NCBI RefSeq assembly: GCF_000485905.1
Contig: NC_022664.1
Coordinates: 682,001-746,000, forward strand
DNA from: Spiribacter curvatus
GTDB taxonomy: Bacteria > Pseudomonadota > Gammaproteobacteria > Nitrococcales > Nitrococcaceae
DNA: 64,000 nt
Reading direction: 5' to 3'
Part shown: one piece after another, positions 1 through 64,000 of the stretch
How the letters are laid out: every line of letters begins with the position of its first letter
How positions within the stretch are numbered: the stretch's first letter is position 1
Translations under genes and position numbers: made by a program
The notes under the pieces: generated by a model
Database searches by the model: none
What the model was told of the DNA's origin: nothing
What the model saw: the letters and a program-made list of their open reading frames with translations, nothing else

Positions 1-815
1 CGAAGCCCCTCGAGCTCGGCCTGGATGCGCTCGTTGACGATGCTCATCCGTAGCTGACTGGCGACATCGGAGAACGCTGGCGCCTCGGTCTCGCGGGTTT
101 CGTCGAGGCGGATCACATGAAATCCGAAGCGCGTCTCCACTGGCTCATCGGTAACGGCGCCGGGTTCGAGTGCAGCAACCGCCTCGGCGAATGGATCAAC
201 CATGTCATCTGGGGCAAACCAGCCTAGGTTGCCGCCGTCACGTGAGGTGCCGTCCTCGGAATACTGGCCGGCGAGCTCGGTGAACGATTCACCGTCGGCG
301 AGGCGATCGATGATGGCTGATGCCTGTACGCGGTCGGAAACGAGGATATGCCGGGCCTTGTACTCCCGCGGTGCCTCGGCGCCATAGACCGCTTCGTAGC
401 GCTCCCGGAGCACCGACTCGGCGACGGGTTCGCTCTCGGTGAGCTGGCGCACAAAGCCCTGGGCGAGTGTGCGGCGCCGATCATTGTTGAGCTGAGCGGC
501 CACATCCGGTGCCTCGTCGATACCGGCGGCGTCACCGGCCTGAGCGAGCAGCATCAGATTGATGATCTCCTCGAGGAATTGACGACGCTGGGTGGGCGGG
601 ATCTCTGATTCCCCCTGCGTCTGCTGGGAGACCAGCTGATCGAGCTCACGCTCGGTGATGGTTTCGCCGTTGATCTCGGCAAGAACCTGAATCTCCTGTT
701 CCTCGCCGGTCTCCGCGGACTCAGCTTCATCCTGTGCCTGGGCAAGCCCCAGACCGAGGGTGAGTGCCAGTGCCGGTACCATCAGTTGAAGGGCTTTGAG
801 CGGGGTTGAATGCAT
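1..815 (-). CDS. Periplasmic parvulin-type peptidyl-prolyl cis-trans isomerase (3' end beyond window)
   Basis: The frame is open from an ATG at 815 to the window edge, so the C-terminus is missing. The first 27 or so residues (MHSTPLKALQLMVPALAL, ending AQA) form a signal peptide, followed by an acidic linker. A helical SurA/PrsA-like chaperone region covers about residues 40-145. The rotamase domain starts near residue 150 with YKARHILV and continues with the parvulin hallmarks YSEDGTSRDGGNLGWF and ETRFGFHVIRLDE. The likely role is folding of exported proteins. It lies 4 nt downstream of bolA on the same strand, so yciI-bolA-PPIase looks like one operon. The symbol is left blank because PpiC/PrsA/SurA relatives cannot be separated on a partial protein. 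Confidence 0.9.
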   Translation of the reverse strand, partial: MHSTPLKALQLMVPALALTLGLGLAQAQDEAESAETGEEQEIQVLAEINGETITERELDQLVSQQTQGESEIPPTQRRQFLEEIINLMLLAQAGDAAGIDEAPDVAAQLNNDRRRTLAQGFVRQLTESEPVAESVLRERYEAVYGAEAPREYKARHILVSDRVQASAIIDRLADGESFTELAGQYSEDGTSRDGGNLGWFAPDDMVDPFAEAVAALEPGAVTDEPVETRFGFHVIRLDETRETEAPAFSDVASQLRMSIVNERIQAELEGL

Positions 816-819
816 AGGG

Positions 820-1134
820 TTACTCGCTTTGTTCAGGTGGCTGTGATTGGGCCTCGGCCGGCGTGAGTGCCTCGATACTGAGGGCATGGATACAGTCGTT
901 GCGCATCGCATCCCCCATGGCGTCATAGACCTGGCGATGCCGCTGAAGGCGGCGTTGGCCGGCAAAGTCGTCGCTGACGATACGCAGGTTGTAATGACCT
1001 CCACCAGCGCGTGCGCCGGCATGTCCGGCGTGGCGGTGGCTGTCGTCCTCGACCTCGAGGGATTCAATAGAGAGCGCCTGGTGGAGTCGCTCGCGGATCA
1101 TGGCCGGGCGTTCGCTGCGTGGGATGTCACTCAT
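820..1134 (-). CDS. bolA: BolA family protein
   Basis: This 104-residue protein has the BolA/IbaG class II KH-like fold. [10 protein letters not shown] and [16 protein letters not shown] match the family start, including the conserved His in SHRHAGH used for Fe-S ligation with monothiol glutaredoxins. The second half ([17 protein letters not shown], then [11 protein letters not shown]) matches the conserved helix and last strand. The BolA family acts in iron-sulfur trafficking and stress morphology. The start ATG overlaps the yciI stop by 4 nt (ATGA), indicating translational coupling. The C-terminal tail is short and Gln/Glu-rich. Confidence 0.93.
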
Positions 1135-1430
1135 GGCAGGACCCTGCGGAACGGCTTGACCGTCACATCCCGGTAGACACCGGCGGCAACGTAGGGGTCG
1201 TCGTCGGCCCAGGCGCGGGCGGTGGCGAGTGATTCGAACTCGGCGATGACCAGACTACCGCTGAAGCCTGCCTCGCCGGGGTCGAGGGCGTCGATCGCCG
1301 GCGTCGGTCCGGCAACCAGCAGGCGTCCTTCATCCCGCAGGTGCTCGAGTCGTGCGATATGGGCTTCGCGGGCGCCGGCCCGGCGCTCCCGGCTGTCGTC
1401 AACGTCTTCACTGATGATGGCGTAGTACAT
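1131..1430 (-). CDS. yciI: YciI family protein
   Basis: This 99-residue protein starts at the ATG at 1430 ([10 protein letters not shown]). The frame stays open upstream, but homology to YciI begins here. YciI is a ferredoxin-like alpha/beta dimer of uncertain biochemical role with a conserved His/Asp pair. Here [22 protein letters not shown] carries the conserved His, and [22 protein letters not shown] carries the conserved Asp-Asp-Pro. It is the first gene of the yciI-bolA-PPIase unit and is divergent from yciO. Confidence 0.9.
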
Positions 1431-1499
1431 AGGATCCCGTCCGTTAAACTGTCGAAACGCTACCATACCTGTGCCCGGCCGACACCAGAGGAGCCCGTC

Positions 1500-2123
1500 A
1501 TGAGCCAGTACTTCGAGATCCATCCACGCACGCCGCAGCCACGGCTCATCCGCCGCGCCGTGGAGATCCTCCAGCAGGGCGGTGTCATTGCCTATCCCAC
1601 CGGCACGACGTATGCCCTTGGTTGCGCGATGGGTGAGAAGTCCGCCGTCGATCGGATCCGCCAGCTCCGTGGCCTCGAGGAGCGCCATCACTTCACTCTG
1701 GCGTGTCGCGATCTCTCCGATATCGGCAGTTATACACGCCTCGACAACAATGCTTTCCGGTTGCTGAAAGCCCATGTGCCGGGTCCCTATACTTTCGTGC
1801 TGCGGGCCACGGCAGAGGTCCCGCGTCGGGTCCAGCATACCCGGCGCAAGACCATTGGCATCCGTGTCCCCGACCACCCAGTGGCCCAGGCACTGCTCGA
1901 GGCGCTGGGGGAGCCGCTGACCACCACCACGCTGTTGCTGCCGGGAGAGACCGTTCCCATGACCGATCCGGTCGACATGCGCGAGCGGCTCGGCAGACAG
2001 GTCGATGCGGTGATTGATGGCGGTCCCGGTGGGCTCGAGCCAAGCACCGTGGTCGATCTGAGCGGCGAGCGGCCCGAGGTGATCCGCCACGGTGCCGGAG
2101 ATGGCCACGTTTTCCAGGCTTAA
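1500..2123 (+). CDS. yciO: YciO/Sua5/YrdC family protein (threonylcarbamoyl-AMP synthase-like)
   Basis: This 207-residue protein has a single YrdC-like domain. [16 protein letters not shown] is the nucleotide/threonine-site motif, and [16 protein letters not shown] is the second conserved block. The KxR motif of true TsaC is replaced by a divergent [18 protein letters not shown] segment typical of the YciO subgroup. The family binds ATP and RNA and relates to t6A37 formation; the physiological role of YciO itself is less settled. The start was chosen at 1500 because GAGGAG lies just upstream and the longer frame has no homology before MSQYFEIHP. Confidence 0.9.
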
Positions 2124-2167
2124 TCCGCTATCATGCATGCAATCAAACGTTCCATGCGGAGGTTACC

Positions 2168-3391
2168 TTGAGCCAATCCCCTGCCAGCCGCGATCGCATC
2201 CTCTCCGGCATGCGTCCGACCGGGCGCCTTCATCTTGGCCATTATCACGGCGTGCTGCGCAACTGGGTTGACCTGCAGGCCAACCACGACTGTTTTTTCT
2301 TCGTCGCCGACTGGCATGCGCTGACCACCGCCTATGAAAACCGCGAGGTCATCTCGCAGAGCGTCTGGGACATGGTGGTCGACTGGCTCGCCGCCGGCGT
2401 CAATCCCAACCTCTCGACGCTGTTCATCCAGTCGAGAGTGATGGAGCACGCTGAACTGCATCTGCTGCTCTCGATGATTGCACCGCTGGGCTGGCTCGAG
2501 CGGGTACCCACCTATAAGGATCAGATTGCAGAGCTGCGTGACCGCGACCTGGCAACCTATGGATTCCTTGGCTATCCGGTTCTGCAGAGCGCCGACATCC
2601 TCATCTACGGCGCCAGTGGCGTGCCGGTGGGCGAGGACCAGGTCTCGCATGTCGAACTCACCCGCGAGCTGGCGCGACGCTTCAACCATTTGTTCGGCCG
2701 TGAGCCGGGGTTTGAGGACAAGGCCGAGTCGGCGATCAATAAAATGGGCAAAAAACAGGCCCGGCTCTATCGCTCGCTGCGCCGACGCTATCAGGAAGCC
2801 GGGGATACGGAGGCGCTGGGCGAGGGCAAGGCGCTGTTGGAGAGCCAGCAGAATCTCACCATTGCCGATCGCGCCCGACTCGTGGGTTATCTCGACGGGG
2901 GCGGGCGGAGTGTGCTCACCGAACCGGAGGCGCTCCTCACGCAGGCCCCGCGTATGCCCGGCCTTGATGGGCGCAAGATGTCGAAGTCCTACGGCAACAC
3001 CCTGTCACTGCGCGAGTCGGACGCGGATATCGACCGTAAGATCCGCACCATGCCCACGGATCCGGCCCGCGTCCGGCGGAGTGACCCCGGCGAGCCGGAG
3101 AAATGCCCAGTGTTCGACCTCCATAAAGTCTATGCCGACGATGCCACCCGTTCATGGGTCGAGCATGGCTGTCGGTCGGCGGGTATTGGCTGTCTCGACT
3201 GCAAGAAGCCGCTCATTGAGGCCATGCAGGCCGAAGTGGCGCCGATCCGCGAGCGCGCGACGGCGCTCGAGGCCGATCCCGGCCATGTCCAGCAGATCAT
3301 CAACGAGGGCTGCGACCGCGCCCGTAGCGTGGCCCGCGAGACCATGAAAGAGGTTCGCGCCGCCATTGGGTTGGACTACCGTCAGCGATGA
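2168..3391 (+). CDS. trpS: Tryptophan--tRNA ligase
   Basis: This class I aminoacyl-tRNA synthetase charges tRNA-Trp. The HIGH motif is HLGH at residues 22-25 (RPTGRLHLGHYHG) and the KMSKS loop is KMSKSYGN near residue 270. At 407 residues it is longer than the common form of about 335. The extra length includes an insertion of about 60 residues before KMSKS, in a basic segment around RRRYQEAGDTEA. The start is a TTG with GGAGG about 7 nt upstream; the next in-frame ATG would remove the segment leading into RPTG. The stop overlaps the scpA start (ATGA). Confidence 0.95.
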   Translation: MSQSPASRDRILSGMRPTGRLHLGHYHGVLRNWVDLQANHDCFFFVADWHALTTAYENREVISQSVWDMVVDWLAAGVNPNLSTLFIQSRVMEHAELHLLLSMIAPLGWLERVPTYKDQIAELRDRDLATYGFLGYPVLQSADILIYGASGVPVGEDQVSHVELTRELARRFNHLFGREPGFEDKAESAINKMGKKQARLYRSLRRRYQEAGDTEALGEGKALLESQQNLTIADRARLVGYLDGGGRSVLTEPEALLTQAPRMPGLDGRKMSKSYGNTLSLRESDADIDRKIRTMPTDPARVRRSDPGEPEKCPVFDLHKVYADDATRSWVEHGCRSAGIGCLDCKKPLIEAMQAEVAPIRERATALEADPGHVQQIINEGCDRARSVARETMKEVRAAIGLDYRQR

Positions 3392-4167
3392 GTATCGCCA
3401 CGGTGCGGGGCGAGCCCTATCCGGACCTGCCCCATGATCTGTATATCCCGCCGGATGCGCTCGAGGTGTTTCTCGAGACCTTCGAGGGGCCACTGGATCT
3501 GCTCCTGTACCTGATACGGCGTCAGAATCTCGATATCCTCGACATCCCCATCGCCCGCATCACGGATCAGTACATGCAGTATGTTGATCTGATGAGCGAA
3601 AGGCGTCTGACACTCGCGGCCGAGTACCTGGTGATGGCCGCCATGCTCGCCGAGATCAAGTCGCGGATGCTCATGCCCCGGCCACCGGTCAGCGACGGCG
3701 AGGAAGACCCCGATCCGCGTGCCGAGCTGGTGCGGCGGCTGCGCGACTACGAGCAGTTCCGTGATGCCGGTGAGCGGCTCGATGCACTCCCGCGGGTGGC
3801 CCGCGACCTGTTCCCTGCCCAGGCCGCAACATCGGTTGAAAAGATGCTCAGGCCGGCCCCTGCGATCGGCATGGATGAGCTGCTCGGCGCCTTTGCGGCG
3901 GTCATGGCACGCTCGGCACTGAACGGCCACCATGAAATCCAGCGCGAGGCGCTCTCGGTCCGCGAGCGCATGAGCGAGACCCTGACGCGTCTCGACGCTG
4001 AGCGATTCGTGGCGCTGACCGATCTGCTTGATGCCCGGGAAGGGCGGGCTGGCGTGGTGGTGACCTTCCTCGCCATTCTCGAGCTACTCAAGGCGTCGCT
4101 GCTCGAGCTGGTCCAGTCCGAGCCCTTCGCGCCGCTCTACCTGCGGGCCCTTCAGCGCGATGGATGA
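3388..4167 (+). CDS. scpA: Segregation and condensation protein A
   Basis: This kleisin subunit of the SMC-ScpAB condensin is 259 residues long. The N-terminal signature FEGPLDLLLYLIRRQNLDILDIP at about residues 31-53 binds the SMC neck. AEYLVMAAMLAEIKSRMLMP follows, and the C-terminal winged helix (VVTFLAILELLKASLLELVQ) would bind the SMC cap. It overlaps trpS by 4 nt and scpB by 8 nt. An ScpAB pair implies an SMC elsewhere in the genome instead of, or beside, MukBEF. Confidence 0.95.
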   Translation: MSIATVRGEPYPDLPHDLYIPPDALEVFLETFEGPLDLLLYLIRRQNLDILDIPIARITDQYMQYVDLMSERRLTLAAEYLVMAAMLAEIKSRMLMPRPPVSDGEEDPDPRAELVRRLRDYEQFRDAGERLDALPRVARDLFPAQAATSVEKMLRPAPAIGMDELLGAFAAVMARSALNGHHEIQREALSVRERMSETLTRLDAERFVALTDLLDAREGRAGVVVTFLAILELLKASLLELVQSEPFAPLYLRALQRDG

Positions 4168-4690
4168 TCCGGCGCTGGAGCGCATCATTGAGGCGGCATT
4201 GCTGGCCGCCGGGACGCCGCTGAATATCGAGCAGCTGCAGGCCGTGTTCGGCGATACACCGCCGGATCGAGCGACTCTGGAGGCGGCGCTGGATCGACTC
4301 GCGACACAACTGACCGATCGCGGTGTCGAGCTGAAACGGGTGGCAGGCGGCTGGCGGCTGCAGGTGCCCGAGCGCTATGCCCCCTGGGTGGCGCGACTCT
4401 GGGAGGAAAAACCGGCGCGTTATTCACGCGCGGTGCTCGAGACCCTGGCGATCATCGCCTACCGGCAACCGGTGACCCGCGCCGAGATCGAGGCCGTTCG
4501 CGGCGTACCGCCCAGCACCTCGGTGATGCACACGCTGCAGGAGCGGGGCTGGATCCGAGTCGCGGGACACCGGGACAGCCCCGGGCGGCCGGCGGTATTC
4601 GCCACCACGCGCGACTTCCTCGATCACTTCAATCTCAGTAGCCTGAGCGAATTGCCCACACTGATGGATAGCCCGGAACAAGGAAAATAA
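4160..4690 (+). CDS. scpB: Segregation and condensation protein B
   Basis: ScpB is the dimeric tandem winged-helix partner that binds the ScpA linker. The 176-residue protein contains the family core YSRAVLETLAIIAYRQPVTRAEIEAVRGV, followed by LQERGWIRVAGHRDSPGRP and the GRPAVFATTRDFLDHF strand. It starts inside the end of scpA, and its stop shares a base with the rluB start (TAATG), so all four genes from trpS are translationally linked. Confidence 0.95.
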   Translation: MDDPALERIIEAALLAAGTPLNIEQLQAVFGDTPPDRATLEAALDRLATQLTDRGVELKRVAGGWRLQVPERYAPWVARLWEEKPARYSRAVLETLAIIAYRQPVTRAEIEAVRGVPPSTSVMHTLQERGWIRVAGHRDSPGRPAVFATTRDFLDHFNLSSLSELPTLMDSPEQGK

Positions 4691-5511
4691 TGACCTCGGA
4701 GAAATTGCAGAAAGTCCTCGCCCGAGCCGGGATCGCTTCGCGCCGCGAGATGGAGCGGCAGATCGATGACGGCCGGGTGGAGGTGAACGGTCGGCGCGCG
4801 ACGCTCGGCGATCGGGTGGACGATGATGCCCGAATCCGCGTTGATGGCCGGCTCGTGGGCGCGGCGGCGCGCTCGGCCGGTGAGCGCCAGGTGATCGCCT
4901 ATCACAAGCCGACCGGGGAGCTCGTCACCCGCCATGATCCCGAGGGGCGCAAGACGATCTTCCCGCGACTGCCGCGGCTCAAGTCGGGTCGCTGGCTGTC
5001 AGTCGGCCGTCTCGATATCAACACCTCCGGGCTGTTGCTGCTGACAACCGATGGCGAACTCGCCAATCGTCTCGCCCATCCCGCCTGGCAGATGGCGCGG
5101 GACTACGCGGTGCGGATCTACGGCCCGGTCGAGGAGGGCGTGCGTCAGCGACTGCTCAGCGGTGTAGCCCTGGATGATGGCAATGCGGCGTTCGAGTCGA
5201 TCCAGGCGCTTGATCCGGGAGAGCAGGCCAACCGCTGGTATCGGGTGCGCTTGCGTGAAGGCAAGAACCGACTGGTCCGGCGGCTGTGGGAGTCGCAGGG
5301 AGTGCAGGTGAGCCGCCTGATCCGGGTCCAGTATGGTCCCTACGAGATGCCACCACGCCTCCGCGAGGGTCAGTATCAATCACTGACGCCTGGCGAAATC
5401 CGCGACCTCGCCAATCGGGTGGGCCTGACCGATACACCCCCGGAGGCGTCGAGCGCCGCTGGCCGTAAACCGGGTGCCCGCCGCAGCGGGACCCGTGAGC
5501 GCCGGCGGTGA
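4690..5511 (+). CDS. rluB: 23S rRNA pseudouridine synthase, RluB family
   Basis: This RsuA-family enzyme is expected to isomerise U2605 of 23S rRNA. An N-terminal S4 RNA-binding domain (EKLQKVLARAGIASRREMERQI) is followed by the catalytic core. The catalytic Asp lies in VGRLDINTSGLLLLTTDGEL, and EGKNRLVRRLWESQGVQVSRLIR forms the conserved second half. Residues after about 245 form a basic, Arg-rich tail, common in RluB. scpB-rluB adjacency is conserved in many gammaproteobacteria. Confidence 0.93.
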   Translation: MTSEKLQKVLARAGIASRREMERQIDDGRVEVNGRRATLGDRVDDDARIRVDGRLVGAAARSAGERQVIAYHKPTGELVTRHDPEGRKTIFPRLPRLKSGRWLSVGRLDINTSGLLLLTTDGELANRLAHPAWQMARDYAVRIYGPVEEGVRQRLLSGVALDDGNAAFESIQALDPGEQANRWYRVRLREGKNRLVRRLWESQGVQVSRLIRVQYGPYEMPPRLREGQYQSLTPGEIRDLANRVGLTDTPPEASSAAGRKPGARRSGTRERRR

Positions 5512-6192
5512 GTGATAATGGTGCCTGATCCTCGCCCCCTCCCGGGGCTGATCGAGCGGCTGTCCGAGGCCTTCGGCCCGCAGGACTGGTGGCCCGCCGA
5601 GACGGCATTCGAGGTGCTGGTCGGCGCCGTCCTGACCCAGAATGCCGCCTGGCGGAACGTCGAGCAGGCCATCGCCCGGCTCCGTGCCCGTGACTGGCTG
5701 TCCGCCACCGCGATCGTCAATGCGCCGGGCGATGCGCTTCGCGAATGCATCCGCCCGAGTGGCTACTACAACGTCAAGGCCAGGCGGCTGCTTGCCGCCT
5801 GTGAGACATGGCTCGAGCTCGGGGGCGAGGCAGGGTTGCGATCCATGCCGACTCCCACCGCCCGAGCGGCGCTGCTTGCCGTGAAGGGACTGGGGCCGGA
5901 GAGTGTGGACGATGTATTGCTGTACGGATTCAATCGGCCGGTGTTCGTCGTCGACGCCTACACCCGGCGGATTTTCTCGCGGGTTGGCGTCGTACCGGCG
6001 GATATCGGGTACGAGCCACTGCAGGCTGCCTTCCATGCCGCGCTGCCCCCGGATGCAGCGCGCTTCAATGAGGCTCATGCCCTGATCGTAGCGGTGGGAA
6101 AGGACTACTGCCGACCGCGCTCGCCGCGCTGCGGGCGTTGCCCGCTACAGCCGGCGTGCGCCTACGGCAGCAGTGATGCTCAGCGCTCGTAG
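5512..6192 (+). CDS. Endonuclease III-like HhH-GPD DNA glycosylase (MagIII-like)
   Basis: This 226-residue protein has the HhH-GPD fold. The helix-hairpin-helix is VKGLGPESVDDVLLYGF, the catalytic Asp is in VVDAYTRRIFSR, and a [4Fe-4S] loop uses Cys200, Cys207, Cys210 and Cys216 (C-x6-C-x2-C-x5-C). The Lys that gives Nth its lyase activity is Glu here (GPES in place of GRKT). That resembles the monofunctional 3-methyladenine glycosylase MagIII, so alkylated-base excision is likelier than pyrimidine-oxidation repair; this is inference. The start is GTG at 5512, directly after the rluB stop, or ATG at 5518. The end overlaps the convergent PEBP gene by 13 nt. Confidence 0.88.
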   Translation: MIMVPDPRPLPGLIERLSEAFGPQDWWPAETAFEVLVGAVLTQNAAWRNVEQAIARLRARDWLSATAIVNAPGDALRECIRPSGYYNVKARRLLAACETWLELGGEAGLRSMPTPTARAALLAVKGLGPESVDDVLLYGFNRPVFVVDAYTRRIFSRVGVVPADIGYEPLQAAFHAALPPDAARFNEAHALIVAVGKDYCRPRSPRCGRCPLQPACAYGSSDAQRS

Positions 6193-6653
6193 GTCCCGAT
6201 CAACCGACTCATACCGATGACATGGGGCTCGACCTGTTCGAGGAACTGCCACATGGTCAGGCCCGGTTCGAGCTGCAACGACTGATCGAGGGCCAGCACC
6301 CAGAAGTAGTAGTTATGGACGCCGTGTCCCTCGGGCGGCATCGGGCCCCCGTAGGTCTGACGGCCGAAGTCGGTGACGCCATGGGTATAGGCCTCGCTGC
6401 CTTCCTCAAGCGCGGTCACTTCCTGAGGGATGTTGTAGTAGACCCAGTGTACGAAGCCATAGCTGCCGGGGCTGATCAGCGGTGCATCGGGGTCGTGGCA
6501 GATCACCGCAAACCCTTGGGTTCCCTCCGGTGCCCCGGTCCAATGGAGTGAGGGGGCGATGTCATCGCCTTCGCCGGTATGTCGTACCGGTATAGGCTGT
6601 TGGGGGCCAAAGGCATTACTGCGTGCCTGCATGGCCGATAGGGCAAATCCCAT
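6180..6653 (-). CDS. YbhB/YbcL family PEBP-like protein
   Basis: This 157-residue phosphatidylethanolamine-binding-protein (Raf kinase inhibitor-like) domain carries CBR1 as HDPDAPLISPG (about residues 53-63) and CBR2 as GGPMPPEGHGVHNYYFWVLAL. Bacterial members are cytosolic, and their ligand and function are poorly known. No signal peptide is visible. Its 3' end overlaps the glycosylase gene by 13 nt in convergent orientation. Confidence 0.9.
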   Translation of the reverse strand: MGFALSAMQARSNAFGPQQPIPVRHTGEGDDIAPSLHWTGAPEGTQGFAVICHDPDAPLISPGSYGFVHWVYYNIPQEVTALEEGSEAYTHGVTDFGRQTYGGPMPPEGHGVHNYYFWVLALDQSLQLEPGLTMWQFLEQVEPHVIGMSRLIGTYER

Positions 6654-6704
6654 GGGATTATTCTCCAGTCCTGTTCGAATGTTGAGGATATTTGCACTTC
6701 CTGA

Positions 6705-6721
6705 CGGCTTGTCACAAGCCG
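6705..6721 (-). terminator. Short GC hairpin just after yciK
   Basis: CGGCTTG at 6705-6711 pairs perfectly with CAAGCCG at 6715-6721 around a 3-nt loop. It begins two bases after the yciK stop. No clear U-run follows on the minus strand, so it may be an mRNA-stabilising hairpin rather than an intrinsic terminator. Confidence 0.4.
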
Positions 6722-6722
6722 G

Positions 6723-7493
6723 TCATCTCTGTCGGACGACCACGCGATACTGGGTCCCGTTCACGGGCGGATTAACCGGATCGAGAAGCCGCGCGAGTGC
6801 CCCCGCGGCCGCGTCGGCCGTGGGTACTTCATCGACCGTTTCACCGGTAAAAAGTTGTCGCCTCAGTGGCGACTGCAGCGCACTCGGATCGACGCTGCAG
6901 CTGATGACCGGGTGGGCCTCGGAGTATTCCGCGGCCAGCGTCGCCGCGATCCCCTCAACCGCCCACTTGCTGACGCCATAGGCGCCCATGGCTGGACGGC
7001 CGGCCCGGCCCGCCTCATCGGTCACGAAGATCACCCGCCCGTGGTGGGCCCGGAGCATGGGCAGCAGGGCCTGGGTCAGCAGGAACGCCGCGTTGATATT
7101 GACGTGCAGGCACTTGAGCCAGGCCTGCGGGTCGTAGAGTCCGAGGGGCGCGGGTTCCCCATAGTCAGCCGCCGCGTGGACGATGGTGTCCACACCGCCC
7201 AGTGATTCGTCGAGCCGCTGGGCAAGGTCGGCATAGTCATCCGGTCCGGCTCCCATCAGATCCAGTGGATAGAGTGCCGGTTGTCCATGACCGGCCGACT
7301 CGATCCGGTCATGGAGCGATTCCAGCCCCTTCAGGGATTTGTCGAGGAGGATGGCATCCGCGCCCTCGGCGACCGCCCGTTCGGCGAGGGCAGACCCCAG
7401 CCCGCCGGCCGCGCCGGTGATCAGAATGCGTTGACCGGCGAGTCGTCCGGCGTTGACGGCGGTGTCGCGAGCGGCGGTAAGGGGTTCGATCAT
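6723..7493 (-). CDS. yciK: YciK family short-chain dehydrogenase
   Basis: This 256-residue classical SDR has the NAD(P) motif TGAAGGLGSAL at about residues 26-36, NNA replaced by HAAAD, and the catalytic YxxxK as YGVSKWAVEG. The sequence VIFVTDEAGRAGRPAMGAYGVSKWA is typical of YciK, a dehydrogenase of unknown substrate. It sits in the usual gammaproteobacterial order ubiG-gph-yciK, interrupted here by the phytoene-synthase-like gene, with which it shares a 4-nt overlap. Confidence 0.9.
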   Translation of the reverse strand: MIEPLTAARDTAVNAGRLAGQRILITGAAGGLGSALAERAVAEGADAILLDKSLKGLESLHDRIESAGHGQPALYPLDLMGAGPDDYADLAQRLDESLGGVDTIVHAAADYGEPAPLGLYDPQAWLKCLHVNINAAFLLTQALLPMLRAHHGRVIFVTDEAGRAGRPAMGAYGVSKWAVEGIAATLAAEYSEAHPVISCSVDPSALQSPLRRQLFTGETVDEVPTADAAAGALARLLDPVNPPVNGTQYRVVVRQR

Positions 7494-8359
7494 GTCGATG
7501 AGGGCTCCGGACGGGGGTGGACTTTGTGCGGCCGTCGCGCGGTCCGCCAGGCGAGCCAGAGCTTGCGCAGCGGTGTGAGATGGACCTGCCGGTCGGTCAC
7601 GGCATAGCCGTCGCTGCCAATACTCTCCAGCAACTGGCGGTGCAGCACGGCAAGGATCAGGCCATAGGTCTGCTGGGGCCGGGCATTGTCGGGGAGCTGA
7701 CTGATGGCGCTATCGAGAAAGCGCCGGGCGCGGTCCCCCTGACGACCCAGCAGCGCCCGGACGTCATCGTTTCGGTCGGCGGCGAGCAGGTCCTCGCTAC
7801 TCAGCCCGCTCATCGTGAGCTCGTCTTCGGGGATGTACAGCCGGCCGGCGCGGACATCCCGACGCAGATGACGCAGCATTCGTGTGAGCTCGAGTCCCAT
7901 GGACAGATCATGCGCGAATGGCGCGGCATCCATGCCTTCCGACCCCCCGATCCGCCAGGCGAGATCGGCAATGGCCCCGCCCGCGCGGTGGCAGTAGAGC
8001 GTGAGCTCGCGCAGGGTCGGGTAGCGGCCGTATTCGAGATCCATCCGGCTCGCCTCAATGACCTCGCTCAGGCCATCCATGTCCAGTTGGTGGTGTTGGA
8101 GCGTGGGCAGCATGGCCTGGGTGACCGGATGCCGCGGCGACTCCGCGGCCAATCGTTCAAGCTCCTCCTGCCACCAGTTGAGCTTGACGGCCCCGACTCC
8201 AGAATCACTGACCTCACGGGGGATCTCCAGCACCTCGGCACGGTAGGCGGCAAGCGCGGTCAGCCCGTCGCGTGCCTCGGCCGGTGCAAACAGAAGTGCG
8301 TAATAGAGGCTCGATCCGTCCGGCGCGACCTTGCGCCGGCAGTATTGCATCGGTTCCAT
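7490..8359 (-). CDS. Squalene/phytoene synthase-like protein, probably non-catalytic
   Basis: This 289-residue protein matches the head-to-head prenyl synthase fold from YCRRKVAPDGSSLYYALLF to GRLYIPEDELTMSGL. Both Asp-rich metal sites are eroded. The first (family form DDxxD) reads EVLEIPREV, and the second (family form RDxxED) reads RHLRRDVRAGRLYIP. KLNWWQEELERL and HPVTQAML are intact. A fold without catalytic Asp recalls NDUFAF6, a complex I assembly factor. Alternatives are a divergent prenyltransferase or a lipid-binding protein. It is coupled to yciK by a 4-nt overlap and lies 3 nt after gph. Confidence 0.82.
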   Translation of the reverse strand: MEPMQYCRRKVAPDGSSLYYALLFAPAEARDGLTALAAYRAEVLEIPREVSDSGVGAVKLNWWQEELERLAAESPRHPVTQAMLPTLQHHQLDMDGLSEVIEASRMDLEYGRYPTLRELTLYCHRAGGAIADLAWRIGGSEGMDAAPFAHDLSMGLELTRMLRHLRRDVRAGRLYIPEDELTMSGLSSEDLLAADRNDDVRALLGRQGDRARRFLDSAISQLPDNARPQQTYGLILAVLHRQLLESIGSDGYAVTDRQVHLTPLRKLWLAWRTARRPHKVHPRPEPSST

Positions 8360-8362
8360 GAT

Positions 8363-9070
8363 TCAGACCGCGATGGCTTGGCGATGGGGAGTCGCTGGAT
8401 CGGCGACCCAGCGCAGGAGTTCGGCGGGATGACCGATCAGTCCATCGGCGCCCCAGTGTTCAACGTGATCGTCGCCACTGAGATAGCCATATAACGCAAC
8501 CAGCGTCAGGGTTCCGGCCTGTCGACCGGCGCGGATGTCACGCTCCGTGTCGCCGACGACCAGACACGCCGCTGGCGGCAGATCAAGCTGGCGGGCGGCC
8601 TCCGTTACCTGATACGGGTGCGGTTTGCGACGTGCCAGGTTATCTCCGGTGACCACGCAGGCGGGTCGCCCGGCATAACCGAGATCCGCTAGCAGTGGCG
8701 CGGTCAGCCAGCCTGGCTTGTTGGTGACGATGCCCCACGGGATGCCGGCGGTTTCAAGGGCGGCAAGCGTCTGATCCACACCCTCATAGGCGCTGGTCCG
8801 GCGACTCACACGCTCGGCGTAGATGGCGAGAAAGCGCTCCCGAAGTTGGTCGAACCCCTCGTCGCCCGGATGACGGTTGAAACCACGAGCGATCATCGGA
8901 ACGCTGCCATGGCCGACCGCATGCAGGAAGTCCTCATCCGGCAGGGGCGGCAGCCCGCGTTCGTCGCGTAACAGATTGAGACTGTCGACCAGGTCAGGCG
9001 CGGTATCCAGCATGGTCCCGTCAAGGTCGAGCAGAACCGCGTGGGCGCGGTCATCGGCCGTCGTGCTCAT
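8363..9070 (-). CDS. gph: HAD-family phosphoglycolate phosphatase
   Basis: This 235-residue HAD hydrolase has motif I DLDGTMLDT (nucleophile Asp, about residues 15-23), motif II in GIVTNKPG, a motif III Lys in ARRKPHPYQ, and motif IV as VVGDTERDI. The helical cap lies between motifs I and II. It would dephosphorylate 2-phosphoglycolate from DNA repair or oxygenase activity. Position next to ubiG supports Gph, although MupP-type (MurNAc-6-P) phosphatases share this context and cannot be excluded. The start overlaps the ubiG stop (ATGA). Confidence 0.88.
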   Translation of the reverse strand: MSTTADDRAHAVLLDLDGTMLDTAPDLVDSLNLLRDERGLPPLPDEDFLHAVGHGSVPMIARGFNRHPGDEGFDQLRERFLAIYAERVSRRTSAYEGVDQTLAALETAGIPWGIVTNKPGWLTAPLLADLGYAGRPACVVTGDNLARRKPHPYQVTEAARQLDLPPAACLVVGDTERDIRAGRQAGTLTLVALYGYLSGDDHVEHWGADGLIGHPAELLRWVADPATPHRQAIAV

Positions 9071-9777
9071 ACCGCCTCCGGTCGCCGGCAGTGGGCAAGA
9101 TAGTTCACCCGGGTGTCGCCGCCGAGTGTGTAGCGACGGCTGATCGGATTGTAATGCAGCCCGGTGAGATCGCGGAGATTCAGCCCGGCCTGCCGAGCCC
9201 AGCGGCCGAGCTCGGCGGGTTGGATGAAAGCGCTCGCATCATGGGTGCCCCTGGGTAGCAGTCCCAGGATCCGTTCGGCGCCAACGATCGCGAACAGCCA
9301 GGCGCGGGTGTTTCGATTGATTGTTGAGAAAAAGACCGAACCGCCCGGGCGCACGAGGGTTGCGCAGGCGTGAATCACCGATGCCGGGTCGGGTACATGC
9401 TCAAGAAGCTCGAGGCAGGTGACGACATCAAACGTGCCGGCATGCGCCGCGGCGAACGACTCCGCAGGCGTCGCGTGATACTCGATTGATGGGTGATGGT
9501 CCCGCGCATGCTGGCGAGCGACCTCGATGGTCTCCGAGGCCAGATCGATCCCGCTGACCCGGGCTGCCCCGCGCTCCGCCAGTCCCTCAGTGAGCAGGCC
9601 GCCGCCGCATCCCACGTCAACCACCCGCCGGCCGCGGATGGGTCCACCGCAGCGCTCGATATAGTCGAGTCGAAGCGGATTGATGGCATGAAGCGGCGCG
9701 AATGGTCCGTTTGGATCCCACCAGTCGTCGGCATCCTGATCAAACTTGGCGATTTCATCCGGGTCGGCGTTCTCCAT
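9067..9777 (-). CDS. ubiG: Bifunctional 2-polyprenyl-6-hydroxyphenol methylase / 3-demethylubiquinol 3-O-methyltransferase
   Basis: This 236-residue class I SAM methyltransferase performs both O-methylations of ubiquinone synthesis. SAM motif I is VVDVGCGGGLLTEGLA (about residues 52-67), with acidic post-I GIDLASETI. The UbiG-specific N-terminus (EIAKFDQDADDWWDPNGPFAPLHAINP) and the FFSTINRN and PRGTHDASAFIQPAEL blocks are present. It is first gene of the minus-strand ubiG-gph-(phytoene synthase-like)-yciK unit. A shorter UbiG-like paralogue lies at 34167-34877. Confidence 0.95.
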   Translation of the reverse strand: MENADPDEIAKFDQDADDWWDPNGPFAPLHAINPLRLDYIERCGGPIRGRRVVDVGCGGGLLTEGLAERGAARVSGIDLASETIEVARQHARDHHPSIEYHATPAESFAAAHAGTFDVVTCLELLEHVPDPASVIHACATLVRPGGSVFFSTINRNTRAWLFAIVGAERILGLLPRGTHDASAFIQPAELGRWARQAGLNLRDLTGLHYNPISRRYTLGGDTRVNYLAHCRRPEAV

Positions 9778-9860
9778 GACAGAAATAATACCACGCTGGC
9801 ACCAATCGGCAGGGGGTGTGGGACAATGCCGGCTGTATTTACACAGCAGGAGTCATCCCC

Positions 9861-10424
9861 ATGAAAGCCCTCTCCCTCAGCCTTGCGCTGGCGGCCGCGG
9901 TCGGCGCTGGCGCGGCGAATGCCGAGAACCCACAGGTCGTCTTCGAGACCACCGCCGGTGATATCCGGATCGAGCTCTACAGCGACGCGGCGCCGATTAC
10001 AGTCGAGAACTTCCTCGCCTACGTCGATGATGGCTTCTACGGCGGAACGATCTTCCACCGTGTCATTCCCGACTTTGTCATCCAGGGGGGTGGTTTCACG
10101 ACCGGCTTCGAGCGCAGGACAACCCGCGACCCCATCGTCAACGAGGCAGATAACGGGCGACTGAATAAACGCGGGACGCTGTCGATGGCCCGCACCCGCG
10201 ATCGCGACAGCGCCACATCGCAGTTTTTCGTCAACCTCTCCGACAATGCCTTCCTGGACCATGGTGAGCGTGACTTCGGCTACGCCGTCTTCGCCCGCGT
10301 GGTGGAGGGCATGGATGTGGTCGACCGGATCGCTATGGGCGGGACCGGGCGTCGCAACGGCATGGCCGACGTGCCGCTAGAGCCTGTGGTCGTGGAGGCT
10401 GCACGCCGGGTGGGCAGCGACTGA
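9861..10424 (+). CDS. ppiA: Periplasmic cyclophilin-type peptidyl-prolyl isomerase
   Basis: The ATG at 9861, with CAGGAG about 9 nt upstream, gives a 187-residue protein with a signal peptide ([21 protein letters not shown]). The cyclophilin domain includes the catalytic Arg in [15 protein letters not shown] and the conserved [10 protein letters not shown] and [17 protein letters not shown] blocks. It accelerates prolyl isomerisation in periplasmic protein folding. The frame extends 15 codons upstream but lacks a ribosome site there. The signal peptide favours PpiA over cytosolic PpiB. Confidence 0.92.
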
Positions 10425-10499
10425 CCACCGATCCCGGGTCACCGTGCCGCGGTGGCCTGCGCGTGCTAGAATATCCGCTCAATTTGAGCCAATCCTACG

Positions 10500-13082
10500 A
10501 TGGTCGAGACCCCCTCCATGTCCAGCGTTGCCAAGGAAATCCTCCCGGTCAATCTCGAAGACGAGATGCGCCAGTCTTACCTCGATTACGCCATGAGCGT
10601 CATCGTCGGTCGCGCCCTGCCTGATGTGCGTGACGGGCTCAAGCCCGTGCATCGCCGCGTGCTCTACGCCATGCGCGAGCTCGGCAACGACTGGAACCGC
10701 CCCTACAAGAAGTCGGCGCGTGTCGTTGGCGATGTCATCGGTAAGTATCACCCCCACGGCGACACGGCCGTCTACGACACCATTGTCCGCATGGCGCAGG
10801 ACTTCTCCATGCGCTATCTGCTGGTTGACGGTCAGGGCAACTTCGGCTCCATCGATGGTGATAATGCGGCGGCCATGCGCTACACCGAGGTGCGCATGGC
10901 GCGGATGTCGCACGAGCTGCTGGCCGACATCGACAAGGAAACGGTGGACTTCGGGGACAACTATGACGGCTCCGAGCAGGAGCCCGAGGTCCTGCCCACT
11001 CGGGTGCCCAACTTCCTCGTCAACGGCGGCTCGGGAATCGCGGTGGGCATGGCGACCAATGTCCCGCCGCACAACCTCCGCGAGGTCGTGGACGCCTGCA
11101 TTGCGCTCATCGATGACGACAGCCTCGATGTCGAGGCGCTGATGGCTTTCATCCCCGGGCCTGATCTGCCCACCCGCGGCATCATCAACGGCGTTGAGGG
11201 GATCCGTGAGGCCTATCGCACCGGGCGGGGTCGGATGGTGATGCGGGCACGCTGCCGTTTCGAGCACGACAGCAGCAACGGCAAGGCATCGATCATCGTC
11301 GAGGAGCTGCCCTATCAGGTGAATAAGGCGCGGCTGCTCGAGAAGATCGCGGAGCTGGTCAAGGAAAAGCGGATCGAGGGCATCACCGAGCTGCGCGATG
11401 AATCCGATAAGGACGGCATTCGGATGGTGATCGAGCTCCGCCGCGGTGAGGTGCCGGAGGTGGTGCTCAACAACCTCTATCAGCATACCCAGCTGGAGAC
11501 AGTGTTCGGCATCAACATGGTCGCCCTGTTCGAGGGGCAGCCGCGCCAGCACAATCTTCGCGACGTGCTTGATGCGTTCATCAGCCACCGCCGCGAGGTC
11601 GTCACCCGCCGGACGGTCTATGAGCTGCGCAAGGCGAGGGACCGCGCCCATGTCCTTGAAGGGCTCGCCGTGGCGCTGGCGAACATCGACGAGGTGATCG
11701 CTCTGATCAAGGCCTCCACCACCTCGGCGGATGCCCGCGCGGCGCTGGTGGCGCGTGACTGGGCGCCGGGGATTGTCAGCGATATGCTCTCGCGGGCGGG
11801 TGCCGAGGCCTCCCGGCCCGAGTCGCTCGGAACCGATGTCGGTTGGGTGAGCAATGGTTATCGCCTCACCGAGGCGCAGGCGCAGGCGATCCTCGATCTG
11901 CGCCTGCACCGGCTGACTGGTCTCGAGCAGGACAAGATCGTCGACGAGTATCGTCAGATCCTCGAGGCCATCGCCGATCTGCTCGATATCCTCGCGAGCA
12001 GCGATCGTCTCATGCAGGTGATCCGCGAGGAGCTTGAGACGATCCGCGAGCGGTATGGTGATGATCGGCGCAGTGAGATTCTCGAGACGCGGCTGGATCT
12101 GTCCATGGAGGATCTGATCCCGCCGCAGGACGTGGTCGTGACGCTGTCGCACAGCGGCTATGCCAAGTCTCAGCCACTCGACACCTATCAGGCGCAACGT
12201 CGTGGAGGTAAGGGCAAGGCGGCCACGCAGATGCGCGGCGAGGATTTCGTCGACAAGCTCTGGGTGGCGAACACCCACGATACGCTGCTGTGTTTCTCGA
12301 GCCGCGGTAAATGCTACTGGCTCAAGGTCTATGAGCTCCCTCATGGCAGTCGTGGGGCCCGTGGCAAGCCGATCGTCAACCTGCTCCCACTCGAGACCGA
12401 CGAGCGCATTAATGCGGTGCTGCCGATCAGCGAATTCGATGCCGATCGCTTCGTATTCATGGCAACGCGTCAGGGGACGGTCAAGAAAACCCCGCTGGTG
12501 GATTTCTCTCGGCCGCGCGCCAACGGGATCATCGCCGTCAACCTCGGCGACGACGACACGCTGGTCAATGTCGGCGTCACCGATGGCAACCGCGAGATCA
12601 TGCTGCTGACTGATGCCGGCAAGGCGATCCGCTTCAACGAGTCCGAGGTCCGGGCCATGGGCCGCACCGCCACTGGTGTGCGTGGCGTCCGGCTGGGAAC
12701 CGATCAGGTTGTTATCCAGTCACTGATCCTCGAGGAAGGCGATGTCCTGACCGTCACCGGCAATGGCTACGGCAAACTGACGCCGGTCGCGGACTACCCG
12801 CTCCGGGGCCGCGGTGGCATGGGTGTGATCGGGATCCAGACCTCAGAGCGCAATGGCGCCGTCGTCGGTGCGCTGCAGGTCAACCAGGATGACGAGATCA
12901 TGCTCATCACCAACGGCGGCACGCTGGTTCGGACCCGCGCCGCCGAGGTGTCGGTGCTGAGCCGGAACACCCAGGGGGTCAAACTGATCGCCCTGTCCGA
13001 GGACGAAACACTGGTCGGTCTGGCAAAGGTCGAGGCGCTGAGCGACGCGGCCGATCCGGCTGACGATGCCGCTGACGACTAG
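10500..13082 (+). CDS. gyrA: DNA gyrase subunit A
   Basis: This 860-residue protein is a full-length GyrA. The catalytic Tyr lies in [10 protein letters not shown]. The GyrA box is QRRGGKGKA near residue 563, which distinguishes it from ParC. Six beta-pinwheel repeats form the C-terminal domain (for example [13 protein letters not shown]), and the acidic tail ends at residue 860. The quinolone-determining segment reads [11 protein letters not shown]: Thr stands at the position of E. coli Ser83, while Asp87 is kept. The start may be ATG 10500 or ATG 10518 ([12 protein letters not shown] aligns with other GyrAs); neither has a strong ribosome site. A TAGAAT near 10467 is a possible -10. Confidence 0.97.
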
Positions 13083-13124
13083 CGCTGCCGACCTTTCCAA
13101 TCAATCAATCATCAGGAGCGCACT

Positions 13125-14207
13125 ATGTCGCGTGTATATAATTTCAGCGCCGGGCCGGCCATTCTGCCGGAACCCGTCCTGCGTCAGGCCGCCGAGGAGA
13201 TGCTCGACTGGCATGGCAGCGGAATGTCGGTCATGGAGATGAGCCATCGCGGCAAGGCGTTTGTATCGATCGCCGAGCAGGCCGAGGCGGATCTCCGTGA
13301 ACTCCTCGCCGTACCGGATAATTATCGCGTGCTCTTTCTTCAGGGCGGCGCGACGGCGCAGTTCTCGGCGGTACCGCTCAATCTCATCGGCGATGCCTCG
13401 AGCGTTGACTACGTCAACACCGGCAGCTGGTCGAAAAAGGCCATCGCCGAGGCCCGCAAGTACACGGCGGTGAACGTCGTGGCGGAAGGCGGTAACGGCG
13501 ATCCGATGTCGATCCCCGCACAGTCGGAGTGGCAGTGCGACCCCAACGCTGCCTATCTGCACTACTGCGCCAACGAGACGATCACGGGTGTCGAATTCCC
13601 GGAGATTCCGGACGCGGGCGATGTGCCGCTGGTCAGTGATATGTCGTCGATGTTCCTGTCGCGGCCGCTCGATGTCTCCCGCTTCGGGGTGATCTATGCC
13701 GGTGCGCAGAAGAATTTCGGGCCGGCCGGCCTGACCGTCGTGATCGTGCGCGACGACCTGCTTAACCAGGCCAGCGCACAGGTGCCGGCCATCTGGGACT
13801 ATCGGCGTCAGGCCGAGGCCGACTCGATGCTCAATACGCCGGCGACCTATAGCCTCTACATCGCCGGACTGGTCTTCCAGTGGCTGAAGGACGAGGGCGG
13901 TCTCAGCGCCATGGCGGAGATCAATCGGCGCAAGGCGGACAAGCTCTACCGGGCGATCGACGAATCGGCGTTCTACCGGAATCCGGTGGCACCTGACGCG
14001 CGGTCGATGATGAACGTACCGTTCGTGCTGGCGGATGATTCCCTCGATGCGACCTTCCTCAGCGAGGCCAGTGCGGCCGGACTGGATACCCTCAAGGGGC
14101 ATCGCTCGGTAGGCGGGATGCGCGCCAGCATCTACAATGCCATGCCAGAGGCTGGCGTCGACGCTCTGATCGACTTCATGGCCGACTTCGAACGTCGCAA
14201 CGGATAA
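13125..14207 (+). CDS. serC: Phosphoserine aminotransferase
   Basis: This 360-residue class V PLP aminotransferase converts 3-phosphohydroxypyruvate to phosphoserine and also serves PLP synthesis. FSAGPAILPEPVLRQA opens the protein, GGATAQFSAVPLNL is the phosphate-binding block, and the PLP Lys is in GAQKNFGPAGLT. AGGAG lies 7 nt before the ATG. It heads the serC-serA-pheA-tyrA-aroA-cmk run; serC beside gyrA and pheA is conserved in Pseudomonas relatives. Confidence 0.96.
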   Translation: MSRVYNFSAGPAILPEPVLRQAAEEMLDWHGSGMSVMEMSHRGKAFVSIAEQAEADLRELLAVPDNYRVLFLQGGATAQFSAVPLNLIGDASSVDYVNTGSWSKKAIAEARKYTAVNVVAEGGNGDPMSIPAQSEWQCDPNAAYLHYCANETITGVEFPEIPDAGDVPLVSDMSSMFLSRPLDVSRFGVIYAGAQKNFGPAGLTVVIVRDDLLNQASAQVPAIWDYRRQAEADSMLNTPATYSLYIAGLVFQWLKDEGGLSAMAEINRRKADKLYRAIDESAFYRNPVAPDARSMMNVPFVLADDSLDATFLSEASAAGLDTLKGHRSVGGMRASIYNAMPEAGVDALIDFMADFERRNG

Positions 14208-14217
14208 TCGAGATAAC

Positions 14218-15384
14218 ATGTACAAGGTTCTGACATTCAATAATATCGCCTCCCGTGGACTGGATCGGCTGCCGCGCGAGGGATTCGAGGTGTCTTCGGA
14301 GATCCAGCATCCCGATGCGGTTCTGCTTCGCTCCGCCAAACTCCATGATTGGGAGATTCCGGCGACGCTGAAGGCGGTTGGTCGTGCCGGTGCCGGCGTC
14401 AACAACGTGCCGGTTGATGCGATGAGCGCGCGGGGCATACCAGTGTTCAACGCGCCAGGCGCCAACGCCAACGCCGTGAAGGAGCTGGTCCTCGCTGGCA
14501 TGTTCCTTGCCGCCCGCAACATCTGTGCGGCATGGGCGTTCGCGGAGTCCCTGGAGGGCGATGATGCGGCGATGAATAAGGCCGCCGAGGCAGGCAAGAA
14601 GCAGTTCACCGGCTTTGAACTGCCGGGTCGCACCCTGGGCGTGATCGGGCTTGGTGCCATTGGCGTCAACGTCGCCAATGCCGCTGCATCGCTGGGCATG
14701 AAGGTCATCGGCTATGACCCGGGCATCACGGTGCGCAGCGCCTGGAACCTGGAGTCGGGCGTCTATCGGGCGCAGACCGTCGATGAGGTGATGGCCGCCG
14801 CCGATATGGTCACTCTGCATGTGCCCGAGATCGAGGAGACACGCGGCATGATCAACGGCGCGCGGCTGGCTGCGGCGCGTGAGGGGCAGGTGCTGCTCAA
14901 CTTCGCCCGCGCGGGCGTCGTCGATGACGAGGCGATCATCAAGGCGCTTGATCAGGGCCGCCTCAGTAGCTACGTCTGCGACTTCCCGGCAGCGGCCCTG
15001 AAGGGTCACGACCGCGTTGTGGCGCTCCCGCACATCGGTGCATCCACGGATGAGGCGCAGGAGAACTGTGCGATCATGGCCGCTGACGAGATCCGGGACT
15101 TCCTTGAGACCGGCAACGTCACCAATTCAGTCAATTTCCCAGAGCTCATTCTGCCGCGCAACACCGATGGTGACCGCCTGACAGTCGTCAATGCCAACGT
15201 GCCCAACATGCTCGGTCAGATCTCTTCCGCCCTTGCCGAGGCTGGATTGAATATCGACGACATGTACAACAAGTCGCAGGGCGACCTTGCCTACAGCGTA
15301 GCGGATGTGGGCGGGACCATCCCGCCCGCGGTGATCGAGCAGCTTGAGGGCACCGAAGGCGTTCTCATGGTCCGGGTTATCTAG
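14218..15384 (+). CDS. serA: D-3-phosphoglycerate dehydrogenase (short form with one ACT domain)
   Basis: This 388-residue D-2-hydroxyacid dehydrogenase supplies the substrate of SerC. The NAD fold has GVIGLGAIGVNVANAA, the catalytic His is in ALPHIGASTDEAQEN with Arg/Glu partners upstream, and a C-terminal ACT domain (VNANVPNMLGQISSALAEAGLNIDDM) provides serine feedback. It lacks the intervening ASB domain of the long SerA. The gene lies 10 nt after serC, so the first two steps of serine synthesis are co-transcribed. Confidence 0.93.
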   Translation: MYKVLTFNNIASRGLDRLPREGFEVSSEIQHPDAVLLRSAKLHDWEIPATLKAVGRAGAGVNNVPVDAMSARGIPVFNAPGANANAVKELVLAGMFLAARNICAAWAFAESLEGDDAAMNKAAEAGKKQFTGFELPGRTLGVIGLGAIGVNVANAAASLGMKVIGYDPGITVRSAWNLESGVYRAQTVDEVMAAADMVTLHVPEIEETRGMINGARLAAAREGQVLLNFARAGVVDDEAIIKALDQGRLSSYVCDFPAAALKGHDRVVALPHIGASTDEAQENCAIMAADEIRDFLETGNVTNSVNFPELILPRNTDGDRLTVVNANVPNMLGQISSALAEAGLNIDDMYNKSQGDLAYSVADVGGTIPPAVIEQLEGTEGVLMVRVI

Positions 15385-15404
15385 CAACAGACGGGGGGCG
15401 AGGC

Positions 15405-16487
15405 GTGAACGATGACACGCTGAAAAGCATTCGGGCACGCATCGACGGGATCGATGACCGAATCCTTGCGCTGATCAACGAGCGCGCCGCCGCGGCGGCC
15501 GAGGTCGCTCACGCCAAACAGGCGGCAGGGGAATCGGGGGATTATTATCGCCCGGCCCGCGAGGCCGAGGTGCTACGGCGGATTCGTGACGCTAACGCGG
15601 GTCCGCTGACGGATGCCGATGTCACCCGGCTTTTCCGCGAAGTCATGTCGGCATGCCTGGCACTCCAGCGGCCGTTGACGGTGGCGTTCCTCGGCCCTCA
15701 GGGCACCTTCACCCAAGAGGCAGCGCTCAAGCACTTCGGGCACTCCATCGAGAGCAGCCCGCTCGACAACATCGATGCCGTGTTCCGCGAGGTGGAGTCA
15801 GGTGAGGCCGCCTATGGCGTGGTGCCCGTTGAAAACTCCACTGAGGGAATGGTGACGCATACCCTGGATCGCCTGCTCTCCTCGCCGCTGCAGATCGTGG
15901 GCGAGGTGGAGATGCCGGTGGTGCACAGCCTGGCGACCCGGGCGCCAGAGATTGCGGCGATCCGCCGGATCTACTCCCACAGCCAGGGGTTCGCCCAGTG
16001 TCGCGCCTGGGTGGATCGACATCTCCCCGGTGTCGAGCGCATACCGGTGGCGAGCACCGCCGAGGCGGCGCGACTCGCGAGCCTTGATGAAACGGCGGCG
16101 GCGATCGCTTCCGAATCCGCGGCTGAGCGCTACGAACTGCCCGTCATGCAGGCCGCGATGCAGGATGGGTCGCGGAATGCAACGCGCTTTCTGGTGCTGG
16201 GGCGGGAAAGCCCAGAGCCCACCGGCGAGGATAAGACCTCACTGGTTATCGCGCGGGAAAACCGTCCGGGTGGCCTTGCCGGCTTGCTGGCGCCGCTGGC
16301 CCGTTATGGACTGAACATGACCCGGCTGGAATCGCGTCCCTCACCGGAGGGTATGTGGGAGTACGTCTTTTTTGTCGATCTGTTGGGGCATGCCGAGGAC
16401 CCGGATCTCAAACGCGCCCTCGGCGAGATGCAAAAGCTTGCCAGTCTGCTCAAGGTGCTCGGGTCCTATCCCCGTTCCATCACCTAG
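15405..16487 (+). CDS. pheA: Bifunctional chorismate mutase / prephenate dehydratase (P-protein)
   Basis: This 360-residue P-protein has three modules. The AroQ chorismate mutase covers about residues 1-85 (RARIDGIDDRILALINERAA). The prephenate dehydratase covers about 92-270, with FLGPQGTFTQEAAL and the catalytic Thr-Arg-Phe in NATRFLVLG. The ACT domain carries the Phe-binding ESRP sequence (LESRPSPEGMWEYVFFVD). It makes phenylpyruvate and is inhibited by Phe. Translation starts at GTG 15405, preceded by a G-rich ribosome site. The hisC2 gene that often follows pheA is absent. Confidence 0.95.
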   Translation: MNDDTLKSIRARIDGIDDRILALINERAAAAAEVAHAKQAAGESGDYYRPAREAEVLRRIRDANAGPLTDADVTRLFREVMSACLALQRPLTVAFLGPQGTFTQEAALKHFGHSIESSPLDNIDAVFREVESGEAAYGVVPVENSTEGMVTHTLDRLLSSPLQIVGEVEMPVVHSLATRAPEIAAIRRIYSHSQGFAQCRAWVDRHLPGVERIPVASTAEAARLASLDETAAAIASESAAERYELPVMQAAMQDGSRNATRFLVLGRESPEPTGEDKTSLVIARENRPGGLAGLLAPLARYGLNMTRLESRPSPEGMWEYVFFVDLLGHAEDPDLKRALGEMQKLASLLKVLGSYPRSIT

Positions 16488-16496
16488 GACCATCGC

Positions 16497-17375
16497 TTGA
16501 ATACGCAGCCACGTCGGATCTGTCTGGTCGGGGTCGGCCTGATTGCGGGCTCCCTCGGCCTCGCGCTCAAGCGCGCCGGCAGCGTGGAGATGATTACCGG
16601 ACTCGGCCGTGACGCCGGCCGCCTCGCTCAGGCGCAGGCGCTTGGGGCGATTGACCATTTCACTACCGATCCCGGGCAGGCACTCGAAGGGGCGGATCTC
16701 GTTGTCCTCGGCGTTCCGCTCGGTGCCACGGCTGCCGTGCTGCGTGACCTGCGCCCCTATCTCCACGACGATCTCGTGATGACCGATGTCGGCAGTGCCA
16801 AGCGCTGTGTCGTTGACGATACCGAAACCGTCCTCGGCGCCGCGCCGCCCGGTTTCGTTCCGGGCCATCCGATCGCCGGGACCGAGCATAGTGGCGTTGA
16901 GGCGGCTTTCCCCAGTCTGTTTGAGGGCCGCCGTGTCATTCTCACGCCGTTGGCATCGGCGCATCGCGAGGCAATAGCCGCCGTCGAGTGGCTGTGGCGG
17001 CAGGCAGGCGCTGAGGTCACCACCATGTCAGTGGCCCACCATGACCGAATGCTGGCGATTACCTCGCATCTCCCGCATCTGCTCGCCTTCGGGCTTGTGG
17101 ATATGCTTGCCCGGGAACCCGATCACGAGGAGATCCTCGGTTATGCGGCGGGTGGGTTCCGTGATTTCACCCGCATCGCTTCCAGCGATCCGGTGATGTG
17201 GCGGGACATCTGTCTGGGGAATCGTGAGGCGGTACTTGAGGCCCTTGGTCGTTATCGCCGCGATCTCGAAGAACTCGCGGAAAGGGTCGAGGCCGCCGAT
17301 GGAGCCGGGCTGGAGGCAGTGTTCAGCAGCGCCAAGCAGACCCGGGACGCCCACAAACACGGATTCGAGCGCTAA
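16497..17375 (+). CDS. tyrA: Prephenate dehydrogenase
   Basis: This 292-residue TyrA has an N-terminal Rossmann fold (LVGVGLIAGSLGLALKRAG) and the conserved HPIAGTEHSGVEAA block with its substrate-site His, then the all-helical dimer domain (SHLPHLLAFGLVDML, GGFRDFTRIASSDPVMW). It yields 4-hydroxyphenylpyruvate for Tyr. The start is TTG 16497: any later start would delete the dinucleotide motif. In Pseudomonas the equivalent is often fused to aroA; here the genes are separate, 19 nt apart. Confidence 0.93.
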   Translation: MNTQPRRICLVGVGLIAGSLGLALKRAGSVEMITGLGRDAGRLAQAQALGAIDHFTTDPGQALEGADLVVLGVPLGATAAVLRDLRPYLHDDLVMTDVGSAKRCVVDDTETVLGAAPPGFVPGHPIAGTEHSGVEAAFPSLFEGRRVILTPLASAHREAIAAVEWLWRQAGAEVTTMSVAHHDRMLAITSHLPHLLAFGLVDMLAREPDHEEILGYAAGGFRDFTRIASSDPVMWRDICLGNREAVLEALGRYRRDLEELAERVEAADGAGLEAVFSSAKQTRDAHKHGFER

Positions 17376-17394
17376 TGCATTCAAGGAACGCTCC

Positions 17395-18723
17395 ATGGCA
17401 GTAAATGGCACGCGGCAGTTCATCATCGAGTCGGGTGGATCGCTCAGCGGTACGTTTCAGGTCCCGGGCGACAAATCGATCTCCCACCGTGCCGTCATGT
17501 TGGGCGCGATCGCTGAGGGGGGGACCGAGGTGAGTGGTTTCCTCGAAGGCGACGATGCCATGGCGACCCTCGCGGCCATGCGGGCGCTGGGTGTATCAAT
17601 TGAGGGCCCGCACGCGGGGCGGCTGCGTATTGCGGGGGTTGGCCGTCATGGGCTCAAGCCCGCTGCAGCGGCGCTGGACCTGGGCAATTCCGGAACCTCC
17701 ATGCGGCTGTTCAGTGGGCTGCTGGCCGGCCAGCGGTTCGCCACCCAGCTGGTGGGTGACCAGTCGCTCATGCGCCGGCCGATGCGGCGAGTCACCGAGC
17801 CGTTGAGTCAGATGGGGGCAATGATACAGACGGCTGCGCAGGGAACCGCGCCGCTCTCGATCGAGCCGGCCGCGGCGCTGCGCGGTATCGATTACTCAAT
17901 GCCGGTGGCGAGTGCGCAGGTCAAATCGGCCCTGCTTCTTGCGGGGCTCTACGCCGAGGGGCGGACCCGGGTCACGGAACCGGCGGTGAGTCGCGACCAC
18001 ACCGAGCGCATGCTCCAGGCGTTCGGCGCGGACGTCGCTGTCGACGGCCCGCATGTCAGCGTGACCGGTGATGCGCCAATGGAAGCGGCTGCGGTGAGCG
18101 TCCCGGGTGACATCTCGTCGGCGGCGTTTTTCCTGGTCGGTGCCTCCATCGCCGGTGGCGGGTCGATCACCCTGACCCATGTCGGACTCAATCCGACCCG
18201 CACCGGGGTGATCGATATTCTCCGGCGGATGGGCGCTCGGATACACGTCGAGGCGGATGAGACCGATGCCGGCGAGCCGGTGGGCACACTGACCGTGGAG
18301 CCGGCGGCATTGCAGGGAATCGATATACCGCCCGAGCTTGTGCCACTGGCCATTGATGAGTTCCCGACGATCTTTATTGCGGCTGCCTGTGCGACGGGTG
18401 TGACAACGCTCAGGGGAGCAGAGGAGCTGCGGGTCAAGGAAAGCGATCGCATCGCCGTGATGGCGGAAGGGCTGACAGCACTCGGTATCGAGGCCGAGCC
18501 ACTGGCCGATGGTATCCGTATTGTTGGCGGCGCGATGCACGGCGGTGCGGTGCAGGCACAGGGGGATCATCGCATTGCCATGGCATTCGCGATGGCCGGA
18601 CTGGCGGCTGACGGCGCGATTACGATTGACGGCTGTGCCGAGGTTGATACCTCGTTTCCGGGGTTTGTCGAGCTTGCGCAGGGCGCTGGATTGAGGATTC
18701 GCAGCCAGGAGAGTGCGGCATGA
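17395..18723 (+). CDS. aroA: 3-phosphoshikimate 1-carboxyvinyltransferase (EPSP synthase)
   Basis: This 442-residue enzyme makes EPSP from shikimate-3-phosphate and PEP. Motifs include GDKSISHRAVMLGAI, LGNSGTSMRLFSGLLAG, RRPMRRVTEPLSQMGA, SAQVKSALLLAGL and LRVKESDRIAVMAEGL. The RPM-R-V and SAQVKSALLLAGL blocks resemble class II synthases, but the active-site loop keeps Gly-Thr (NSGTS) rather than the Ala of the glyphosate-insensitive CP4 enzyme. The start ATG 17395 was chosen because homology begins there and the longer frame overlaps tyrA. It overlaps cmk by 4 nt. Confidence 0.95.
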   Translation: MAVNGTRQFIIESGGSLSGTFQVPGDKSISHRAVMLGAIAEGGTEVSGFLEGDDAMATLAAMRALGVSIEGPHAGRLRIAGVGRHGLKPAAAALDLGNSGTSMRLFSGLLAGQRFATQLVGDQSLMRRPMRRVTEPLSQMGAMIQTAAQGTAPLSIEPAAALRGIDYSMPVASAQVKSALLLAGLYAEGRTRVTEPAVSRDHTERMLQAFGADVAVDGPHVSVTGDAPMEAAAVSVPGDISSAAFFLVGASIAGGGSITLTHVGLNPTRTGVIDILRRMGARIHVEADETDAGEPVGTLTVEPAALQGIDIPPELVPLAIDEFPTIFIAAACATGVTTLRGAEELRVKESDRIAVMAEGLTALGIEAEPLADGIRIVGGAMHGGAVQAQGDHRIAMAFAMAGLAADGAITIDGCAEVDTSFPGFVELAQGAGLRIRSQESAA

Positions 18724-19400
18724 GCGAGCAGTCAGCGGTCATCACAATCGATGGCCCGGGCGGCGCAGGCAAAGGAACAATCGCGCGGGAGATGGCGCGC
18801 GAGCTCGGCTGGCACCTGCTCGACAGCGGGGCGATTTACCGGCTGCTGGCGCTGGCGTCGCTACGGGAGAACATCGATCCCGGCAACGTGGTCCGCCTCG
18901 CGGAGCGTGCCGAGGCCCTGGATATCGGCTTCATCGTTGAGGGCGAGAACGCGGGTGCAGCGCTTCTCGAGGGCGAGCGGGTCGACGCGGCCATTCGTGA
19001 CGAATCCTGTGGCGAGCGCGCCTCGGTGCTCGCCGCCGATCCCACCATCCGCGAGGCACTGAAGGCCCGGCAGCGTGCGTTCCGGCAGCCGCCCGGTTTA
19101 GTGGCGGACGGACGGGATATGGGGACTGTCATCTTTCCCGACGCACCGGTGAAGATCTTCCTCACCGCCAGTGCCGGGGAACGGGCCCGGCGACGTCATA
19201 AGCAGTTGATGGAGCAGGGTGTGACTGCTAATCTCGACGACCTTCTGCAGGAACTGCAGGCACGAGACGCACGCGATTCGCAGCGTCAGACCGCGCCGCT
19301 GAAGCCCGCAGATGATGCGTTCACCATCGACACGACGGAGCAGTCGATCGACGCGGTGATCCAGACAGTGATGGAGCGGGTTAAGGCCCGGCTTCACTAG
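18720..19400 (+). CDS. cmk: Cytidylate kinase
   Basis: This 226-residue P-loop kinase phosphorylates CMP and dCMP. The P-loop is [16 protein letters not shown] (about residues 11-26). [14 protein letters not shown] and [24 protein letters not shown] are the conserved CMP-binding and catalytic segments, and [10 protein letters not shown] contains LID arginines. The insert typical of bacterial CMP kinases is present. It overlaps aroA and lies just upstream of a hairpin and rpsA, the standard cmk-rpsA arrangement. Confidence 0.95.
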
Positions 19401-19402
19401 GG

Positions 19403-19428
19403 GGCGCCGCCGAGCGGCGTCGTTTTTT
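19403..19428 (+). terminator. Intrinsic terminator/attenuator between cmk and rpsA
   Basis: GGCGCCG (19403-19409) pairs with CGGCGTC (19415-19421; one G-U) around a 5-nt loop, followed by six T residues at 19423-19428. It lies directly after the cmk stop and 47 nt before the rpsA start. It probably stops most transcripts from the aromatic operon, or acts as an attenuator that sets rpsA expression. Confidence 0.7.
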
Positions 19429-19474
19429 CAGCAACCAAATGGATCGGACCGTCGATCCCGGATCAAATCATCCC

Positions 19475-21157
19475 ATGAGCGAAAGCTTTGCAGAACTTTT
19501 TGAAGAGAGCCTTGTGCAGACCGATATGCGGCCGGGCTCAATTGTCACCGCCCAGGTCGTTGCAATCGATGGCGAAGACGTTGTCGTCAACGCTGGACTG
19601 AAATCCGAGGCGGTCATCCCGCTTCGCCAGTTCACCAGCGAGAACGGTGACGTTGAGGTCAGTGTCGGCGACGAGGTTGAAGTCGCGCTCGATGCCGTCG
19701 AGGACGGTGGCGGCGAGACGAAACTCTCCCGCGAGAAGGCGAAACGGGCACGGGCCTGGCGTGTTCTCGAGACCGCCTATGAGGGCAGTGAGACCGTCAA
19801 CGGCCAGATCAGTGGCAAGGTCAAGGGCGGGTTCACCGTCGATCTCGGCCACATCCGCGCGTTCCTACCCGGCTCGCTTGTGGATATCCGGCCGGTCCGC
19901 GATACCACCTATCTCGAGGGCAAGGATCTCGAGTTCAAGGTGATCAAGCTCGACGCCCGCCGCAACAATGTCGTCGTTTCCCGCCGTGCCGTGGTCGAGG
20001 AGGAGTACAGCGCCGAGCGCGAGGCCCTGCTCGAAAAGCTTCAGGAAGGACAGTCGATCAAGGGTATCGTCAAGAACCTCACCGACTATGGCGCCTTCGT
20101 CGACCTCGGTGGTATCGACGGCCTGCTGCATATCACCGACATGGCCTGGCGGCGCGTCAAGCACCCCTCCGAGGTGGTCGACGTTGGTCAGGAAATCGAG
20201 GTCAAGGTCCTCAAGTTCGATCGTGAGCGCAATCGCGTGTCACTGGGTCTCAAGCAGCTGGGTGAGGATCCGTGGGAGGCCATCGCCCGTCGCTATCCAG
20301 AAGGCAGTCGGGTGGTCGGCAAGGTCACGAACATCACCGATTACGGCTCCTTTGTCGAGATCGAGGAAGGCGTCGAGGGCCTGGTCCATGTCTCCGAGAT
20401 GGACTGGACGAACAAGAACGTCAACCCCGCCAAGGTGGTGTCTGTCGGCGACGAGGTTGAGGTGATGATCCTCGACATCGACGAGGAGCGCCGCCGCATC
20501 TCGCTGGGCATGAAGCAGTGCCAGCCCAATCCGTGGGATGAGTTCGCAGCGACCCGCAATAAGGGCGATCGGGTGACCGGTACGATTAAGTCCATCACCG
20601 ACTTCGGCATCTTTGTCGGACTTGAGGGTGGCATTGACGGCCTGGTTCATCTCTCTGATCTGTCCTGGAGCGATGCCGGTGAAGAGGCGATCCGCGACTT
20701 CCAGAAAGGCGAAGAGGTCGAGGCGGTGGTGCTGTCCGTCGATCCGGAGCGCGAGCGCATCAGTCTTGGCGTCAAGCAGCTGGCCCAGGACCCGGTCTCA
20801 CAGTGGGTTGCCAACCATCCCAAGGGGACGCTAGTGACCGGGACGGCCAGCGAGGTCGACGCCAAGGGTGTGGTCGTGGAGCTTGCCGAGGAAGTGCAGG
20901 GCTACGTTCGTGCCGCGGATCTGGCGCAGGAGCGCACGGACGACGCGCGTTCGCTGGTCTCCGAGGGCGATGAGGTCGAGGCCAAGGTCATGGCGGTCGA
21001 CCGGCGTAATCGCATGATCAGTCTCTCGGTCCGCGCCAAGGACCAGCAGGATGAGCGTGAAGCGCTTGAGGGCTTTGGCAGTACCGGTACGGCGGGCACG
21101 ACAACGCTTGGTGATCTGCTCAAAGAGCAGATGGGTGGTCGTGACAACGATAGCTGA
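19475..21157 (+). CDS. rpsA: 30S ribosomal protein S1
   Basis: This 560-residue protein has six S1 (OB-fold) repeats. Clear repeats begin at [96 protein letters not shown] and [15 protein letters not shown]. It delivers mRNA to the 30S subunit. The start at 19475 ([13 protein letters not shown]) is chosen over ATG 19439 by similarity to other S1 proteins. Neither start has a good Shine-Dalgarno sequence, which fits the autogenous control known for rpsA. Confidence 0.95.
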
Positions 21158-21172
21158 AGCCTTTCTTCCGTA

Positions 21173-21206
21173 TCGAGGGTCAGGCGCATGAAGGTCTGGC
21201 CCTCGA
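21173..21206 (+). promoter_or_regulatory. Long hairpin between rpsA and ihfB
   Basis: TCGAGGGTCAG (21173-21183) pairs with CTGGCCCTCGA (21196-21206) over 11 bp with one G-U, leaving a 12-nt loop. No U-run follows, so it is more likely an RNA processing or stability element, or an operator, than an intrinsic terminator. It begins 15 nt after the rpsA stop and ends 25 nt before ihfB. Confidence 0.5.
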
Positions 21207-21231
21207 GGGCTATAGCGATGGTCGGAACCCC

Positions 21232-21540
21232 ATGACAAAGTCGGAACTGATCGATCGGATTGCGGCCAATCAGCAGCAGCTGGCGCAGCGTGACGTTGAG
21301 CTGGCCGTCAAAACGTTGATCGAGCAAATGAGTGAATCGCTCGCCGGCGGTGAACGGATTGAGATCCGCGGATTCGGCAGCTTCGCGCTCCACCATCGTC
21401 CGCCCCGGATCGGAAGAAACCCGAGGACAGGCGAACCGGTTTCCCTACCGGGCAAGTATGTCCCCCATTTCAAACCCGGTAAGGAGATGCGCCAGCGGGT
21501 CGATGAGAAAGGTCGCAGTGAGCGCTCGGAGGACTCATGA
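21232..21540 (+). CDS. ihfB: Integration host factor subunit beta
   Basis: This 102-residue HU/IHF fold protein bends DNA as a heterodimer with Ihf[44 protein letters not shown] and [16 protein letters not shown] match IHF-beta, including the intercalating Pro in the RNPRTGEPV arm. Position after rpsA identifies it as ihfB rather than hup. The last ten residues form a charged tail. The stop overlaps the lapA start (ATGA). Confidence 0.95.
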
Positions 21541-21830
21541 GGCGTTTGATCGTTCTTCTGCTCGCGCTGGTCGTGGTCGCGATCGGGCTGAGTTTTGCCA
21601 CGCTCAACTCAGCGCCCATCAATCTCGATTTCTATATCGGTGAGCTATCGCTGCCGATCTCCCTCTGGCTCGTGCTGGCACTCGCCCTCGGGGTGCTGCT
21701 GGGGCTGGGTTCCGCGATTGGTATTCTGACGCGGCAACGCTGGCAGCTGAAACGCCTTCGACGCGAGGCCGCATCTTCCCGCCAGGAAGTCTCTGAACTG
21801 CGTAAGTTGCCGATCCGGACCAGTAACTGA
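21537..21830 (+). CDS. lapA: LapA domain inner-membrane protein (YciS)
   Basis: This 97-residue DUF1049 protein has two transmembrane helices (about residues 2-20 and 38-60), separated by a periplasmic loop [20 protein letters not shown] that is characteristic of the family. A basic cytoplasmic tail ([13 protein letters not shown]) follows. With LapB it controls LpxC turnover and lipopolysaccharide assembly. It overlaps ihfB by 4 nt and ends 2 nt before lapB. Confidence 0.9.
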
Positions 21831-21832
21831 TC

Positions 21833-22999
21833 ATGTGGCAACTGCTCTGGCTGCTGCTCCCCCTGGCAGCCTTGTCCGGCTGGTGGATCGGCCGCCGGTC
21901 GTCGTCGCGGTCCCGCACCGCCAGTCTACCGGCGGATTATTTCCAGGGCCTGAACTACCTCCTCAACGAGCAACCTGACCGTGCCATCGAGATTTTCACC
22001 CGTCTTGTGGAGGTCGATAGCGAGACCGTTGAAACCCACCTGACGCTGGGGAACCTGTTTCGTCGCCGCGGCGAAGCCGACCGTGCGGTGCGTATCCATC
22101 AAAACCTTATTGCACGACCCTCGCTGGCTCCAGAGCAGCGCGCTGGTGCGCTGCTTGAGCTGGGGCGCGATTACCTTGCGGCGGGGCTGCTCGATCGGGC
22201 CGAAGCCCTGTTCATTGAGGCGATGGCGTTCTCCGACTTCCGCATCACTGCGCTTCAGTGCCTGCTCGACATCTATCAACAGGAGCGTGAGTGGGAGTCG
22301 GCGATCGATATCGCGCAACGCCTCCAGCGGGCGGATGGCGGTGAGCTTCGAACCGAAATGGGGCAGTTCGCCTGCGAGCAGGCTGAGCAGCTCCGTCGCC
22401 AGCATGCCGGGCCGACGGAGATCCGCCAGGCGCTGCGTCGCGCCACGCACCTCGATCGTGACTGCGTCCGGGCGTCACTGCTCAAATCCGATCTGGAGCA
22501 GGATGAGGGACGCTGGCGTGCGTCGATCAAGGCATGTGAGCAGGTCAAGACCCAGGACCCGGACTATATCCCGGAGATCCTCCCGCGCCTTGAGGCGGGC
22601 TATCAGGCCCTTGACGAGCGTCGGAGCTATCGCCAGGCGCTCAATCGCCTATTCCACACACAGCCCAGCGTTTCGGTGATCATCAAACTCAGCGAGCTGA
22701 TCGAGACCGACGAGGGCAGGGGGGCCGCTGTGGAGTTTCTCGCCACCCAGCTGCGGGCTCGACCATCGGTGCGGGGGCTCAATCGACTGATTACACTCAA
22801 TATCGATTCCGATGACGTGGACCACCGCCGCCAGCGGGATCTGCAGGTGCTGCGTGAGCTGTTTCAGGCGCTGCTGGCCGATCGTCTGCCGTACCGCTGT
22901 GTGGAGTGCGGTTTCGAGGGGCGCCAGCTCCACTGGCAGTGTCCGAGTTGCCGGTCGTGGGCGAGCATCAAGCCGCGGCGCGGCCCGGAGGGAGAGTGA
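21833..22999 (+). CDS. lapB: Lipopolysaccharide assembly protein B (YciM)
   Basis: This 388-residue protein has an N-terminal membrane anchor (LLWLLLPLAALSGWWIG). TPR repeats cover about residues 35-345 (for example YLLNEQPDRAIEIFTRLVEVD and HLTLGNLFRRRGEADRAVRI). A C-terminal rubredoxin-like zinc site is formed by CVECGFEG and CPSCRSW. LapB recruits FtsH to degrade LpxC and so balances LPS against phospholipid. The stop overlaps the possible GTG start of pyrF. Confidence 0.95.
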   Translation: MWQLLWLLLPLAALSGWWIGRRSSSRSRTASLPADYFQGLNYLLNEQPDRAIEIFTRLVEVDSETVETHLTLGNLFRRRGEADRAVRIHQNLIARPSLAPEQRAGALLELGRDYLAAGLLDRAEALFIEAMAFSDFRITALQCLLDIYQQEREWESAIDIAQRLQRADGGELRTEMGQFACEQAEQLRRQHAGPTEIRQALRRATHLDRDCVRASLLKSDLEQDEGRWRASIKACEQVKTQDPDYIPEILPRLEAGYQALDERRSYRQALNRLFHTQPSVSVIIKLSELIETDEGRGAAVEFLATQLRARPSVRGLNRLITLNIDSDDVDHRRQRDLQVLRELFQALLADRLPYRCVECGFEGRQLHWQCPSCRSWASIKPRRGPEGE

Positions 23000-23001
23000 C
23001 C

Positions 23002-23721
23002 TTGACCCCTAATCTCATCGTAGCGGTGGACTATGACAGCGTTGAGGAGGCGCAGCGCCTGGTCGATACCCTGACGCCGGGAAGCTGTTGTCTCAAGGTC
23101 GGTAAGTCCCTCTTCACAAGGGCCGGCCCGAGGCTGGTGGAGGCGTGGGTACGGGATGGCTGGGATGTCTTTCTGGATCTCAAATTCCACGATATCCCCA
23201 ATACCGTTGCCGGCGCCTGCCGCGCGGCGGCGGATCTGGGGGTCTGGATGGTCAATGTCCACGCGCTGGGCGGCCCGGCGATGCTCGCCGCGGCGAAGAC
23301 GGCGATTGGGGGGCGAACCGGTCATCGTCCGCTGCTCACAGCGGTGACGGTGCTGACCAGTCATGATCAGACAACACTCGATGCGATTGGTCTGCGCGGC
23401 GCGCCGCAGGATGCGGTGGCGCGGCTGACCGGCCTGGCGACTGCAGCCGGACTGGATGGTGTCGTCTGCTCGGCGCAGGAGGCGGCCCGGGTACGCGCGC
23501 AGAGCGGTGATGACTTTCGCCGCGTGACGCCCGGCGTCCGCCCGCGCGGATCGGCGCAGGATGATCAGCGCCGGATTCTGACGCCGGCCGAGGCCATGCG
23601 TGCCGGTGCCACCGATCTGGTGGTGGGTCGACCGGTGACCCGCGCCAGTGATCCGCCCCAGGTGGTTGAATCGATCGCGAATGAGGTGGCCATCACAGTG
23701 CAGGCGCACGCCGGGCGCTAG
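23002..23721 (+). CDS. pyrF: Orotidine-5'-phosphate decarboxylase
   Basis: This TIM-barrel enzyme makes UMP. IVAVDYDSVEEAQRLVD is the substrate-site start and DVFLDLKFHDIPNTV carries the catalytic Lys/Asp tetrad. VTVLTSHDQTTLDAIG, VTPGVRPRGSAQDDQRR and GATDLVVGRPVTRA follow. Two starts are plausible: GTG 22996, which overlaps the lapB stop but leaves only 4 nt to GGAGG, and TTG 23002 with 10 nt spacing. The second gives the usual MTPNLIVA N-terminus. Confidence 0.93.
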   Translation: MTPNLIVAVDYDSVEEAQRLVDTLTPGSCCLKVGKSLFTRAGPRLVEAWVRDGWDVFLDLKFHDIPNTVAGACRAAADLGVWMVNVHALGGPAMLAAAKTAIGGRTGHRPLLTAVTVLTSHDQTTLDAIGLRGAPQDAVARLTGLATAAGLDGVVCSAQEAARVRAQSGDDFRRVTPGVRPRGSAQDDQRRILTPAEAMRAGATDLVVGRPVTRASDPPQVVESIANEVAITVQAHAGR

Positions 23722-23758
23722 GGTTGGACACGTCATTTGCAAAGCACAGGAGCGTGTC

Positions 23759-24025
23759 ATGATCTTTTCTCGTCAACTGGGGACCCTGCTTGTAACCAGT
23801 CTGGTGGCCGGTGCGGCGATCGCCAGCCAGGATCCGATCAATGTCAACGAGGCCGGCGTCGATCGGCTGCAACAGATCAATGGCATCGGGCCCGCCACGG
23901 CCGAAGCCATCATTGAGGATCGCGAGCAGAACGGCCCGTTCGAGCGCATCGACGCGGTGACACGGGTCAACGGTATCGGTGAGACCACGCTGGATGCGAT
24001 GCGTGGAGTGATCGCGATCGAATAG
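23759..24025 (+). CDS. ComEA-like helix-hairpin-helix protein, exported
   Basis: This 88-residue protein has a signal peptide (about residues 1-23, LLVTSLVAGAAIASQ) followed by one HhH2 DNA-binding domain. INVNEAGVDRLQQINGIGPATAEAIIEDRE contains the hairpin GIGPATA, and VNGIGETTLDAM is the second hairpin. Similar small secreted proteins serve as the periplasmic DNA-binding component of natural transformation, though many have not been tested. AGGAG lies 8 nt before the ATG, and a strong terminator follows. Confidence 0.88.
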   Translation: MIFSRQLGTLLVTSLVAGAAIASQDPINVNEAGVDRLQQINGIGPATAEAIIEDREQNGPFERIDAVTRVNGIGETTLDAMRGVIAIE

Positions 24026-24057
24026 CACGGGTCTGGCCGACCGGATGCATGCCCCGT

Positions 24058-24093
24058 AAGCCGGTGCGCCTGACAGGCACGCCGGCTTCGTTT
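24058..24093 (+). terminator. Rho-independent terminator after comEA-like gene
   Basis: AAGCCGGTGCGCC (24058-24070) pairs with GGCACGCCGGCTT (24076-24088) over 13 positions with one mismatch and one G-U, loop TGACA, followed by CGTTT. It ends the pyrF/comEA-like transcript before galU. Confidence 0.75.
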
Positions 24094-24142
24094 ACGCTTT
24101 GGATGAACAATAATACCGACTCAACAGGGAGAGCATTCGTCG

Positions 24143-25021
24143 ATGACCAAGCGCATCCGTAAAGCTGTGTTTCCGGTCGCGGGAATGGGCACCCGATTCC
24201 TGCCGGCCACCAAGGCGAATCCCAAGGAAATGTTGCCGGTGGTCGATAAGCCACTGATTCAGTATGCGGCCGAGGAGGCGGTCCGCGCGGGCATCGAGAC
24301 CCTGATCTTCGTGAACGGGCGTAATAAGCGCAGCATCCCGGATCATTTCGATAAGGCCTACGAGCTGGAAACCGAACTCGAGGAGTCCGGCAAGCTCGAG
24401 CGGCTTGAGGCGGTGCGCAACATTCTTCCCGCCCATGTGGCGTGTATCTATATCCGTCAGTCCGAGGCGCTGGGACTGGGGCATGCGGTACTCTGCGCTG
24501 AGCCCGCGGTGGGCGATGAACCCTTTGCCGTGATCCTCGCTGACGATCTCATCGACGATGAGCAAAACGGCGGCTGTCTGGCGCAGATGGTTGAGTGCTA
24601 TGACGAACAGGTTGCGAGCATTATCGGCGTCGAGCGTGTGCCGCCCGAACGGACCAATCGCTACGGCGTTGTCGATACGGATGCGATCAGCCCCCGACTC
24701 GGACGCCTCAAGGGGATCGTCGAAAAACCCGATCCGCAGGAGGCGCCATCCAACCTCGGCGTCGTCGGCCGGTATGTGCTCAACGCGAGCATCTTCAACA
24801 AGCTCCGTCAGACGCCGCCGGGTGCCGGAGGCGAGATACAGCTCACGGACGCCATCGCCGCATTGATGAAGGATGAATCCGTCATGGCCTACGAGTTCGA
24901 AGGCACCCGTTATGACTGCGGCGACAAGCTCGGCTACCTTCAGGCCACCGTCGAATTCGGGGTGAAACACCCGGAATTTGGCGACGCCTTCGCCGACTAT
25001 CTCCACACCCGCAGCGGGTGA
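24143..25021 (+). CDS. galU: UTP--glucose-1-phosphate uridylyltransferase
   Basis: This 292-residue nucleotidyltransferase makes UDP-glucose for envelope glycans and osmoprotectants. The signature [20 protein letters not shown] is at about residues 12-31. [19 protein letters not shown] (metal Asp), [23 protein letters not shown] and [18 protein letters not shown] are all family blocks. A GGGAG ribosome site precedes the ATG. It stands alone between the terminator and the convergent outer-membrane-protein gene. Confidence 0.95.
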
Positions 25022-25053
25022 GCGGAACGCCCATCCTGGCGTGTGCCGGCTTC

Positions 25054-26373
25054 CTAGAAGTTGTATCGAAGCCGGAGGTAGGTGTTGCTGTTGTCTTCCA
25101 GCTGGGTATGGAACGTCCAGTCATCCTGCCCGCCAAAGAGATTGACGCCGGCTGTGCCGGTCAGTCGATCACTGAACCGATAACGTGCCCGTGGCCGGAG
25201 ATAGTAGTCGGCATCAGAGGGTGAGTAGAACGTAAACAGTGACAGGGTCAGGTTCTGACGCTGGCCCTGCCAGGTCACGCGGTTGGTCAAAAGGTGCCGG
25301 TACTCATCCGGTGCATAGCGGCGCTGCTCATTCGTCAGGGCATCCAACAGTTCATCATGATCCTGGATCCACTCGAGCGAATACTGCCAGCCCAGGGTGA
25401 GGTCCGAGAATGGTTCATGCTCATAGCCGCCCAGCCAGCGCCACTCGTCGTTGGGCCGGTCGGGATCGCGGCCGTTGTCGTCCTCACCGTGATAATAGGC
25501 GGTTTCCAGATTGGCGATACCGCCCAACAGAGGCCCGCGCACACTCGCTCCGAATGATGTCAGACGTGGGAAATACGCCCTTCCGGTGTCGGGATCGCGG
25601 GCGCTCGGCTGCTTGTCGTAGCCGTGATAGGCATAACCGGCATATTCGATGCCATCGATCGTCTGATACATCCGTAGTGCGAACTCACTGTCCCCGCCAA
25701 CCTGATCACGCTCGCGCGGGTCGATCTGCGGGGGTGCGGCCACACGTCGGCCGGCCTCCCGGCTGAAGAAGGAGAGTCGCTCGCCGGTGATGAACCGGTT
25801 GGGCGTGGCGCGTGGCATCCAGACGACATCGACGTTCACATCGCCAAACCATGACAGCTTAACCGCATCCGTCGGTGCCTTCAGATATTCATCGCCGCGG
25901 CCACTGAAGAACGCGACATAGTCCTTCGGGAACAGATCGTTGAGAAACACGAGATCGCCCGTTCCCCAAGTGATGATCTGCCGGCCGAAGCGGATATCCG
26001 TCTGCGGTGTCAGTCGGCCGGCGAGGTTTGCCTCGCGCAGATCGCCGCGACCGCCTTCCTCAACACCATCCAGCCAGGCATCCGCCTTGATCGTCGCGGT
26101 GTAGTCGCCAAGCTGGCGCTCACCCTCGATCTGCACCCGGGCCTCGGCAACGGTATAGTCGTCATCAACGGCGGGATCGTCCTGCAGGCGCGGTGCAACC
26201 GCTCCCTCCACAAACCCATACCACTGCCAACCGGTCTGCTCCCGCGCCCAGGGATCATCGCCCCAGCCATCGTCGCTCCAACCGTCATCGCCTGACTGAG
26301 CGGATACCGATGTCAGCGATGAACCGGCGATGACGAGTGCCACAGCCAATGCGCGCCCCATCAGCGGGATCAT
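25054..26373 (-). CDS. Outer-membrane beta-barrel protein (DUF1302/alginate-export-like) of an RND export operon
   Basis: This 439-residue protein has a signal peptide (to about residue 25, SVSAQ). A Trp/Asp-rich segment (GDDGWSDDGWGDDPW) is followed by alternating amphipathic strands and a terminal Phe (YLRLRYNF), the usual BAM insertion signal. FGRQIITWGTGDLVFLNDLF and YVAFFSGRGDEYLKAP resemble DUF1302-type barrels. It overlaps the LolA-like gene by 4 nt, so it is probably the outer-membrane partner of the pump. The substrate is unknown. Confidence 0.78.
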   Translation of the reverse strand: MIPLMGRALAVALVIAGSSLTSVSAQSGDDGWSDDGWGDDPWAREQTGWQWYGFVEGAVAPRLQDDPAVDDDYTVAEARVQIEGERQLGDYTATIKADAWLDGVEEGGRGDLREANLAGRLTPQTDIRFGRQIITWGTGDLVFLNDLFPKDYVAFFSGRGDEYLKAPTDAVKLSWFGDVNVDVVWMPRATPNRFITGERLSFFSREAGRRVAAPPQIDPRERDQVGGDSEFALRMYQTIDGIEYAGYAYHGYDKQPSARDPDTGRAYFPRLTSFGASVRGPLLGGIANLETAYYHGEDDNGRDPDRPNDEWRWLGGYEHEPFSDLTLGWQYSLEWIQDHDELLDALTNEQRRYAPDEYRHLLTNRVTWQGQRQNLTLSLFTFYSPSDADYYLRPRARYRFSDRLTGTAGVNLFGGQDDWTFHTQLEDNSNTYLRLRYNF

Positions 26374-27167
26374 TCCCGACGCAGCCAGTCACGGGGTGGA
26401 TTGCGCAGCGAGCGCTCGCTGAAGATGCGGCTCGGCAGACCGATGTCGTAGTCCGAAAACCGGAACTGCGTCAGGGTATAGCCGCCCGTGTCCAGATCCT
26501 CCATGCGCACTTCCGTGCCGGTCGGGTAGCCGTCGATCGTCTCGACCTCGGCGACGACCATGCGCCGATAGACCTCGCCGTCCTCACGCTGGTATTCGGT
26601 TCGCATCGGCAACAGGGTGTCGCGATCGATCCGGGTGCGGTAGCGCGCGAAGGCCACGTTATCCGGATCCTTGGGTGTGCTCTCGATGATGTAGTGATCG
26701 TCGGTGGTCTCGATCAGCGTGTGCCGGTCCGCCTCGGTCCCGCGCCCGGAAATATCCTCGTAGTAGAAATGCGAGCCGACAAAGCTGGTGCGTTTGTCAC
26801 CGGCGGCAATCCGGTTGATCAGATCCAGGGCCGGCAGATAGAGCCAGCGGTCATCGGACTCTCCGACATGCTTTTCCACCCGAAAGACGGTGCCGCGGAT
26901 ATCCGCGGGTCGACTGAAGACCACCAGGTATCGTTGATCGCCGCCATCGGCAACATCCTGGCGTAGCAGGGTGAACTGGCGGCGCTGCCGGCTCCCATCG
27001 CCATCGACAATCGTCATACGCGCGGCCGAGCGCCCGTCATCACCCGCATAGTAGGAAGCGATGTTGGCCGCCTCAACGATCTCGCTGGCATTGCTCATCT
27101 GCGCGTGCGCCGCTCCTGTCGAGAGCCCCGCGATCAGCAGCAGGGAGAGTCTCAGTGTCTTTCTCAT
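26370..27167 (-). CDS. Outer-membrane lipoprotein-sorting protein (LolA-like)
   Basis: This 265-residue protein has a signal peptide (MRKTLRLSLLLIAGLSTGAAHAQ). The LolA/LolB-like half barrel includes GDDGRSAARMTIVDGDGSRQ, YLVVFSRPADIRGTVFRVEKH and DDRWLYLPALDLINRIAAGDKRTSFVGS. This COG2834-type family is habitually encoded next to MMPL/RND pumps and is thought to carry a lipid across the periplasm. It overlaps both neighbours by 4 nt. Confidence 0.85.
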   Translation of the reverse strand: MRKTLRLSLLLIAGLSTGAAHAQMSNASEIVEAANIASYYAGDDGRSAARMTIVDGDGSRQRRQFTLLRQDVADGGDQRYLVVFSRPADIRGTVFRVEKHVGESDDRWLYLPALDLINRIAAGDKRTSFVGSHFYYEDISGRGTEADRHTLIETTDDHYIIESTPKDPDNVAFARYRTRIDRDTLLPMRTEYQREDGEVYRRMVVAEVETIDGYPTGTEVRMEDLDTGGYTLTQFRFSDYDIGLPSRIFSERSLRNPPRDWLRRE

Positions 27168-29764
27168 CGGGAGTCCTCCGTTGCGTCGGGCACCGTCGAT
27201 GCCCGATCGGGCATGAGCCGGCGCCGGCCGAGTGTCATGATGGCGGGCAGCAGGACGATCGAGGCGAGTGCCGATGCCGCCATGATGCTCGCCAGAAAGA
27301 TGCCCACCGTGTTGTAGGGCACCAGCGGCGCCGCCAGCAGGGGCAAAAAGCCAATGGCGATGACAATCGCGTTGCGGCTGATCGCCCGCGCTGGCTCGCC
27401 GAACATGTGGCGCATGCTCTCGGTGAAGTTGCCAGTCCGCCGATAGTACTCACGGCTGCGCTCGATGAAGTGGATGGCGAAGTCCACCGACAGCCCCAGC
27501 GTGAGCGATGACAGCACAGCGATGGGCATGTCATAGGCCTTGCCGATCAGCCCGATCACCCCGTAGATGATGGCGATCGTGACCGTGAGCGGCACCATCG
27601 CCAGCAGCCCGAAACGCAGCGAGCGGAACAGCACCAGCATCATCAGCGCCACCATGACCCAGGCGATGGCGAGGCTCTGGGCCATGCCCTTCACCATCGC
27701 GTCCTGCCAGACCACGTTGATATAGTTCAGACCACCCCAGCTCATCTGCACACCCGCCGGTAGCGGATTGGCCGCCACATACGACTGTGCCCGGTCGATG
27801 ACCGCCTGCATGTCCTGGTTATCGCCGCTGGTGAGCTGGACCCAGAGGTTCGCGGCCTGATAATCCGGCGTCACCATCCGCCAGAGATCATGGGGACGAT
27901 GCGAGCCCTGGAAACTGAGCAGGGTCTGAGCCACCGCCCGGCGCGAATCCGGAATCCGGTAGTCGGCTTGTTCGCCGCTGCGCAGCTCGCGATAGACGGT
28001 GCGGACCAGGTCGGTGATGCTGTTGACCTTGCCGACCTCCGCCGACTCGACAAGCGCCGCCTCGAAGTCGCCGATGTAGCGCAGCATCTCCGGACGCTGG
28101 AAGTAGTTGAGATCCCCCCGGGTCTGATCAATCACGGTGAGCAGCTCCTTCCAGTAGGGATAGCTCGCGTCGCCGGCCTCGAACAGCCGATCGGAGACCG
28201 CTGAGCCCAGCGCCTCCAGCTCGGCGTCGAAACGCTCGGTTTCGGCGCGGGCCCGATCACGCAGCTGTTGCCAGTCGCCGGCGATCGCCACGCCGTCCTG
28301 GTCGGCCTCATCGAGCAGTCGCTGGACCTGCGTGCGGAAGCGCGCCGGTGCACCCTCGCCGACGTCGGACTCAAGGCGCAGGTAGGCACTGTAGGTGCCG
28401 GCAAAATGGTCATTCAGCACCCGGTCCGCCACCCGAATGGGGTGGTCGGACTGGAACCACCGGGTTGGATTATCGTTGACGGTGATCTGGCTGATGCCAT
28501 AGGCGCCAATGACAATGGCGATGGCGAATACACTCACCACCAGCTTGGCCCGGCTGATCGCGACGCCACCAAGTGCCTGCAGGCTCCGCGCAAGGGGTGT
28601 ATGGGCCGGGTCGCGACGCTGTCCGGCTGTCTGCATGGCCTTGAGGCGCTCGGGCTTGAGGCACACCGCATAGGCGGGGATGAAGATCACCGTGAGGACG
28701 AACGCGAGCAGGATGCCAGCGCCGACGAACAGGCCGAATACCTGCACCGGCGGGATCGGTGTGAAGGCCAGCGAGGCAAAGCCAATACCGGAAGTGATCG
28801 AGGTGTAGAACATGGGCGTGAACAAATGGCCCATGACCTCGCGCATCGTCTCGCGGGCGCCGCGCTCAGGACGATAGCGATCGGCGAACTCGGAGATGAT
28901 ATGCACCGAGTCCACCACCGCGATCGGCATGAGGAAGATGGGGATCATTGAGCTCATGATATGGACCGTAAAGCCCATCCCAATCAGTGCCCCCATGGTG
29001 GTCAGGACCACCGCGAACGCCATCAGCATGGGGGCGATCACCAGCGTGACCGAGCGGAAGAACCACACCATCAGCGCGAATATCACCAGCGCAGCCAGTG
29101 GTGCGGAGATCGCCATCTGAGTGAACATCTCCACGCCGAAGGTATCCTCGGCCACCGGCAGGCCGGTGATATGGAAGCGGTCGTCGGTGTCGAGCCCATC
29201 AATCAGCGCCTCGATCTCGCCGGCGATGCGATGACTCTGATCCTTGGCCTCGATGGGCACGTAGAGCGCGGTGGCCTCCCCATCGCCGGAAATCAGCGTG
29301 TCGCGGAAAAGCGGCAGATCCAGTGTTGCCTCGCGTATCCGATTGGCCTCTTCCTGCGTCTCGGGCGGGCTGTTCAACATCCACTCAAAGCGGATCGTAC
29401 CGGGCTCGCCCTGCTCAATGTTGTCGACGGTCGCCAGCGAGAGCAGGTCACGGCGGATGACACCGTCAATTTCGGCGATTTCCCCGCTCAGCGCATGGAT
29501 GGCCGACAGTGAGCGCGGGTTGAAGACCCCTGGATCGGCGCGCTCGTTGACCACACCGACAACGATCATGTCGTGGAGGTTGAACTGCTCTTTGATGGCG
29601 TTATGCCGGACGCGATCCGCCTGATCCGCCGGGAGCATATTTTCCGGATCGGTGTCGATCTGGATGAGCGGGATCAGCGCCGTTCCCACCAGCGTTAACA
29701 GCAGGGTGGCAAGAAAGATCATGCGCGGGTGGTTCATGGCGAGGCTGGCGATCCGACGACCCAT
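27164..29764 (-). CDS. MMPL/RND superfamily exporter
   Basis: This 866-residue pump has twelve predicted transmembrane helices in the 1+5+1+5 RND layout. A TM helix at residues 15-35 is followed by a periplasmic loop of about 180 residues, a block around residues 210-370 (IFALMVWFFRSVTLVIAPMLM), a second loop, and a block near 700-850 (LSSLTLGLSVDFAIHFIERSREY). The G-x-x-x-D-x-x-I-H sequence is typical of MMPL/HpnN proteins. With its LolA-like and barrel partners it could export a lipid (for example hopanoid) or a hydrophobic compound. Expression is probably controlled by the divergent ArsR gene. Confidence 0.87.
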   Translation of the reverse strand: MGRRIASLAMNHPRMIFLATLLLTLVGTALIPLIQIDTDPENMLPADQADRVRHNAIKEQFNLHDMIVVGVVNERADPGVFNPRSLSAIHALSGEIAEIDGVIRRDLLSLATVDNIEQGEPGTIRFEWMLNSPPETQEEANRIREATLDLPLFRDTLISGDGEATALYVPIEAKDQSHRIAGEIEALIDGLDTDDRFHITGLPVAEDTFGVEMFTQMAISAPLAALVIFALMVWFFRSVTLVIAPMLMAFAVVLTTMGALIGMGFTVHIMSSMIPIFLMPIAVVDSVHIISEFADRYRPERGARETMREVMGHLFTPMFYTSITSGIGFASLAFTPIPPVQVFGLFVGAGILLAFVLTVIFIPAYAVCLKPERLKAMQTAGQRRDPAHTPLARSLQALGGVAISRAKLVVSVFAIAIVIGAYGISQITVNDNPTRWFQSDHPIRVADRVLNDHFAGTYSAYLRLESDVGEGAPARFRTQVQRLLDEADQDGVAIAGDWQQLRDRARAETERFDAELEALGSAVSDRLFEAGDASYPYWKELLTVIDQTRGDLNYFQRPEMLRYIGDFEAALVESAEVGKVNSITDLVRTVYRELRSGEQADYRIPDSRRAVAQTLLSFQGSHRPHDLWRMVTPDYQAANLWVQLTSGDNQDMQAVIDRAQSYVAANPLPAGVQMSWGGLNYINVVWQDAMVKGMAQSLAIAWVMVALMMLVLFRSLRFGLLAMVPLTVTIAIIYGVIGLIGKAYDMPIAVLSSLTLGLSVDFAIHFIERSREYYRRTGNFTESMRHMFGEPARAISRNAIVIAIGFLPLLAAPLVPYNTVGIFLASIMAASALASIVLLPAIMTLGRRRLMPDRASTVPDATEDSR

Positions 29765-29793
29765 GTCCGCTCCTCATCAGAAAGTGGCGGACA

Positions 29794-29822
29794 ACTATAT
29801 GCCTATGTGCTCATATAGTAAA
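29794..29822 (-). promoter_or_regulatory. Promoter of the RND operon with embedded inverted-repeat operator
   Basis: On the minus strand, TTTACT (29822-29817) and TATAGT (29799-29794) are separated by exactly 17 bp. A perfect 7-bp inverted repeat, CTATATG (29795-29801) and CATATAG (29812-29818), fills the spacer and touches both boxes. A dimeric regulator bound here would block the promoter. The divergent ArsR-family gene begins 68 nt away and is the obvious candidate. Confidence 0.6.
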
Positions 29823-29886
29823 CCAGTGAACATTCCGTTATCGTAGCGATCCAGATCCAAGCAATCACCAACGCAGGAGCGGCTCA

Positions 29887-30222
29887 ATGGCCGATGTTGA
29901 CGCGCAGCAATCCGAATCGATGGAGCTGATCGCCCACACCTTCCGCCTCCTCGGCGATGTGCAGCGACTGGGGATTCTCCACTGCCTTCAGTCCGGCGAG
30001 CAGACAGTGGGTGAGATCGCCGCGCAGACCGGGGCGAGTCCGTCCAACGTCTCCAAGCATCTGGCGACACTGCGCGCCAGCGGCCTGGTCGGGCGTCGAC
30101 AGGCCGGTAACTGGGCGTATTTCGAGATCACCGCGCCGTTTATCTTCGACCTTTGTGACATCGTCTGCAGCGGCGCGCGCGAGCGCCTCGAACGGGAACG
30201 GGCCAGCCTGCCCACGCGCTGA
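29887..30222 (+). CDS. ArsR family winged-helix regulator
   Basis: This 111-residue ArsR/SmtB-type repressor has the winged helix FRLLGDVQRLGILHCLQSGEQTVGEIAAQTGASPSNVSKHLATLRASGLVGRRQAG; the recognition helix is SPSNVSKHLATL. No CxC arsenic site is present in the recognition helix. Two Cys remain in the last helix (FIFDLCDIVCSGA), which could be redox- or sulfur-responsive as in BigR/SqrR relatives, though the spacing differs. It is divergent from the RND operon and probably regulates it and itself. Translation starts after GCAGGAG. Confidence 0.88.
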   Translation: MADVDAQQSESMELIAHTFRLLGDVQRLGILHCLQSGEQTVGEIAAQTGASPSNVSKHLATLRASGLVGRRQAGNWAYFEITAPFIFDLCDIVCSGARERLERERASLPTR

Positions 30223-30293
30223 GCCGTCATATCGGTTCAACTTGCGGTATACTGAAGGATTATACGCAATGCAGCCGCCGAGGGACGTTGCGC

Positions 30294-31364
30294 ATGGCCG
30301 ATCACCCAGCCGGTTCACCACGGACTGAGTCCGCGATTCGCGTTGATGCCGCGACCAAATCATTCGAGCGCGGGGTCAAGGCCGTCGACGCCGTGGATCT
30401 GGATGTCGGCGCCGGCGAGTTCTTTACCCTGCTCGGGCCCTCGGGCTGTGGCAAGACGACGCTGCTACGGTTGCTCGCGGGGCTTGAGCAACCCGACAGC
30501 GGCCGGATCACCATCGGTGGGCAAGTGATGGACGGCGTACCGCCGCATCGCCGCAGCGTCAACACCGTTTTCCAGTCCTATGCCCTGTTCCCGCACCGTA
30601 ATGTCCGTCGCAATATCGGCTTTGGCCTGGAGATGCAGGGAGTCGATCCAGCGGCGGTGGCGGCGCGCACCCATCGGATCGCTGAACTGATCGGCATCGA
30701 CGCATTGCTTGACCGCGAGGTGGCTCAGCTCTCCGGCGGCCAGCGCCAGCGCGTGGCACTGGCACGGGCGTTGATCAACGAACCCGACGTACTGCTGCTC
30801 GATGAACCCCTGTCAGCCCTTGATGCGGATCTGCGTGGTCGCCTGCAGCTCGAGCTCAAGCGACTCCAGCGGCAGTTGGGAATGACGTTTGTCTTCGTCA
30901 CCCATGATCAGGAGGAGGCGATGGTGATGAGTGACCGGATGGCGGTGCTCAACGCCGGGCGCATTGCTCAGGTCGGCACGCCGGATGCGATCTACGAATC
31001 CCCGTCGGCGTTATTCGTGGCGCGCTTCATGGGCCATGAAAACCTTGTTCCCATTCACGGGCGGGATGGCGACGGGGTTGATACCCCGCTCGGCCGACTC
31101 GAGGGGCATTTCGGCGACGGTGACCACCTGCTGCTGCGCCCGGAGACGATCCGGCTCGATGACGAGGCCGACACCGCGCCCAACCGCCTCGAGGCAACGG
31201 TCGAGGAGCGCCTCTATCGCGGCGAGACCACCGAGTACCGCCTCTTCTGCGACGGGCTGCGGCTGCTCGCAAGCTGCGCCAATCGTGGCCAGCCCGGCTA
31301 TCGTGTGGGCGAGCGTATCCGGATTGGTGTGTCGCCGCGCGGCACGGCCACCGTTTCGGACTGA
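30294..31364 (+). CDS. potA: Polyamine ABC transporter ATP-binding protein
   Basis: This 356-residue ATPase has Walker A GPSGCGKTTLLRLLAG, Q-loop FQSYALFPHRNV, signature LSGGQRQRVALARAL, Walker B LLLDEPLSALD, H-loop FVTHDQEEAMVMSD, and a TOBE regulatory domain after about residue 235. The gene order ATPase-permease-permease-binding protein matches potABCD. ATG 30294 with GAGGGA 8 nt upstream is preferred to TTG 30288. TATACT near 30248 could be a -10. Confidence 0.9.
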   Translation: MADHPAGSPRTESAIRVDAATKSFERGVKAVDAVDLDVGAGEFFTLLGPSGCGKTTLLRLLAGLEQPDSGRITIGGQVMDGVPPHRRSVNTVFQSYALFPHRNVRRNIGFGLEMQGVDPAAVAARTHRIAELIGIDALLDREVAQLSGGQRQRVALARALINEPDVLLLDEPLSALDADLRGRLQLELKRLQRQLGMTFVFVTHDQEEAMVMSDRMAVLNAGRIAQVGTPDAIYESPSALFVARFMGHENLVPIHGRDGDGVDTPLGRLEGHFGDGDHLLLRPETIRLDDEADTAPNRLEATVEERLYRGETTEYRLFCDGLRLLASCANRGQPGYRVGERIRIGVSPRGTATVSD

Positions 31365-31375
31365 GGTCGACTGGA

Positions 31376-32266
31376 TTGTCCAGCCTGCGTCGCGATACCC
31401 GTTTTCTACTCGCCACCACCGCCCCCGGGGTGTTTTTCATTGTCGTCTTTCTGGTACTGCCCAGTGCCTATCTGGTGGCGATGGCGTTTCTCAGTAATGG
31501 CGCCTATGGGCTGCCGACACCGCCGCTCAGCCTGCAGTCGTTCCGCGAACTCGCCGGTTTCGGCTTTCTGGGCTGGAGCCCCGGTAATCTATACACCCTG
31601 ATCCGCTCGGTCTGGCAGAGCCTGCTGGCGACTGCCATTGTCATCCTGATCGCCTATCCGGCGGCCTACACCATCAGCCGGCAACCGGCGCGCTGGCGCC
31701 CCCTGATGCTGCTCGCCATTGTCGTGCCCTCCTGGACGAACCAGGTCATTCGCTCGGTGGGTTGGATGAACATCCTCGCCCCCGGCACACCGGTCTCGGA
31801 TCTGGCGGTATGGATTGGCCTCACAGAGCCGCAGATGGGGCTCTTCCCCTCGCAGTTCGCGGTGATTGTGGGCCTGGTCTATAACTTTCTGCCGTTCATG
31901 GTGCTGCCGCTTTATGCCGCGTTTGAACGGCTCGATACCGAACAGGTCGAGGCCGCCCGCGATCTGTTCGCCTCACCGGTGGGCGTGTTCCGGCATGCCG
32001 TTTTCCCGCAGACCCTGCCTGGACTGATGGCGGGCACCGTACTGGTGGCGATCCCGGCGTTTGGCATGTATGTGGTCACCGAGCTGCTCGGCGGCGGCAA
32101 GGCGACGATGATCGGCAATCTGGTGGCGCGGCAGTTCGTACAGGCGAGCAACTGGCCCCTCGGCGCCGCCGGCGCGATCATCATGATTGTCGTCACCCTC
32201 ATCGGGCTCAAGGTACTGCGTGATCTGGGCCGGCGCCTGGGCGGTGACCGGGAGGTGCTGCTGTGA
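31376..32266 (+). CDS. potB: Polyamine ABC transporter permease
   Basis: This 296-residue permease has six helices. The N-terminal helix is APGVFFIVVFLVLPSAYLVAMAFL, and the EAA loop EAARDLFASPVGVFRHAVFPQTLPGLMAGT contacts PotA. WTNQVIRSVGWMNIL is typical of PotB/PotH permeases. The start is TTG 31376, as no ATG occurs before the first helix. Its end overlaps potC by 4 nt (GTGA). Confidence 0.9.
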   Translation: MSSLRRDTRFLLATTAPGVFFIVVFLVLPSAYLVAMAFLSNGAYGLPTPPLSLQSFRELAGFGFLGWSPGNLYTLIRSVWQSLLATAIVILIAYPAAYTISRQPARWRPLMLLAIVVPSWTNQVIRSVGWMNILAPGTPVSDLAVWIGLTEPQMGLFPSQFAVIVGLVYNFLPFMVLPLYAAFERLDTEQVEAARDLFASPVGVFRHAVFPQTLPGLMAGTVLVAIPAFGMYVVTELLGGGKATMIGNLVARQFVQASNWPLGAAGAIIMIVVTLIGLKVLRDLGRRLGGDREVLL

Positions 32267-33060
32267 AGGGGGGCGCGCTGCATCACGGGCTGCGGGTGTT
32301 CTGGTATCTGTTGCTGGTGTTCCTCTATGCGCCGCTCGCGGTGGTGGTGTTTTTCTCGTTCAACGCCATTAATTCGTCGGCACGGTTCGCCGGGTTCTCG
32401 CTAACCTGGTACGAACAGCTCTTCAGCAACGATGAGATCATTGCCGCGCTGCTCAACACCGTGTTCCTCGCGCTGACATCATCACTGATCGCGATTGTCA
32501 TCGGCGGAATGCTGGGCTACGGCTTCTATCGATATCGCCTGCGGCGGCTCAGCTGGCTGATCTGGTTGATTTATCTGCCGATGGTCATGCCGGATATCAT
32601 TTTCGGCATCGCCGAAATGATCTTTTTCATCGCCATTGATCGCAGTCTTGGCATTCTGGCGCCGGGCCTTGGAACGATGATCATCGCCCATGTGACCTTT
32701 CAGGTTCCTTTTGTGGCGCTGCTCGTGAACGCGCGGCTGCTGGCCCTGGATCCGCAGCTCTTCGAGGCGGTACAGGATCTCTATGCGTCACCCTGGCAGC
32801 GGGTCCGCTTCTTTCTCCTGCCGGTGCTCGGGCCGGCGATCGTCTCCAGCTTTCTGCTGGCGCTGACACTGTCGATCGATGATTTCGTGATCAGCTTCTT
32901 CACCGCTGGCCCCGAGAGCACAACGCTGCCGATCTATATCTGGAGCGCGATCAAAAAGGGTGTGACGCCAGAGGTCAACGCCATCGCAACCATCATGATC
33001 GGTAGTGTGTTCGTCGTCGCCCTGATCAGCCTTTTCGTCCAGCGCCGACCGTCGGCGTGA
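32263..33060 (+). CDS. potC: Polyamine ABC transporter permease
   Basis: This 265-residue permease has six helices, the PotC-like periplasmic segment FNAINSSARFAGFSLTWYEQLFSN, and the EAA loop EAVQDLYASPWQRVRFFLLPVLGPAIVSS. SIDDFVISFFTAGPESTTLPIYIWS is a strong PotC/PotI signature. The start codon is GTG 32263, overlapping the potB stop. Confidence 0.92.
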   Translation: MKGGALHHGLRVFWYLLLVFLYAPLAVVVFFSFNAINSSARFAGFSLTWYEQLFSNDEIIAALLNTVFLALTSSLIAIVIGGMLGYGFYRYRLRRLSWLIWLIYLPMVMPDIIFGIAEMIFFIAIDRSLGILAPGLGTMIIAHVTFQVPFVALLVNARLLALDPQLFEAVQDLYASPWQRVRFFLLPVLGPAIVSSFLLALTLSIDDFVISFFTAGPESTTLPIYIWSAIKKGVTPEVNAIATIMIGSVFVVALISLFVQRRPSA

Positions 33061-33086
33061 TCACCCACTCAAGGGAGTCCGTAATC

Positions 33087-34160
33087 ATGACCCATCGCAT
33101 CGCAAGGACGGGCCTGCTTGCCCTCAGTCTGGCTGGCGTGGCGGCGCCGGCCGCCGCCCAGTTCGAGGGCGAGACGCTCTATCTTTTCAATTGGTCGCAG
33201 TATATGGATCCGGCCATTATCGAGCGGTTTGAGGATCGCCACGACGTGGAGGTGGTCCGCAACTACTTCAATTCCAACGGCGAGCTGTTCGCCAAACTGC
33301 AGGCGGGTGGCGACAGCCAGTACGACGTGATCGTCCCGTCCAACTACTATGTTCCGCGGCTGATCAACAGCGATCTTGTTCAGCCGCTGGATCACGAGCA
33401 GCTACCCAACCTCGATAACCTGATGGATACGTTCATCGATCCGGCCTTCGACCCGGGCAACGCATATACCGCAGCGTATCAATGGGGGACGACGGGACTG
33501 GTCTACGACCAGGCGGCGCTCGGCGATGTCCCGGCGAGTTGGTCGGTGCTGTTCGACCCGGCAGTCAACGCCGATGCCCCGTTCGCGGTGCCGGAAGACG
33601 CTCAGGTGAGTCTCGGCGCGGCCTGTGCCTATCTTGGTCACGGCTATGACTGCATCGAGCGCGATGAGCTCGAGCCCGCCGCGCGGCTGATTCTCGAGTC
33701 GAAACAGCGTGATAATTTCGCCGGTTTCGTTCAGGGCACGCCGATTCTCCAGCAGTTAGTGCGTGGCTCCGTCGCCGCCGGCATGACCTTCAACGGCGAC
33801 TTTGTCTTCTATAAGACGGAGGATCCGGAGGGCTTCGAGGACATCCGGTATGTCATCCCGGAGGAGGGCGCCGAGCTGTGGGTGGACAACATGATGATCC
33901 CGGCCAATGCCCCCAACCCCGAGCTGGCGCATGCTTTCATCAACTACATCCTGAGTGCGGAGGTCGGCGCGCAACTCTCCAACTGGAATTATTACTCCAG
34001 CCCCAACGCGGCTTCCCTACCCATGCTTGATGCGGTGCTCCAGGAGCCGCCGATCACCCCGACCGACGAGGAGATGGACCGGCTTACGTTCATCCCCAGC
34101 CTTGAGGGCGATGCGCTGCAGTTCGTCCAGCAGATCTGGCGCGAGGTGGAGTCGCGCTAA
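33087..34160 (+). CDS. potD: Spermidine/putrescine-binding periplasmic protein
   Basis: This 357-residue binding protein has a signal peptide (to about residue 24, APAAAQ). LYLFNWSQYMDPAIIERFEDRHDVEV opens the mature domain, and QYDVIVPSNYYVPRLI and YQWGTTGLVYDQAAL line the ligand cleft. VDNMMIPANAPNPELAHAFINYIL is the typical late block with the polyamine-binding Asp. The start was chosen for AAGGGAG at 33071 and the signal peptide. Specificity (putrescine or spermidine) cannot be told from sequence alone. Confidence 0.9.
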   Translation: MTHRIARTGLLALSLAGVAAPAAAQFEGETLYLFNWSQYMDPAIIERFEDRHDVEVVRNYFNSNGELFAKLQAGGDSQYDVIVPSNYYVPRLINSDLVQPLDHEQLPNLDNLMDTFIDPAFDPGNAYTAAYQWGTTGLVYDQAALGDVPASWSVLFDPAVNADAPFAVPEDAQVSLGAACAYLGHGYDCIERDELEPAARLILESKQRDNFAGFVQGTPILQQLVRGSVAAGMTFNGDFVFYKTEDPEGFEDIRYVIPEEGAELWVDNMMIPANAPNPELAHAFINYILSAEVGAQLSNWNYYSSPNAASLPMLDAVLQEPPITPTDEEMDRLTFIPSLEGDALQFVQQIWREVESR

Positions 34161-34166
34161 CTGCGC

Positions 34167-34877
34167 CTAGTCGCCCGGCGTCAGCGGCTGGTCTGCCGTT
34201 CCCATGTAGAGGATGGCGGTCAGCGGCAGGCGGCCGAAGGTCAGGTCCCCGCGGCGGTTGATCCCGCGGGGACCCAGGCCCGTAAAGGGCCCCGCGACCA
34301 GACCGGCGTTTTCGAGTGCTGTCCGGAGCTCGTCGGGCCGGATGAAAAGCGCTGGGTCGTGTGTTCCCCGTGGCAGCAGACGCAGGATGTCCTCGGCAAC
34401 GGTGATCGTTGCAAAGCGGGCCAGCGGGTTGCGATTGATGGTGTCGAACAGGAAACGGCCGCCCGGCTTCAGCACCCGGTGTACCTCCGATAGCACCTGT
34501 CCGAGATCCTGCACGTGTTCGAGCACGTCGACGCAGACCACGGCGTCGTAGCGAGCGTCGGAGTAGGGGAGCGACTCGCCGACGCCCACATCGTAATCGA
34601 TCGCCCGGTTGTTTCCGCGGGCATGCGCTCGGGCCGCCTCGATCGCCTCGGTGGCCGGGTCAATGCCGGTGACACGGGCGCCGCGATCGGCGAGCGCCTC
34701 GGCCATGAACCCGCCGGCACAACCGAGGTCGAGCACCGTCTGTCCGGCCCAGTCGAACTGTCGGTCCATCCACGAGAGCCGGCCGGGGACGAGGTTTTTC
34801 AGGGTTCGCACCCAGCGGATTTCATCCGACCACCACTGATCGGCAACTGCGTCGTAGATCTCCAGGTTATTCCGCAT
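34167..34877 (-). CDS. UbiG-like class I SAM-dependent methyltransferase (second copy)
   Basis: This 236-residue protein resembles UbiG: VLDLGCAGGFMAEALADRGARVTGID (SAM motif I and post-I), FDTINRNPLARF, and LLPRGTHDPALFIRPDEL. The N-terminus differs (NNLEIYDAVADQWWSDEIRWVRTLKNLVPGRLSWMDRQF) and lacks the FDQDADDWWDPNGPFAPLH block of the ubiG at 9067. A methylation of a quinone or another phenol is possible. It overlaps the ICMT-like gene by 11 nt, so the two methyltransferases are co-expressed. It converges on potD with only 6 nt between. Confidence 0.82.
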   Translation of the reverse strand: MRNNLEIYDAVADQWWSDEIRWVRTLKNLVPGRLSWMDRQFDWAGQTVLDLGCAGGFMAEALADRGARVTGIDPATEAIEAARAHARGNNRAIDYDVGVGESLPYSDARYDAVVCVDVLEHVQDLGQVLSEVHRVLKPGGRFLFDTINRNPLARFATITVAEDILRLLPRGTHDPALFIRPDELRTALENAGLVAGPFTGLGPRGINRRGDLTFGRLPLTAILYMGTADQPLTPGD

Positions 34878-35688
34878 GCTTGTCTCCCGAACCGGTTCTT
34901 ATGGCGGGAATGGCGTAGGGGACCGCGGCCCGGTAGCGCTCGAAGCGCTCACCATAACGCTTGCTGAACCGTCGTTCCTTGAGGCGCGGTGCCAGTAAGC
35001 AGTATGCCGTATAACTGACGGCCAGAAGTAGCTGATCGGGAGTCCACACCGGCACTGTCCACAGCGTCAGGGCGAAGGCGACGTAGATCGGCTGCCGGAT
35101 GAGCCGAAAGAGTCCCTCTGTGGGCATGTCCGGGAAGCGCGGCGTGATCCTCGCCAGCAACGACATCCATCCCAGTGCTCCCGACTGGACCTCGAGACCG
35201 GCGTCGAAGGTGGCCTTCATCAGCAGTAGCCAGGACAGCCCGTAGACACCGCAGACTACCCAGAAAACCGCCCCTTCCGCCTGCCACCAGATGATTCCGG
35301 AAGGCGTCCACAGGGTGAAAAGAATCAGCAGCTGTATCGAGGCGATCAAGGCGAAGGTGGTGCTGGCCAGCTTGCCGCCATGCGGTCCCGGTACCAATCG
35401 TGACAGCCACCGCCCGCCACGCCGCGACAGCAGTAGCGAGTGGCCCAGCGGGAACTGGATGATCAGAAGCAGGTTCACCATCCAGGCCCAGGGCTGTGGG
35501 ACACGCCCGAGGCTCGCGCTCATGCCGTGAAACATGGCAATGATCATCGCGAGGACACCGGCGGTGAATAACAGGTGGGTCACTGCGCCAACGCCCAGAG
35601 CGAGCGAGATACGACCGGGTCCAGCAGGTGGACGCAGCGCCGCCTTGATTAGCTGCAACATTCCGGCGATACGCGGGTCCGAGAGCAT
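34867..35688 (-). CDS. ICMT/NnrU-like integral membrane methyltransferase
   Basis: This 273-residue membrane protein has about six helices. The isoprenylcysteine-methyltransferase/PEMT-type C-terminus FRLIRQPIYVAFALTLW (Arg-x-Pro-x-Tyr) ends in KERRFSKRYGERFERYRAAVP, which resembles the SAM-binding EE/Y-Y-x-x-VP end. FPLGHSLLLSRRG in the middle resembles NnrU/MddA-type proteins. The substrate could be a lipid or a thiol such as methanethiol. ATG 35688 has GTGGAG 7 nt upstream; the longer TTG frame lacks this. Confidence 0.75.
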   Translation of the reverse strand: MLSDPRIAGMLQLIKAALRPPAGPGRISLALGVGAVTHLLFTAGVLAMIIAMFHGMSASLGRVPQPWAWMVNLLLIIQFPLGHSLLLSRRGGRWLSRLVPGPHGGKLASTTFALIASIQLLILFTLWTPSGIIWWQAEGAVFWVVCGVYGLSWLLLMKATFDAGLEVQSGALGWMSLLARITPRFPDMPTEGLFRLIRQPIYVAFALTLWTVPVWTPDQLLLAVSYTAYCLLAPRLKERRFSKRYGERFERYRAAVPYAIPAIRTGSGDKHAE

Positions 35689-35817
35689 GCAAATACTCCA
35701 CAGCAGCAATTAGAATCCATCTTTTGACACGACCGGCGCGCGGAAAGATTCCGATGGGTGCAAAGCCGACGGACGATACAACGGCTGCCGGTTCACCGAC
35801 CTCAGAGACACGTACAA

Positions 35818-36387
35818 ATGACCGACGAATTGCACGAGTGGGCCCGATCCCTCGATACGCTGCGTGAGCAGGCATGGAAGCGTCTATCCCGCGGCGTGGC
35901 CGATCGCCGGGCGGCCGCCCGCCATCCAACGCTCGCGAGCGTCGATCGGCAGGGGATGCCGCGGGCGCGAACGGTCGTGCTGCGCGCCGCCGATCGGGAT
36001 CAGGCGAAGCTCAGAGTCTACACCGATCGCTATGCCGACAAGGTCGATGAACTGCAGGCGACGCCCCATGCCGGAATCCATGTGTGGGATCAGAGTGCTC
36101 ACCTGCAGATCCGACTACTGGCTGATGTCGCCGTGCAGGTCGGCACGGCCGTCGAGCCCGTCTGGGCGGAACTCTCTGAGCATGCGCGGAACTGCTACGG
36201 TTTCCAGCCAACATCCGGTGCCCCGATCGCGGACTCGCTCGGGTATGAACAGTGGCCTCAGCCATCGGCCTTTGCGGTGCTTGATATGACCATCCAGCAA
36301 ATGGACATTCTCCACCTGGGCAATCGTCACCGCCGCGGCTGGTTTGAGCGTCAGGATGAGTGGGTGGGGCGCTGGATCGTGCCCTGA
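35818..36387 (+). CDS. Pyridoxamine 5'-phosphate oxidase-like FMN-binding protein
   Basis: This 189-residue split-barrel flavoprotein has HPTLASVDRQGMPRARTVVLRAADRDQ and LRVYTDRYADKVDELQATPHAGIHVWD, corresponding to the FMN-binding PNPOx core. FAVLDMTIQQMDILHLGNRHRRGWFER is the C-terminal block. It lacks the PdxH C-terminal substrate motif, so a PdxH role is unlikely; related proteins are alr4036-type. Its last 37 nt overlap the convergent LOV/EAL gene. Confidence 0.83.
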   Translation: MTDELHEWARSLDTLREQAWKRLSRGVADRRAAARHPTLASVDRQGMPRARTVVLRAADRDQAKLRVYTDRYADKVDELQATPHAGIHVWDQSAHLQIRLLADVAVQVGTAVEPVWAELSEHARNCYGFQPTSGAPIADSLGYEQWPQPSAFAVLDMTIQQMDILHLGNRHRRGWFERQDEWVGRWIVP

Positions 36388-39188
36388 GGGCCAGCCAGCT
36401 GGATCTGCCACTGCGAGGCGGGCATTGGGCGGCTATAGTAAAAGCCCTGGCCGATCCAGCAGCCAAGACGCTGAAGCGCCTCGACGTGCTCAGCGGATTC
36501 CACGCCTTCGGCGACCACCTGCGCGCCGATCGCCTCGGCAATGGCATGAACCGCCTTCACGATCGCCTGTCCGTAGGCCCGGCCGCTCAACTGCCAGATA
36601 AAGCTCTTGTCGATCTTGATCTCGTCGAAGGGGTAATCGTTGAGATGACCGAGCGATGAATAGCCCATCCCGAAGTCATCGAGTGACAGCTTCACGCCCA
36701 TTCGATTGATGGCGTTCAGGTCGACCTTCAGCGCCTCGCAGTGCTCCTCGAAGACGCTTTCGGTGATTTCCAGTGTGAGCTGGTGGGGGGCGATGCCGAA
36801 ATCCGTCAGCGCGCGGCTGACAATGTCGGGGACCGAGCCGAGCTGGAACTGCACCAGCGAGATGTTGACGGAAATGGGTGCGACTGTCAGCCCGGCGTCC
36901 TGCCATTGCCGCATGTCCTGGCAGGCCTGGCGCAACACCCACTCACCCATCGGTGCGATGAGCTGACTCTGCTCGGCGAGCGGAATGAATGCCGCCGGTG
37001 GGAGGAGTCCCCGTTCGGGATGCTGCCAGCGCAGTAATGCCTCCGCTGACACCAGGCGACCATCGTTCATATCAACCTTGGGCTGATAGTAAAGCCGGAG
37101 GTCATTGCACTCGAGTGCCGAGCGTAGCTCACGGGTCGTCGTCACCACAGCACGTGTGTGCTGCTCGAGCGCGCGGGTATATTGCGTCCAGGTGACGGAG
37201 AGTCTTTGCTGGCTCCGTCGCAGCGCCAACTCGGCATTGTTCATCAGCGTCTCCGAATCGACGGTTTCCGTCGTGCCGACCCGGGCATAGCCGAACGCAA
37301 CGCCAATAAAGACCCGAAAGCCGCTGACCTCGAAGGGGGTATCGAAAAGCGCCGCCAGGCGCTGGCGCCAGCGTGCGGGTGTGTGCGCCCGGTCGACCGC
37401 CACAATGACCAGAAACTCGCCACCCGCCGGACGGGCTATCCGGTTGGCGTGGCCCACCGCGGCGGTCAGCCGTCGCCCCGCTTCCCGGAGGACCTCATCG
37501 CCGACTGCGAAGCCCTGCGCATTATTAATCTCGCGCAGACCGGAGATATCGATAGAGACAATCAGACTCGCTGGATGGAGGACACGCGCCTCACGGAGCT
37601 CATCGAGTTTCCAGGCAAAGCCGTCGCGCGAGAGCAGCCCGGTGACACGATCGGTGTAGGCGGCACGCTCGAGGGCCTGATGGGCGTCGTTGAGCTCGGT
37701 TTTATCAGTAATCGAGGCGATCACCCGCCGCTCGTGATCATCGCTGAAGGAATTGAGACCAATCTCGGCACTGAATTCGGTCCCGTCACGCCGAACGCCT
37801 TTGACCTCGCGGTTCATCCCCATCCGGCGTAGTGATGGCGATGCCATAAACCGATCCCGCAGCCGATGATGGCGATCGCGCACCGACAACGGCACCAGCG
37901 CATCAACCGACATGCCTTTGAGTGCCTCCACCGAGTAATCGAACAAGTGGGCCGCCTGCTCGTTGGCGTACTCGATGGTGCCATCACTGTTCACCATGAG
38001 CATGCCGGTCGGTGCATTCTGGATGACCCGGAAGAGGTTCTGTTCGGCCTGGCGCAGCGCTGTCACCTCCTGCGATACACCAAACCATTCCAGCAGCTGA
38101 CCCTCGTCACCCAACACGGGTGCGATGCGATCCTGGAACCAGCGCGGTGAGGTGGCGTTGGCTGGCAGCGGATAGGTCACCTCAAACGGTGTGACCGCCT
38201 CCAGGGCCTGCGCCCAGCGCTCACGAAAACGTTGTGCGGTGTAGGTTCCGAGAGCCGTCCGAATATCCGCCAGCGCCGGTCGCGTGTCACCCTTCGGTAA
38301 TCCGGCCAGTGAAAGCCATCGCCTGTCAATATCCCGAATGACGCCATCGGCGTCCATGTGCCAGATGTAACTAGCGACACTGTTGACCAGGCTCTCGTGA
38401 CGGCGCTTCTGCATGTCGAGCGACGCCAGCGCGGCCTGTTCACGACTAACGTCGGTCTGTATGCCAACGATATGGGAAATATGCCCATCAGCCGCTCGGA
38501 TGGGTCGCAATTTCAGCCGATTCTGGAATCCCTCCCCGTTGCGGCGGACGTTCTCGATGACCGTCGTACAGTCCACACCGCGTGCAAGCGCATGGCGGAT
38601 GGTCTGAACCGCGGCCTGATCGGTCGAGTGCCCCTGCATGAACCGACAGTTCCGGCCCAGCAGCTCGGCCCGGGAGTAGCCGGTCAATCGGGTGAACGCC
38701 TCGTTGACATAGATGAGCGGCGTATCCTCGAGGTTGGGATCGGCAATGGTGACCCCACATTCCACATCGGCGAGCGCGGCGGCAAGGAACGGCGGTTGCT
38801 GTCGCACCACCCGCTCCCTTGCCGTTTCTGTCGCGAGCGCGTGAGCCAGCGCCACGGCATGGTTGGTCTGCGCCGGATCACGCAGTACAAAGACAAGGAC
38901 CGCGGCCCCGTCACCATGCGCGGTACTGAGCGGCTCGATCCCGATCAGTGCGGCATCCGCGAAAGGACCTCCAGCGGGTGCAGGCAGCGTTCTGGGGTGG
39001 CCGTCGCGCAGCGTCTGGGCGACGGCCGGTAAGTCAAGGAGCGGCTGAGCCGGTGGTTGATCACAGAGGCAGTGGACGGGCAGCGGCTGGTCCTCGACCA
39101 CGACAGCGGTGCAGCTGACGTCGAACACCGCATGGAATGCCTCGGTGATATCACGGAGCAGTGCGTTGTATCGCCCTGCGATGGTCAT
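36351..39188 (-). CDS. LOV/PAS-PAS-PAS-GGDEF-EAL protein: blue-light-sensing c-di-GMP phosphodiesterase candidate
   Basis: This 945-residue protein is cytosolic with no TM helix seen. After an N-terminal region of about 130 residues comes a LOV-type PAS domain: NEAFTRLTGYSRAELLGRNCRFMQG places the flavin-adduct Cys at residue 181 in GRNCRFMQ. Two further PAS domains follow at about 265-375 and 385-500. The GGDEF domain is degenerate (AGGEF in place of GGDEF). The EAL domain is intact: SAEALLRW, ITESVFEE, LDDFGMGYSSLGHL, IKIDKSFI and VAEGVES. It would therefore degrade c-di-GMP, with light altering activity. Its 3' end overlaps the PNPOx-like gene by 37 nt. Confidence 0.9.
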   Translation of the reverse strand: MTIAGRYNALLRDITEAFHAVFDVSCTAVVVEDQPLPVHCLCDQPPAQPLLDLPAVAQTLRDGHPRTLPAPAGGPFADAALIGIEPLSTAHGDGAAVLVFVLRDPAQTNHAVALAHALATETARERVVRQQPPFLAAALADVECGVTIADPNLEDTPLIYVNEAFTRLTGYSRAELLGRNCRFMQGHSTDQAAVQTIRHALARGVDCTTVIENVRRNGEGFQNRLKLRPIRAADGHISHIVGIQTDVSREQAALASLDMQKRRHESLVNSVASYIWHMDADGVIRDIDRRWLSLAGLPKGDTRPALADIRTALGTYTAQRFRERWAQALEAVTPFEVTYPLPANATSPRWFQDRIAPVLGDEGQLLEWFGVSQEVTALRQAEQNLFRVIQNAPTGMLMVNSDGTIEYANEQAAHLFDYSVEALKGMSVDALVPLSVRDRHHRLRDRFMASPSLRRMGMNREVKGVRRDGTEFSAEIGLNSFSDDHERRVIASITDKTELNDAHQALERAAYTDRVTGLLSRDGFAWKLDELREARVLHPASLIVSIDISGLREINNAQGFAVGDEVLREAGRRLTAAVGHANRIARPAGGEFLVIVAVDRAHTPARWRQRLAALFDTPFEVSGFRVFIGVAFGYARVGTTETVDSETLMNNAELALRRSQQRLSVTWTQYTRALEQHTRAVVTTTRELRSALECNDLRLYYQPKVDMNDGRLVSAEALLRWQHPERGLLPPAAFIPLAEQSQLIAPMGEWVLRQACQDMRQWQDAGLTVAPISVNISLVQFQLGSVPDIVSRALTDFGIAPHQLTLEITESVFEEHCEALKVDLNAINRMGVKLSLDDFGMGYSSLGHLNDYPFDEIKIDKSFIWQLSGRAYGQAIVKAVHAIAEAIGAQVVAEGVESAEHVEALQRLGCWIGQGFYYSRPMPASQWQIQLAGPQGTIQRPTHSS

Positions 39189-39282
39189 TGCTCGGCTCCA
39201 GACCGGCGCGAAATCACTCTGCCCGCATCGGCATTACAGATTTTCATCGTAACATCCACGGATCCCCAGCCGAGTGCGCGCG

Positions 39283-39667
39283 TCATGGTCCCGGACGGAC
39301 CCGGCGGTCGGGAACAATGCCGGATTGATAGCGCTCAGCCTTGTTCACATACATCGCCTTGTCCGCATTCCTAATGGCGGTCTCGTAGTCCTCTTTCATT
39401 GAGCGCGTCGGTCAGTTCGGGCTTTTCCACCGTATCCACCGCGCACAGAGTGCCAAAGAGCGCTCCATTGGCATCGGTGACAGGCACACCGATATAGCGG
39501 TTGTCTTCGGACTGAAGGATGAGCCAGTCATCGCCCTCAACGCGGGTCATCAGCCAGGCGCCCATGGGGTAGAGCATGTTCAGGGCGTGAAGGACGGCGC
39601 GTGAGGCCGCATCGAAGTCCGTATAGGGCGTGAAATCCATGCTGAGTGGATTGGCTTGATCATCCAT
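39283..39667 (-). pseudogene. Remnant of a GAF-GGDEF diguanylate cyclase
   Basis: The first 98 codons encode a GAF-like start (PYTDFDAASRAVLHALNMLYPM, DDWLILQSEDNRY, then YIGVPVTDANGALFGTLCAVD). In intact relatives roughly 50 residues separate the two halves, suggesting an in-frame internal deletion. That frame stops at 39371. In an overlapping second frame the sequence continues as ETAIRNADKAMYVNKAE, the very end of a GGDEF domain, to a stop at 39283. So nearly the whole GGDEF domain is deleted and the junction is out of frame. It sits directly upstream of the LOV/EAL gene on the same strand. Confidence 0.75.
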
Positions 39668-39774
39668 TCGTGCGGCTCATCCAACACCTGTCGGCGACCG
39701 ATTGCACATCGTTGAAAATGGGTTTCAGAGGGAATGCCCGCGCCGGACAGCGCATGCTGGATACTCGCATGGAG

Positions 39775-39849
39775 TGGCTCCCCGGGACGGATTCGAACCG
39801 CCGACCAAGTGATTAACAGTCACTCGCTCTACCACTGAGCTACCGGGGA
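39775..39849 (-). tRNA. tRNA-Asn (anticodon GUU)
   Basis: The 75-nt gene reads on the minus strand from TCCCCGGTAGCTCAG at 39849. It has a 7-bp acceptor stem (TCCCCGG with CCGGGGA), D-arm AGCTCAGTGGTAGAGC, anticodon loop ACTGTTAAT with GTT, T-arm with GGTTCGAATCC, and an encoded CCA. All arms pair normally. It has its own promoter upstream. Confidence 0.97.
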
Positions 39850-39869
39850 ATTATCGTCGGAACGTGCGT

Positions 39870-39897
39870 AGTCTAGCGTTTTGCGCCGCGCCGTCAA
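39870..39897 (-). promoter_or_regulatory. Sigma-70-type promoter of tRNA-Asn
   Basis: On the minus strand TTGACG (39897-39892) and TAGACT (39875-39870) are 16 bp apart. The predicted start point lies about 13 nt before the tRNA 5' end. A GC-rich discriminator (ACGCACGTTCCG) suits stringent control. Confidence 0.7.
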
Positions 39898-39909
39898 CCG
39901 GCACGGCGC
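39888..39909 (-). terminator. Hairpin downstream of aspC overlapping the tRNA promoter -35
   Basis: GCGCCGT (39888-39894) pairs perfectly with ACGGCGC (39903-39909) around an 8-nt loop, 13 nt after the aspC stop on the minus strand. No true U-run follows. It may slow transcription from aspC into the tRNA gene, and it contains the TTGACG box. Confidence 0.4.
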
Positions 39910-39922
39910 CACGAATGCACCG

Positions 39923-41113
39923 CTAATCGCGCCCGAATACGCTCTCCAGTCGGTCCATGGCCTTTTGGAGATTCTCCATGCTTGTGGCGTAAGAGATGCG
40001 GGCGTGCCCCGACAGACCAAACGCGGTACCCGGCACAAGGGCAACGTTGGCCTCGGCGATGAGGTACTCGGCCAGGGCCGTATCGGTGTCGATGCCATCG
40101 ATAGCGGCCATTGCCTGGCTGACGTCGGGATAGGCATAGAAGGTGCCATCGCCGGCGATGCAGCTGACGCCCTTCATGGCGTTCAAGCGCTCGACAACAA
40201 AGTCATGCCGCTCGCGGAACGCCTTCACCATCGGAGCAATGACGCCCTGATCGCCGTTCAGTGCCGCCACCGACGCCGCCTGCGAGATTGAACTGGCGTT
40301 CGAGGTGCTCTGCGACTGGATCTTTTTCATCGCACCGATGACGTTGGCCGGTCCCGCCGCATAGCCGATTCGCCAACCGGTCATTGCATAGGCCTTGGAG
40401 ACGCCGTTGACCACCACCGTGCGCTCGGCAAGATCGGGGCAGACCATTGCGATATTGCTAAAGGCCTCATCGGTCCACAGGATCGGCTCATAGATATCAT
40501 CGCTGGCGATGAGTATATCCGGATGGCGCCGCAGAACCTCACCCAGTGCCTCGAACTCCGCGCGGGTGTAGGCAGTCCCAGTTGGGTTGGATGGGCTGTT
40601 GAGCACAACGATCCGCGTACGCTCGGTGATCGTGGCCTCAAGCTGCTCGGCACTGATCTTGAAGCGTTGCGACTGATCGGCCTCGACGATTCGTGGTACA
40701 GCGTCCGCGAGCAGGGCCATGTCCGGGTAAGACACCCAGTACGGAGCGGGGATCACGACCTCGTCGCCGTCGCCCAGGACGGCCATGAACAGGTTGTAGA
40801 GGCTCTGTTTGGCGCCCGATGACACGAGGATCTGGTTGGCCGCATAGTCGAGGCCGTTATCCCGCTCGAATTTGGTCTGGATGGCCTGTTTGAGCGCAGC
40901 GGTGCCATCAACGGGCGTATAGCGGGTCTGGCCGTCCTGGATCGCCTGGATCGCGGCGGCGCTGATATGCTCGGGGGTATCAAAATCCGGCTCGCCCGCC
41001 CCCAGTCCAATGATGTCGTGGCCGGCCGCGCGCATCTCAGCCGCCCGGGCGGTCACCGCCATGGTCGGGGAGGGTTGGACGCGCCCGACACGCTCAGAGA
41101 GTTCAATAGCCAA
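39923..41113 (-). CDS. aspC: Class I PLP aspartate aminotransferase (I-gamma type)
   Basis: This 396-residue fold type I aminotransferase resembles the thermophile/alphaproteobacterial AspAT-prephenate aminotransferase subgroup (I-gamma). LGAGEPDFDTPEHISAAA, YTPVDGTAALKQAI, NSPSNPTGTAY and the PLP Lys in VNGVSKAYAMTGWRIGYAAGP are clear, as is GHARISYATS with the substrate Arg. It interconverts aspartate and oxaloacetate and could supply the aromatic transamination missing from the gyrA-cmk block. Confidence 0.9.
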   Translation of the reverse strand: MAIELSERVGRVQPSPTMAVTARAAEMRAAGHDIIGLGAGEPDFDTPEHISAAAIQAIQDGQTRYTPVDGTAALKQAIQTKFERDNGLDYAANQILVSSGAKQSLYNLFMAVLGDGDEVVIPAPYWVSYPDMALLADAVPRIVEADQSQRFKISAEQLEATITERTRIVVLNSPSNPTGTAYTRAEFEALGEVLRRHPDILIASDDIYEPILWTDEAFSNIAMVCPDLAERTVVVNGVSKAYAMTGWRIGYAAGPANVIGAMKKIQSQSTSNASSISQAASVAALNGDQGVIAPMVKAFRERHDFVVERLNAMKGVSCIAGDGTFYAYPDVSQAMAAIDGIDTDTALAEYLIAEANVALVPGTAFGLSGHARISYATSMENLQKAMDRLESVFGRD

Positions 41114-41178
41114 GGATGGTCTCCGTTTCCACAGTTTGATCGAAATGATACGCCAAACATGACAGGGCCTGCATCGCT

Positions 41179-43212
41179 ATGACTGACCAGACACTGCGTT
41201 TCCAGCTCGAGAGTGACTTCGAGCCCGCCGGTGACCAGCCCACGGCCATCAAGACACTCGCCGGGAGCCTGCAGTCAGGGCATTCGCACCAGACACTGCT
41301 CGGCGTGACCGGATCAGGTAAGACATTCACGATGGCGAGCCTGATCGCAAAGGAGCAACGCCCCGCGGTGGTGCTGGCGCCGAACAAGACGCTCGCCGCC
41401 CAGCTCTACGGCGAGATGAAGGCATTCTTCCCCCATAACGCGGTCGAGTATTTCGTCTCCTACTACGATTACTACCAGCCCGAGGCCTATGTGCCGGCAT
41501 CGGATACCTTCATCGAGAAGGACGCCTCGGTGAATGAGCACATCGAGCAGATGCGGCTGTCAGCGACCAAGGCGATCATCGAGCGGCGCGATACCATCAT
41601 CGTTGCCTCGGTCTCGTCGATCTACGGGCTGGGTGATCCCAGCGCCTATCTGAAAATGGTGCTGCACCTGAAGGTGGGCGAACAGGTGGATCAACGCCAG
41701 ATCCTCCGGCGCCTGGCGCAGCTGCAGTACGCGCGTAACGACTACGATTTCTCGCGCGGCAACTATCGCGCCCGGGGTGATGTGATCGATATCTTCCCCG
41801 CGGAGTCCGAGGACGAGGCGGTGCGAGTCGAGCTTTTCGACGACGAGATCGAGAGCCTTGCCTGGTTCGATCCACTCACCGGCGAGGTCCTGCGCCGTGT
41901 CCAGCAGCTGACCGTCTATCCCAAGTCCCACTATGTGACGCCACGCGACACGGTTCTGAGCGCGGTGGAGAAGATTAAAGTCGAGCTCCAGGAGCGGCTC
42001 GAGCAGCTCCAGGGCGCCGGGCGGCTGCTGGAGGCCCAGCGGCTTGAACAGCGCACCCGGTTTGATCTGGAGATGATGCAGGAGCTTGGCTACTGCAACG
42101 GCATCGAGAACTACTCGCGCTATCTCTCCGGCCGGGGGCCGGGGCAGGCACCACCGTGCCTGTTCGACTACGTGCCCGATGATGCAATGCTGTTCATCGA
42201 CGAATCACATGTCACAGTCTCGCAGGTGGGCGGGATGTACCGCGGTGACCGCGCCCGCAAGGAGACGCTCGTCGAGTACGGCTTTCGTCTGCCGTCGGCG
42301 CTCGACAACCGGCCACTGAAGTTCGAGGAGTTCGACACCATCGCCCCGCAGCGGATCTACATTTCAGCGACACCCGGTCCGTATGAAAAGCAGCACTCCA
42401 GCGCCGTGGCCGAGCAGGTGGTGCGGCCGACCGGGCTGGTCGACCCACAGATCGAGGTCCGGCCGGCGGGGACGCAGGTGGACGATGTGCTCGGCGAGAT
42501 CAACGAACGCAGCCAGATCGGTGAGCGCGTACTGGTGACCACGCTCACCAAGCGTATGGCGGAGGACCTGACCGAGTACCTCTCCGAGAACGGCGTACGG
42601 GTGCGCTACCTGCACTCCGATATCGATACCGTGGAGCGCACCGAGATCATCCGTGACCTGCGGTTGGGGGCGTTCGATGTGCTGGTGGGCATCAACCTGC
42701 TCCGCGAGGGGCTGGACATCCCGGAGGTCTCCCTGGTGGCGATCCTGGATGCCGACAAGGAAGGCTTCCTGCGCGCTGAGCGCTCACTCATCCAGACCAT
42801 CGGCCGGGCCGCCCGGAACGTCAACGGCCGCGCCATTCTCTATGCCGATCAGATGACCGACTCAATGAGTAAGGCAATCAACGAGACCGAGCGCCGGCGC
42901 GAAAAACAGATCGCCTACAACGAGGAGCACGGGATTACGCCGCAGGGTATTCAAAAGGCCATCGCCGATGTCATGGAGCGGGGCGGCGCCAGTGCCCCTG
43001 ACACCGCCGAGCACTATGCCGAGGTGGCCGATGAGGCCAAGGCCTATGCCGACCTGACGACAGCCCAGGCGGTGAAGCGGATCAAGGAGCTCGAGCAGAA
43101 GATGCATCAGCACGCGCGCAACCTTGAGTTCGAGGAGGCCGGTAAACTGCGTGACGAGGTTAAACGGCTGCAGCGTCATGCGCTTGGGGAGCCCGATCGG
43201 GACAGTGCCTGA
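41179..43212 (+). CDS. uvrB: UvrABC system protein B
   Basis: This 677-residue excision-repair helicase has Walker [14 protein letters not shown], the beta-hairpin [21 protein letters not shown] that clamps the strand, DEXD-type [13 protein letters not shown]-terminal helicase blocks [26 protein letters not shown] and QTIGRAARN, and a terminal UVR domain ([26 protein letters not shown]) that binds UvrA/UvrC. I found no CTGT-N8-ACAG SOS box upstream. Its stop overlaps the start of the NadQ-like gene. Confidence 0.97.
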
Positions 43213-44192
43213 TGGCGTTGAGTGAGGGGGCAAGCCCGGCAACCGTCGACCTGACCGCGGTGATCGTCGCCATGATCGATGGCGAGCCGCGTATCCTCAC
43301 CGTCCGGCCTGGCGCCGGCGAGCCGGATACATTGCCCTGCGGACCACTGCAGCCTGATCACCGCACCCTCCAGGCCGGACTGCGCAGCTGGGTCGCCCAC
43401 CAGACCGGGCTCCGGCTCGGCTACATGGAACAGCTCTATACCTTCGCCGATCGCGATCGGGCCAATAGCGAAGCCGCTGATGGCCCGGGTGTGCGCCCTG
43501 TCTCGGTCGCCTATCTCGCCCTGGTCAACGAGGTTGAGCATCAGCATCGAGCGGCCACCGCCTGGCAGCCCTGGTATCACTACCTGCCCTGGGAGGACTG
43601 GCGGACGCAACGCCCAGCGGTCGTTGACACCATCCTTGCCGGGCTGGCGCGCTGGGTCGAGGCGGCGCCCAGTGCGCAGAAACGCATGCGCCGCACCGAG
43701 CGTCTGCGGCTCGCCTTCGCGAGCGACGCCACCCCCTGGGACGAGGAACGATCGCTGGAGCGCTACGAACTGCTCTACAGCGCCCGGCTGCTCTCCGAGG
43801 CCTGGCATGACCAGGGGCTGGTGCCACCCGCCGATCTGGGCGGGCGCCCCGATCGTCCCATGGCGACCGATCACCGTCGCATCCTTGCGACGGCCGTCGG
43901 TCGGCTGCGTGGCAAGATTAAATACCGACCGCTGCTTTTCGAACTGATGCCGCCCACTTTCACGCTGCTGCAGCTCCAGCGCACGGCAGAGGCGCTATCC
44001 GGGGCGCGGCTGCATAAACAGAACTTCCGCCGACTGGTGAAACGCCAGCATCTGGTGGAAGAGACCGGCGAACATGAAACACAGACCGGCGGCCGCCCCG
44101 CCCGGTTGATGCGATTCCGTCCCGCGGTCACGCTGGAGCGGCCGGCGCCCGGTGTCGATATCAAGACCGGTGGACGCGTAGCTCGTCCCTGA
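43212..44192 (+). CDS. NadQ/NrtR-like transcriptional regulator of NAD synthesis (dead Nudix + winged helix)
   Basis: This 326-residue protein has an N-terminal Nudix-like domain (about residues 12-150). The Nudix box is destroyed: CGPLQPDHRTLQAGLRSWVAHQTGL lacks the REUxEE catalytic glutamates, as in NrtR-type sensors. A C-terminal winged helix (about 235-310) includes LFELMPPTFTLLQLQRTAEALSG, and KQNFRRLVKRQHLVEE is its recognition region. It stands immediately upstream of nadA with twin palindromes between. NadQ regulators described in Alphaproteobacteria share this architecture and nadABC context. It would sense an NAD metabolite and repress nadABC. Confidence 0.82.
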   Translation: MALSEGASPATVDLTAVIVAMIDGEPRILTVRPGAGEPDTLPCGPLQPDHRTLQAGLRSWVAHQTGLRLGYMEQLYTFADRDRANSEAADGPGVRPVSVAYLALVNEVEHQHRAATAWQPWYHYLPWEDWRTQRPAVVDTILAGLARWVEAAPSAQKRMRRTERLRLAFASDATPWDEERSLERYELLYSARLLSEAWHDQGLVPPADLGGRPDRPMATDHRRILATAVGRLRGKIKYRPLLFELMPPTFTLLQLQRTAEALSGARLHKQNFRRLVKRQHLVEETGEHETQTGGRPARLMRFRPAVTLERPAPGVDIKTGGRVARP

Positions 44193-44223
44193 TCAGACGG
44201 TCATATCGAAGCCTCAATCGGGC

Positions 44224-44253
44224 TTGATGAAACTTCTCTCCTGATCTTATGCT
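44224..44253 (+). promoter_or_regulatory. Candidate nadABC promoter
   Basis: TTGATG (44224-44229) and TATGCT (44248-44253) are 18 bp apart. The -10 box lies within the first palindromic operator, so a regulator bound there would exclude RNA polymerase. The assignment is from the sequence only; CAATAT at 44273 is an alternative -10. Confidence 0.4.
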
Positions 44254-44267
44254 CAAAGCGTGCATAA
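44249..44267 (+). promoter_or_regulatory. Palindromic operator 1 upstream of nadA
   Basis: ATGCTCAAAGCGTGCATAA, with outer arms TTATGC and GCATAA forming an inverted repeat. It matches operator 2 at 17 of 19 positions and overlaps the candidate -10 box. Confidence 0.75.
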
Positions 44268-44291
44268 CGGTGCAATATCGTCACGCCATTA

Positions 44292-44310
44292 ATGCTCAAA
44301 TCGAGCATAA
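44292..44310 (+). promoter_or_regulatory. Palindromic operator 2, next to the nadA ribosome site
   Basis: ATGCTCAAATCGAGCATAA contains the perfect inverted repeat ATGCTC-AAATC-GAGCAT. Its start is 43 bp (about four helical turns) from operator 1, so both sites face the same side of the helix. It abuts the GGAG ribosome site at 44311. Confidence 0.8.
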
Positions 44311-44320
44311 GGAGCGTTCA

Positions 44321-45298
44321 GTGGAAGCAGTCATGGAACAAACACGCCAGTCACGGGAGCGGTTGCGGGATACCATCCCACCGATGGAATGGGCGATCTT
44401 CGAGCCCGAGATCGACGCGATCCATCGCCTCAAGGCCGAGCGTAACGCCGTTATCCTGGCGCACAATTACCAAACGCCGGAGATATTCCATGGTGTGGCC
44501 GATATTGTCGGTGATTCCCTGGCGCTGGCGCGCCGGGCCGCGGAGACCGAGGCCGATGTGATCGTTCAGGCGGGCGTGCACTTCATGGCCGAGACCTCGA
44601 AGCTGCTGTGCCCGGATAAGACCGTTCTGATCCCGGACCTCGCCGCCGGCTGCTCCCTGGCCGAATCCATCACCGCCAAAGATGTCCGCGCGCTGCGCGA
44701 GCGCTATCCGGACGTTCCGGTCGTGACCTATGTGAACACCTCAGCGGCGGTCAAGGCCGAGTCCGATATCTGTGTGACCTCGGGCAATGCGGTCCAGGTG
44801 GTCGAGTCGCTGGGTGTGGACCGGGTGATCTTTCTGCCCGATGAGTATCTGGCGCACTACGTAGCGCTGCAGACCGATGTCGAGATCATCTCCTGGAAAG
44901 GGCACTGCGAGGTGCATGAACGCTTCACCGGCGACGAGATCCGTCAGTACCGGCAGGCGCATGACGATCTCATGGTGATCGCCCATCCGGAATGCCCGCC
45001 GGATGTGCTGGCGGCGGCGGATGAGGTGGGCTCCACCGCGCAGATGATCAATGCCGTGTCATCGCGCAAGCCACGCCGGGTGCTGATGGTCACCGAATGC
45101 TCAATGAGCGATAACGTGGCCGCCGAAGTGCCGGAGGTGGAGTTCGTCCGTCCCTGCAACCTGTGCCCGCACATGAAACGGATCACCCTGCCGAAAATCC
45201 GGCAGGCGCTGGAGTATGGCGCCCCGCGGGTGGAGATCGAGACCGATGTCGCCGATCGGGCGCGTCAGGCCGTGACACGGATGCTGGCCGTGCGATGA
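44321..45298 (+). CDS. nadA: Quinolinate synthase
   Basis: This 325-residue [4Fe-4S] enzyme condenses iminoaspartate with dihydroxyacetone phosphate. [26 protein letters not shown] is the N-terminal block, and the cluster cysteines are expected among LLCPDK, HPECPP and [40 protein letters not shown] is diagnostic. The GTG at 44321 has AAGGAG 6 nt upstream and is preferred to an in-frame ATG at 44249, which lies inside operator 1. The stop overlaps nadB (ATGA). Confidence 0.95.
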
Positions 45299-46845
45299 AG
45301 GCCGCGAGCGCGAAGAACCGGCCGGTGATTGTGGTGGGTGCCGGTATCGCTGGACTGGCGACGGCCCTTCGACTCGCGCCGCTGCCCGTGGTGGTGCTGA
45401 CCGCCGGGCGCCTGCGTGAGAACACATCCACAGCCTGGGCCCAGGGCGGGATCGCCGCAGCGATGGCGGGTGATGACGCGCCCGCTCTGCATCAGGCCGA
45501 TACCGAAGCCGCCGGTGTCGATCTGGTCGATCGTGCCGTCGCGCGGGCGGTGACCGAGGCGGCGCCGGCGTGTCTGGATCACCTCGCGGCCCTCGGTGTG
45601 CCCTTCGACCGAGGGGCTGATGGCGTTCTGGCGATGGGGCTTGAGGGCGCACACAGCCGCCATCGAGTCGCCCATGTAGGCGGTGATGGCAGTGGTGCGG
45701 CCATCCTCAACAGCCTGATCAAGGCAGTCGGCGCAACGCCGTCGATTCAAGTCCGCGAACGCGCGGCGGTCGAGGGACTGATCACGGCGTCAGGTCGTGT
45801 TCAGGGCGTTCGAGTTGCTGATACCGATCTCACCGGTCGTGCGGTCGTGCTGGCCACCGGTGGTCTGAGTGGGCTGTATGCCGATACCACCAACCCCCTG
45901 GGCGCCGCGGGCCGTGGCCTGGCCATGGCGGCGCGGGCGGGCGCTGCCATCGCCGACGCCGAGTTCGTCCAGTTCCACCCCACCGCGATGGCGGTGGGAC
46001 GCGATCCGATGCCCCTCGCCACCGAGGCCCTGCGGGGTGAAGGCGCGACACTGGTCAACCGAGCGGGTGAGCCGTTGATGGCGGATACCCCGGGCGGCGA
46101 TCTGGCCGCGCGGGATATCATCGCCCGGCGTATCCATGCCGCGCTGGAAGCTGGTGATGGCGTCTATCTTGATGGCCGCTCGGCGATCGGTGATGCATTC
46201 CCCAGCCGCTATCCGGCGGTCACTGCTGCCTGTCAACGTGCCGGCATTGATCCTGCCCGTGCTCGCATCCCGGTCCGGCCAGCGGCGCACTACCACATGG
46301 GAGGTGTCGCGGTGGATGGCAGTGGGCGGACCACCGTCGAGGGGCTATGGGCCTGCGGTGAAGTGGCGGGTAGCGGTCTGCATGGTGCCAATCGCCTGGC
46401 AAGCAATTCACTGCTCGAGGGACTTGCCTTTGCCCGCTGGATCGCCGAGGACATCGCCGGACAGACCGATGTGCATCGAGCCCGGACGGATGACCCGGGA
46501 CGGACAGGAACCTTTTCAGGCATGGGCGCCAGCACCTGGATCCGCGACTGCATGAGCGATTATGTGGGCGTTGTCCGGTCGGCCGCCGGACTCGATAGGG
46601 CCATTGAGGCCCTGACGCCGGTGGCCTTCGATGTGCAGCATCGGCAGGCTGATCCGGCGCTTGCCGGGCTGTTTGTGGCCACTGCGGCACAACGGCGCAC
46701 GGAAAGCCGTGGTGGGCACCTGCGTGATGACTGTCCGCAGACGCGCTCGCCTGCGCCGGCCCGGGCGTCCCTGACGCTGGCGGACCTTGCCCACTCCGGA
46801 TCTGTCCCCGGCGTTATTGATCGAACAGCGAGGGCCCTCGCATGA
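45295..46845 (+). CDS. nadB: L-aspartate oxidase
   Basis: This 516-residue flavoprotein oxidises aspartate to iminoaspartate for NadA. The FAD fold is [31 protein letters not shown] follows the family pattern, VQFHPTAM and [12 protein letters not shown] line the active site, and [13 protein letters not shown] with [17 protein letters not shown] are late FAD blocks. The start is ATG 45295, overlapping the nadA stop; the longer frame has no homology. The C-terminal helical domain is shorter and divergent. Confidence 0.94.
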
Positions 46846-47705
46846 TCGGCGTGACGGATCCGAGCCGCGTCCAGCTCGAGCCGCTGGTCCGTGCGGCGCT
46901 GGCGGAGGATCTCGGCCGGGCCGGTGATGTGACCAGCGATGCTGTCTTTCCCGCGGACGCGACAATGGCTGGGGTTATCCGCGCCCGTGAACCGGGTCGG
47001 ATCGCGGGTACCGCCGCCGCGGCGTTGGCGTTCTCGCTGCTTGACGAGCGGGTGATGGTGGAGCGGGTCTGCGCGGATGGCGACACGGTCGCGGCGGGCT
47101 CAGTGATGATGCGTCTGACGGGTCCGGCACGGGCAATCCTCGCCGCCGAGCGAGTCGCCCTGAACCTGCTCTGCCATCTGAGCGGGATCGCGACCGCCGC
47201 GGCGGCGCTGGTCGCGGCAACCGGTGACTGGCCGGCCCGAATCGCCTGCACCCGCAAGACTACACCCGGCCTGCGCGGACTGGAAAAGCATGCAGTCCGG
47301 GCCGGCGGTGGCGTCAATCACCGCTTCGGGCTCGACGACGCGATGCTCATCAAGGACAACCATATCGCTGTAGCCGGTGGCATCGGACCCGCACTGGCCC
47401 GGGCCCGAGCCGCGGCCGGGCATCTGGTGAGAATCGAGGTAGAGGTGGATACGCTGGAGCAGCTCGAGGCGGCGTTGACCGGTCAGGCCGATGCCGTGCT
47501 ACTCGACAACATGGATCCGGCGACGCTGGCCGAGGCCGTCCGCCGTGTGGACGGCCGGGCAGTCACTGAGGCGTCCGGTCGGGTCAGCCGCGAGACGATC
47601 GCCGCCGTGGCGGCCAGTGGCGTAGACATCATCTCGGTCGGCGCCCTGACGCACAGCGCGCCGATCCTCGACCTGGGACTCGATACCGAGTCGACGGCGG
47701 ACTGA
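46842..47705 (+). CDS. nadC: Nicotinate-nucleotide pyrophosphorylase (quinolinate phosphoribosyltransferase)
   Basis: This 287-residue enzyme forms nicotinate mononucleotide from quinolinate and PRPP. It contains [75 protein letters not shown] and [13 protein letters not shown] with the metal/substrate residues. [30 protein letters not shown] closes the barrel. It overlaps nadB by 4 nt, completing a translationally coupled nadABC operon. Confidence 0.96.
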
Positions 47706-49400
47706 TCAGGCCTCGGCGGCCTCGCCATACCGCGGCCCGCGCGGGAGTTTGCCAACGCCCGGGTTGAAGCGGTTGGTGGGGTCCAGTCGGCGGTAGAAAG
47801 CCGCCAGCGGCGGCTTGGCGGGATAGAGGTGGCCCACATTATGCTCGGCCGGGTATTCCGCACCGCGTTCGTCGAGGATCTCCAGCATTTTCGCCTTGTG
47901 AGCCGCCACATCGGCCCCCTCGCGGAATACGTAGTCCTGATGGAATACGTTGCAGAAAAAATGCCCGTAGTAGAGCCGATGCATCAGATCACGGGTGATG
48001 CTCTCGGGCAGTTCCTCGAACCAGTCCCGATCGTTGCGCGCGAGGGCAATATCCAGCGCCAGGATATCCTCGACCTCCTTGTGGTGGATGGTCTGGTAGC
48101 GCACACCGGCCCCTGCGGCGGCGAAGCGATGCAGCATCGCCCGTTCGGCCTCGTCCGCTGTGCAGCGGAACCAGGCATCAGGGAAGCATTCCTGGAGGAA
48201 TCCCTCCGTCTCCTCGGCCATGTCACCGTTAGCGCGCAGGATCAGGTGATGCTCGAAACGGTCGCGCCATTCAACGACGCGCTCAGGCAGCGGGTCAGGG
48301 GCGAGCCATGACAGACGCTGGAGGACATGATCCGTGATCGGTGCGGGCAGCAGCGGTAAGCGCCGGAAAAAAGCGTCAATGCGGGTCTTGAGCGCAAACG
48401 CTTTGGGCAGACGGGCCGTACCCAGTTTTTTGATCAGCAGGAAACTGTCCTTGCCGTAGCGGCGAGCCACGTCAAACAGCTCGCGGTGCAGATACTCCGC
48501 TGTAATCGGCAGTCTGGAGGCCTCGCGCAGGAACCGTGCCCTGAATTCCGCCATCTCGTGCGTGTCGTTACTGCCGATGTAGTACGTCCGTACATCCGAC
48601 TCCTGTTCGAATGTGTCCATACGGACCGCGAATACCATCACCTTGCCGGCACTGCCCGAAACACCGTAGAGCAGCCGGGGATCGTTGTTGAACCGCGCTG
48701 CGCCGGGTTCGTCAGCACCGCGGATGATCTCGGGATAGCCGTCATCGCTCGCCTTGCCGGCGTTCCAGTCGATATCTTCGGGGCGGTAGTCACCGTGCTC
48801 AAGGCGATCGAGGATCGCCTCGGGCGTGTCGCCTAGATCGATGCCAAGCTCGTTGACCAGCTCGAGCTCACCGTCTTCGTTGACGCGGGCGTAGACGGCG
48901 AGCTCGGTATACGCGGGCCCGCGCCGGCACAGCGCACCACCGGAGTTGTTGCAGACACCGCCGACGACGGTCGCCCCCAGCGAGGTGGAACCGATCACCG
49001 AATGCGGCTCGCGCCCGTGCGGCGCCAGTGTCTGGGTCAGCTCGAACAGCGTCGCACCGGGTAGGGCGATGGCCTGGTCGGCATTGCCGAGCAGCTGCAG
49101 ACCCTTGATGCGCATGGCGTTGATGGCAACGGCGGGGCGGTCGTAGGTGTCCTTGGGCGTTGAACCCTCGGTGAGCCCGGTGTTAGCCGCCTGGGGGACG
49201 ATGACAGCACCTGCCTCGATGGCGGCCTGGGTGCAGTGCCAGAGCTCAACCAACGTACCCGGATGGACGACAGCGACGGCATCGCCACTGCCTGAACGAT
49301 ATCCGGTCCGGTAGGGCCGTGTGGCGGCCGCATCGGTCAGTACGTGCTGCTCGCCGGCGATGCGCTGCAGCCGCTGGATAAGCTCGTCTGTCGCGTCCAT
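47706..49400 (-). CDS. dld: Quinone-dependent D-lactate dehydrogenase
   Basis: This 564-residue FAD enzyme of the E. coli Dld type oxidises D-lactate at the membrane. The PCMH FAD domain (about 20-270) includes VIVPQAANTGLTEGSTP and STSLGATVVGGVCNNSGGALCRRG. The Dld-specific C-terminal half includes GYPEIIRGADEPGAARFNNDPRLLYGVSGSAGK, RANGDMAEETEGFLQ, and YPAEHNVGHLYPAKPPLAAFYRRLDPTNRFNPGVGK. The start at 49400 (MDATDELIQ) follows a GAGAGGGA ribosome site; the frame is open 60 codons further but without homology. It lies 16 nt after lldD. Confidence 0.93.
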   Translation of the reverse strand: MDATDELIQRLQRIAGEQHVLTDAAATRPYRTGYRSGSGDAVAVVHPGTLVELWHCTQAAIEAGAVIVPQAANTGLTEGSTPKDTYDRPAVAINAMRIKGLQLLGNADQAIALPGATLFELTQTLAPHGREPHSVIGSTSLGATVVGGVCNNSGGALCRRGPAYTELAVYARVNEDGELELVNELGIDLGDTPEAILDRLEHGDYRPEDIDWNAGKASDDGYPEIIRGADEPGAARFNNDPRLLYGVSGSAGKVMVFAVRMDTFEQESDVRTYYIGSNDTHEMAEFRARFLREASRLPITAEYLHRELFDVARRYGKDSFLLIKKLGTARLPKAFALKTRIDAFFRRLPLLPAPITDHVLQRLSWLAPDPLPERVVEWRDRFEHHLILRANGDMAEETEGFLQECFPDAWFRCTADEAERAMLHRFAAAGAGVRYQTIHHKEVEDILALDIALARNDRDWFEELPESITRDLMHRLYYGHFFCNVFHQDYVFREGADVAAHKAKMLEILDERGAEYPAEHNVGHLYPAKPPLAAFYRRLDPTNRFNPGVGKLPRGPRYGEAAEA

Positions 49401-49416
49401 GATTCCCTCTCTCGGC

Positions 49417-50583
49417 TCAGTTGGCCCAGCGACCCTCGAAATCCTCGGGTATATGCAGGATCTCGCGGTTGACCTCGTTGATATCGCGATGACCGCAGAG
49501 CGCCATGGTGGTATCGAGTTCCTTATGCAGAACCTCGAGTGCTTTGGTGACACCGTCCTGGCCCATCGCCCCCAGCCCATAGACCCATGCGCGACCGATC
49601 ATGACGCCGTCGGCGCCGAGCGCGAGGGCCTTGAGGATGTCCTGACCGGACCGTACACCGCTGTCGAAATAGACCTCGATGCGATCACCCACTGCCTCAA
49701 TGATGTCCGGCAGCACGCGGATGCTGCTCAACGCCCCATCGAGCTGGCGGCCGCCATGGTTGGAGACAACGATGGCATCGGCGCCCAATTCCACGGCGCG
49801 CTCGGCATCCGCGCGGTTCATGATGCCCTTGAGCACGACCTTGCCGCCCCACATGTCCATCAATTCCTTGACGCGGTTCCAGTCCAGCGAGTGATCGAAG
49901 GCCTCCGCCGTCCATGACGACAGAGAGCTTGAATCGGTCACGCCCTGCGCGTGGCCGACCACGTTACCGAAGGTCCGGCGTTTCGCGCCGAGCATCTCCA
50001 GGCCCCAGGAGACCTTCGTCGCCAGATTGGCGATGGACTTGATCGTGAGCTTGGGCGGCGCGCTCAGCCCATTCTTCAGGTCCTTGTGGCGCTGCCCCTG
50101 GACCTGTAGGTCCAGCGTGATGACGATCGCCGAGCAATTGGCCGCCCGCGCACGCTCCATCAGCCGACGCATGAAGTCGTCATCCGACAGCGTGTAGACC
50201 TGGAACCAGAATGGCTTCGTCGTTTCCGCGGCGACATCCTCGATCGAGCAGATCGACAGCGTAGAGAGCGTGAACGGCACGCCGAAATCCTCGGCCGCCT
50301 TGGCGGCAAGGATCTCGCCATCGGCGTGCTGCATGCCAGTCAGCCCCACCGGTGACAGCGCCACCGGCATCCGGACGTCCTCACCCAGCATCTGGCCCGC
50401 CGTGGTGCGGTTGGTCATGTCGATGGCCACCCGCTGGCGGAAATAGATCGACTGGAAGTCGCTGCTATTTTCCTGAAACGTCTGCTCCGTCCAGCTACCG
50501 GTCTCGCAGTAGTCATAGAACATCTTTGGCACGCGGCGCTTGTACAGACGCTTGAGGTCATCGATGCAGGTGATGACGGCCAC
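49417..50583 (-). CDS. lldD: L-lactate dehydrogenase (FMN-dependent, quinone)
   Basis: This 388-residue alpha-hydroxy-acid dehydrogenase oxidises L-lactate to pyruvate. VAVITCIDDLKRLYKRRVPKMFYDYCETGSWTEQT is the canonical LldD N-terminus. VSNHGGRQLDGALSS contains the catalytic His, and FDSGVRSGQDILKALALGADGVMIGRAW binds FMN phosphate. The start is GTG 50583, with GCGGAGGC 8 nt upstream. The reading frame is open well beyond this point into an AEC permease with no stop between, so one continuous 671-codon frame (49417-51432) also exists. Confidence 0.92.
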   Translation of the reverse strand: MAVITCIDDLKRLYKRRVPKMFYDYCETGSWTEQTFQENSSDFQSIYFRQRVAIDMTNRTTAGQMLGEDVRMPVALSPVGLTGMQHADGEILAAKAAEDFGVPFTLSTLSICSIEDVAAETTKPFWFQVYTLSDDDFMRRLMERARAANCSAIVITLDLQVQGQRHKDLKNGLSAPPKLTIKSIANLATKVSWGLEMLGAKRRTFGNVVGHAQGVTDSSSLSSWTAEAFDHSLDWNRVKELMDMWGGKVVLKGIMNRADAERAVELGADAIVVSNHGGRQLDGALSSIRVLPDIIEAVGDRIEVYFDSGVRSGQDILKALALGADGVMIGRAWVYGLGAMGQDGVTKALEVLHKELDTTMALCGHRDINEVNREILHIPEDFEGRWAN

Positions 50584-51432
50584 TTCATTTGCCTCCGCGG
50601 TTGGTGAGATGATCCCCAGGGCGGTCGAGAAGAAAATCCCGGTGGAGGTCTGGGCCGGGCGGAGCTGATATCGCTGGGCGAGGACGTAGACGTTCGCGGC
50701 GACCGGCAAAGCGGCCTGAAGAATGCCGACGGCCACCCAGACCGGGGGTAGATCGAATAGGCCGATGAGCGCGACGGCCACGAGTGCCGGATGCACGATC
50801 AGCTTGAGCAGACAGACCCAGGCGGTCTCTCCCGCACCCTGGCTGATAGGGCGACCGGCGAGCGTTGCGCCGAGGGCAAAGAGCGCGCATGGACCGGCCG
50901 CATCGGCCAGTAACCCGCCATAGCGCATGAGCGGATCAGCGATCGGCACCTGCGTGAGATTAAGCGTCAGACCGATGACACCAGCCATGACGATCGGGTT
51001 TTTCACCACGCCGACCGCGATGCGCCTGAAAAGCGCGGATAGCGCGCGCGGGTCGCCGAGATCGGCCTCGATGAGCGCGGTCGCAAGGCCGAGCATCACG
51101 ATGGTATCCCCCATCACGATCGCAACCGCCGGTAGTGCCGCTTCGCTTCCGAACAGGAGGATGACGAGCGGCAGCCCGATGAAGCCGACATTGGAGAAAA
51201 CGGCGGCGAGCGCCTGTACGGCCGCATCGGCGAGGCGGAGCCCGATCAACCGTCGGGCGATCAATAGCGCCGCGAAGAAAAGCGCGATCCCCGGCAGGTA
51301 GTAACCGGCGATGAGCGACCCGATGTCCCGGGTCGCAGCGGGTGCCTGGTAAGTCTCGACCAGCAGCAGCGCGGGGAGCGCGAAATAGAATACGAACGTA
51401 TTCAGTCCCCCCACCGTATGCTCGCTGAGCAT
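50584..51432 (-). CDS. AEC-family (auxin efflux carrier) permease, truncated at both ends and in frame with lldD
   Basis: About 283 codons encode a hydrophobic AEC transporter: LNTFVFYFALPALLLVETYQ, VFSNVGFIGLPLVILLFGSEA, VKNPIVMAGVIGLTLNLTQVPI, LQAALPVAANVYVLAQRY and TSTGIFFSTALGIIS. The first ATG (51432) already lies inside helix 1: the same frame upstream reads VINLALPFFALIFTGYLAASAR with no ATG, GTG or TTG, while overlapping the end of frnE. At the 3' end the last helix is cut short and runs directly into LldD. It may be a lactate permease expressed as a fusion, or a decaying gene. Confidence 0.65.
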
Positions 51433-51464
51433 CCGCGCTGAGGCGGCGAGGTAGCCGGTGAAAA

Positions 51465-52094
51465 TCAGCGCGAAGAATGGCAGCGCGAGGTTGATGACAG
51501 CCTGGCGCCCGAAATCAGATAGCGTCCGTCGATCACGAAACCGGGCACGGCACTGACGCCCGCCTCAATGAAGCGTTGCTCGGCCGCCCGGACGGCCTCG
51601 GCGTAGCGATCAGAGCGGGCAACGGCCTCGGCCGCTTCACCGTCCAGGCCGACCTGCTGGGCCGCCTCGCGCAGGACCACCGGGTCTGATGGGCGCTTCG
51701 CCTCACCGAAGTAGGCATCGAACAGCGCCTGCTGCAATGCTGTTTCGCGGCCCTGTTCCGCGGCCCAGGCGAGCACGCGATGGGCGTCGAACGTATTGTG
51801 CGCACGGCGAGCCCTCGCACCATCGAAATTCAGGCCCAGGTCGCTCGCAAGCTTGATCATTTCGTCCTGGGTGCGCTCAACACTGTCGGCGTCCTGGCCA
51901 TATTTCTGGCATAGATGATCGAGTATCGGCTCACCTTCAGGTGGCATGTCGGGATTCAGCTCGAACGGCTGCCATGCGAGCTCGATTTCGATTTCGCCGT
52001 CGAGCGTCTCCAGCGCCTGTTCAAGGCGTCGGTAGCCGATCGCGCACCAGGGGCAGGCGATATCAGAAACCAGGTCGATGCGAAGGTTCTGCAT
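51465..52094 (-). CDS. FrnE-like DsbA family thiol oxidoreductase
   Basis: This 209-residue thioredoxin-fold protein with a helical insert contains LVSDIACPWCAIGYRRLEQAL, with active site CPWC. ELAWQPFELNPDMPPEGEP and AHRVLAWAAEQG are FrnE signatures, and VSAVPGFVIDGRYLISGA is the cis-Pro block. The last twelve residues after ISGA (RLSSTSRCHSSR) do not resemble the family's C-terminal helix and overlap the permease frame, suggesting a deletion at this junction. The start ATG 52094 follows AGGAG; a GTG at 52109 is less likely. Confidence 0.85.
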   Translation of the reverse strand: MQNLRIDLVSDIACPWCAIGYRRLEQALETLDGEIEIELAWQPFELNPDMPPEGEPILDHLCQKYGQDADSVERTQDEMIKLASDLGLNFDGARARRAHNTFDAHRVLAWAAEQGRETALQQALFDAYFGEAKRPSDPVVLREAAQQVGLDGEAAEAVARSDRYAEAVRAAEQRFIEAGVSAVPGFVIDGRYLISGARLSSTSRCHSSR

Positions 52095-52128
52095 GATGGA
52101 TCTCCTCACACGCCGGCAGGCGTCCTGT

Positions 52129-52689
52129 TCATGACGCCTGACGCGGCTGCCACTTGAATGGCTGGAACGGCTTGTCGATCGGGGTATCCGCCAGATGATT
52201 GGTGTAGTTGCTCATGACCTTCTGGGAGACGCCAAGCACCACCTCGAGGATGTTGCGCCGGGTGTAACCGGCTTCAAGGAAGCGCTGTACGGCGGACTCG
52301 TCCACGTTGCCACGATCGCGCACGACCGAGAGCGTAAAATCGCGTAGTGCTTCCAGCTTCGCCGTTGGCAGCGGTGTGTTGTTACGTAGCGCCTCACTGA
52401 CCGCGTCCGGCACATCAGTCATTTTCGCAATCGCCGTATGCGCCGGAACACAGTAATGACAGCGATGCTCGACGTTGATCGCCTGCCAGATCACTGTCTG
52501 CTCGGTCGCATCGAAACTGGTTTCCGTGAACAGCCGATGCAGTGCCTGATAGGCCTCAAGCAGCGCCGGCGCCTCTGCCATCACCGCGTGAAGCCCCGGG
52601 ATCATCCCAAAAGCCTGTTCTGAATTCTCCAGGAATGGCCGGCTTTCCTCCGGGGCAGTCGACTTGTCATGCAAGGTAAATTCGGTCAT
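52129..52689 (-). CDS. AhpD-like carboxymuconolactone decarboxylase family protein
   Basis: This 186-residue alkylhydroperoxidase-fold protein has the catalytic E-x2-C-x2-C-x3-H motif in VEHRCHYCVPAHTAIA (about residues 73-88), the redox-active pair of AhpD. VRDRGNVDESAVQRFLEAGYTRRNILEVVLGVSQKVMSNYTNHLADTP is typical of YciW/CMD relatives. A peroxidase or thiol-redox role is likely, substrate unknown. It is divergent from a TetR regulator across twin palindromes. Confidence 0.87.
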   Translation of the reverse strand: MTEFTLHDKSTAPEESRPFLENSEQAFGMIPGLHAVMAEAPALLEAYQALHRLFTETSFDATEQTVIWQAINVEHRCHYCVPAHTAIAKMTDVPDAVSEALRNNTPLPTAKLEALRDFTLSVVRDRGNVDESAVQRFLEAGYTRRNILEVVLGVSQKVMSNYTNHLADTPIDKPFQPFKWQPRQAS

Positions 52690-52742
52690 CCCGATATCTC
52701 CGTTGAGTGGTGTCTGAGTCCGTCGTTAAGTTCACAGTCTGC

Positions 52743-52772
52743 TTGTTTTTGAGCGATCGCTCAAGCTATATT
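52743..52772 (+). promoter_or_regulatory. Promoter of the TetR gene
   Basis: TTGTTT (52743-52748) and TATATT (52767-52772) are 18 bp apart. The perfect palindrome at 52749-52764 fills the spacer, so a bound repressor would block RNA polymerase, which implies autoregulation. Confidence 0.6.
52749..52764. promoter_or_regulatory. TetR operator 1: perfect 16-bp palindrome
   Basis: TTGAGCGATCGCTCAA is fully self-complementary. It lies between the TetR gene and the divergent AhpD-like gene. Confidence 0.8.
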
Positions 52773-52787
52773 TGAGTCATCATTCAA
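52772..52787. promoter_or_regulatory. TetR operator 2: imperfect 16-bp palindrome
   Basis: TTGAGTCATCATTCAA shares the TTGAG/TTCAA outline and length of operator 1. The two begin 23 bp apart, about two helical turns, and this copy covers the expected transcription start. Confidence 0.7.
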
Positions 52788-52805
52788 AATCATCGACACC
52801 ATGCT

Positions 52806-53399
52806 ATGCCGCGCACCGCCGTTCATACCCGAGACGAATCGCTGGAGAAAGCGCTGCATCTGTTCTGGCGACAGGGATTCGGTGCGACCTCGCTCAAAGA
52901 TATCGAGCGCACCCTCGATATGCGCCCGGGCAGCATCTATGCGAGCTTTGGCAGCAAGGAGGACCTGTTCCGCGAGGCCCTTGAGCGCTACGCGGTGCGG
53001 ACCATGGCCGAGCTCGAGCGTGTCATCGCCGCGGAGCCATCTCCGATCGGCGGGCTGGTGGCGTATATCCGCACGCTTGGCCGCCTGCGGGAACGCGGCG
53101 AGACCTGTGCCGCCTGCATGCTGGTCAAAAGCCTGGTTGAATTCGGCCCTCGCGAGGCGGCGGCCCGTTCACGGGTCGAGAACCTGCTCGCCCGCATGGA
53201 GCAGCGTTTGACCGAACGTCTTGCCGATGCCCAGGCGGCTGGAGAGGTTCCGAACGGGCTGGATCCTGCGCGGCTGGGTCGACGCCTGCAGGCAGATGTC
53301 GTTGGCCTTCGAACCTATGCGGAGCGCGATGTTGACGATCAGGCCGTGCGCGATCTCGCTGAGGACATCGCCCGCGAATGGGAGCAATGCGGGGCATAG
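52806..53399 (+). CDS. TetR family transcriptional regulator with a Cys pair
   Basis: This 197-residue protein has the TetR helix-turn-helix ALHLFWRQGFGATSLKDIERTLDMRPGSIYASFGSKEDLFREAL (about residues 15-60). The ligand domain has RERGETCAACMLVKSLVEFG, where a C-x2-C pair sits at the position that usually reads GCLL, suggesting thiol redox or electrophile sensing. It probably represses itself and the divergent AhpD-like gene through the twin palindromes. Confidence 0.88.
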   Translation: MPRTAVHTRDESLEKALHLFWRQGFGATSLKDIERTLDMRPGSIYASFGSKEDLFREALERYAVRTMAELERVIAAEPSPIGGLVAYIRTLGRLRERGETCAACMLVKSLVEFGPREAAARSRVENLLARMEQRLTERLADAQAAGEVPNGLDPARLGRRLQADVVGLRTYAERDVDDQAVRDLAEDIAREWEQCGA

Positions 53400-53417
53400 T
53401 CCGTTTGCGACTAAGCT

Positions 53418-53438
53418 CATGAATATTCGGTATTCATG
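53418..53438. promoter_or_regulatory. 21-bp perfect inverted repeat before the carbonic anhydrase gene
   Basis: CATGAATA (53418-53425) and TATTCATG (53431-53438) are perfect 8-bp arms around TTCGG. It lies 19 nt after the TetR stop and 57 nt before the carbonic anhydrase start. No T-run follows, so an operator or a weak hairpin is likelier than an intrinsic terminator. The TTCGG loop would form a stable RNA tetraloop-type hairpin. Confidence 0.5.
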
Positions 53439-53494
53439 CCCTGAAACGCTGGCTGATACGATCGCAATTCCAGTTAATCAAGGAGCAGCCCGTC

Positions 53495-53992
53495 ATGAGT
53501 CGAGCCGATGAGTTCATTGAGGCGAACCAGCAGTACGCCAGCGCGTTCACGCAAGGCGATCTGCCCATGCCCCCCGGGCGCCAGGTCGCAGTTGTCGCGT
53601 GCATGGATGCCCGGCTGGATGTCTATCGCCTCTTGGGGCTTGGCCTCGGCGAGGCGCATGTCATCCGTAATGCGGGCGGCGTCGTCACCGACGATGTGGT
53701 TCGCTCGCTGCTCATCTCGCAGCGGCTGCTCGGGACCACGGAGATCGTCCTCATCCACCACACCGACTGCGGCATGCTGACTTTCAAGGATGACGCGGTC
53801 AAAGCCGACGTCGAGAAGGAGACAGGCCATCGGCCGGCGTTCGCGCTTGATGCCTTCGACGACCCTTATGTCGACGTCCGCCAGTCAATCCGTCGGTTAA
53901 AGGCCGTTCCCTATCTGCCCAATGGCGACGCCATTAGCGGATTTGTCTATAACGTCGGCACCGGAGCACTCGACCCCGTGAGCGAGGCATAA
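53495..53992 (+). CDS. Beta-class carbonic anhydrase
   Basis: This 165-residue protein is short and of clade D type. VAVVACMDARLDVYRLLGLGLGEAHVIRNAGG provides the first Zn Cys and the Asp-Arg dyad, and IVLIHHTDCGML provides the His and second Cys. VYNVGTGAL is the closing strand. It interconverts CO2 and bicarbonate in the cytosol. AAGGAG lies about 9 nt upstream of the ATG. Confidence 0.92.
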   Translation: MSRADEFIEANQQYASAFTQGDLPMPPGRQVAVVACMDARLDVYRLLGLGLGEAHVIRNAGGVVTDDVVRSLLISQRLLGTTEIVLIHHTDCGMLTFKDDAVKADVEKETGHRPAFALDAFDDPYVDVRQSIRRLKAVPYLPNGDAISGFVYNVGTGALDPVSEA

Positions 53993-54041
53993 AACCGGTG
54001 ACTCACCCGTGATCGGGCATCCGGGCTCCGTCTCTCGCGGC

Positions 54042-54950
54042 TCACTCGGCGCTGCGGTTCACCGATGCGGGCAGCTCCCAGTGGGCACCGAATTCATCCA
54101 CCGGGATTTTCAGGTAGCGCAGGCCGTTGGCCTCGGGGGCTGGGAAGCGCCCGGCGCGGATATTGACCTGCACCGCAGGCAGGATCAGCGCTGGCATGGG
54201 CAGCGTGGCATCCCGGGCCTCGCGTTTTGCAACGAACGCTTGTTCTGACGCGCCATTGCCAACATGGATATTGCGGCGTTCCTGTTCGCCGACGGTGGTC
54301 TCCCACGCCAATCCCCGCGCCTTGGTGCCATAGTCATGCAGAACGAACAGCCGAAAGTCGGCGGGCAGCTCGGTGAACAGGCGCTGAATGGAGCGATAGA
54401 GCCGGCGGGCATCGCCAGCGGGGAAGTCGCAACGGGCGGTTCCCGCGTCAGGCATAAAAAGGGTGTCGCCGACGAATACGGCATCGCCAATGACATACGT
54501 GATGTGATCGCTGGTGTGCCCCGGCGTGTCGATGACGCGTGCCGGCAGATGGCCCACGGAGAATGTGTCTCCGTCGGCGAACAGTCGATCAAACTGGCTG
54601 CCGTCGGCGGGGAAATCCGCTCGCAGATTGAATAGCCAGGCCAGGCGCTCCTGTACCTCGGTGATATGTTCGCCGATGGCCGTGGGTGCGTCGAAATGCG
54701 CGCGGAGGAAAGGGATCGCCATCATGTGATCCGCATGGGCATGGGTTTCCAGAATCCACTCAACCTCGAGCCCCTCCGCCGTGACGATATCGACGAGCTT
54801 TTGGGCGGTATCGGTCCCGCGATGCCCGGAATGCGGGTCATAGTCGAGGGCCGCGTCAATAATGGCAGCCCTGCGAGTCGCCGGATCCCAGACAACATAG
54901 GAGAAGGTATGGCTGGGCTGATGCAGGATCGGGCGGACTTCGGGTTTCAT
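54042..54950 (-). CDS. MBL-fold hydrolase, persulfide dioxygenase (ETHE1/Blh)-like
   Basis: This 302-residue metallo-beta-lactamase fold protein contains ILETHAHADHMMAIPFLR (metal motif), ARVIDTPGHTSDHITYVIGDAVFVGDTLFMPDAGTARCDFPAGDARRLYRSI (second His and bridging Asp) and FVLHDYG. The GTARCDFPAGDA block is characteristic of ETHE1/Blh persulfide dioxygenases, so oxidation of glutathione persulfide is the likely reaction. It is divergent from the glutaredoxin gene, consistent with thiol/sulfur metabolism. Confidence 0.88.
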   Translation of the reverse strand: MKPEVRPILHQPSHTFSYVVWDPATRRAAIIDAALDYDPHSGHRGTDTAQKLVDIVTAEGLEVEWILETHAHADHMMAIPFLRAHFDAPTAIGEHITEVQERLAWLFNLRADFPADGSQFDRLFADGDTFSVGHLPARVIDTPGHTSDHITYVIGDAVFVGDTLFMPDAGTARCDFPAGDARRLYRSIQRLFTELPADFRLFVLHDYGTKARGLAWETTVGEQERRNIHVGNGASEQAFVAKREARDATLPMPALILPAVQVNIRAGRFPAPEANGLRYLKIPVDEFGAHWELPASVNRSAE

Positions 54951-55037
54951 AGCGATACTCCCGTGTTCAGTTGGTCGTCGATAGTGGAGGCCGATGATGT
55001 CGGTTAGAAACGCATCCGTGTGTCACAATCGAGCCCT

Positions 55038-55451
55038 ATGCGAGTTCTAATCCGAATATTCTTCCGAAGCGTGCGCCGAGTGCTCACCCCATTCATGATT
55101 GTCGGCTATCACCTCTCGAAACCTCGAGGCGTCCAGCGGACGGCCGAGGAGCAGAGTGCCGTGGATGAGCATACGCGCTCACTGGCGCTCTACCATTTTC
55201 CCGCCTGTCCGTTCTGCATCAAAACGCGCCGAGTCATGGATCGCCTGTCTCTCAACATCGAGCTGCGCAATGCACTCCAGCCGGGGGAGCACAGGGAGAC
55301 GCTGGAACGAGAAGGCGGCCGGATCAAGGTTCCCTGTCTGCGGATTGCAGGCGAGGACGGCACGGTCCGGTGGCTTTACGAGTCGGATGAAATCATTGCC
55401 CATCTGGAGCACAGATTCGGAACTGAAAACGGGGATGGGGATAAACAATGA
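55038..55451 (+). CDS. Glutaredoxin-domain protein with N-terminal hydrophobic/basic segment
   Basis: The C-terminal 85 or so residues form a glutaredoxin domain: LALYHFPACPFCIKTRRVMDRL with dithiol active site CPFC, VPCLRIAGEDGTVRWLYESDEIIAHLEHRF with the cis-Pro. The first 35 residues (RVLIRIFFRSVRRVLTPFMIVGYHL) are basic and hydrophobic and may anchor it to the membrane. ATG 55038 or GTG 55020 could start it; both have weak ribosome sites. It overlaps ldhA by 4 nt, tying it to that gene. Confidence 0.85.
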   Translation: MRVLIRIFFRSVRRVLTPFMIVGYHLSKPRGVQRTAEEQSAVDEHTRSLALYHFPACPFCIKTRRVMDRLSLNIELRNALQPGEHRETLEREGGRIKVPCLRIAGEDGTVRWLYESDEIIAHLEHRFGTENGDGDKQ

Positions 55452-56461
55452 CGCACTCGGCTATGCGCATCTATTTCTACAGCGCGCAGAAATACGATCA
55501 GGCATTTTTTGAAAAGGCGAACACCGCGCATGGCTTCGACCTTGCTTTCACCGAATCCCCGCTGAACGCCGATACGGCTCGGCTTGCCAGCGGCGCAGAG
55601 GTCATCTGTGCCTTTGTCAACGATACCCTCGATGCCGACTGCCTGCGGGCGCTGGCTGAGGCGGGTGTACGCACCGTGGCGCTGCGCTGCGCCGGTTTCA
55701 ACCATGTCGATCTGCCCGAGGCCAAGCGCCTGGGATTGGCGGTGGTCTCGGTGCCGGCCTACTCGCCCGAGGCGGTTGCCGAGCATACGCTGGCGCTGAT
55801 CCTCACGCTCAACCGCAATACCCATCGGGCATATGCCCGGGTCCGGGAGGGTGATTTCAACCTGAAGGGGCTGCTCGGGTTCAATCTCAACGGCCGCACA
55901 GTCGGGCTCATCGGCACGGGCCGCATCGGCGTGGCCACGGCCCGGGTACTATCGGGTCTGGGGGTCGAACTGCTGGGCTACGATGTTCATGAAAACCCCG
56001 ACTTCAAGGCGCTGGGCGGTCAGTACGCGGCGCTGGACGACCTCTACGCCCGGTCTGACATCATCAGTCTTCATTGCCCGCTTACCGAGTCCAATCACTA
56101 CATGATCAACGCCGGGTCAATCGCGCGCATGCGGGATGGTGTCATGCTGGTGAATACCAGCCGCGGCGGTCTGATTGATACCGAGGCGGTCATCGCCGCG
56201 CTCAAATCCAAAAAGGTCGGGCATCTAGCGCTCGACGTCTACGAGCAGGAGAGCGATGTGTTTTTCCGCGACCTGTCCGACGAGATCCTGGCCGACGACA
56301 TGCTCTCGCGCCTGCTGACGTTTCCCAATGTGCTGATTACCGGCCATCAGGGATTCTTCACCCAGGAGGCGATGACGCAGATCGCAGAGGTCACGCTGCG
56401 TAATGTCGCCGCCGTTGGCCGGAGCGAGCTCTGCGACAATGAGCTGACCCAACGGTTATGA
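55448..56461 (+). CDS. ldhA: D-lactate dehydrogenase, NAD-dependent (fermentative)
   Basis: This 337-residue D-2-hydroxyacid dehydrogenase contains VGLIGTGRIGVATARVLSGLG (NAD motif), LRCAGFNHVDLPEAKRLGLAVVSVPAYSPEAVAEHTLALIL, and VNTSRGGLIDTEAVIAALK. LALDVYEQESDVFFRDLSDEIL and ITGHQGFFTQEAMTQIAEVT (catalytic His) identify LdhA. It reduces pyruvate to D-lactate, the reverse direction of the quinone-linked dld nearby. The start is ATG 55448, overlapping the glutaredoxin stop, or ATG 55463. Confidence 0.93.
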   Translation: MTHSAMRIYFYSAQKYDQAFFEKANTAHGFDLAFTESPLNADTARLASGAEVICAFVNDTLDADCLRALAEAGVRTVALRCAGFNHVDLPEAKRLGLAVVSVPAYSPEAVAEHTLALILTLNRNTHRAYARVREGDFNLKGLLGFNLNGRTVGLIGTGRIGVATARVLSGLGVELLGYDVHENPDFKALGGQYAALDDLYARSDIISLHCPLTESNHYMINAGSIARMRDGVMLVNTSRGGLIDTEAVIAALKSKKVGHLALDVYEQESDVFFRDLSDEILADDMLSRLLTFPNVLITGHQGFFTQEAMTQIAEVTLRNVAAVGRSELCDNELTQRL

Positions 56462-56489
56462 TGATCGCCGCTCACCCGCTGGAGCGTAC

Positions 56490-56518
56490 CCCCGCCCTGA
56501 GGCGGGGCTGTGGCTTTT
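56490..56518 (+). terminator. Intrinsic terminator of ldhA
   Basis: CCCCGCC (56490-56496) pairs with GGCGGGG (56501-56507) around a CTGA loop, followed by CTGTGGC and TTTT at 56515-56518. It overlaps the last codons of the convergent SDR gene. Confidence 0.7.
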
Positions 56519-57293
56519 AAAGCGAGAAGCCGCCATCCACGGCCATGGCCTGACCGGTCACATGCTCGGCAGCCGCCAGATAGACCGCCAGCTGGCCCAT
56601 ATCTTCAGGGGTCTGCGCCTCACCCTGTGGCAGCAGGGTCTTCTGGTGGCGCTCCCACGAGTCCGCTTCGCTCTCGCCCTCCTGGCGCCAACGGCCGGCG
56701 AGACCGTCCTCGCCCCGCCACATGCCGGTCCCGACGATGCCGGGGCACAACGCGTTCACGGTCACCCCTTCGGTAGCGACTTCCTTGGCGATCGCGTTGG
56801 TAAAGCCGATAACGGCAAATTTCGAAGCGGAGTAGTGGGACAGGTCCGGAAAGCCGACCTTACCGGCGATGGACGCCACGTTGATGATGCGGCCAAAGCG
56901 CCGCGGCCGCATTACAGCGAGCTCCGCCTTGGAGCAAAGGAACACGCCCTTCGCATTGACCTTCATGATCCAGTCCCAGTCATCACTGGAGAGTTCGTCG
57001 ACCGACCCGATACTGAGAACGCCGGCATTGTTGACCGCGATATCCAGCTGACCCGCATCCGCGACCACGCTGTCGATCAGCTGGTTGACCGATGCCGGAT
57101 CCGATACGTCGACCTGGAACGCGCCGCTGCGGCGGCCAACACCTTCGACCCTGGTGGCCGTCTCCCGGGCAATCTCGACATCGAGATCCGCCACCATCAC
57201 GTCCGCTCCCGCCTTGGCCAGTGCCATGGCGACACCCTCACCGATTCCGCGGCCACCGCCGGTGACCAGCGCCGTTTTCCCTTCGAGTTCCAT
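56517..57293 (-). CDS. SDR family NAD(P)-dependent oxidoreductase
   Basis: This 258-residue classical SDR has TGGGRGIGEGVAMALAKAGADVMVADLD, NNAGVLSIGSV, the Ser-Tyr-Lys triad in INVASIAGKVGFPDLSHYSASKFAVIGFT, and LCPGIVGTGMW. The QTPEDMGQLAVYLAAAEHVTGQAMAVDGGFSL end is typical of polyol/3-hydroxyacyl dehydrogenases. Sorbitol, mannitol or hydroxybutyrate are possible substrates. An AAAGGAG ribosome site precedes the start. It is 111 nt downstream of the formamidase gene on the same strand. Confidence 0.88.
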   Translation of the reverse strand: MELEGKTALVTGGGRGIGEGVAMALAKAGADVMVADLDVEIARETATRVEGVGRRSGAFQVDVSDPASVNQLIDSVVADAGQLDIAVNNAGVLSIGSVDELSSDDWDWIMKVNAKGVFLCSKAELAVMRPRRFGRIINVASIAGKVGFPDLSHYSASKFAVIGFTNAIAKEVATEGVTVNALCPGIVGTGMWRGEDGLAGRWRQEGESEADSWERHQKTLLPQGEAQTPEDMGQLAVYLAAAEHVTGQAMAVDGGFSL

Positions 57294-57404
57294 GAGTTTC
57301 TCCTTTCTCAGGTGGAAAAACCTAATGAATACAGGCTACTGGCGATTCCCGTGGCGCATCAACAGTCAGGTCCTCAGGGCCTCAGACCTGCACATTTCCT
57401 CAGT

Positions 57405-58355
57405 TCAGGGTGAGTGTGTGGCTTCTTTTGGATAGAGCATATGGACGCCTTTGTTGCCGTCGACCACCTGGGTGATCCGCAGGTCACCCAGCATGCTGGT
57501 CATCATATAGGCCTGACTGCGATCGAGCCCGGTCCGTGTGGTCAGTAGCTGCACCATCTGGCGGACCGCCTCCTCCGCCGCCTGATCGAGGGTGGGATGC
57601 AGGCCCATGCTGATCCAGTGGCTGGGGGTTTCCGCGAAGGGGGCCGATGCCTCGATGTCACGCCGGACGGTCAGCCGGAAACGCCCCTGCAGTGCCGTCT
57701 CCAGGGCATCAATGCAGACTTCGCCGTCGCCCTGGCGGCCATGCCCATCGCCGACGCTGAATAGCGCGCCGTCGTTGAATACCGGCAGGTAGAGTGTCGT
57801 CCCCGGGACCAGCGCCCGGTTATCGATGTTGCCGCCAAACGCCCAGGGTACGGGCGAGGCGAGCCGACCCCACTCCGGCGGAGGCGCTACGGCCATGATG
57901 CCGAAGAACGGGTCGAGCGCGAACGACTGCCCCCACGGCAGCGTCGCCCTGTTCCGGGCCCGGTCGATATCGATGAGGATCTGCTGATAGTCCGTGAACT
58001 CACCCGGCAGGATGCCCTTGAGTGGCAAAATCTCACAAAAGCCCCAGTCCTGGCGTGGAGTGGCCGCCAGGATGTCGATCTGCAGGCAATCCCCGGGTCG
58101 CGCGCCGTCGACGTGGATCGGGCCGGTGAGGTGATGCACGCCTTCACCCCGCTCCTTTCGCTGCGCCTCGAGCACCGCCCGGTGATCGGGCAGGACGCGC
58201 GCCGGGTCGGCGGGCAGGTTTTCGGGCTCACCCGAGAGGGTGTCGATGACGACCTCGTCGCCCGATTGGACATGCAGGACCGCTGGGCGGGCGACGTCCA
58301 GATAGCCCCAGGCAACGGTATCCGGCGTGGCGGTCAGATGATGGGGGGCGGGCAT
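57405..58355 (-). CDS. Acetamidase/formamidase family protein
   Basis: This 316-residue FmdA/AmdA-family amidase contains VQSGDEVVIDTLSGEPENL, HHLTGPIHVDGARPGDCLQIDIL, PFFGIMAVAPP, PWAFGGNIDNRALVPGTTLYLPVFNDGALFSVGDGHGRQGDGEVC and DLRITQVVDGNKGVHMLYPKE. The GDGHGRQGDGEVC block is diagnostic and holds predicted metal/catalytic residues. It releases ammonia from formamide or short amides. It lies 18 nt downstream of the AcoR-like regulator and is probably in its operon. Confidence 0.92.
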   Translation of the reverse strand: MPAPHHLTATPDTVAWGYLDVARPAVLHVQSGDEVVIDTLSGEPENLPADPARVLPDHRAVLEAQRKERGEGVHHLTGPIHVDGARPGDCLQIDILAATPRQDWGFCEILPLKGILPGEFTDYQQILIDIDRARNRATLPWGQSFALDPFFGIMAVAPPPEWGRLASPVPWAFGGNIDNRALVPGTTLYLPVFNDGALFSVGDGHGRQGDGEVCIDALETALQGRFRLTVRRDIEASAPFAETPSHWISMGLHPTLDQAAEEAVRQMVQLLTTRTGLDRSQAYMMTSMLGDLRITQVVDGNKGVHMLYPKEATHSP

Positions 58356-58373
58356 TCAGGCGCACTCCGGTGG

Positions 58374-60179
58374 CTATTGCAGGTATTTGTAGACGGTGGT
58401 GCGGGACAGGCCCAGACGCCGGGCCGCATCCGCGACGTTGCCCTCGCACTGTTCGACCATCAGGGCGATGGTCTGGCCGTGGACATCGCGCCACTTCAAT
58501 CCATTGTCGGTGAGCTGCATCAGCGCCTGGGCGATTTTGCCGGCGGAGACCGGCGATGCCGCGTCAGTGGCAAGGTCGGGGAAATCCTCGCTGCCCAGTT
58601 CAAAGCCCGCGGTTCGCACGCTCGCGCGCTGCAGTTGTGACTTCAGTTCGTGGAGATTGCCCGGCCAGTGATGCGCCTGCAGCGCTTTCAGGGCCGCGGG
58701 GGTGAGGCGCAGATCGGGCTGGATCTCCGCGAGGCAGTGTTCAATCAGGTCGTCCAGGTCATCGCGCTCGCGCAGTGGCGGCACGGCGACGCGAAAGCCC
58801 GCCAGGCGATAGGCCAGATCGGTGCGCAGTCGACCCCGGCTGGCTTCATGGGCCGGACCCTCAAGTCCGGTACTGATGAGCAGCACATCGTTGTCCTGCA
58901 GCCGCTCGACCAGTCGCAGCAGGGCGGCCTGGGTGGTGGGATCGAATTCGCCGGGGGCGTCGATGCACAGGGTGCCGCCTTCCAGCATCGCGGGGGTGAT
59001 CGCCTCGGGCGAGTCGCCGGGGCGCAGGCAGTGCCAGGCGCCCTGGTGGCCGGTGCTGGCGTGGATGAAGCCGGCGAGGGCGGTCTTGCCGGTGCCGGTC
59101 TCGCCGTCAATGCTGATGCAAAGGCCGCGGTGAGCGGCCTGGGGCAATCCCGTGACGCGCTCGGCGAGGACCGTGTCCTCGAGGATCAGTGCGGGGGTTG
59201 CCGCCTGCGCGGCGCCGTCATCGGCGACAGGCCGGGTGGCCACGGGGACCGCCCGGGCGGACAGGGCAAAACTGGCGCGGTTTGACAGGCAGCGCATCGA
59301 GGCGGCGGAGCCAAAGCGGTCGCGCACCCGGACCGTCTCGCCCCGGCCCAGCCGGCTCGCCAGACTCTCGAGGGGCTCCTCGAAGACCGCTGAGAATGAC
59401 CGGCCGATCAGGTCGCTCAGCCCGGCCAGAAAAATACCGCCGCGGCGATTGAACGCGACGATGCGGTAGTCCCGGTCCAGCACCAGTACCCCGACGCTCA
59501 GGGTGTCCAGGTATTCCGGGCGGGGGTGGAACAGCAGGATCAGCTGATCCTCGCAGCGCGAGCGGATCAGGCAGTTCTCAATGTTGCCGGCGGACATCTG
59601 CAGCAGCGCCGCGGTGTGCTCCTGGCGGTGGGCGGCCGTGGTGGAGGCGTCAAGCAGCCCGGCGATGGCGCCGCGGCCGTCAAAGATCGGCGTGCAGATG
59701 CACGAGACCCCGGAGTTAGCGCGCAGGTAATGTTCCTCACCATAGACGTGCGCGGGCCGACCGGTCTTGAGTGCGATACCGAGGGCGTTGGTGCCGCGCA
59801 CCACCTCGGTCCAGTCCGATCCGGGCACCACCGTATGGGCGGCGGCATTGTCGGCGAACTGATGGTCCACCAATGTCTGCAGAATCAGACCATCCGAGCT
59901 GCCCAGCGCGATCATGAAGTTGGACCCGGCGATCTGGTCGTAGAGCAGCTCGATCTCGGGCCGCGCAAAGCGGATGAGGTCGTCGTGGGATTCGCAGGCA
60001 TCGCGCAGTGCGTCGGCATCAAGGTCCGCGAGGCGGACCGGGCCCAGGGGATCGAGTCCAAGGTCAACGCAACGCTGCCAGCTCTCGGCGATATCCGGCG
60101 GCAGCGACGCGGTGGAGACACGTCCCCGCCGCTCGAGGGATTGCCGGGCCCTCGAGATCTCCCGCGACTGGATAGCCAT
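58374..60179 (-). CDS. AcoR-like Fis-type regulator lacking the sigma-54 contact loop
   Basis: This 601-residue regulator has an N-terminal GAF-type sensor (about 50-200; SWQRCVDLGLDP and VVRGTNALGIALKTGRPAHVYGEEHYLRANSGVSCICTPIFDGRGAIAGLLDAS) and a PAS domain (LDTLSVGVLVLDRDYRIVAFNRRG). The AAA+ domain is degenerate: Walker A DGETGTGKTAL is present, Walker B reads CIDAPGEFD without the usual Glu, and no GAFTGA loop exists between them. A Fis-type HTH (EGNVADAARRLGLSRTTVYKYL) closes it. It cannot be a normal sigma-54 activator. The start ATG 60179 has AGGAGG 5 nt upstream. Confidence 0.9.
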   Translation of the reverse strand: MAIQSREISRARQSLERRGRVSTASLPPDIAESWQRCVDLGLDPLGPVRLADLDADALRDACESHDDLIRFARPEIELLYDQIAGSNFMIALGSSDGLILQTLVDHQFADNAAAHTVVPGSDWTEVVRGTNALGIALKTGRPAHVYGEEHYLRANSGVSCICTPIFDGRGAIAGLLDASTTAAHRQEHTAALLQMSAGNIENCLIRSRCEDQLILLFHPRPEYLDTLSVGVLVLDRDYRIVAFNRRGGIFLAGLSDLIGRSFSAVFEEPLESLASRLGRGETVRVRDRFGSAASMRCLSNRASFALSARAVPVATRPVADDGAAQAATPALILEDTVLAERVTGLPQAAHRGLCISIDGETGTGKTALAGFIHASTGHQGAWHCLRPGDSPEAITPAMLEGGTLCIDAPGEFDPTTQAALLRLVERLQDNDVLLISTGLEGPAHEASRGRLRTDLAYRLAGFRVAVPPLRERDDLDDLIEHCLAEIQPDLRLTPAALKALQAHHWPGNLHELKSQLQRASVRTAGFELGSEDFPDLATDAASPVSAGKIAQALMQLTDNGLKWRDVHGQTIALMVEQCEGNVADAARRLGLSRTTVYKYLQ

Positions 60180-60305
60180 ATTGTCCTCCTCGCGCCGACC
60201 CCGATTTTTAGTGAATGCAAAGGCCATGGGGTTCTGGCGTAACGGCTTTGAAATTACCCCGCTTTACAGGGGCGATCAAGTCATCGCGACCGGGACTCGC
60301 AGGAT

Positions 60306-60322
60306 TGTCCAGAGATTGGACA
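60306..60322. promoter_or_regulatory. Operator 1 of the AcoR-like locus
   Basis: TGTCCA (60306-60311) and TGGACA (60317-60322) form a perfect inverted repeat around GAGAT. Its centre is about 60 bp upstream of the expected start of the SDR-ABC operon transcript. Confidence 0.75.
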
Positions 60323-60334
60323 GTCGTCCCGGAG

Positions 60335-60351
60335 TGTTCAGATTATGGACA
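60335..60351. promoter_or_regulatory. Operator 2 of the AcoR-like locus
   Basis: TGTTCA (60335-60340) and TGGACA (60346-60351) share the 6-5-6 form of operator 1 with one mismatch. The copies begin 29 bp apart. This one covers the region where a -35 box would be. Confidence 0.7.
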
Positions 60352-60362
60352 CAAAATTCGTT

Positions 60363-60368
60363 TATAAT
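60363..60368 (+). promoter_or_regulatory. Consensus -10 box of the SDR-ABC operon
   Basis: TATAAT lies 75 nt before the SDR start. No good -35 box occurs 16-18 bp upstream; operator 2 occupies that place, the arrangement of an activator-dependent sigma-70 promoter. Confidence 0.6.
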
Positions 60369-60442
60369 CAGATACTTGCAATTTTATCCCGGGCTCCTGT
60401 ATTGATGATGTCGAGCGCGACAAAAACAGGAGGAGATTGACA

Positions 60443-61198
60443 ATGAGTACACAGAAATTAGCGGGCAAGCGCGCCTTGATCACCGGCGGCTCGCGGGGCA
60501 TCGGCAAGGGCATCGCCACGCTTTTCGCCGAGCATGGCGCGGATGTGGCGTTCTGCCACTACAACGACGATGAGCGCGCCCGCGAGACCGCCCAGGCCAT
60601 CGAGGCGATGGGACGCCGGGTCTACTTGGCTGAGTGTGATGTCAGCAAACCTGCCAATGTGCAGGCGTTCTACGCCGATGCCAAAAAAGCGCTGGGCCAG
60701 ATCGACATTCTGGTCAATAACGCCGGCCACAACATCACCGAGCCGTTTGAGGACATCAGCGAGGCGAGCTTCGATCGCATGTGGTCGGTGCACGTCAAGG
60801 GCACCTACTTCATGACTCAGGCGGTGTATCGCGACATGAAGCCCCGCGGCGAGGGGCGGATCATCAATGTCACCTCGCAGCTTGCCTACAAGGGCGCACC
60901 GGCGCTGACGCACTACTGCTCGGCAAAGGGCGCGAACATGACGTTCACCCGGGCCCTGGCACTGGAGTGCGCCGACACCGGCGTGCGGGTCAATGCGGTC
61001 GCCCCCGGCGTCACGCACACCGATTTGCTGACACCGCTCGCGCAGGAGGTCCTCGACGGACTGAAAGCCGCGATTCCCATCGGCCGATTCGGCGATGTCG
61101 AAGAGATCGCGCCCTCCGCGCTGCTGCTCGCCTCGGATGACGGCAGCTTTTTCCACGGCACCTGCATCTCGCCCAACGGTGGCGAAGTCATGCTCTGA
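60443..61198 (+). CDS. SDR family oxidoreductase (FabG/glucose dehydrogenase-like)
   Basis: This 251-residue classical SDR contains ALITGGSRGIGKGIATLFAEHGADVAFCHYN (cofactor motif; Tyr/Asn after strand 2 suggests NADP), NNAGHNITEPFEDI, the triad in INVTSQLAYKGAPALTHYCSAKGANMTFT, VNAVAPGVTHTDLLTPL, and FFHGTCISPNGGEVML. It is probably the first catabolic step of the transported sugar or polyol. An AGGAGG site is 9 nt upstream of ATG 60443. It heads the ABC transporter operon. Confidence 0.9.
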   Translation: MSTQKLAGKRALITGGSRGIGKGIATLFAEHGADVAFCHYNDDERARETAQAIEAMGRRVYLAECDVSKPANVQAFYADAKKALGQIDILVNNAGHNITEPFEDISEASFDRMWSVHVKGTYFMTQAVYRDMKPRGEGRIINVTSQLAYKGAPALTHYCSAKGANMTFTRALALECADTGVRVNAVAPGVTHTDLLTPLAQEVLDGLKAAIPIGRFGDVEEIAPSALLLASDDGSFFHGTCISPNGGEVML

Positions 61199-61235
61199 TT
61201 CCGGAGCAGTTAAAAAATGAAAGGAGGAGAGAATC

Positions 61236-62777
61236 ATGCGCAGTGACAAACTGTTGCGTACAGCAAAAGTCCTGGCCGCCTCGTCGGCTCTGGGGCTCGC
61301 GGCCGGTATGGCATCGGCTGAAGACTACACCCGGTTCGGCATCGAGAAAGACATGCCGGGCATGTGCAGCTACGAGTCCATTGATGCCAAGGACTACAGC
61401 GGTCGCGAACTGACCGTCATCACCCACGCGATTCCTGTCATCGGTGAGCCCACCAAGCTTCACGCCGAGCAGTTCTCGGAGCTCACCGGCGCTGATGTCG
61501 AAGTGGTGCATGTGCCGTTTGGTGACCTGTTCCAGCGCATCATGATCCCATTCCAGACCGGTCAGGACGCCTATGACGTGCTGTTCTACGCCTCGCTCTG
61601 GCTGGGTGACTACAACCCCTATCTGGCCAATGTGCCCGAGGAGTACCAGTCCACGGCCGGCATGCAGGCGCTCACCGACACCACCCGCGATGTGGGGATG
61701 TGGGGCGGTGAAATGAAGCAGTACATCATGGACGGTGACCGTCATTACCTGAAGTACCGCGAGGATATCTTCAGCGATCCTGATATGCAGGCGCGGTTCC
61801 TCGAAGAGACCGGCCGTGAGTTGACTGTTCCTGAGACCTGGGAGGAGTACAACGAGGTCGCGCGCGTGTTTACCGGCTGGGACTGGGATGGTGACGGCGA
61901 TCCCAATTATGGCTCGGCCGAGGTGGTCAAGCGTGATGATCTGATGTTCTCGGCGTTCATCAGCCGCGCCGCCCCCTACGCCAAGCACCCCGATGTGGGC
62001 GGCGGGTTCTTCTTTGACCTCGAGACCATGGAGCCGTTGATCAACAACCCGGGCTGGGTCCGCGGGCTTGAACTGTTTGTCGAGGCTCAGGAGTCATTCC
62101 CGCCCGGCGGGACCAACTTCGGTCTGGGCGATGAGATTTTCTCGTTTGGCGGTGGTGAGACGCTGATGAGCTATAGCTGGGATGACGCGCTCATCCAGGC
62201 TCAGCAGGCCGACAGCCCCATTCGTAACGACGTCCGCACCCAGATGCTGCCGGGCGCCCGCGAGGTGTGGAATCGAGAGACCGGTGAGTGGGACACCTTC
62301 GAGGAGCCCAACCGCGCGGCCTATATCACTTGGGGCTGGACCAGTGCCGTTGCGCAGTCGAGCAGCAACAAGGACATGGCGTTCGACTATCTGTGCTTTT
62401 TCTCCAATGAGGCCAACACCCGTCACGATCTGCAGGTCGGCCGGTTCGGCGTCAATCCCTATCGCACGGGCCATTTCGATGCCGACTTCTGGTCGGATGA
62501 TCTGGGCTGGGATCGGGGTATGGCCGAGCAGTACGTGGAGACGCTGGAGCGCATCGATGGATACGACAATCGGGTCTTTGACCTGCGTGTCCCCGGCGTG
62601 GGCCAGTTCATGACCTCGCTCGCGGCCGGCGTGGCTGAGGCGGTTGCCGGTCAGGCGACGCCGCAGGAGGCGCTGGATGGCGTCGCCGAGGAGTGGTCCC
62701 GCACTGTCGAGCGGATTGGCAAGGATCGCGTCCGCGAGGCCTATGCCAATGTGGTTGAAATCGAGGACGCGCGCTAG
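61236..62777 (+). CDS. ABC transporter extracellular solute-binding protein (family 1)
   Basis: This 513-residue protein has a signal peptide (about residues 1-28, AAGMASAED). RELTVITHAIPVIGEPTKLHAEQFSELTGADVEVVHVPFGDLFQRIM and FQTGQDAYDVLFYASLWLGDYNPYL resemble carbohydrate-binding proteins of the MalE/UgpB superfamily. PGARE and GWTSAVAQSSSNKDMAFDYLCFF are the typical late blocks. At about 485 mature residues it is larger than MalE. An AAAGGAGG ribosome site precedes the start. Confidence 0.88.
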   Translation: MRSDKLLRTAKVLAASSALGLAAGMASAEDYTRFGIEKDMPGMCSYESIDAKDYSGRELTVITHAIPVIGEPTKLHAEQFSELTGADVEVVHVPFGDLFQRIMIPFQTGQDAYDVLFYASLWLGDYNPYLANVPEEYQSTAGMQALTDTTRDVGMWGGEMKQYIMDGDRHYLKYREDIFSDPDMQARFLEETGRELTVPETWEEYNEVARVFTGWDWDGDGDPNYGSAEVVKRDDLMFSAFISRAAPYAKHPDVGGGFFFDLETMEPLINNPGWVRGLELFVEAQESFPPGGTNFGLGDEIFSFGGGETLMSYSWDDALIQAQQADSPIRNDVRTQMLPGAREVWNRETGEWDTFEEPNRAAYITWGWTSAVAQSSSNKDMAFDYLCFFSNEANTRHDLQVGRFGVNPYRTGHFDADFWSDDLGWDRGMAEQYVETLERIDGYDNRVFDLRVPGVGQFMTSLAAGVAEAVAGQATPQEALDGVAEEWSRTVERIGKDRVREAYANVVEIEDAR

Positions 62778-62863
62778 CTCGTCATGCAGGGGAGCGGGCC
62801 GGCGCTGTCGGTCCGCTCCGGTGGATCGAGTCAACGACGGTTTCGCAGTGCGGAGCGGGGCAC

Positions 62864-63730
62864 ATGTACCGACAGAAACATCTTTTTCTTCTGCCCGGCT
62901 TGCTGGTGCTGGTGGCGATCATCATCTTTCCGCTGCTATTCACCATCCGAGTCAGTTTTTCCAGCTGGGATGTCTTCCAGCCCGAGCTGGACTGGATCGC
63001 CGGTGGCAACTATGGCCGCCTGCTCGAAGACGCGCGCTACTGGGGCGCGTTGGGACGCCTGATGATCATGGCGGTCGGGACGGTACTGATTCAGTACATC
63101 CTTGGCTTTGCGCTGGCCCTGCTTGTGTTGGGTGATTTGAGAGCACGGCGGTTTTTTCGGGTGCTGTTCCTGGTGCCGATGATGACAACCCCCGTGATCA
63201 TGTCGGTGATCTGGCGCACGGTGTTCCATGAAAGCATCGGCCCGCTCAATGGCATGCTGCAGGCGCTGGGGCTGCAGGGCGTGCCCTGGCTGTCCGAGCC
63301 GGCGCTGGCATTCGCCAGTGTCATGATGGTCGAGATCTGGCAGTGGACGCCGTTCATGTTCCTGCTGCTGCTGGCAGGCCTGGTGTCGTTGCCGCGCGAG
63401 CCCTATCTGGCGGCCAGAATCGATGGCGCGGGCCCTATCCGGACGTTTTTTGCCGTGACTTTCCCGGCCATGGCGGGCATTTCCATCGCGGCGATCCTGA
63501 TCCGACTCATCGAGGCCTCAAAGATCATGGAGTCGGTGTACGTCATGACCTCGGGCGGACCAGGTACCGCGACAGAGACCTCCACCTACTACATCTACAT
63601 CCGCGGGTTACGCGACTTCCAGCTGGGATACGCATCGGCGCTGTCGGTGACCTATCTGGTGATCATGATCATCAGCCTGACGATCATCGCCAAGGTGCTC
63701 GTGAGGCTCTTCGTGAAGGATCGAACATGA
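62864..63730 (+). CDS. ABC sugar-type permease (MalF-like)
   Basis: This 288-residue permease has six helices. LFLLPGLLVLVAIIIFPLLFTIRVSFSSWD is the N-terminal helix and linker. The EAA loop is EPYLAARIDGAGPIRTFFAVTFPAMAGISIAAILIRL, and MTSGGPGTATETSTYYIYIRGLRDFQLGYASA is the usual MalF-type end. The 86-nt gap upstream contains no obvious hairpin. It overlaps the second permease by 4 nt. Confidence 0.92.
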   Translation: MYRQKHLFLLPGLLVLVAIIIFPLLFTIRVSFSSWDVFQPELDWIAGGNYGRLLEDARYWGALGRLMIMAVGTVLIQYILGFALALLVLGDLRARRFFRVLFLVPMMTTPVIMSVIWRTVFHESIGPLNGMLQALGLQGVPWLSEPALAFASVMMVEIWQWTPFMFLLLLAGLVSLPREPYLAARIDGAGPIRTFFAVTFPAMAGISIAAILIRLIEASKIMESVYVMTSGGPGTATETSTYYIYIRGLRDFQLGYASALSVTYLVIMIISLTIIAKVLVRLFVKDRT

Positions 63731-64000
63731 AAACCCTGTATCTGGCGATCAAGTACCTGGCGATCCTGTTGTGGTCGTGCTTTGTCCTGTTCCCGTTTCT
63801 CTGGGCGGTGACGACCTCGTTCAAGACCGCCAACGGCGTGACCGGTGGCGCCACCTGGATCCCCTGGCTGCAGTACAAGCCGAGCCTGCAGGGCTGGCAG
63901 TCGCTGTTTGGCGGTTCGGGCGGCACGGATATCAGCGGACCGTATCTGAACAGCATCATCGTCACCGGTTCGGCGTCGCTGATCAGCATTGTTATGGGAA
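63727..64000 (+). CDS. ABC sugar-type permease (MalG-like), cut by window end
   Basis: 91 codons are visible. MKTLYLAIKYLAILLWSCFVLFPFLWAVTTSFKT is a MalG-type first helix, followed by WLQYKPSLQGWQSLFGGSGG and the start of the transmembrane domain YLNSIIVTGSASLISIVMG. The C-terminal EAA loop lies beyond the window. An ATPase gene probably follows. Confidence 0.88.
   Translation, partial: MKTLYLAIKYLAILLWSCFVLFPFLWAVTTSFKTANGVTGGATWIPWLQYKPSLQGWQSLFGGSGGTDISGPYLNSIIVTGSASLISIVMG

Follow-up and report, generated by a model that had tools for sequence, protein, structure and literature searches.

The nadQ–nadABC locus

The window, a 64,000-nucleotide stretch of the Spiribacter curvatus genome, contains a NadQ-type regulatory gene placed between uvrB and three genes of de novo NAD synthesis. 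The features of this region are as follows:

41179..43212, plus strand: uvrB, the native gene flanking the module upstream (NF003673, E 0)
43212..44192, plus strand: nadQ, coding for a Nudix-like, winged-helix repressor of 326 aa (phmmer match to PDB 7q91; PF21906 NrtR_WHD)
44224..44253, plus strand: probable nadA promoter (−35 box TTGATG at 44224–44229, spacer of 18 bp, −10 box TATGCT at 44248–44253)
44247..44267, no strand assigned: O1, predicted distal operator, TTATGCTC-N5-GTGCATAA, one mismatch to the consensus core
44290..44310, no strand assigned: O2, predicted proximal operator, TAATGCTC-N5-GAGCATAA, perfect ATRCTC-N5-GAGYAT core
44309..44314, plus strand: Shine-Dalgarno sequence AAGGAG of nadA, read from the sequence and overlapping the end of O2
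44321..45298, plus strand: nadA, quinolinate synthase of the alphaproteobacterial type, with a GTG start (PF02445, 9.2e-114)
45295..46845, plus strand: nadB, L-aspartate oxidase of the alphaproteobacterial/betaproteobacterial type (NCBIfam NF005701, 1.1e-190)
46842..47705, plus strand: nadC, quinolinate phosphoribosyltransferase (TIGR00078, 8.1e-92)

The stop codon of uvrB overlaps the start codon of nadQ (junction TGATG), and ATGA overlaps join nadA to nadB and nadB to nadC. In line with the original prediction, a NadQ-type regulator (43212–44192) thus lies directly upstream of a coupled nadABC operon, which is its likely target; this linkage to nadABC is itself a feature of membership in the NadQ family. 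The start codon of nadA is most likely the GTG at 44321 and not the ATG inside the first operator that appears in the list of open reading frames; the aligned start position reads ATG in two relatives (genomes G003 and G012) and GTG in one. The GC content of nadA (63.3%) is close to that of the window (63.6%), and nadQ, nadB and nadC lie at 67.7–69.8%.

Identity of the regulator

A phmmer search aligns the product of 43212–44192 with PDB 7q91, an entry entitled ‘NADQ transcription factor’ whose source organism we take to be Agrobacterium tumefaciens, over residues 10–316 of 326 (E 2.2e-87). The winged helix occupies residues 243–302 (PF21906 NrtR_WHD, 1.2e-19, 70.7 bits against a cut-off of 27). 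The predicted structure has a pLDDT of 83.7 and a pTM of 0.84, with a pLDDT of about 90 in the winged-helix part; a Pfam scan of the N-terminal part gave no Nudix match, and a confident model was obtained. The regulator had been announced as NadQ/NrtR-like, and it is the first half of this label that stands. There is hardly any probability that the protein is an ADP-ribose-responsive NrtR instead of a NadQ, as the common winged-helix domain (PF21906) and a weaker similarity to 3gz5 are outweighed by the near full-length match to NadQ 7q91, by an operator of the NadQ motif and by a score of 62.1 bits with the NCBIfam NrtR model, whose cut-off is 400.

The Nudix domain had also been described as catalytically dead, and the Nudix box is indeed degenerate. 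In an alignment of 34 NadQs chosen from the 92 rows of the first NadQ tree, in which the box was read by eye, all 34 sequences have a residue other than Glu directly after Arg58, which is invariant in the former Nudix box (this residue is Asp in 3). Of the 34, 24 keep a Glu four residues after Arg58, at position 62, where the window NadQ has Ala. The catalytic glutamates were placed by the general Nudix box consensus. Because the Glu after Arg58 is absent throughout the alignment, loss of Nudix catalysis is probably a trait of the whole NadQ family. The further suggestion of an unreported branch fails, since NadQ is a known family of which there are earlier reports from some gammaproteobacteria.

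Two predicted operators upstream of nadA

The two 19-mers at 44249–44267 and 44292–44310 are identical at 17 of 19 positions and lie 43 bp apart from start to start, exactly as first described. Both fit the NadQ consensus ttATRCTCannntGAGYATaa that is given in PMC5343134; the single deviation of O1 falls at GTGCAT, on a different base from that usual in the NadQ family. The proximal palindrome had been said to abut the nadA ribosome site, and O2 does share two bases with the Shine-Dalgarno sequence (44309–44314). When up to three mismatches are allowed, the 19-mer pattern has only these two matches in the whole window (0.12 expected from shuffles; two or more matches in 1 of 100 shuffled windows), and the genome-wide search that had been proposed with the prediction returned other matches at only two places, with three mismatches each, and none for the reversed control. 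As palindromes alone, O1 and O2 are not exceptional: 7 and 8 of their 10 arm pairs are symmetrical, values surpassed by other 21-mers in the window (up to 9 of 10). Their credibility comes from being repeated, from fitting the NadQ consensus and from being conserved in relatives. No operator was found in the window before nadQ itself.

Besides O1 and O2, the genome holds five core sites with at most one mismatch, none of them less than 80 kb from the match to nicotinate phosphoribosyltransferase (622711). Four lie inside open frames of at least 150 codons, an argument of little weight in a genome this rich in GC; the fifth is at 861721. At two mismatches the core pattern has 212 occurrences and its reversed control 45. 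This excess does not point to a wider NadQ regulon, because three Spiribacter genomes without nadQ have as many such sites (215, 176 and 160, against 58, 43 and 35 in the control).

Operator conservation and the nadA promoter

When copies of the same genome are counted, 92 of 94 loci that carry both a full nadQ and nadA have a site with at most two mismatches, and at least two such sites are present in 82. Removal of copies and of loci with short upstream sequence leaves 73 distinct loci, 70 of which have a site with at most one mismatch and 50 of which have two or more; the base-shuffle expectation for these 73 loci is 0.10 for at least one site and 0.000 for two or more. Where nadQ is absent and nadA is of the other type (under 50% identity), no site with at most one mismatch was found (0/22). 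Loci with the nearer nadA type and no full nadQ in the stretch have a site in 22 of 35 cases.

The members of a pair are not equally well kept. Exactly two sites with at most two mismatches are present in 55 of the 73 loci, the other 18 being left out of the pair analysis; the proximal site is perfect in 48 of these pairs, and in 52 the distal site deviates at core position 12, where GAGYAT has its first G. The same position deviates in 25 of 28 genus-level representatives (T in 17), which are not fully independent, as several are near relatives and records without a genus name count one each. In 19 of the 28, a TTGACA-like box (at least 5 of 6) stands 16–18 bp before the distal right arm; at the proximal site, identical offsets give such a box in 1 of 28. 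In many Proteobacteria this distal right arm probably doubles as the −10 box (TAGCAT and similar), and this double use is probably the reason why the distal operator deviates at a fixed base. Methylobacterium, which contributes 20 of the 55 pairs, is an exception to this interpretation, as its representative lacks a suitably spaced TTGACA-like box.

The asymmetry could be pushed further, to mean that only O2 works as an operator and that O1 is mainly promoter sequence resembling part of one. The fixed distal deviation next to a mostly perfect proximal site and the preference of the TTGACA-like box for the distal right arm are both consistent with it. However, both distal arms are kept, mostly with the outer TT and AA/AT, which is more than a −10 box needs, and we regard a working O2 with a merely promoter-like O1 as unlikely. 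The spacing of the paired sites ranges from 26 to 97 bp across loci and does not keep to one helical phase, so that a fixed loop is not favoured; the idea that both sites share a constant helical phase was abandoned on account of this variation.

In the window, one palindrome had been placed on a candidate −10 box, a proposal that is weak as far as the consensus goes. The two boxes of the probable nadA promoter have only 4 of 6 consensus matches each, and the promoter scan reported none there at its threshold. The arrangement is kept, however, in 4/4 module-bearing Spiribacter, in which an 18-bp spacer separates TTGATG or TTGATT from TATGCT, the left arm of O1. The Spiribacter −10 box is probably this left arm of the distal operator and, because the upstream box sits 18 bp before it, the Spiribacter promoter seems shifted relative to those of other NadQ loci.

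Distribution and genomic place of the module

Within the genus Spiribacter the module is all-or-none: nadQ, nadA and a full-strength nadB occur in the same 4 of 14 genomes. The other 10 gave no NadQ or NadA match and, for NadB, one match near E 1e-35 only, which appears to be the strength of the related SdhA flavoprotein (the name is our reading); 5 of these 10 genomes are at least 90% complete with contamination of at most 5%. The nicotinate phosphoribosyltransferase family PF04095 is above its cut-off in 14/14 Spiribacter genomes, with modest E-values of 7.4e-9 to 6.6e-5. In the family, a near whole-length NadQ is present in 5 of 23 genomes. Five further family genomes have a winged-helix match in frames of 232–250 aa, each directly beside an other-type nadA; two of these frames also match about 70 N-terminal residues, and one match crosses a stop. 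We provisionally label these frames NrtR-like.

The genes aspC and uvrB are adjacent in 15/15 family genomes in which the genes around uvrB were mapped, whether or not they have the module; judged by this gene order, the uvrB neighbourhood is native. The company of NadQ and uvrB in a gammaproteobacterial setting had been taken to suggest transfer or an unreported branch, and on the side of uvrB this needs correction. In three of the four carriers nadQABC has uvrB as its immediate neighbour on one side and a D-lactate dehydrogenase gene on the other; in G012, nadQ is about 6 kb away from uvrB, with other genes in between. Nine module-less genomes have uvrB but no nad homologue in the 12–19 kb around it (tblastn, E 1e-10, 60 bits). 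The genes that follow uvrB in module-less genomes are variable among those listed.

Origin of the module

The NadQ tree (56 rows) unites Spiribacter, genome G021 of the same family and Rhodovibrio sodomensis in one clade (100/98) and the NadQs of G021 and Spiribacter in another (98/91); a single clade of the 13 class NadQ rows is rejected (p-AU 1e-11), two of these rows being long branches. A quick NadA tree (111 rows) gives the same company as NadQ plus G219 (support 99). In a quick NadB tree (75 rows), the window protein falls inside a 46-row, mainly alphaproteobacterial set (support 99), within which the exact neighbour is not settled; the nearest NadB outsider by path is a Burkholderiales record. 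Apart from the window's own protein, none of the 29 best NadB matches given loci in the phylum sample belongs to the class, whose first match (G418) has 48% identity. By score comparison, the best NadC matches outside the genus, classed as alphaproteobacterial, are one non-class genome and Methylobacterium (67–70%). Eight NadAs and seven NadBs of family members outside the genus stand apart from the Spiribacter type. Horizontal transfer, as originally suggested for NadQ, and the foreign origin of the module are well supported by the grouping of NadQ with Rhodovibrio, by the rejection of a class clade and by the alphaproteobacterial forms of NadA and NadB. The NadQ and NadA trees suggest a single donor, although NadB and NadC point to other nearest outsiders.

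The module may have entered before the split between Spiribacter and G021 and later been lost in most Spiribacter, the carriers having kept it, a history that we give just under an even chance. In a uvrB+aspC tree of 21 of the 23 family genomes (the other two have no uvrB match), G021 is the sister of the genus, and it has nadQ–nadA. Its NadQ forms one clade with those of Spiribacter, and one clade of Spiribacter and G021 NadBs is not rejected (p-AU 0.27), a value compatible with a single early acquisition as well as with two events. Against early entry, the four carriers form one derived clade inside the genus (100/100), a topology that demands at least two losses versus one gain; uvrB and aspC adjoin the module, so that linked recombination could help make this carrier clade. 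In G021, moreover, nadQ–nadA stands at another place (63% and 78% identity) with nadB far from it, and its NadB pairs with Rhodovibrio in the quick tree (98; two long branches meet), as does, weakly, its NadA (82). The nine module-less genomes with no nad homologue beside uvrB also speak against early entry, but an old loss need leave none.

Vertical descent of NadQ and the nad genes within Gammaproteobacteria, with loss in most lineages, is very improbable: NadQ occurs at E 1e-40 in eight other class genomes (9/369 with the window, in a class that, in the taxonomy used, presumably also takes in betaproteobacteria) and NadA at 58–74% identity in at least 15 others among the matches listed, but the class clade of NadQ is rejected (two of its rows are long branches), the family NadAs and NadBs outside the genus are of a different type, and NadQ at E 1e-40 is confined to 5/54 genomes of the order. 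NadA was matched in 188 of 339 class genomes; the other class matches listed comprise one at 49% identity, a partial-length one at 54% and remaining rows at 33–46%. Ten of those fifteen NadA genomes, among the matches listed, have no NadQ at E 1e-40.

Proposed working and significance

We consider it very probable, on sequence grounds, that NadQ, its two operators and nadABC make up a self-contained de novo NAD module of foreign, alphaproteobacterial origin, set behind uvrB in one Spiribacter clade. NadQ would be made together with uvrB, probably by cotranscription, and would bind the two predicted operators before nadA. A NadQ dimer on O1, covering the −10 box, would sterically exclude RNA polymerase, and a dimer on O2, which lies next to the nadA ribosome site 43 bp further downstream, may act as a second block in the manner of a road-block. 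Repression by NadQ and release by ATP are carried over here from the NadQ family. ATP would act by releasing NadQ from DNA. The title of a 2022 paper by Minazzato et al. contains the words ‘ATP-responsive’. When ATP is plentiful, NadQ would leave the DNA and the coupled nadA–nadB–nadC message would be made, whose enzymes would feed aspartate via quinolinate to nicotinate mononucleotide. Carriers of the module would be expected to be independent of niacin.

The module appears to be of foreign origin, and the nearest named outsider for both NadQ and NadA is Rhodovibrio. We propose tentatively, and with somewhat less than even confidence, that a streamlined lineage, after losing de novo NAD synthesis, regained it with a whole regulated module of repressor, both operators and three enzymes from a halophilic alphaproteobacterium, and that its promoter was re-registered to the other operator arm after the transfer. 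If this were so, niacin dependence would switch on and off within one genus. Presence of the module would predict which strains need vitamin B3: of the cultured relatives, Spiribacter sp. UAH-SP71, which has the module, and S. salinus M19-40, which has no nadA or nadB match, are predicted to differ in niacin need, a difference that bears on cross-feeding in brines. The locus would also be a case of a regulator that has its own operators and enzymes with it in a foreign host. The lopsidedness of the distal NadQ site in many Proteobacteria receives a simple, testable explanation: one of the arms probably serves at the same time as the −10 box.

Comparison with known systems

No literature was found on Spiribacter and NAD biosynthesis. 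In the accessible parts of PMC5343134, PMC11452294, PMC12421817 and PMC3832224, no statement was found on NAD genes in Spiribacter or on operator asymmetry, which may be described in the 2022 NadQ paper; words beginning NAD, nicotin, vitamin or auxotroph are absent from the main text of PMC3832224. The parts of the module are of a known kind, and the module in the window is an ordinary NadQ regulon in kind, whose patchy distribution is informative; the foreign look of the enzymes, the all-or-none distribution and the distal asymmetry go beyond what the original prediction contained.

The closest known counterpart is the NadQ (COG4111) of Proteobacteria (PDB 7q91–7q94), with which the window regulator has in common near full-length homology, a winged helix, a degenerate Nudix box, the operator motif and linkage to nadABC. 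It differs from known NadQ systems in that the Spiribacter nadQ overlaps uvrB and in that the host is a halophilic gammaproteobacterium. The alphaproteobacterial nadQABC operons of Rhodovibrio, Methylobacterium and Mesorhizobium have the same gene order, nadQ-nadA-nadB-nadC, with paired operators in most of the loci read, although Rhodovibrio has one site only. In many of these operons the −10 box is apparently the right arm of the distal operator, whereas in Spiribacter it is probably the left arm. NrtR, the Nudix-related regulator of NAD synthesis, shares the winged-helix domain and the overall plan with the window NadQ, which however falls under the NrtR family cut-off. Finally, the putative NrtR-like frames of five genomes of the same family also adjoin nadA, but that nadA is of the other type.

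Genes surrounding the module

Two minus-strand frames lie immediately downstream of nadC, and one lies upstream of uvrB:

47706–49580, minus strand: D-lactate dehydrogenase frame (listed start uncertain)
49417–51432, minus strand: fusion of a membrane transport domain (PF03547) and an FMN-dependent dehydrogenase (PF01070)
36351–39188, minus strand: 945-aa protein with PAS, GGDEF and EAL domains

The fusion carries the transport domain (residues 2–276) and a complete dehydrogenase domain (residues 298–659) in the same single open frame, and the substrate of the latter is probably L-lactate. Its dehydrogenase part was found in 4 of 14 related stretches and its transporter part in none of them; none of the 875 plasmid records with a match covers at least 80% of the fusion. 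Read from its listed start, the D-lactate dehydrogenase frame shares 164 bp with the adjoining frame, and its true start is unsure because alignments to relatives begin at residue 1, 3, 55 or 61. The PAS/GGDEF/EAL protein stands in a genome described as regulator-poor in PMC3832224.

Comparison with relatives

In five genomes of the same family (G014, G015, G019, G020 and G022), frames labelled NrtR-like by partial similarity, mainly over the winged helix, directly adjoin nadA of another type. Two Nudix-type repressors thus seem to alternate inside one family. The uvrB matches of G015 (C75:2098–4071) and of the module carrier G012 (C20:2098–4071) have the same coordinates and scores, and G015 has a second uvrB, which together suggest that G015 includes a contaminating contig. 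G012 also differs from the other carriers in the approach to nadQ:

L172:1–6300: uvrB–nadQ gap of G012, with two CobW-type GTPase-like frames (named by eye) and other genes

Unlike in the other carriers, these extra genes split the uvrB end from nadQ in G012 only.
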